In this document: in pieces, positions 1 to 20,385 of the stretch | Layout: every line of letters begins with the position of its first letter | Numbering within the stretch: position 1 is the stretch's first letter | IMG/VR virus record: IMGVR_UViG_3300006042_000055 | Location: 1-20,385 of that record | Source of the DNA: a virus | Direction: 5' to 3' (one strand) | DNA: 20,385 bases | Notes under the pieces: generated by a model | Database searches by the model: none | What the model was told of the DNA's origin: nothing | What the model saw: the letters and a program-made list of their open reading frames with translations, nothing else | Made by a program: the position numbers and the translations under genes

Positions 1-507
1 TTAGCCGTTGAAACCGCTGAGGTTGAAGACCTGTTCCAGATATTCATCGGCAATGTCGATGATATTGGCCTCATCCTCTTCCGACAGGCCCAGCCAGGGG
101 CGCGCGGGGATGTCGCCCCAGGGGATCGGGCCGCCGCGTGGCGACTTGCCGAACGCCCCTTGCTTCGCGCCATTCTGCATCACCGCAGAATATTCCAGGG
201 CTGACCCGATCTCGACGCCCTGTGCATCGGCATATTGCGCAATCTCGCTCGACAGCCGCTTCGACGGGCCGATCAGCGGATCGGGCCGGTCACCGTCGCC
301 GCGTTCCTTGTAGCGATCGATAGTCGCCTGCTTCTTCGGCGTCCAAGCGTTGCCATCAGGATCGATGCCCTTCTTGAAACGCTCCTTGGTGACGCGCACC
401 ACATAATTGCCGATCGACTGGTGGACCGGCGTCATGTCGGACAGCCTGCGCGACGCCTCGCCCAAGGCCTGCCCTACCACCACATATTTGAAATCGACCT
501 TGATCAT
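1..507 (-). CDS. Phage virion morphogenesis protein (Mu gpG-like)
   Basis: This 168-residue protein resembles the phage virion morphogenesis family (Phage_tail_S), whose Mu member is gpG. It is thought to act in head completion or head-tail joining. Recognisable family features are the N-terminal segment with a VRVTKERFKKGIDPDG-type motif (around residues 37-53), followed by WTPKK, and the C-terminal IPARPWLGLSEEDE motif (around 133-147), typical of the family. Its position directly downstream of the MuF gene is the Mu order. The ATG at 507 is preceded by AGGGAAG at a 9-base spacing. A 57-base gap separates it from the upstream MuF gene, one of the few uncoupled junctions in the late region. 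The stop codon is the first three bases of the window, so the gene is complete. Confidence 0.9.
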   Translation of the reverse strand: MIKVDFKYVVVGQALGEASRRLSDMTPVHQSIGNYVVRVTKERFKKGIDPDGNAWTPKKQATIDRYKERGDGDRPDPLIGPSKRLSSEIAQYADAQGVEIGSALEYSAVMQNGAKQGAFGKSPRGGPIPWGDIPARPWLGLSEEDEANIIDIADEYLEQVFNLSGFNG

Positions 508-564
508 GGCTATAAACTTCCCTGGAAGCGTGGCAGCGGCCTCCTGCGCTTATGTGTAGGACGT

Positions 565-1851
565 TCAGCGGCGTTGGGTCGCGGCTCCGCTTCCACCTTT
601 CCCGATACGAACATACATGGTCACCAGCGCCACCGTGCGCCGGCCGCGCCGGATCACGAATGTGGCGACATAGGTTTGGCCGCCGATCCGCTTCACGAAA
701 TTGACCAGCTGATCCCCGTCCTTCGACGTGCCGGCCGGCTCGATCGCGTCGGGCCGGGCAATGATCTGGGGCAGCATCGCGAAATCGTCCGGCACGATAG
801 CCCGTTGCCCACGCGGACCTTCGGTCGCGGCGTTGCCATGCGCGGCGCGGATATGGTCCAGATCGTGGCGCGCCAGCGAGTAATCGTAGAGGTCGATCGG
901 CGTGTCGCCGGCAATGACTGTCCGGATCGCCTCGGCCTGGCGCGGCCCGACCAGGCCAAGCGTGCGCAACGGCTCGATCATGCCGTCGCTCTCGCCCCAG
1001 ATGCGGCGGGCATAGCGGCGGGCATCATCCGCCACGGAAGGCAGCGCGCGATAGCTTTCCGCCAGGGCGTCCCGCATCGCCTCGGGCACGCCCTCCATGA
1101 AGCCCTTGCCGATGCGATAATCCCAATGCCGGATTTTCTCGGCCGATGCCTGGACGATCGGCGCGACACTGGCGCCAGGCGCATAGTCCCAATTGCGGCC
1201 CGCCCCGAATGGCGCGCCCGTCTTGGGGTTGATCCGGTCCCAGCCCTCGGGAAGCTTCTTGCCCGGCTTGCCGCCCAGCCGCCGCGCCTCCCGCTCGCTG
1301 CGGGCGCCCAGCACATAGCAGCTGCATCCCCAATCCGAGGGCGGGTAGAAGATTTTCCAGAACGGGTGATCAGGCGGCAGGCATAGGCCGTCGAAATCGA
1401 GATGCTCCTGGCGCGGTTCCTTCGATCCACCATGGAAGTAGATCCAGATCGAATAATCGTCCGCGACCAACTGGGCATAGCGGCCGGCAGAATAGCTGGT
1501 CGATGCGTTGGTCTTGTAGATGGTGCGGGTCCGCCAGGCGCGGCCGCCTTTCGTGTCCTCGCCCGTCCAGCCATGCCAGCCATGGCGCTGGACGATCGCC
1601 CGGAAATCCTTGCGGAACGCGTCCAGGCTCTTGCCCTCCGCGATCGTCCGGTCGACCGCCATGGCCAGATCACTCAGCAGGTCGGCCTTCTGCGCGCCGG
1701 CCACCATGAAGCCCGTGTCATGCTGTTCGCGCTCCAGGTCATCCCAGAACTGGGTTGGGACCAGATTGCCGAGCTTGCCCCGAAAGAAAGCGACCTGTTC
1801 GGTGAACGGCCGCCGGTATGCGCCGGCAACGACGCTGGGCTGGCTGGGCAT
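565..1851 (-). CDS. MuF head morphogenesis protein (Mu gp30-like) with C-terminal nuclease-toxin-like domain
   Basis: This 428-residue protein has two parts. The N-terminal half (about 1-180) is the MuF minor head protein domain: it ends in the characteristic H150-LDFDGLCLPPDHPFW region and a PPSDWGCSC motif (171-178). Minor head proteins of this family are packaged with the capsid. The C-terminal part (about 318-418) is distinct: LYDYSLARHDLDHIRAAHG, then EGPRGQRAIVPDD, then a beta-rich segment with TMYV. It resembles the PBECR (phage barnase-EndoU-colicin-RelE-like) nuclease domains fused to MuF proteins, with His329, His333 and His339 as candidate active-site residues. The domain assignment is from memory of the family. 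The start is the ATG at 1851, which overlaps the stop of the upstream 32-codon gene as TGATG; longer forms extending upstream would run through that gene. Confidence 0.9.
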   Translation of the reverse strand: MPSQPSVVAGAYRRPFTEQVAFFRGKLGNLVPTQFWDDLEREQHDTGFMVAGAQKADLLSDLAMAVDRTIAEGKSLDAFRKDFRAIVQRHGWHGWTGEDTKGGRAWRTRTIYKTNASTSYSAGRYAQLVADDYSIWIYFHGGSKEPRQEHLDFDGLCLPPDHPFWKIFYPPSDWGCSCYVLGARSEREARRLGGKPGKKLPEGWDRINPKTGAPFGAGRNWDYAPGASVAPIVQASAEKIRHWDYRIGKGFMEGVPEAMRDALAESYRALPSVADDARRYARRIWGESDGMIEPLRTLGLVGPRQAEAIRTVIAGDTPIDLYDYSLARHDLDHIRAAHGNAATEGPRGQRAIVPDDFAMLPQIIARPDAIEPAGTSKDGDQLVNFVKRIGGQTYVATFVIRRGRRTVALVTMYVRIGKGGSGAATQRR

Positions 1852-1949
1852 CAAAGGTCGCCGGCTTGCCTGGCGGCCAATAGCACGCCAACCGCAAAGC
1901 CGACGGCGCCGGCTACAATGCACAAGCTGAAGACTAAAACGTCAGGCAT
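1851..1949 (-). CDS. 32-residue single-pass membrane peptide between portal and MuF genes
   Basis: A 32-residue peptide starting MPDVLVFSLCIVAGAVGFAV, with one hydrophobic helix (about residues 4-26) and a short charged tail (ARQAGDL). It begins inside the last codons of the portal gene (8-base overlap, ATGCCTGA) and ends in TGATG, where its stop shares a base with the MuF start. This double coupling supports a real gene in spite of its size. I know of no function. A role as a small membrane factor, or simply as a translational coupler that passes ribosomes from portal to MuF, are both possible. It is easily missed by gene callers because of its length. Confidence 0.6.
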   Translation of the reverse strand: MPDVLVFSLCIVAGAVGFAVGVLLAARQAGDL

Positions 1950-3537
1950 CGCTCGCGCCTTCCTCGATGTCGAACCGCCCGGCTGCGTGCGCGGCAACCA
2001 GGCTGTCACCGATCTTGCCGGCCAGCCGCGCGATCGGGAGGTCGGGATAGGCCGCAAGCAGCATTTCGCGAAACTCGCCCAGGTCACCGGCCGCGTCCAT
2101 CATCGCATCGATCTGCTCCAGCAGCTCGGCCATGTCGGGGGCCGTTTCCACGTTGAGACGGTCAGCCACCGCATCCGCCGGGACGGTCGCGGTCTTGCCA
2201 GCGCCAGCGGCCTGGAGCGCGCGGACCAGGCCAAGCGAGGGCTGCGCGATCCGGTCAGGCGTTGCCGGCGCTGCTGGCGCAGCGGGCGCGCGCAGCAGTT
2301 CGGCCTTGGCATCCGGGTCGGACAGGCCCAGCTTGTCGCGAATTTCGCTGGCCTGGACACGCATGCCCATGGGCACCAGCTTCTCCAGCGCTTGGACCAG
2401 CCCGGTCATGTCTTCGGCTTTGGGCCGCGCAATGCGGATGCGCGGATAGGCCTTCTGCGGCCCATAATCCAGATCGACCCAGGGGCGGACCAGGTCGCGG
2501 TTCAGGGTCGCGGCGAGCGCCTTGCAATCGGCGGTTTCGATATCCTCCCGAACATCGCCATGCACCTTGTTGCCGCCATCGCCCAGGCCGCCCGACTTCG
2601 TGTCCGTAGTGCCGGTCTGGCCCAGCACCGCCTTGCTCATCTGCCGATCCAGCCAGTCCGAGCGACGCTCGTAAAGATCGCTGCCCGAGCTGACGTTCTT
2701 GCTCTCGATAAATTCGATCGACATGCCTTCCGGCACGATCGCCGCGCAGTCCCCCGCGATATTGGCCACCGCCCGGAACAGCGTGGCCTTGTCCTCATTG
2801 CTCGCGCCCGAACGGAATTTGCCGATGCGGACCGGCTGGCCATAGGTCTGGGTGAAGATCGCCCAGTCGCGCTGGGTGAAGGCCTTGAACATCCATGCCC
2901 AGGCGGCGATGCGTGCCAGGCCCGATCGCACCGGCAGGCCGGACTTTGCCTTGACCGTGTGACGGATGAACTTGAACGGCGGCAGCGGACAATCCGGGCT
3001 GTTGCCGTCCTCGCCGCCTCGCAGCAACGGCGTCCGTCCGTCCAGAGGATCATAGCTGAACCAGCGCGGATCGCGCCATTCCAGGCGCAGCGGTTCCCAC
3101 TGGCCGCTGCTGGTGTCCCAGACGATTTCGGTGAAGGCATCGCCCTTGCCGACGCCGTCGAGAATATCGAAGGTTTCGTCAGCCAGTTCGTCACGATCGA
3201 TCCAGCGGCGGATGCGGTCGGCGATCTCCACGTCAAGCGGACTATCGCTGGCGGCATCAACCGTCACATCGATCTGCGCGACCGACCGTTTGCGAGTCCC
3301 CAATATGCCCAGATAATGGAGGTCGCGTTCCTCGATCTGCTCGGCCAGTTCGAAATAGGCCAGTGGGTCGCCCATGTCGGCCGCGCGCAGCAGCCGCGCC
3401 AGACGCACCGGATTGAGGCCATCGGCGGGATAACCGGTATGGGGCGAGCGCACGCCCGCCAGGGTCGGCCCCGCGACATCGCGCGTCATGACCTCTTTGC
3501 GGAGCGGTTGGCCCCGATGATCGACCAACACGGTCAT
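1942..3537 (-). CDS. Portal protein (Mu gp29-like, DUF935)
   Basis: This 531-residue protein matches the DUF935 portal family of Mu-like phages (Mu gp29), which forms the dodecameric ring through which DNA is packaged and ejected. Recognisable stretches include ADMGDPLAYFELAEQIEERD, LGTRKRSV, GDAFTEIVWD, EWRDPRWFSYD, RDWAIFTQTYGQPVRIGK, and the late motif QMSKAVLGQT followed by GDVREDI. An alanine/proline-rich linker (APAAPAAPATP) precedes a helical C-terminus. Two in-frame ATGs are available at 3543 and 3537. I chose 3537 because it makes the ATGA overlap with the terminase stop, and because an AGGAG lies 8 bases upstream of it but only 2 bases upstream of 3543. Confidence 0.95.
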   Translation of the reverse strand: MTVLVDHRGQPLRKEVMTRDVAGPTLAGVRSPHTGYPADGLNPVRLARLLRAADMGDPLAYFELAEQIEERDLHYLGILGTRKRSVAQIDVTVDAASDSPLDVEIADRIRRWIDRDELADETFDILDGVGKGDAFTEIVWDTSSGQWEPLRLEWRDPRWFSYDPLDGRTPLLRGGEDGNSPDCPLPPFKFIRHTVKAKSGLPVRSGLARIAAWAWMFKAFTQRDWAIFTQTYGQPVRIGKFRSGASNEDKATLFRAVANIAGDCAAIVPEGMSIEFIESKNVSSGSDLYERRSDWLDRQMSKAVLGQTGTTDTKSGGLGDGGNKVHGDVREDIETADCKALAATLNRDLVRPWVDLDYGPQKAYPRIRIARPKAEDMTGLVQALEKLVPMGMRVQASEIRDKLGLSDPDAKAELLRAPAAPAAPATPDRIAQPSLGLVRALQAAGAGKTATVPADAVADRLNVETAPDMAELLEQIDAMMDAAGDLGEFREMLLAAYPDLPIARLAGKIGDSLVAAHAAGRFDIEEGASDA

Positions 3538-5426
3538 GCCCATTGCTCCTGGCGTTCTAAAATCATTTTAAGAGGGCTTAAAAGGGTGCTGAGGCCCCAT
3601 TCACCCCCTGCTACGCACACTCGGGGCGGAAGGACGCCCCCTGAGGCTCCCAGGGCCTTCTGGGCCATATCCACAATCACCCGCCTGATGCGCGCGCCGA
3701 CCGGCGGTTTCCACCAGCCACGCGGCGCTTCGTCACCGTCGAAGTCGTCGGCCTGCTCGCCGTAGATGGAAGTCCCGGCGACCGGCACAGGCTCATAGCC
3801 ATATTCGGCCGCGCCCTGGCGTGAAGCATACCAGGCGAGGATGCCGGCAATGCCGGCGTCGCCGTGACGATCGAAACCGTCGCCGCCCTTGTAGCGGAAA
3901 TTCTCGGGCACGCGGATGATGCCGTCGACATATTGCAGCGCTTGGTGATCGCGGATGATGTCGTCATCGCCGGCCACGACGATCTCGCCGTCAGAGAATG
4001 CCTCGATATAGGCGGTGCTGTTGGCGCCATACCAGCCGGCGTTGAGCTTGATCTCGCTGACCCGCTCGCCCCAGCGCTGGCGCGCGACCTCGGCGAGATA
4101 GGCGCCATTGCCGGTCGCGTCGAAGGCAGCATGGCCAAATCGCGGCAGCGCGTCGCCCAGGTAGAAGACGACATCGCGTTGCGTCTCATAGGGGACGTTG
4201 CGCAATTCGATCACCAGCTTGCCGCGCCGGACCAGGTCCTGGCCCAGTTCGTTGACAATGATGACCGACCCGTCGCCACTGCGTGCAAAGTCCTGGCCAA
4301 AGTCATGCCGGCGTGTCTGATCGAGCTTGTCCAGGATTGGGCGCAGCTTCTCGCGAAGCCAGGTCTCCATGATCCGTTTGCGCTCTTTGGCGGGCGCGCT
4401 CTTGAACGCGTCTTCCAGCGCCCAGCGAACGACGGGAATGGTGCGATCGCTGTTGTTCTCGATCATCACCCGCGACAGGGCAGAGCCGGCCGCATCCGAA
4501 GGGATCGCATCCAGCTCCTGCCGCATCTGGGCGGTGCGGACGCCATAGGCGCCCCTGATCTTGGCTTCCCATTCGTCCTGGGCTTTCTGCGACCAGGTCT
4601 TCCCGCGCGTCAGGCAGACCCGTTTGAACAGCCCATTATCCACCGCCTTTTGGAAGGGGATGAAATGGAGCTTGTAGGAAACCTTGCCGGCCTTGGCTTC
4701 CTGGATCAGTTCGTTGAACGGGTTGAGCACGCCGTTATGCGTACTGATGACGCGGATTTTGCCGCCCCAGATCAGCAGCGCATTGACCGCGTCCAGCACG
4801 GCGCGGACATCCTTGTGGAACGCCGCTTCGTCGATGACGACCACGCCCTGAAGACCACGGATATTTTCCGGCCGGGACGATAGCGCCTCGACGCGAAAGC
4901 CCGATGCGAACTTGACGCGGTAGGCACTGATGAATTTCGACGTGCCGTCGTCCAGCTGATCTTCGAACAGGAACTCTTCGACATCGACCAGTTCTTTCGC
5001 AACCACCCGTGCGAAATGGGCGACATAGCCGATGAACTCGCGGCCTTTGTCCTTGGTATCACCGATGTAGAAGACATTGTCGCCACCGGCCGAGCGGGCC
5101 GACGACGCGATGATCGTATCGTCCAGCGCCTCGGCATAGGTAATGCCGGTGCGGCGGCCCTTCTCCCCCAGCTTCAGGTCCGACTGATCTTCCAGCCATT
5201 CCTTCTGATGGTCCATGAGGATGCCGTCAGCGAGCGGATCATGGTCAGAGGGAAGCTCAAAACCGCGCGGCAGTTCGGGCGGCAGCTTCTCCACGTCGCG
5301 CGACATGACCGGCGCGATCGGCGCGGCCTTGGGCATCGGTTGACCGGGACCAGCCAGCGCTGCGGCCATGGCGACGCCGGCCACAAACATGGACTTGCCT
5401 TTCGCGGGCTTCTTGGGCGGGATCAT
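3534..5426 (-). CDS. Terminase large subunit (Mu gp28-like)
   Basis: This 630-residue protein is the ATP-driven packaging motor and nuclease that cuts phage DNA into the head. In order one sees a P-loop-like KGRRTGIT (89-96, a deviant Walker A usual in this family), Walker B VVVIDEAA (195-202), a coupling motif near ISTHN (227-231), and a C-terminal RNase-H-like nuclease with D379 (GQDFA), D436 (FDATGNG) and a later RHGDAGIA aspartate. The ATG at 5426 overlaps the upstream stop as ATGA; the upstream extension to 5465 is less likely. The N-terminus has an alanine/proline-rich stretch (16-40). The last 40 residues, after GWWKPP, are not obviously conserved; this is where the local sequence becomes less GC-biased (about 3540-3620). 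Confidence 0.95.
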   Translation of the reverse strand: MIPPKKPAKGKSMFVAGVAMAAALAGPGQPMPKAAPIAPVMSRDVEKLPPELPRGFELPSDHDPLADGILMDHQKEWLEDQSDLKLGEKGRRTGITYAEALDDTIIASSARSAGGDNVFYIGDTKDKGREFIGYVAHFARVVAKELVDVEEFLFEDQLDDGTSKFISAYRVKFASGFRVEALSSRPENIRGLQGVVVIDEAAFHKDVRAVLDAVNALLIWGGKIRVISTHNGVLNPFNELIQEAKAGKVSYKLHFIPFQKAVDNGLFKRVCLTRGKTWSQKAQDEWEAKIRGAYGVRTAQMRQELDAIPSDAAGSALSRVMIENNSDRTIPVVRWALEDAFKSAPAKERKRIMETWLREKLRPILDKLDQTRRHDFGQDFARSGDGSVIIVNELGQDLVRRGKLVIELRNVPYETQRDVVFYLGDALPRFGHAAFDATGNGAYLAEVARQRWGERVSEIKLNAGWYGANSTAYIEAFSDGEIVVAGDDDIIRDHQALQYVDGIIRVPENFRYKGGDGFDRHGDAGIAGILAWYASRQGAAEYGYEPVPVAGTSIYGEQADDFDGDEAPRGWWKPPVGARIRRVIVDMAQKALGASGGVLPPRVCVAGGEWGLSTLLSPLKMILERQEQWA

Positions 5427-5740
5427 GCGGCAGCCCTCAGAGCTTGCTGCAAAATCGTGCGGCACACATCAGCATGAAGCAACAGAAGGCGGGCTTCGCT
5501 TTCATTATCCCGCAAGGCCCATTCGGTCATCCGGCCATGGAAGCGCTTCGCGCGCTCCCGCGCTTTATCCATGGCAGAAAGACCGTCCAGGATAGACGGA
5601 TAGGTCGTCTTGATGACCACAGCGGAAAGGCGGGTTGGAACGGCCTGATCGCGTGCGGTCGATACGAGCAGGCTCAGCCTGTCGATCGCGTGGCGCAGTC
5701 GGATTTCTTCCGGCCCATAGCGTGGCACGATCGCGCTCAT
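5423..5740 (-). CDS. Hypothetical protein between small and large terminase genes
   Basis: A 105-residue, mainly helical, soluble protein (MSAIVPRYGPEEIRLRHAID...) that I do not recognise. It overlaps the small-terminase stop upstream (ATGA at 5740) and the large-terminase start downstream (ATGA at 5426), so it is translationally coupled on both sides. Phage Mu has nothing between gp27 and gp28, so this is an insertion relative to Mu. Its position suggests a packaging accessory role, but no motif supports that. Confidence 0.75.
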   Translation of the reverse strand: MSAIVPRYGPEEIRLRHAIDRLSLLVSTARDQAVPTRLSAVVIKTTYPSILDGLSAMDKARERAKRFHGRMTEWALRDNESEARLLLLHADVCRTILQQALRAAA

Positions 5741-6321
5741 ATCCGCAGCCCCAGAACATCGCGGCGGATCTGCGCGGCGCGCTCGGCGGTGAGGCCGGCT
5801 TCGGTGGCAACCTTCTCGGCCTTCTCGGCCGCGCGCTCGATCTGGGCGGCGGCGCGCTCTTCCAGCTTCTTGCGCAGTTCGTTCGACGCCTTCTGCGCCG
5901 ACACGACGGAAGTCAGGGCGCGCGCCATCTCCATGACCGACTTGCTGTCGACCTCGCCCTTTTCCAGATTTTCATAGATCGCGACCTTGATCATTTCCGC
6001 GACCGCGACCGTGACCTGGTCGGCGCCATCGGTGCCCAGATCGGCGACGATCTCGGACGTGATATGGCGGACCTCGTCCAGCTTGCGGAACTGGATCGAC
6101 TTGCGCACCGCCCAGCGGCTGAAGGCCGACTTGGAGACGCCTGCGATTCCCCGATCGGCCAGCCGCTTGTTGAACTCGCCGACGATCGCCGTCTGCGGCA
6201 TCGTGCGATCGCGCAGCTGCTCGATCGCCCAGGCCAGATCGGCATCGGCTTCCTCGGGCAGCTGGTCGAGCGACGACAGCCAGCCGCGCCCCTGGCGGCG
6301 TTCCGTACGATCGTCGCTCAT
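5737..6321 (-). CDS. Small terminase subunit (Mu gp27-like, DUF3486)
   Basis: This 194-residue protein matches the DUF3486 family of Mu-like phages, the proposed small terminase subunit that recognises the packaging site and recruits the large subunit. The N-terminal part contains SSLDQLPEEADADLAWAI and then a helix-turn-helix-like segment, with FNKRLADRGIAGVSKSAFSRW (about 50-70) as the family signature. The C-terminal third is a long charged coiled coil (about 140-180, rich in A, E and K). It is coupled to its neighbours by ATGA overlaps at both ends. The assignment rests on the signature and on its position two genes upstream of gp28. Confidence 0.92.
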   Translation of the reverse strand: MSDDRTERRQGRGWLSSLDQLPEEADADLAWAIEQLRDRTMPQTAIVGEFNKRLADRGIAGVSKSAFSRWAVRKSIQFRKLDEVRHITSEIVADLGTDGADQVTVAVAEMIKVAIYENLEKGEVDSKSVMEMARALTSVVSAQKASNELRKKLEERAAAQIERAAEKAEKVATEAGLTAERAAQIRRDVLGLRI

Positions 6322-6983
6322 GTCAGCAACTCCTGGCGGGTCGAGGTCACCGCCTGATTAAGGTCGACCTTGCGACCGGCGCTCCAGCCATGATCGCGAT
6401 CGTTTTCGGCGGCGGCTCCGCTCGCAGCGGTCTCGCGCGGACGTAGCGCCACCGCACGAAAGTGGCGGGCGATATAAGCCCGGACCACCTCGGGCATCTC
6501 CGCCTCGGGACATAGTGCCTCGATCTTCACCCGCACCGCGACAACCCAGCCCTCGCAGAAGGCATCCGCTCGCGCAGTCTTGCGGCGGGGCGATTTCACG
6601 CGCTTGAGGTTGGTCGCCATGTAAGCGGTGCGCGCACGCTTCAGCTGGCGATAGAGCGTGCCGAAAGCATAGGACGCAATCTCGGGATTGGGCGTCAGGC
6701 CGACAAATGCCCAGCCGGTGTCGCCGCATGAAATAGCGGTTGTCGGGATCGCCCGCGCGACGGTGACAGCAAGCAGCGTTTCCCAGCGCGTCGGGGTCCA
6801 GGCGCAACTGCCCTTCGCCCGGTACTCCCCCGCGTCGATCAGATCGACATCGGCCTGGTCGACGCCATATTGCTCCATCAGGCGCCGCACGGTCGCCAGC
6901 GCTGCCGCCGCCTCATGCTCATTGGCCGACTTGGACATGGCCAGGCATTTGCGAATTTTCGCCAGCAATTCCTGTCGGGTCAT
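6318..6983 (-). CDS. DUF2786-domain protein
   Basis: A 221-residue protein whose N-terminus (MTRQELLAKIRKCLAMSKS, then NEHEAAAALATVRRLMEQYGV) is the DUF2786 signature, found in phage and bacterial proteins of unknown function. The middle region (about 60-150) has regular secondary structure with conserved-looking aromatic residues (SYAFGTLYRQLKRAR) and a basic patch (KRVKSPRRKTARADAF). Some relatives behave as DNA-associated or protease-like proteins, but nothing here fixes a role. The ATG at 6983 was chosen over the longer open frame because it overlaps the upstream stop (ATGA) and begins exactly at the domain. In Mu there is no gene of this type between gp26 and gp27, so it is an accessory insertion. 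Confidence 0.85.
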   Translation of the reverse strand: MTRQELLAKIRKCLAMSKSANEHEAAAALATVRRLMEQYGVDQADVDLIDAGEYRAKGSCAWTPTRWETLLAVTVARAIPTTAISCGDTGWAFVGLTPNPEIASYAFGTLYRQLKRARTAYMATNLKRVKSPRRKTARADAFCEGWVVAVRVKIEALCPEAEMPEVVRAYIARHFRAVALRPRETAASGAAAENDRDHGWSAGRKVDLNQAVTSTRQELLT

Positions 6984-7225
6984 TGCGTCACCTGAAGCTT
7001 GAGGGATTGGGTTAGCGAAAAGCTGCCATCGGTGCGGATGCGCAGGTCCGCGCGCCAACCATCGGGAAAGCGGGCGATGATCCGGGCCGGATTGCCGGAC
7101 GGGGTCAGCCAGGCCATGACCGTTTCCGGGTCCTGGTCGCGACTGACAACACCGGCCTCCTGAAGCAGCGCCACGGCATTGGCCGGGATCAGTTGGACCC
7201 TGCGCAGCTTGCCGCGCTTACGCAT
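6980..7225 (-). CDS. Hypothetical protein, 81 residues
   Basis: A small protein with a basic N-terminus (MRKRGKLRRVQLIP) followed by an alpha/beta-looking region (VMAWLTPSGNPARIIARFPDGW, then DLRIRTDGSFSLT). I do not recognise it. The ATG at 7225 overlaps the stop of the gp26-like gene by 8 bases (ATGCGTAA) and its own stop overlaps the DUF2786 start, so it sits in the coupled chain. Together with the DUF2786 gene it forms a two-gene insertion between gp26-like and gp27-like genes. Confidence 0.7.
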   Translation of the reverse strand: MRKRGKLRRVQLIPANAVALLQEAGVVSRDQDPETVMAWLTPSGNPARIIARFPDGWRADLRIRTDGSFSLTQSLKLQVTQ

Positions 7226-7514
7226 GGTCGGACGGACGGGTAACGCCCTCGATCCGCTCCCGGCGCTCGACATGGTTCCGGCCCAGCGTCCGGATTTCGG
7301 CGATCATGACCGTGCCGGCTTCGGTGATGCGGATCGCCTCCAGTTCGGCGAGCTTGCGCAGCTGGGTACGAACCCAGTCGCGCGACCGGGTGATGGCGAA
7401 GGTTTCCAGCACACGCTGGAGCGACACTTCATTGAGCCGACCGTCTACCTGGAGGGCCAATTCCTTCAGGATCACCAGGCGGCCATCCTCGGCAGTCTTA
7501 TCCTCGTAGCTCAT
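7218..7514 (-). CDS. Winged-helix phage protein (Mu gp26-like, VpaChn25_0724 type)
   Basis: A 98-residue protein with the pattern of the small winged-helix family found next to gp25 in Mu-like phages. The body reads DGRLVILKELALQVDGRLNE, then LQRVLETFAITRSRDWVRTQL, a LAELEAIRITEAG helix-strand, and a C-terminal GRNHVERRERIEGVTRPS tail typical of the family. Its role in the phage is not known; a DNA-binding or scaffold function is inferred from the fold only. It overlaps the upstream gp25-like stop (ATGA) and is overlapped by the next gene. Confidence 0.85.
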   Translation of the reverse strand: MSYEDKTAEDGRLVILKELALQVDGRLNEVSLQRVLETFAITRSRDWVRTQLRKLAELEAIRITEAGTVMIAEIRTLGRNHVERRERIEGVTRPSDHA

Positions 7515-7864
7515 GCTTTTTCTCGCAGATAATCGTCGATACGGTTGACGGTGCGGACGATGGTGCTGATCGAATTTTCCTGGCCGTTCACCTTGCCCAG
7601 GACATCGGCCAGCTGGATGCGAAGGGCGCTGATGTCATCCTTGGTCGGGAGATGCTTGAACTCTCCCTCCAGCGAAATCTGGCGGTCCTCGACATGGTCG
7701 AGCCGATCCTCCAGCTTCTTGACGCGATCGGCCGCTGCGGACTGGCTCTTCGTGTGCCAGCTCCACAGCATGTTCGCGATGCTGACCAACACCGCGACGA
7801 ACGACAGGAAAGAGCCTGCTCCACTACTCACGATTTCCCCCGTGTCTTCAGGACTTACAAACAT
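7511..7864 (-). CDS. Membrane-anchored coiled-coil protein (Mu gp25-like, DUF2730)
   Basis: A 117-residue protein with one transmembrane helix (about residues 17-36, ending NMLWSWHTKS) followed by a long coiled coil (about 45-112) with repeated KKLEDRLDHVEDR-type heptads. This is the DUF2730 architecture of Mu gp25, which lies between the lysis genes and gp26. Its function is not settled; because of its position it may still belong to the lysis or membrane module. The start ATG at 7864 has an AGGG 9 bases upstream and lies 14 bases after the Rz stop, so this junction is not overlapped. Confidence 0.87.
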   Translation of the reverse strand: MFVSPEDTGEIVSSGAGSFLSFVAVLVSIANMLWSWHTKSQSAAADRVKKLEDRLDHVEDRQISLEGEFKHLPTKDDISALRIQLADVLGKVNGQENSISTIVRTVNRIDDYLREKA

Positions 7865-7878
7865 GGATCACGGCCCTT

Positions 7879-8511
7879 TCAGGGCTGCGCATTCGGGTCG
7901 ATCGACGCGGCACGCCCCCAGGCGTCGATCAGATGCTCCAAGCGAACGGTGTTGACCGTCACGGCTTCGGCTTCGGCACCATCCAGGGTGGCCGTGTCAC
8001 CGGGCCGCAAAGCTCCGGCGGACAGGGCGGGAACTGGGGACAGGCACGCGTCTGCGACACGACCGGCAGCGCCGGCTGGACGCGCTCCACCGCCCTGGCG
8101 CATCCACTCAGCAAGAGCAGCGCGAGCGTCGGCCAGATCAGCCGTGTAACCATGCTTCACCTCCGAAAGATTGGCGTCCCATTCACGCTGGACGCGGGCG
8201 ATATTGGCCTCGTCGCGCCGGGCCGCCTCGATGCGGGCCGCGCGGACCAGATCGACCAGCTTGAGCATTTCGGCCTTCTGGTCGCGGAACTTGCCGTGCC
8301 AGGCCGCCACCTGGTCCTTGCGGCTGGCGGCGAGGTCTTTGGCACGGTGCAGGGCGACATGCTGGAGCAGGCCGATCAGGATCAGTCCTAGGATCAGCAT
8401 CCGCGACGGCCGGGCCAGCAGCCAGCGCAGCGCTTCGACCAAGCGCTCCAGCAGGGCGCCCAGGATCATGCCCGCGACATCCGCGAGCGCCCAGCCCAGG
8501 CGCGCGATCAT
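7879..8511 (-). CDS. Rz-like inner-membrane spanin
   Basis: A 210-residue protein with an amphipathic N-terminus, one transmembrane helix (about 38-53, RMLILGLILIGLLQHV) and a long charged coiled coil (about 58-140). This is the layout of an i-spanin, the inner-membrane subunit that, with an outer-membrane lipoprotein, fuses the two membranes at the end of lysis. A second ORF coding for an Rz1-type lipoprotein (8153-7959) is completely embedded in it in another frame, which is strong support. The start ATG at 8511 overlaps the previous stop as ATGA. The C-terminal 70 residues, where the two frames overlap, are low in secondary structure and rich in Ala, Gly and Pro, as expected from double coding. 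Confidence 0.88.
   Translation of the reverse strand: MIARLGWALADVAGMILGALLERLVEALRWLLARPSRMLILGLILIGLLQHVALHRAKDLAASRKDQVAAWHGKFRDQKAEMLKLVDLVRAARIEAARRDEANIARVQREWDANLSEVKHGYTADLADARAALAEWMRQGGGARPAGAAGRVADACLSPVPALSAGALRPGDTATLDGAEAEAVTVNTVRLEHLIDAWGRAASIDPNAQP
7959..8153 (-). CDS. Rz1-like outer-membrane spanin lipoprotein (embedded in Rz)
   Basis: A 64-residue lipoprotein precursor (MVTRLIWPTLALLLLSGC). The lipobox LLSGC gives Cys18 as the lipidated residue, and the mature part is very proline-rich (PQFPPCPPELCGP, PPWMVPKPKP), as in Rz1 proteins. The ATG at 8153 has an excellent GGAGG ribosome site with 6-base spacing, inside the Rz coding sequence, which fixes this start. The gene is wholly inside Rz in a different frame, the classical embedded Rz/Rz1 arrangement. 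It would form the o-spanin that pairs with Rz. Confidence 0.9.
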   Translation of the reverse strand: MVTRLIWPTLALLLLSGCARAVERVQPALPVVSQTRACPQFPPCPPELCGPVTRPPWMVPKPKP

Positions 8512-8780
8512 GCCCGGCCCCGCGCACGGCGATGCCGGCGACGCGTGCGACGGCTGACGTGCAGGCGATTGGGCTTGAGTTTGCGGCGAGCGGCCGGCCC
8601 CTTGCTGCGGCGCAGCTTATAGCCGGACGCGACCAGGGCGACACGGCGGGCGCGCTTGCGGGCATTGCTTGTGACCGGCTCGGGCGCGATCATCGCCACC
8701 CGCTCAGACCCCATCGCCGCCATGACAGGCATCGCCATCACTGCCAGCACAATCCCGCGCATGAAGCCCACCGCCCTCAT
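8508..8780 (-). CDS. Small basic membrane protein in the lysis cluster (possible holin/pinholin)
   Basis: A 90-residue protein with one hydrophobic segment near the N-terminus (about 7-23, FMRGIVLAVMAMPVMAAMG) and an extremely arginine/lysine-rich C-terminal half (about 41-90, ending in several RRTRRR-type runs). It is coupled to the endolysin upstream and to Rz downstream by ATGA overlaps. No homologue comes to mind. By position, between a SAR-type endolysin and the spanins, it would be the holin or pinholin candidate, but a single weak transmembrane segment and the long basic tail also fit a secreted or nucleic-acid-binding peptide. The reading frame is supported by both overlaps rather than by its composition. 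Confidence 0.6.
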   Translation of the reverse strand: MRAVGFMRGIVLAVMAMPVMAAMGSERVAMIAPEPVTSNARKRARRVALVASGYKLRRSKGPAARRKLKPNRLHVSRRTRRRHRRARGRA

Positions 8781-9340
8781 TCCGCCACCTTCGGCGTCAG
8801 CGTGCGTTCGGGTGTCAGGTTGGTGAAGCAGGCGCGCATTTCATCATTGCGCCGGTTCGTGAGGCCAGTGACCACGACCTTGCCCGCCTTGTTCCACAGG
8901 GCGAACGCCTGGCACGCGGAATACCAGTCCCCGGCCTTGAACTGCCTGGCCATGGTCGAGCCGCAATAGCCCGCGACGCCGATATTGTAGGCGACGCTAA
9001 TCGCGGCGCCGAGCTGATAGACGCTGGCGGCAATCTGGGGCGTGCAGGCCAGGACGCCCTTGCCGAAATCACTGGTGATGGCCTTGCGCAGAAAGGCACG
9101 GCACTCGCCCAGCGTGTAGCGCTTCATCGTAACGCGGGTTTCACCGGTGCAGACGGTCCACTTGCCGACGATGTCCTTGTACGGGACCAGGGCCGGGCCG
9201 CCCGGCCCATTCTCCCATTTCTCGATCAGGCCCGTCGCGACCTGCTGGGCGGGATCGCTGACGACCATGCCGACCGGTGCGGCCACCAGCGCACTGGCAG
9301 CGACCAGGCCGATCGCGCTTTTGCCAGGTGCCTCAGCCAT
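8777..9340 (-). CDS. Phage endolysin, GH24 lysozyme with SAR-like N-terminus
   Basis: This 187-residue form (from ATG 9340) is a muramidase of the T4/P1 lysozyme type that cuts the peptidoglycan glycan chain. Numbered from this start, the catalytic Glu is E43 in IEKWE, followed by D56 (YKDIVG) and T62 (KWTVCTGET), matching the E-D-T triad. A 4-residue insertion (NGPGG) lies between E and D relative to P1 Lyz. The N-terminus has a weakly hydrophobic, Ala/Gly-rich segment (about 9-28, SAIGLVAASALVAAPVGMVV) without a clear cleavage site, typical of a signal-arrest-release anchor. Several cysteines (CTGE, ECR, ACT, GYC, SAC, RAC) fit the disulfide-regulated SAR endolysins. A TTG at 9403 would add 21 residues, but it lacks a ribosome site. 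The 103-base gap upstream may hold the promoter for the late genes. Confidence 0.88.
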   Translation of the reverse strand: MAEAPGKSAIGLVAASALVAAPVGMVVSDPAQQVATGLIEKWENGPGGPALVPYKDIVGKWTVCTGETRVTMKRYTLGECRAFLRKAITSDFGKGVLACTPQIAASVYQLGAAISVAYNIGVAGYCGSTMARQFKAGDWYSACQAFALWNKAGKVVVTGLTNRRNDEMRACFTNLTPERTLTPKVAE

Positions 9341-9443
9341 GGGCGGGAACCTGTTGACGGGCGGGGAGGTTTTGGGCTTTGTCCATGGCCTCTTGTCGGC
9401 CAAGGATAGCGCTCAACCCATGACCGCCAGCGCGGCCATGGCT

Positions 9444-9824
9444 TCAGAAAAACGAGAGTTGGCGGTCTGGCTCGCTACCCTTTTCGGGCGGGCCGTCCAT
9501 CCGGGCGAACAGGCTGTTGACGCCCGTTTCCGTCATGCCGAGCTTAGTGGCGATCTCGCCATTGCTATGCCCGGCGGCGCGATAATGGCGGGCGCGAAGC
9601 CCGCGAGCAAGGGGCACGCGCAGATAGTCGGGCGACTTGCGTTCGGACAGGCGCTCGGCGGCGACCAGGCCGACCGCCTTGGCGATCTCGCCGTCCGCGT
9701 CGATCTTACGGGGAACATAGAGGCGACGCCCACCGAAATTCTCGGCGAGCGCAATGAAGGCGCGCTCGCCGAGCAGGGCCACCAATTCGGCGACCAGATG
9801 TTCGGAGGTGACGCGCCGGCTCAT
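9444..9824 (-). CDS. Mor-like transcriptional activator
   Basis: A 126-residue protein with the Mor/C family pattern: VAELVALLGERAFIALAENFGGRRLYVPR in the N-terminal dimerisation part, IAKAVGLVAAERLSE, then a helix-turn-helix (about 90-112: HSNGEIATKLGMTETGVNSLF). Mor activates the middle promoter of Mu and turns on later gene expression; here it sits directly before the lysis and head genes, as expected. It starts at ATG 9824, overlapping the upstream stop as TGATG. Only one Mor/C-type gene is visible in the window, so this protein may combine the middle and late activator roles. Confidence 0.88.
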   Translation of the reverse strand: MSRRVTSEHLVAELVALLGERAFIALAENFGGRRLYVPRKIDADGEIAKAVGLVAAERLSERKSPDYLRVPLARGLRARHYRAAGHSNGEIATKLGMTETGVNSLFARMDGPPEKGSEPDRQLSFF

Positions 9825-9982
9825 CAGATGAACAGCCCGATCAGCAGGCCGATGGCGAAGGCGAGCGCCAGCCAGCCGGCCGAGTAGCCGCGCCGCCGGA
9901 CGGTCGCACCACCAACCAGCGGTTGCGTTTCCCAGGCAAGGTGATGGTGGCCACCGCGCGCCGCGTCGAACCGGCGGCTCAC
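9824..9982 (-). CDS. Small membrane protein, GTG start, between GemA and Mor
   Basis: A 52-residue protein (VSRRFDAARGGHHHLAWETQ...) with a hydrophilic front and a single C-terminal transmembrane helix (about 33-52, GWLALAFAIGLLIGLFI). The GTG at 9982 overlaps the GemA stop as GTGA and is preceded by GAGGAG at 8-base spacing; its own stop shares a base with the Mor ATG (TGATG). The coupling makes it a likely real gene despite its size. I do not recognise it. A tail-anchored membrane peptide in the early region could act in exclusion or signalling, but this is a guess. Confidence 0.65.
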   Translation of the reverse strand: MSRRFDAARGGHHHLAWETQPLVGGATVRRRGYSAGWLALAFAIGLLIGLFI

Positions 9983-10707
9983 TTGCCCATCTCCTCGAAC
10001 GCGGCCTGGCCGCCATGGTCGCGCAGCTTGGCGCCCAGCGCCGCCGCCATCCGCTCCAGTTCCTGCGTTTCGAACACGGCCCGGTTCGCGGCGCCGAGAC
10101 CGGTCAAGCGGAATGCCGCCTCGCCCAGCAGCCAATGATCGGCGGCGATTCCCGCCCGCTTCAGCTTGGCAAGGATGGCCTCGCAAAGGCGGACCTTCAG
10201 CACATGGACATAAGCGACCTTTGAAAGGCCCTTGGCCGACTGGTCCCAGCCATGACGATCGGCGATCGCCTTCAATGCCTCAACCAGCTTGTCGCCCTGG
10301 GTCTGGTCCGCCCACTGGAACTTGGTGCAGTGTAGCTGGCGACAGGCGAAGGCCTCCAGCGCCTTGTCGCCACGGATTGCCTGGGCCGGCTCTTCCCGCA
10401 CCGCGCACAGATGCGCCAGGCTGATCCACATGACGCGAGCCTTGCGCGCCAGGGGATGGTCGGCGCGCTTGGCAGCGCCGGGCCGCTTGGCCGTCGCGCT
10501 GAAGCCGCACCGCTCGAAATGCGCCACGACCAGGCGCAGCTGGGGCACTGTGCAATCGCGCGCGCTGGTTGTGCCAGCGAGCCGCAGCAGGGCGCCCTCA
10601 TAGGCATCGTCACTCAGACCCAACTGGTCCTTGGCGATATGCACTTTGGCGAGCAGGATGTTGCGCGTCTTCTTGTCGGCCGGGACGGCCGCTGAGGTCG
10701 AAGCCAT
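9979..10707 (-). CDS. gemA: GemA-like regulatory protein (Mu gp16 family)
   Basis: A 242-residue protein matching the GemA/gp16 family (DUF1018) of Mu-like phages, thought to affect host DNA topology or gene expression early in infection. Recognisable blocks are KTRNILLAKVHIAKDQLGLSDD-AYEGALLRL near the N-terminus, MWISLAHLCAV, GDKALEAFACRQL, and the central LVEALKAIADRHGW. The start at ATG 10707 has an ideal AGGAGG at 7-base spacing, which rules out the longer open frame. It lies 2 bases after the DnaA-like gene and overlaps the next GTG start by 4 bases. Confidence 0.9.
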   Translation of the reverse strand: MASTSAAVPADKKTRNILLAKVHIAKDQLGLSDDAYEGALLRLAGTTSARDCTVPQLRLVVAHFERCGFSATAKRPGAAKRADHPLARKARVMWISLAHLCAVREEPAQAIRGDKALEAFACRQLHCTKFQWADQTQGDKLVEALKAIADRHGWDQSAKGLSKVAYVHVLKVRLCEAILAKLKRAGIAADHWLLGEAAFRLTGLGAANRAVFETQELERMAAALGAKLRDHGGQAAFEEMGK

Positions 10708-10709
10708 GA

Positions 10710-11051
10710 TCAATCCTCCTGAAGGTTGCGATAATGATCGCGCAGTTGATCGGTGCGGCGCCGGAAATCGGCATCGCGTTCGCGGAGCCTGGCGGCGGTC
10801 TGGTAGGCCGTTTCGATCACGCCGTGCCGACGATCGCCCAGGGCGCGACCCAGCATGCCGTTGCTCGCCTCGATCAGCTCCCGCGACAGCCACACCACGG
10901 CGGCGCGCGCCTGAACCAGCGGCCGGGTCCGGCCGGGTCCGATCACGGCATCCTTGGGCAGGTGCATCTGATAGGCCACGTCGGCGATGATGTTGGCGAT
11001 CGGCGCCGGGAAACGCAGATCGCGGCTGATGTGGATGATCTGCGCCGTCAT
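10710..11051 (-). CDS. DnaA domain IV-like DNA-binding protein
   Basis: A 113-residue protein that resembles the C-terminal DNA-binding domain (domain IV) of the replication initiator DnaA, without the ATPase part. The pattern is IIADVAYQMHLPKDAVIGPGRTRPLVQARAAVVWL for the first helices and LGRALGDRRHGVIETAYQTAARL (about 68-90) for the DnaA signature helix-turn-helix (compare IGR-FG-RDH-TV in DnaA). A C-terminal charged helix follows. It could recognise DnaA boxes or act as a regulator; Mu itself has no such protein. It overlaps the upstream stop (ATGA at 11051) and lies 2 bases before GemA. Confidence 0.8.
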   Translation of the reverse strand: MTAQIIHISRDLRFPAPIANIIADVAYQMHLPKDAVIGPGRTRPLVQARAAVVWLSRELIEASNGMLGRALGDRRHGVIETAYQTAARLRERDADFRRRTDQLRDHYRNLQED

Positions 11052-11206
11052 CGGCCGGCTCCCAGGCCAAGCGCGAACGCCAGCCAGATCAGCACCGCCG
11101 CAGGCGAAACCCAGGCCCAGTTGATCACGTCGGCCGGATGGACAGGGTCACCGGTCACCGGATCGGTCAGCAGCGCCTTGCGCGCCTTCTCCAGCAGCCG
11201 GATCAT
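11048..11206 (-). CDS. Small membrane protein downstream of transposition gene B
   Basis: A 52-residue protein (MIRLLEKARKALLTDPVTGD...) with a basic amphipathic N-terminus and a C-terminal transmembrane helix (about 31-49). It overlaps the B stop as ATGA at 11206 and the start of the DnaA-like gene as ATGA at 11051. The gene is short and easily missed; both overlaps and codon usage like its neighbours support it. The topology (short N-terminal cytoplasmic part, one C-terminal helix) is like that of the small protein at 9982-9824. Function unknown. Confidence 0.68.
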   Translation of the reverse strand: MIRLLEKARKALLTDPVTGDPVHPADVINWAWVSPAAVLIWLAFALGLGAGR

Positions 11207-12192
11207 GCTGCCACCGGACGGCTGGCGCGCTGGGCAAAGGCCTCGGCGATATGCTTACCGGTCAGTTCTTCGCCCTTAGACCGGGCAATGGTGACCGCCA
11301 CTTCCAGGGTGAAGGTGCAATCACGCAGGCCGCCTGGCCGCGATGCGATATCCTTGAGAATGCCCACCGCCTTCTCATCATGAACGCCCCAGGCAGCCGC
11401 CTGCGCCTCGGCATCCTCGGGAAAAGCCTGGGCGATAACCATCGTCTGGCTGACGCGGCTGAACAGCTGGGCCAGATAGGGCGCAGTGCGGGACGTGCCT
11501 TCCATCTGAGAGGACACATGCTCATTGCCGACCAGCAGCACGCCGACCGTGATCTCGCGCTCATCCCACCAGCCGCGAATTTCCTCCAGCATGTCGATGT
11601 TAAGATGCTGCGCATCGTCGAAGATCAGCAGCGCATTCTTGAATTTCAGTTCCGACACGACCCAGCGCGACAGATCGTCGCTGGAACCGCGCGCGGCCTT
11701 GTTGCCCATGGCGATCAGCACGGCCTTGCAGAGCGCCGTGATCGTCTTCATCGACTTGCGGCAGCGGATGAAATAGGCGTTCGACGCGCGGTTGGTATAT
11801 TCGATCAGGCCTTCCGTCTTGCCCACGCCAGGCGTGCCGACCAGCACACCGACCCGGCCTCGCTGCGCCCAGGTGGCAAGGCTCATAGCCATCCGCGCCG
11901 CGCGGGTTTCGAAGAAGGGCGGGATTTCAGGCGCCTCGATCCGAAGCTCTTCCTGCGCCTTCAGCGTCTGACGGTAGCGATAGACCTCCTGCGCAATCTT
12001 CTCATTGCCGCGTTCAAACTTGGAATTGTTGTAGGTGCCGCCGCAAAAGGCCGACAGGGTCGACCCGGCGCGACCGATCGGATTTTCCAGGCGGGTCCAG
12101 CTGAAGCCGGTTTCGGCCTTGTGCGCGATCAGCCATTCGCGCTGGTCCAGAACGAAATCGGGGGTGGCTTCTATTTCGTTGATGTTGATCAT
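11203..12192 (-). CDS. Transposition protein B, AAA+ ATPase (Mu B-like)
   Basis: This 329-residue protein is the ATPase that binds target DNA, delivers it to the transposase and gives target immunity. The N-terminal part (about 15-75) looks like the helix-turn-helix region of MuB (WTRLENPIGRAGSTLSAF then GGTYNN). The ATPase domain has Walker A GTPGVGKT (119-126) and Walker B LLIFDDAQ (188-195), and a VLLVGNEHV strand with a downstream FSR arginine as sensor or finger candidate. Mu B has 312 residues, so the length fits. It begins 73 bases after the transposase stop; this gap holds two hairpins and an AGGA ribosome site 9 bases before the ATG. Confidence 0.95.
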   Translation of the reverse strand: MININEIEATPDFVLDQREWLIAHKAETGFSWTRLENPIGRAGSTLSAFCGGTYNNSKFERGNEKIAQEVYRYRQTLKAQEELRIEAPEIPPFFETRAARMAMSLATWAQRGRVGVLVGTPGVGKTEGLIEYTNRASNAYFIRCRKSMKTITALCKAVLIAMGNKAARGSSDDLSRWVVSELKFKNALLIFDDAQHLNIDMLEEIRGWWDEREITVGVLLVGNEHVSSQMEGTSRTAPYLAQLFSRVSQTMVIAQAFPEDAEAQAAAWGVHDEKAVGILKDIASRPGGLRDCTFTLEVAVTIARSKGEELTGKHIAEAFAQRASRPVAA

Positions 12193-12205
12193 GCTAACTC
12201 ATCCT

Positions 12206-12258
12206 CGTGCTGTACGGCACGGGCCGCGCTGGAAGTTTCCTAGGCCTCGGCGCGGCCC
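12206..12258 (-). other. Two tandem hairpins in the A-B intergenic gap
   Basis: The 73-base gap between transposase A and B contains GGGCCGCGC (12221-12229) and its perfect reverse complement GCGCGGCCC (12250-12258), a 9-base stem with a 20-base loop. A second stem, CGTGC/GCACG (12206-12210 and 12217-12221), follows it in transcription order. There is no T-tract on the minus strand after either stem, so these are not ordinary intrinsic terminators. Possible roles are mRNA processing or stabilisation, differential expression of B, or a protein-binding site; none can be chosen from sequence. Confidence 0.6.
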
Positions 12259-12265
12259 AAACTTT

Positions 12266-14242
12266 TCACTCCACCACGCGCAGCTTGGAAACGGCCGCCA
12301 CGAACTGGTCGACCTGCTCATTTGCCACTGGTGTCTGAAGGGTCTTTGAAGCGGCTTTTAGAGCCGCGTTCCCCCGGTAGCGGGCGGGCCGAACGACGTT
12401 CGCCACCAGCTCGGGCGCGGGCTGCTCGACATAACGACGCTGGGCTTCCAGCTGCTGGGCGCCGAGCAGGTTTTCCTGATCGCGCAGGCGGCGCACCGTC
12501 TTGCGCATATCGCCCAGCGTCTTCTTCTGCTGCTTGGCATCCTCGACGCTGTCGAACTGCGATGCGCCAACGCGGTCGGCCGTGCAGATATAGTCGCCCG
12601 CCATCGAATAGACATGGAGCGGCAGGCTCAGATCATCGGGATCGAACCGGATCGTCAGCAGCTGGCCAGCATGGCGGCTGAGGTCCCGCGACCAGTAGCG
12701 ATTGCCCACGATCCTGACCGATCCGTCCTTGCGGTCGGCCTTCAGCTTTTCGCCGGTCAGCAGTGCGAGGCGCAGATGCTCGGGACTGGCCTTGCCGATC
12801 GGCGCGGTCTCGTAGCTCGCCTGGAAGGTCTGCTGATAGCTGGCGCCATTGGTGGTTTCGGTGCGGCGGCCTTCCCGTTCGTTATAGGCGGCCATGCCAT
12901 CGCGAACGACCTGGACGAACACGTCGAGCGGGACCGCCCTGGCGCCATAATTCTCGGGCTTGTTGTCGATATGGTTGCCGGTATAGGCGCCCGCGCAGCG
13001 GATATCCTTGGCGATGAAATCAGCCAGGGTACGGAACGACCGTTCAATCGGCTTGGACTGGCCGCTGTAAGGCTGGGCGAACTGGACGCCGATGCCGAGG
13101 CTGGGCAGCAGGCCGAGCGGATCATCCTCGCGGATGGTGAAGCGGAAGCGGTTGCGCACGCCGCCGGTCACCCATTTGGAGGCGAAGGCGCGGCCATTGT
13201 CCATCAGGCAGCGATTGGGAATCCCATAATCGCGGAACAGATCGGCGAAGGCCAACCGGGTCAGCAGCGCGCTTTCCGTCTCGCCGATCCGCCAGGCCAG
13301 CATCATGGAGCTGTAAACGTCCTGGATCGCGACCATCATCGGGCGGGCAATGATGTCCTTGCCGGCCGCATCCTTGCCGAAATTCACGAACACATCGAAC
13401 TTGTGGCCGTCGATGTTGACCATATCCATGGCGAACATGTGGGCTTTGCTACGCTGTTGCGGGGGAACCATATTGCGCACGGCGTCCATTCCTTTCCTCA
13501 TTGCGACGATGACACGGGGATCGACCTCACGCTGGAGCTTGCGAAGCAGCGTCTTCTCGTTGGGCATTTCGATGCCGCGTGGGGCCGCGTAATATTTGAC
13601 GGTGTTGAAGCAGCAGCTGCTGAAGGTCGGTCGCTCGGGGCGTAGATATTCAGACTTCAGATATTGCCAGGCGCCGTCATCGACTTCGCATTCCTTGCCA
13701 CCGCCCTTCCGGCGGGGAGCAAGTGCGGGGAGGTAATCGGCACGGCGAATGCCCTTCACCAGCTTGAGATAATTATAGATCGTGCCGACGCTGTCCCCGG
13801 CCGACTGGTGCGTGGCGCGGGCAGCGGCCGTGCGGTTCATGCCGGCCGCGATGAAACCTTCGAACATGTCCAGCACCGTTGCGCGGCGCTCGGCCTCCGC
13901 CTTCACCTTGTCCGTCTGCATCTCGTACCAGGCCCAACCCTGGGTCTGGCGCGCGATCGACACCGCATCTTCGTCATTGGCGGGCATCCAGGCGATGCCG
14001 CGACGGACCAGCTCGGCCTTGGCGGCATCCGGCAACAACGACAGGTGCCATTCCATGCCGCCGCCCCGGCCGGTGCCGCGCTTGCGCGCCAGCGACATGC
14101 CGTTGCCATCGACACGCAGCGCCCAATCCTCATCGGCGGCGCGCTCGTTGATCTTGCGCTTTGATTTCGGCAGGCCAGGCAATGCCAGTTGCTCCAGTTC
14201 CAGTGACGTGAACCAAGTTTTTCCACCCCCCAGTTCGATCAT
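12266..14242 (-). CDS. Transposase A (Mu A-like DDE recombinase)
   Basis: This 658-residue protein is the DDE transposase that cuts and joins the phage ends (Mu A: 663). In order: an N-terminal Mu-type winged-helix DNA-binding domain (about 8-80, with KSKRKINERAADEDW), a second helix-turn-helix region for end binding (about 115-240), the catalytic core, and a C-terminal barrel plus B-interacting tail (about 505-658). The triad is visible as D278 (NIDG), D348 (LMDNG) and E400 (SKPIERSF), each in the same local context as Mu A D269, D336 and E392. The motif GAYTGN after the Glu is also Mu-like. The ATG at 14242 overlaps the upstream stop as ATGA. Confidence 0.97.
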   Translation of the reverse strand: MIELGGGKTWFTSLELEQLALPGLPKSKRKINERAADEDWALRVDGNGMSLARKRGTGRGGGMEWHLSLLPDAAKAELVRRGIAWMPANDEDAVSIARQTQGWAWYEMQTDKVKAEAERRATVLDMFEGFIAAGMNRTAAARATHQSAGDSVGTIYNYLKLVKGIRRADYLPALAPRRKGGGKECEVDDGAWQYLKSEYLRPERPTFSSCCFNTVKYYAAPRGIEMPNEKTLLRKLQREVDPRVIVAMRKGMDAVRNMVPPQQRSKAHMFAMDMVNIDGHKFDVFVNFGKDAAGKDIIARPMMVAIQDVYSSMMLAWRIGETESALLTRLAFADLFRDYGIPNRCLMDNGRAFASKWVTGGVRNRFRFTIREDDPLGLLPSLGIGVQFAQPYSGQSKPIERSFRTLADFIAKDIRCAGAYTGNHIDNKPENYGARAVPLDVFVQVVRDGMAAYNEREGRRTETTNGASYQQTFQASYETAPIGKASPEHLRLALLTGEKLKADRKDGSVRIVGNRYWSRDLSRHAGQLLTIRFDPDDLSLPLHVYSMAGDYICTADRVGASQFDSVEDAKQQKKTLGDMRKTVRRLRDQENLLGAQQLEAQRRYVEQPAPELVANVVRPARYRGNAALKAASKTLQTPVANEQVDQFVAAVSKLRVVE

Positions 14243-14697
14243 TTGCGGCGATTCCTCGTGATGGTCGGGTTGATGCGCTTCAGGTCTTTCTTGCGGCGCA
14301 GCAGCTTTTCGATTTCGCTGTCGATCTGGCCGATCTCGGCCGTGTAGATTTCCTCGCCGACCAGCACGGCGGCGCCGATCGCGCGCAGCTCGCGGTCGAG
14401 AAGGTCAAAGCGGTTGGTCACCGCGATCAGCGCCAGCATGCGCGAGAAGCTGATGTTGTGCTGGGCCTGAGCCGGGCTGGCATAGTTGTTCAGCATGTTG
14501 ATCGTGACTTCGTCGGACAGCAGCACGGACATTTCCGCAGCGATGACGCTGCGGTCGCGATCGTCGTTCTTCAGCACTTCAGCGACCGTCCGCGCGATCC
14601 GTGCGTCCACGCCCGCCAGCGCAGCCGGCAGCGTGGCCGGCTGCGGTGCGTCGAAGGTGAACGCGAACTGATCGATAGAGGCGCGCGTCTTAGCCAC
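14239..14697 (-). CDS. Hypothetical protein upstream of transposase A (GTG start)
   Basis: A 152-residue protein of a type I remember just upstream of the A gene in several transposable phages, function unknown. The body includes RDRSVIAAEMSVLLSDEVTINMLNNYAS and SRMLALIAVTNRFDLLDREL, then a coiled-coil-like tail (EIGQIDSEIEKLLRRKKDL) and a basic end. The longer frame from ATG 14739 lacks a ribosome site. The GTG at 14697 has AGGA 5 bases upstream and overlaps the previous gene's TAA (GTGGCTAA), so I chose it. It overlaps the A start, and may therefore control A expression through coupling. Confidence 0.8.
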   Translation of the reverse strand: MAKTRASIDQFAFTFDAPQPATLPAALAGVDARIARTVAEVLKNDDRDRSVIAAEMSVLLSDEVTINMLNNYASPAQAQHNISFSRMLALIAVTNRFDLLDRELRAIGAAVLVGEEIYTAEIGQIDSEIEKLLRRKKDLKRINPTITRNRRK

Positions 14698-14887
14698 GGG
14701 ATTCCTCGCTGAAGATCGCGGCATCGCGATCACCGACAAAGACGACGGTCAGGTCTGCGAGCGTCCAGACCTGGACGCGCTCGCTCGGCTCGACGGGCGC
14801 CGGCCCTTCGCGCTGGGCGTCGAGCCATGCGACGATCCTGTCAGCCATGGCGGGCGTGATGGTGGACGCACCTTTGATGTTCGACAT
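14690..14887 (-). CDS. Hypothetical protein, 65 residues
   Basis: A small protein (MSNIKGASTITPAMADRIVA, ending in DAAIFSEESRG) with a central WLDAQREGP helix and a hydrophobic strand (VWTLADLTVVFVGD). I do not recognise it. It starts 2 bases after the previous stop and overlaps the following GTG gene by 8 bases; no alternative frame is better. It is part of the coupled chain of small early genes. Confidence 0.65.
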   Translation of the reverse strand: MSNIKGASTITPAMADRIVAWLDAQREGPAPVEPSERVQVWTLADLTVVFVGDRDAAIFSEESRG

Positions 14888-14889
14888 GG

Positions 14890-15114
14890 TCAGTCCTTCA
14901 TCCACCAGAATTTGGGCGCCTGATCCTCAGACTGGATGGGCACTTCGCGCGCCATCAGGTCGGCAGTGCGCTCGGCGACCTCGGCCTGGGCGCGGTGCGC
15001 CAGGGCACGATTGCGGCGGCGCAGAGCCACGATCGTGCAGCCCAGCGCCATCGCCTGCTCAAGTTCGGTGCGGGCGCGGCGGAAGCGCTCGGCCTGGCTG
15101 GGAACCATCGTCAT
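14890..15114 (-). CDS. Hypothetical helical protein, 74 residues
   Basis: A 74-residue, strongly helical, basic protein: MTMVPSQAERFRRARTELEQ followed by a long Ala/Arg-rich stretch (about 20-55) that may form a coiled coil. It ends in KFWWMKD. The ATG at 15114 overlaps the previous stop as ATGA; the longer frame upstream would be antisense-like noise. I do not recognise it. The protein lies in the run of small early genes between the methyltransferase and transposase A. Confidence 0.65.
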   Translation of the reverse strand: MTMVPSQAERFRRARTELEQAMALGCTIVALRRRNRALAHRAQAEVAERTADLMAREVPIQSEDQAPKFWWMKD

Positions 15115-15371
15115 GCCGCTGCCCTCCCGTGCTTGCCGCCATAGGGATTGGGCGCCTTGTCCAGGATCAGATCGAAACCGCTGAATTGATGAGTACGGCT
15201 GACCGACAGGCGGCTGGTGATGGACAGGACTTCGCGAGTGAACTCGTCGTCGCGATCGGCGTTGGCGCGGATTGCATGCCAGGCATGCCACCCCGAACAG
15301 CCCAGGACGATGCCGATCGGCTTTTTCGGTGCCGCCAACATCGCAGCGACAATGTCGGACATGATCGTCAT
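15111..15371 (-). CDS. Hypothetical protein, 86 residues
   Basis: An 86-residue protein (MTIMSDIVAAMLAAPKKPIG...) that includes a CSGWHAWHAIRANADRD segment with paired Trp and His residues, and a Gly/Lys-rich tail. I do not recognise the family. ATGA overlaps join it to the 106-residue gene upstream (15371) and the 74-residue gene downstream (15114). The His and Cys residues could bind a metal, but no established motif is visible. Confidence 0.65.
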   Translation of the reverse strand: MTIMSDIVAAMLAAPKKPIGIVLGCSGWHAWHAIRANADRDDEFTREVLSITSRLSVSRTHQFSGFDLILDKAPNPYGGKHGRAAA

Positions 15372-15688
15372 GCCCGCACCCAGTCGATGCTGAGATTTTC
15401 GTCCAGATGCTCGCGGACATGCTCTTCCCAGTCGATCAAGGCATCGACGGCGTCGTCATGGCCGACCTCGATATGCGCCCGTGCCGGGTCGATCTCGGGG
15501 ACCCGCAAGCCAACCTGATCGCCGAAATCGTGCAGGACGGTCTGATCCCGGACCACACCCAACAGCCCGGCGATCGCGTCGGCGCCATGTGCGGTGCAGA
15601 CCATGATCGAGCCATCCGGCTCTTCGCGATGCGGCAGGAACTCGATCAGGCCACTGGCCCAAACGATCATGGTGCGAACGCTATTCAT
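15368..15688 (-). CDS. Hypothetical acidic protein, 106 residues
   Basis: A 106-residue acidic protein: MNSVRTMIVWASGLIEFLPH, then CTAHGADAIAGLLGVV, then a long acidic section with HIEVGHDDAVDALIDWEEHVRE. It is coupled by ATGA overlap to the methyltransferase gene upstream (15688). It does not resemble a known family that I can name. High acidity in a small phage early protein is often seen in DNA mimics or anti-restriction proteins, but there is nothing specific here. Confidence 0.68.
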   Translation of the reverse strand: MNSVRTMIVWASGLIEFLPHREEPDGSIMVCTAHGADAIAGLLGVVRDQTVLHDFGDQVGLRVPEIDPARAHIEVGHDDAVDALIDWEEHVREHLDENLSIDWVRA

Positions 15689-16389
15689 GCGGCCATCTCC
15701 AGTTGAGCACGCACGCCGACGCGACGCAGATCGAAGTCACGGTCGATCTTCTTCTGCTCGGCGGTGCGGGGCGGAATGATGCGGGTGATGGTGTCGGTAG
15801 CGGGCTGGCGCGTGTCCCAGACATACCAGGCATAGTCGGTCTTCCCGCGCTTCCAGGCGGTCAGCTTGCCGGTTTTGGGATCGCGACGCGCGAGCGCATC
15901 GCCGGGCGGCATCGAGGGCCGATCGCAGAACTCCAGGATAAAGCGCGGCGGGTATTCCCGAGCGAACAGCGGATAGCGCTTTTCGCTGGCGCGCCAGCGG
16001 ATTGGCAGCAGCGCGCAGACCAGGCCGTCAGCAAGCATCAGGGCACGGCGAACGCAGCGCTCGGCGATGTCCGGCTTATAGCCATAGGGCGGGTTGAACA
16101 CGATGTTCAGCCGCCCCATCCGCTCCATCAGGTGGACCTGCTGGCCAAGGAAATCATGCTCGCCCATGAACAGCCGGCGCGGATCGTTCGACCAACGATC
16201 GACCAGATCGGTGCCGACAGCATTGAACCCCGCGACAGAGAAGGCAGTTGGGATGGTGCCCAGCCCGCAGCACGGGTCCCAGATTGTCGCGTGAGGATCG
16301 AAATCGACCATCTTCATCAGCGCGCGGACGGTCCATGTCTGTTCGACATACCAGTCTTGCGGGTGGCGATCAGGGCTGTCGGGCGTCAT
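15685..16389 (-). CDS. Orphan DNA N6-adenine methyltransferase-like protein
   Basis: A 234-residue protein with the SAM-dependent N6-adenine methyltransferase motifs in order: motif I DPCCGLG (38-44), the acidic residue D61 at the end of the next strand, and motif IV NPPY (99-102). It has no separate target-recognition domain of typical size, and no endonuclease gene is beside it, so it is likely an orphan enzyme for phage DNA modification or anti-restriction. This is comparable in purpose to Mu's Mom but unrelated to it. It overlaps the upstream zinc-binding protein gene (ATGA at 16389). The target sequence cannot be read from the protein. Confidence 0.85.
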   Translation of the reverse strand: MTPDSPDRHPQDWYVEQTWTVRALMKMVDFDPHATIWDPCCGLGTIPTAFSVAGFNAVGTDLVDRWSNDPRRLFMGEHDFLGQQVHLMERMGRLNIVFNPPYGYKPDIAERCVRRALMLADGLVCALLPIRWRASEKRYPLFAREYPPRFILEFCDRPSMPPGDALARRDPKTGKLTAWKRGKTDYAWYVWDTRQPATDTITRIIPPRTAEQKKIDRDFDLRRVGVRAQLEMAA

Positions 16390-16742
16390 GCCTGCTCTCC
16401 ATCCCGCATGCGGAAGCGGAAGGAGGCGTCGGCGCCGCCCTTGATATAGCCGGATGCATAGCGCGGCACGGCATGGGCCGGCACCGATTGCTTGCTCAGA
16501 TAATCCCAGCAGGCCTGATAGGCTTCCTGGTACTCGCGGTTGATGCGCAGTTGATCATCCAACTTGGTCCGCCCCTTGCGAGCGTCCATCGCCGCGCGCC
16601 AGGTGGCCCACAGATCGTCGCGCAGCTTTTTCGGCAGGGACCGATAATGGCCCAGGCAGAAGATGTGGCCGGTGCCGACAATCTCGCCGCAACCCTCGGC
16701 CGCGCAGCGGACATCATGCTTGCTGAAGGAACGGCGGATCAT
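16386..16742 (-). CDS. Hypothetical protein with Cys-rich zinc-finger-like N-terminus
   Basis: A 118-residue protein with a Cys/His cluster at the N-terminus (CAAEGCGEIVGTGHIFCLGH, residues 12-31; C-x4-C then C-x2-H), suggesting a zinc-binding knuckle. A helical, basic middle section follows (LPKKLRDDLWATWRAAMDARKG), and the C-terminus ends RFRMRDGEQA. I do not recognise the family. The ATG at 16742 overlaps the stop of the upstream gene (ATGA), so I preferred it to a longer frame from 16784. The neighbouring methyltransferase suggests an early DNA-related role. Confidence 0.75.
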   Translation of the reverse strand: MIRRSFSKHDVRCAAEGCGEIVGTGHIFCLGHYRSLPKKLRDDLWATWRAAMDARKGRTKLDDQLRINREYQEAYQACWDYLSKQSVPAHAVPRYASGYIKGGADASFRFRMRDGEQA

Positions 16743-17482
16743 GCGCGCTTCCCCATGAAGATTTCGAAGACCAAGCGGCCCCACTGGATCACCAGCACGC
16801 GGCCATCGAACTCGTCGTCATTAAGATCGAGGCCGACCGTCATGCTCGGCAGGATACCGATGCACGGGAGCCAGCTGGGCCAGCGGCGGCACGGCGCCTC
16901 TCGGTCGCAGTTGGTGAACCTGCTATCGTCGATCGACTCGATTGCGGGGGATGCAGATGTCGCTGACGAATTACGTGTATTGGTCTCGCTCAATCGTAGC
17001 TGAATTGATGGAACTGCTGACGGATGAAGACCGTGTTCGGGTGCAAGCGATAGTCGAGGAGAATAGTCAGAGCCGCGCGTGGCAGGACGTTCGCCGACAG
17101 GACATTGACGCGGCTGTCCGCTTTCTGTCTGAGACACCGGCGAAACGATCTGCACGATGGCAGAAGCTGCATCCCGACGAACGCCTTGTTTTGTGGCTTC
17201 GTGCGCGTTCTCTGGGGCTTCAATCAGCCAATGCAATAGCCCTTGCAGAGCGCGTCGCGGATATCGAGGGGATGGGATATCGCGATGCGCTTCGAGATAC
17301 CGCTCGATATGTTCTTCAATTCGACTTGCTCCCTCAACCAGAAGAGTTGTGGGGTTCAGCGCCCGGTGAAGAGCACTGACCAGGAAGCCGGGTCGGTACA
17401 GGGGGGCAAGGCTGCTGAGCGCAAGGCGGCGATTAAGCCGCGCTTTCGCCGCAGTCGGATTTTCGAAACCGACGCGCTTCAT
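16739..17482 (-). pseudogene. Early gene apparently interrupted by a plus-strand insertion
   Basis: One open frame of 247 codons runs through, joined by ATGA overlaps to the ParB-like gene (17482) and the next gene (16742). Only the two ends look coding: residues 1-34 ([20 protein letters not shown]...) and the last 55-60 (from about REAPCRRWPSW, then TVGLDLNDDEFDGRVLVIQW). The middle is exactly antisense to a plus-strand ORF, and its third codon positions correspond to that ORF's second positions, which are poor in GC, quite unlike neighbouring genes. I infer an ancestral protein of about 90-95 residues split by about 450 bases of foreign DNA. The fortuitous open frame could still give a 247-residue fusion. 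Which reading is right cannot be proved here. Confidence 0.45.
16957..17379 (+). CDS. Opposite-strand accessory gene (candidate moron), unknown function
   Basis: A 140-residue protein on the plus strand within an otherwise minus-strand early operon. It is mostly helical and has no recognised domain (MSLTNYVYWSRSIVAELMEL; then AWQDVRRQDIDAAVRFLSET; then KLHPDERLVLWLRARSLGL). In its first 42 codons about 62% of third positions are G or C, clearly below the neighbouring phage genes, while the second positions look like those of a true gene. ATG 16957 has a GGGGG ribosome-site-like run 6 bases upstream; an upstream TTG (16942) and ATG (16951) are possible. Position and base use suggest a lysogenic-conversion gene. 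No convincing promoter or terminator was found. Confidence 0.6.
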   Translation: MSLTNYVYWSRSIVAELMELLTDEDRVRVQAIVEENSQSRAWQDVRRQDIDAAVRFLSETPAKRSARWQKLHPDERLVLWLRARSLGLQSANAIALAERVADIEGMGYRDALRDTARYVLQFDLLPQPEELWGSAPGEEH

Positions 17483-18756
17483 GCGTCACCGCCCTTGCCG
17501 GCCAGGCCGATCTTCTTGGCCAGCTGGCGGCGTTCCTCGGCCTTGTTCGGCGCGACCATGGGATAGTCGACAGGCAGCTGCCATTTCGCCAGATAGGCCT
17601 CGGCCGTCAGTTGGTGATGCGTCGACAGGTGGCGCTTGAGCATGGTCAGCTTCTCGCCGCATTCCAGGCAGGCGATATGATCCGGCTTCACTGACGCGCG
17701 GATCGCTACGGCCGGGACCGGCTTTTCCTCGACGGGAGCAGGAGCAGGCGCGCGCGGCGCATCCAGCCCCTCTTCCGCGATCCGCGCGTCCAGTGCCGCC
17801 CGCATCGCCAGCAAGGCGCTGGGCTTCAGCGTCTTCACGATCTCGGGTGCGATCCGCGCCTGGTCGCCGGCCGACAGGCGGTCGAGGTTCGACGTGGCGT
17901 TGTTCATATACTTGGTCGCGCCGGTCGGGGTCGCACTCGCCTTGGGCGTCGACAGGCCCAGCCCGTCCATCGCTTCGGCAAGCGTCATGTCGGGCGTTGC
18001 AACGAGGCTTTCGATCAGCGCCTTGCGATCGCTAAGATCGCCAATCTCGGCAATCGCGCGCAGCGCGGAGGCGTTTTCGCCCACAGTCGGGTGCGTCGCT
18101 AGGCCGCGCCAGAGGTTCGGAAATGGCACGATCAGGGCGCGATGGAGGGCGAGGTCGTCGCGGATCGTCCGCTTCGACAAGCCCACTGCTTCGGCGGTGC
18201 TTTCCTGCCACCCATATACGGTGGCAAAGCTTGCCGCCGTATGATCGGCTTCTACATCGTTCAACGTTTCGTCACGTTCGACGCCCGCCGCCTTCGCCTT
18301 CACCGCATCCCAGCGCGCGCGGATAGCAATCTGCTCTGGCGACAGGTCGCCATGCTGTTCCTTGAGACGCGCTTCGGCGGCGTCCGCGATGGCGCGCACG
18401 AAGCTTGACCGCTCCAAAGGGCTGCGCGATGGCCGGGCCGCATTTTCCATCGCCTCGATCTGAAGCGCGTCGGCGCCGGCCTCGACTGCGATCGCATCGA
18501 TCAAGGTCAATCCGACCATGCGCGCGCCTTCCAGCCGGTGATGGCCCGCGATCAGGGTCCACGGCGCAGCAGCGCGCGGGCCACTGGCACGCACGATAAT
18601 CGGCACGATCTGCCCATCTTCTGCCATGAGCTGGCCCAGCGCCTGGGCTTTGTCGGGATGGAAGGCGCCCAGACGGTCGCCAATCAGGATTTCGTTCGGG
18701 GATAGCGCCATCACGGCGCCAGCCGTTTCCACGACGGACTTTGGTGCGGTGGCCAT
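17479..18756 (-). CDS. ParB-like nuclease-domain protein fused to a Ros/MucR zinc finger
   Basis: A 425-residue protein with two recognisable parts. The N-terminal part (about 10-110) is a ParB/Srx-type domain, with the core [18 protein letters not shown] and a following [14 protein letters not shown] segment. The middle (about 110-330) is helical with an HTH-like KRTIRDD region. The C-terminal part (about 355-420) is a Ros/MucR zinc finger, C363-x2-C366-x9-H376 with H380/H381, followed by [20 protein letters not shown] and AKKIGLAG, the classical Ros tail. Such proteins may control early transcription or segregate or protect DNA. The start ATG at 18756 has GGAGG 10 bases upstream, 2 bases after the Ner-like stop. 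Confidence 0.88.
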
Positions 18757-18758
18757 GT

Positions 18759-19028
18759 TTATCGGGCCTCCGCATTTTGACGGTGCGCTTCCGCAGTTTC
18801 GGAATTATGGTCCAACATTATGGACTCATCGACCAACATTCCATCGCGCTTGGCCCGGACCATTTCCGCTCGGACCAGCTTGGCAACGGGGCCGTTTGGA
18901 CGGCCGCGAAGCCAGTCCACTACCGCTTGGTATTTGACGCCCTTCTTGGCGGCGAACTTCCGCACGCTGCCGTGCCGCTTCCGCAAAGCGGCTTTTATGT
19001 CCTCCCGCTGGGGAGATTGAACAAGCAT
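18759..19028 (-). CDS. Ner-like DNA-binding regulator
   Basis: An 89-residue protein with the helix-turn-helix pattern of the Mu Ner family: [34 protein letters not shown]. In Mu, Ner lowers early transcription and represses the c gene. The open frame runs upstream to 19079, but the early promoter -10 lies at 19064-19069, so starts there would not be transcribed. The ATG at 19028 has GAGG at 8-base spacing and overlaps the repressor ATG in a CATG; ATG 19046 lacks a ribosome site. The C-terminal tail (about 60-89) contains an operator-like palindrome in its DNA (18810-18825). Confidence 0.82.
18810..18840. promoter_or_regulatory. Candidate repressor operator near the end of the Ner-like gene
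   Basis: GTCCAACATTATGGAC (18810-18825) has the same 16-base layout as the operator at 19050-19065, GTCCA-N6-TGGAC. A second copy of the half-site, GACCAACATT, starts 21 bases later (18831-18840), two helical turns away. It could control transcription of the ParB-like gene or bind repressor co-operatively with the operators at 19049-19087. Confidence 0.45.
18974..18996 (+). terminator. Terminator-like hairpin upstream of the repressor start
   Basis: GCCGCTT (18974-18980) and AAGCGGC (18986-18992) form a perfect 7-base stem with a 5-base loop, followed by TTTT (18993-18996) on the plus strand. It lies 31 bases before the repressor ATG and inside the Ner-like coding sequence. It could end plus-strand transcripts before the repressor, or act as an attenuator; chance in coding DNA cannot be excluded. 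Confidence 0.4.
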
Positions 19029-19734
19029 GTCTAAAGCCTCGGTCATTGGGTCCAACAAATTGGACCATAAAGATGACATCTTGGACCGTCAAGCTCCCGC
19101 TGCGTTTGGAGAGCGACTGCGCTCGCGCGCAGCCGAAATTGGCATTGGAATGGCCGAAATCGGCCGTTCTTCAGGCGTAAAAAAGCAATCGATGTCGGGT
19201 TATTGGAACGGCGAACGCCTGTGTGGGTCCGACAAATTGTTCGCATTGTCCGATACATTGCGCGTCAACGCGCGATGGTTGATATCTGGTGAAGGGCCGA
19301 AGAGCGGGGGCGACCTAATTGCGGTCGAGGATGCCGATTGGGAGCAGGTCCCGTTCTTCGACCTGCGCAACATAACTGACACTGGTAAGGGTGAGCCGCT
19401 ATCCTGGACGCCGTTCCGGAAGGATTGGCTCAATCGAGCGCTTGGAACATCCTTCGATCTGTATTTAGTGCGCCTACTGTCCGACTACCGCAGCAGAAAC
19501 GGCGACCGTGACCTTTATGAAGATGACATCGTCTTCGTACGAGAAATCACGCCGGGCGAGCTTCAGGATGGACATGTGGTAATTTGGAGGCGCGACCAGT
19601 CTCTGAAGGTGGCACGCTTCGCCTTGAGCCGCCGCGATCGCGATGAGGACGACGTGATTTATCCCGAGGAAGTCAGCGATGATCAATTCGTACCGGTTTG
19701 CCGAATTTACGGCAGATACATACAGCGAATGTGA
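19027..19734 (+). CDS. Phage repressor, XRE helix-turn-helix with S24-like C-terminus
   Basis: A 235-residue lysogeny repressor. The N-terminal XRE domain spans about 27-80 (FGERLRSRAAEIGIGMAEIG, then SGVKKQSMSGYWNGERL). The C-terminal half (about 105-232) has the LexA/S24 fold pattern, with S152 near the position of the catalytic Ser. The Lys position is occupied by A196 (LKVARF where LexA has TVKRL), so self-cleavage is doubtful. The ATG at 19027 has GGGGAG 11 bases upstream; an alternative TTG at 19081 would exclude the operators from the gene but has no ribosome site. It is divergent from the Ner-like gene and convergent with the lipoprotein gene, 1 base apart. Confidence 0.88.
   Translation: MSKASVIGSNKLDHKDDILDRQAPAAFGERLRSRAAEIGIGMAEIGRSSGVKKQSMSGYWNGERLCGSDKLFALSDTLRVNARWLISGEGPKSGGDLIAVEDADWEQVPFFDLRNITDTGKGEPLSWTPFRKDWLNRALGTSFDLYLVRLLSDYRSRNGDRDLYEDDIVFVREITPGELQDGHVVIWRRDQSLKVARFALSRRDRDEDDVIYPEEVSDDQFVPVCRIYGRYIQRM
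19049..19087. promoter_or_regulatory. Repressor operators overlapping the early promoter
   Basis: GGTCCAACAAATTGGACC (19049-19066) is a perfect palindrome with 7-base arms. A further half-site TTGGACC (19081-19087) lies exactly 21 bases from the TTGGACC at 19060-19066. The palindrome overlaps the -10 element and the half-site lies in the spacer and next to the -35 element of the early promoter, so a bound repressor would block it. The sites are inside the 5' part of the repressor ORF. Confidence 0.7.
19064..19092 (-). promoter_or_regulatory. Early promoter (Pe) reading left into Ner and the early genes
   Basis: On the minus strand the -35 element TTGACG (19087-19092) and the -10 element TATGGT (19064-19069) are separated by 17 bases, the optimal spacing. 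Transcription would start near 19055-19058 and read the Ner-like gene, whose ATG is at 19028 with its GAGG site in between. This is the best sigma-70-type promoter seen in the window. Confidence 0.7.
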
Positions 19735-19735
19735 A

Positions 19736-19984
19736 TTAATATGACGCTGACAAGCAATTGATGTCAGAGCGCAATTTCCATTCTTTGTACTTCTCTTCCT
19801 GTCGATCCTCAAGGTAGGCTTCGGCTACAGCTTTACCTTGCGCACAAAGTTCGCGATCGCGTTCTTTGCCGGGGAACCTAGCAGTCTGGCGATCAACGAT
19901 ATCGTACTTTTCCTCTTCCTTCGCTCCAGCGCTGGAGCAGCCGGCGGCGAGCAGGCTCAAGGAAAGGATCACGATGCTGCGCAT
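19736..19984 (-). CDS. Small lipoprotein, possible lysogenic-conversion gene
   Basis: An 82-residue lipoprotein precursor with a typical signal peptide (MRSIVILSLSLLAAGC) and lipobox LAAGC, giving Cys16 as the lipidated residue. The mature part is charged (EEEKYDIVDRQ, then ELCAQGKAVAEAYLEDRQEEKYKEW) and contains two further Cys residues (in ELCAQ and DINCLS) that could pair. The ATG at 19984 has AGGAG 8 bases upstream; the longer open frame starts before a sensible signal peptide. Between repressor and presumed phage end, it may be a lysogen-expressed surface or exclusion protein. A host origin is not excluded. Confidence 0.75.
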   Translation of the reverse strand: MRSIVILSLSLLAAGCSSAGAKEEEKYDIVDRQTARFPGKERDRELCAQGKAVAEAYLEDRQEEKYKEWKLRSDINCLSASY

Positions 19985-20020
19985 GGAAAGCACTCCTACG
20001 ATTCGCGTCATCCTATCGCG

Positions 20021-20034
20021 ACAAAAGTAAAACA
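20021..20034. other. Tentative phage left terminus
   Basis: Mu-type ends begin 5'-TGT reading inward. On the minus strand the sequence TGTTTTACTTTTGTCGCG begins at 20034 and carries two direct copies of CTTTTGT offset by 11 bases (ACAAAAG on the plus strand). It lies between the last phage-like gene and the host-like promoter, where an end is expected. No second end is available for comparison, so this is only a candidate. Confidence 0.2.
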
Positions 20035-20087
20035 AAAGCGTCCCATTGTCGGACCGCGCGGGCGCCATGTTCCAGTTTGACTATTAT

Positions 20088-20102
20088 GTTCTCTTTATGT
20101 TC
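20088..20102 (+). promoter_or_regulatory. LexA box (alphaproteobacterial type) upstream of the YozE-like gene
   Basis: GTTC-TCTTTAT-GTTC is a perfect GTTC-N7-GTTC direct repeat, the established alphaproteobacterial LexA site. A -35-like TTGACT lies just upstream (20077-20082), and the downstream ATG is 42 bases away. A short GC hairpin, CCGAC/GTCGG (20114-20127), sits between the box and the ribosome site. The gene is therefore likely SOS-controlled. Confidence 0.7.
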
Positions 20103-20143
20103 TCATCCGTCTGCCGACCCGAGTCGGTGGATGGAGGAATGAT

Positions 20144-20385
20144 ATGGAACATGCAGACCCGTCCCAGTTCGCTAGCGCCAAGAAGCCGCCCTTTGGCCAA
20201 TGGCTGATCGAACAGGAAAGCGAGATGGCGCGATCGGCGAACTGGCGAAGCACGCAAAGGCTGATCGCAGCTTTCCCAGGACCGGCACCGTCAAGGATGT
20301 CTGGAAGCGGCTCAACACCATGCAGGTGGAAGGCGACCTCTATGACGCCATGGAGGAAGCCGAGCTGGATTACTTGGCGCTATGA
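20144..20385 (+). pseudogene. YozE SAM-like protein gene with apparent 1-nt frameshift
   Basis: From ATG 20144, with a strong GGAGG 6 bases upstream, the frame reads MEHADPSQFASAKKPPFGQW-LIEQE and then degenerates. The family continuation RDGAIGELAKHAKADRSFPR and onward to DAMEEAELDYLAL lies in another frame, ending at the TGA at 20383-20385. A single missing A in the AAA run at 20217-20219 would restore EQEKRDGAIGELA. The reconstructed protein (about 80 residues) resembles the small YozE_SAM_like family. It may be a real mutation, a sequencing undercall in a homopolymer, or programmed slippage, in falling likelihood; a gene caller would start the second half at ATG 20200. This is probably host DNA beyond the phage. 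Confidence 0.65.

Follow-up and report, generated by a model that had tools for sequence, protein, structure and literature searches.

The locus considered here raises the question of why an open reading frame on one strand should lie entirely inside an open reading frame on the other, in the middle of a coupled early operon, and whether only one or both of these frames are used. The window, i.e. the whole stretch of DNA analysed (20,385 nucleotides), corresponds to a 20.4 kb virus record in IMG/VR and belongs to a Mu-like phage whose hosts are sphingomonad bacteria. A preliminary description had interpreted the plus-strand frame as a foreign moron that split a single early gene of about 95 residues. 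The layout it gave was confirmed: a 247-codon minus-strand frame at 16739-17482 shares an ATGA with either neighbour and contains the plus-strand frame, and ATGA overlaps, including those at both ends of this frame, join the minus-strand early genes from the ParB-like gene through position 15111. The features are listed below.

11203-12192: MuB-like ATPase.
12266-14242: Mu-type transposase, MuA (Pfam DDE_2, 1e-41).
16386-16742, minus strand: small conserved early gene, the downstream neighbour, with its start shared as ATGA.
16739-17482, minus strand: early-direction frame of 247 codons, ATGA-coupled on both sides, with the plus-strand gene nested antisense in it.
16739-16906, minus strand: small conserved phage unit, judged from the frames of relatives, fused in frame to the 247-codon frame.
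16908-17431: approximate extent of the cassette, at either side of which homology to cassette-less relatives ends (boundaries accurate to about 20-30 bp).
16921-16929, plus strand: extended -10-like TGCTATCGT, a candidate promoter from alignment of the 5' flanks.
16946-16951, plus strand: GGGGGA, the candidate ribosome-binding site of the plus-strand gene, from its sequence.
16957-17379, plus strand: gene for an all-helical protein of 140 aa and no known family, based on homologues, codon-position substitutions and AlphaFold.
17285-17431, minus strand: stretch at the N-terminus of the early-direction protein, conserved (APLYRPGF...RALNPTTLLVE...IERYLEAH), which lies partly beyond the plus stop and partly over the last ~35 plus codons.
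17479-18756, minus strand: ParB-like protein with a ROS/MUCR domain, the upstream neighbour (Pfam PF05443, 8e-31; PHROG ParB-like, 5e-23).
18759-19079: Ner-like gene.
19027-19734, plus strand: repressor-like gene, opposite to the early genes (minus).

Related phages and prophages were fetched via the neighbouring methyltransferase. Most of them carry a ParB of about 333 aa without the ROS part, and the full-length ROS/MUCR zinc-finger fusion was found only in L016/L029/L038. The interval from the ParB-like gene to the methyltransferase (15100-17480 in the window, and its equivalents in L010-L018 and L027) forms an exchange zone, in which small ATGA-coupled genes vary from phage to phage.

The plus-strand gene is a real gene under selection. 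Its frame is beyond chance, as indicated by its three phage and three plasmid homologues and by the substitutions between the window and the closest homologue, L002 (84% identity), which fall at plus codon positions 1, 2 and 3 as 16, 11 and 50. The other two phage homologues come from a phage of Sphingobium faniae (L017, identical to L028, the copy carried by strain CGMCC 1.7749; 43% identity) and from a prophage of a Sphingomonadaceae genome (L048, identical to L051; 36%). The more distant homologues on alphaproteobacterial plasmids (L003-L005, from Leisingera, Bosea and Rhizobium) show 33-38% identity over the aligned part and share the start residue in the alignment; the best start is the ATG at 16957, with an alternative at 16951. 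The possibility, raised in the preliminary description, that the frame has no homologue is thereby removed. The structure prediction suggested there was run on four sequences with AlphaFold and gave an all-helical model (pLDDT 79, pTM 0.74). As had been claimed, the protein has no recognised family: searches of Pfam, NCBIfam, PHROGs, PADLOC and PDB sequences gave no convincing one, and a Foldseek comparison of the model with PDB and BFVD gave no match at E < 1. A PADLOC match to an orphan methyltransferase (E 5e-4, 17 bits, 2 of 6 members) was set aside because it covered only one end of a long PADLOC model. A scan of genome contigs with the protein returned no matches, and the neighbourhoods of the plasmid homologues held nothing informative.

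The lower third-position GC (GC3) that had been reported for the gene was reproduced (0.53, versus 0.77-0.80 in the MuA, MuB, ParB-like and methyltransferase genes). The repressor (0.61) and the Ner-like gene (0.65) are also lowish, so a foreign origin is unproven from composition alone. Adjoining the repressor-like gene is a lipoprotein-like frame at 19736-20068, both sharing the lower GC3 (0.58-0.61); this frame may be a second accessory gene.

The view that the plus-strand gene is an accessory cargo gene placed opposite the early operon held up well. It is absent from nine related phages in which the site can be read (L010, L011, L012, L013, L014, L016, L018, L027 and L035, where L018 and L035 are contigs starting inside the region), and profile searches matched 2 genomes each among the 398 sampled for the family and the 398 for the order, and 1 among 94 for the genus to which S. 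faniae belongs. Its position is variable, with three places observed: after the ParB-like gene (window and L002), in the interval between a zn-type gene and the methyltransferase (L017), and after MuB (L048/L051). At every one it lies on the repressor's strand, and the N-terminal segment of the minus frame and the plus gene were found only together, so that the two are exchanged as one. The cassette of L002 occupies about 0.6 kb in place of about 155 bp, and L027 spans the equivalent site with one uninterrupted 152-codon frame.

At the other end of the minus frame, the sequence is again homologous to the nearest relative from 16907 on. The final ~55 codons of the frame match a 50-aa frame in L012 and a 50-aa ATGA-coupled frame in L002, as well as the ends of longer frames in L016, L027 and L010, whose lengths are 101 to 189 aa; judging from these matches, they are a small phage gene distinct from the cassette. 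The shared unit, of about 45 residues and ending in ...DFDGR.LV..WGRF.FEIFLG, stands alone in some phages and forms the C-terminus of unrelated longer frames in others (16739-16906 in the window; L012, 3034-3186; L016, 4664-4969; L027, 6484-6942; L010, 4388-4957).

We then consider the openness of the antisense frame. In all four phages it keeps one fixed register without stops, and start/stop overlaps with early genes are present at its two ends. The window and L002 both have ATGA/ATGA, L017 has GTGA/GTGA and L051 has GTGA/TAATG. The number of antisense stops in the coupling register is 0, 0, 0 and 0 for the phages versus 4, 5 and 3 for the plasmid homologues. When the codons of each phage gene were shuffled synonymously within that gene, 2.4, 2.0, 2.8 and 1.35 antisense stops were expected, with probabilities of zero stops of 0.037, 0.085, 0.014 and 0.213; the joint probability is about 1e-4 as a product in which the window, L017 and L051 are taken as independent. 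The antisense protein gave no match when searched against phages and plasmids.

Conservation at the protein level was found mainly at the N-terminus of the minus frame. Just past the plus stop, the minus-strand motif AP(L/V)YRP(G/A)(F/L) occurs in all four phages, as LAPLYRPGF, VAPLYRPGF, MAPVYRPAF and TAPPLYRPAL. In its eight codons, counted by eye over the four sequences, all third positions vary, together with only two first positions and one second position, a pattern characteristic of a protein encoded on the minus strand. Between the window and L002, the changes in 17380-17420 fall at minus positions 1, 2 and 3 as 5, 2 and 10. Inside the overlap, with the plus proteins held fixed, minus-frame similarity over plus codons 105-141 exceeded codon shuffles in every pair (z 4.3 to 5.5). 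When the entire gene was scored, the coupling register ranked highest of five alternative frames in 5 of 5 distant pairs, and the plasmid pairs gave no excess minus-frame similarity in that register. Third-position differences also drop in plus codons 105-141, being for example 11/32 between the window and L017 versus 66/104 elsewhere. The scores of the other frames are raised there too, so the signal may partly reflect conservation at the DNA level, and control windows in ParB sometimes reach z >= 4 in the same test. A simulation of the window-to-L002 substitutions supported minus-protein constraint within the final quarter of the plus gene only (p 0.013-0.021) and gave no support for it over the whole overlap (p 0.33-0.39), with a probability of 0.08-0.10 for stop avoidance; dual protein coding along the entire overlap is therefore not supported by the simulation. 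There are only four cassette-bearing phages and two of them are close in the plus gene, so the selection tests are not independent.

Given that the constraint is confined to the last quarter and that other frames and controls are also raised, we limit our claim to a selected N-terminal segment of about 50 residues followed by an unconstrained open tail. The predicted minus protein, although mostly of low confidence (pLDDT 54), agrees with this, being helical with moderate confidence in residues 21-80 and mostly disordered past about residue 118. The earlier remark that the minus frame looks coding in no more than its first 34 and last 55-60 codons was nearly right, except that the coding signal extends about 35 codons into the overlap. 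Conservation of the full 247-residue protein, which would speak against the insertion account, is clear for the first ~50 residues and absent further on.

Upstream of the plus gene, each of the four phages has CTGCTA at a fixed spacing from the ATG, inside a stretch resembling TGCTATCGT, and the GCTA of this element is exactly 35 nt 5' of the ATG in each. A full sigma-70 consensus promoter was sought for the gene and not found, so the extended -10 remains a candidate promoter only. A purine-rich stretch is present at about the place of GGGGGA in the other three phages. A terminator scan of the gene gave one weak terminator-like site only, within the gene.

The explanation we favour, as probable though well short of certain, is a mobile accessory two-strand cassette, in which a coupled early gene contains, in antisense orientation, a gene read in the lysogen direction. 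Mu-like phages of sphingomonads would carry it as an accessory unit of about 0.5 kb. On the repressor strand it would encode a helical protein of 135-140 aa, whose gene has a ribosome-binding site and probably also a promoter of its own, so that the protein can be made in the lysogen; the transcript would begin close to the conserved TGCTATCG. Read along the early strand, this DNA would form an open frame translationally coupled to early genes on both sides; the first ~50 residues would be a selected segment, and the unconstrained but stop-free tail would pass ribosomes to the next coupled gene. Because the antisense gene is real and the enclosing frame is open and chained in relatives, the stretch appears to be usefully read both ways. 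During lytic growth, early transcription and translation crossing the cassette should silence the plus gene, and in the lysogen it should be on; a mutual shut-off of the two directions may be expected. Its likeliest job, by analogy with phage Fc02 (below), would be to exclude superinfecting phages or to serve the lysogen in some similar way, where exclusion in particular is a guess that we rate at clearly less than even. Tentatively, and with more doubt than belief, selection may have kept the antisense strand of this transferable cassette open and coupled, which would allow lysogen cargo to be inserted without polarity at many sites in a translationally coupled lytic operon, the opposed proteins, one lytic and one lysogenic, forming a matched pair.

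Several other explanations have to be weighed. The strongest rival, which still convinces us far less than the cassette, treats the minus frame as a pure translational bridge, from which stops were removed to keep coupling and early transcription while the minus protein itself is irrelevant. The frame is indeed stop-free and coupled in 4 of 4 phages, most of the overlap is without protein constraint and the tail is predicted to be disordered, but a bridge needs none of the third-position pattern seen in the eight codons past the plus stop. Somewhat less probable is the account of the preliminary description, a simple moron that split one early gene of about 95 residues and left the two minus ends as its remnants. 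The accessory nature and lower GC3 of the plus gene are in its favour, and so is the uninterrupted frame of L027 over the L002-type site. However, no relative joins the 13-letter N-terminal peptide of the minus frame to REAPCRRWPSW, so the search for an uninterrupted gene yielded a frame across the site in L027 without joining the window's two ends. In addition, four phages share the supposed N-terminal remnant at three unrelated sites, each time beside the plus gene, and the supposed C-terminal remnant is the small conserved unit that has a start and a 50-aa frame of its own in L012 and L002.

The remaining two readings allow only one gene in the overlap. If the plus gene were the sole gene, the open antisense frame could be a by-product of GC-rich codon usage; long antisense frames are common in GC-rich DNA, and the phage codon usage gives a probability of zero stops of 0.08-0.38 per gene. 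We regard this as unlikely, as the register is identical in four phages with start/stop overlaps at two ends, the flank past the plus stop is conserved and 3 of 3 plasmid homologues have stops. The converse, with the minus frame as sole gene and the plus frame as its shadow, can appeal to a minus frame that is coupled and open across 247 codons. It is ruled out as minus-only coding by the substitution classes at plus codon positions, and both the confident helical model and the plasmid homologues, which align from the identical start codon yet have antisense stops, leave it with next to no probability.

When compared with known systems, the cassette finds what appears to be its closest precedent, with the same layout, in gene 10/olg1 of Fc02. 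In this Pseudomonas transposable phage, olg1 and olg2 are transcribed in the lysogen antisense over early gene 10, and Olg1 and Gp10 each exclude superinfecting phages when expressed (PMC9936078). Both cases concern transposable phages (the window has MuA and MuB) in which an antisense gene on the repressor's strand lies over a gene of the early operon. They differ in that the Fc02 pair comes directly after ner, whereas that of the window is the third early gene and those of L017 and L048 lie elsewhere; the cassette has a single 140-aa gene entirely nested antisense; and expression and exclusion were demonstrated for Fc02, whereas both are predictions for the cassette. A comparison of the cassette with the early region of phage B3, a relative of Fc02, and with the phage collection gave no significant similarity. 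With a similar layout and homology not found, we propose that the cassette works like the Fc02 pair and do not class it as a member. In B3 (L056), B3ORF16 at 9192-9683 follows an HTH (Ner-like) gene, as gene 10 does in Fc02. It ends in a low-complexity Pro/Ser/Arg-rich tail opposite an unannotated forward frame of about 75 aa (MTTPDHLVLDASMRSAF...), much as the tail of the minus protein lies opposite the plus gene; this forward frame is possibly the counterpart of olg1.

The cassette also resembles phage morons, as a single accessory gene that is absent from close relatives, has lower GC3, lies opposite to the operon and has a candidate promoter of its own. It differs from them in that no terminator was found, and its antisense frame is coupled into the operon with a conserved N-terminus. 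Long antisense overlapping genes of bacteria are known, for example pop, antisense to ompA (PMC7103648; reviewed in PMC7457138). Full antisense embedding and a selection signal on the second frame are common to both, but the phage pair is mobile and its surrounding frame, whose translation is predicted, is locked in a coupled operon. Both frames of the pair are intact in divergent relatives, and the signal of selection on both frames of the overlap is found in plus codons 105-141 only.

Antisense-nested genes are seldom annotated and rarely backed by evolutionary support. Here, one short stretch provides independent evidence for each strand and occurs at several operon positions, by which a claim usually argued from single genomes becomes testable. 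Combined with the Fc02 case, this suggests that an antisense position within the early operon may be used repeatedly by transposable phages for lysogen-service genes, which gene callers would miss there.
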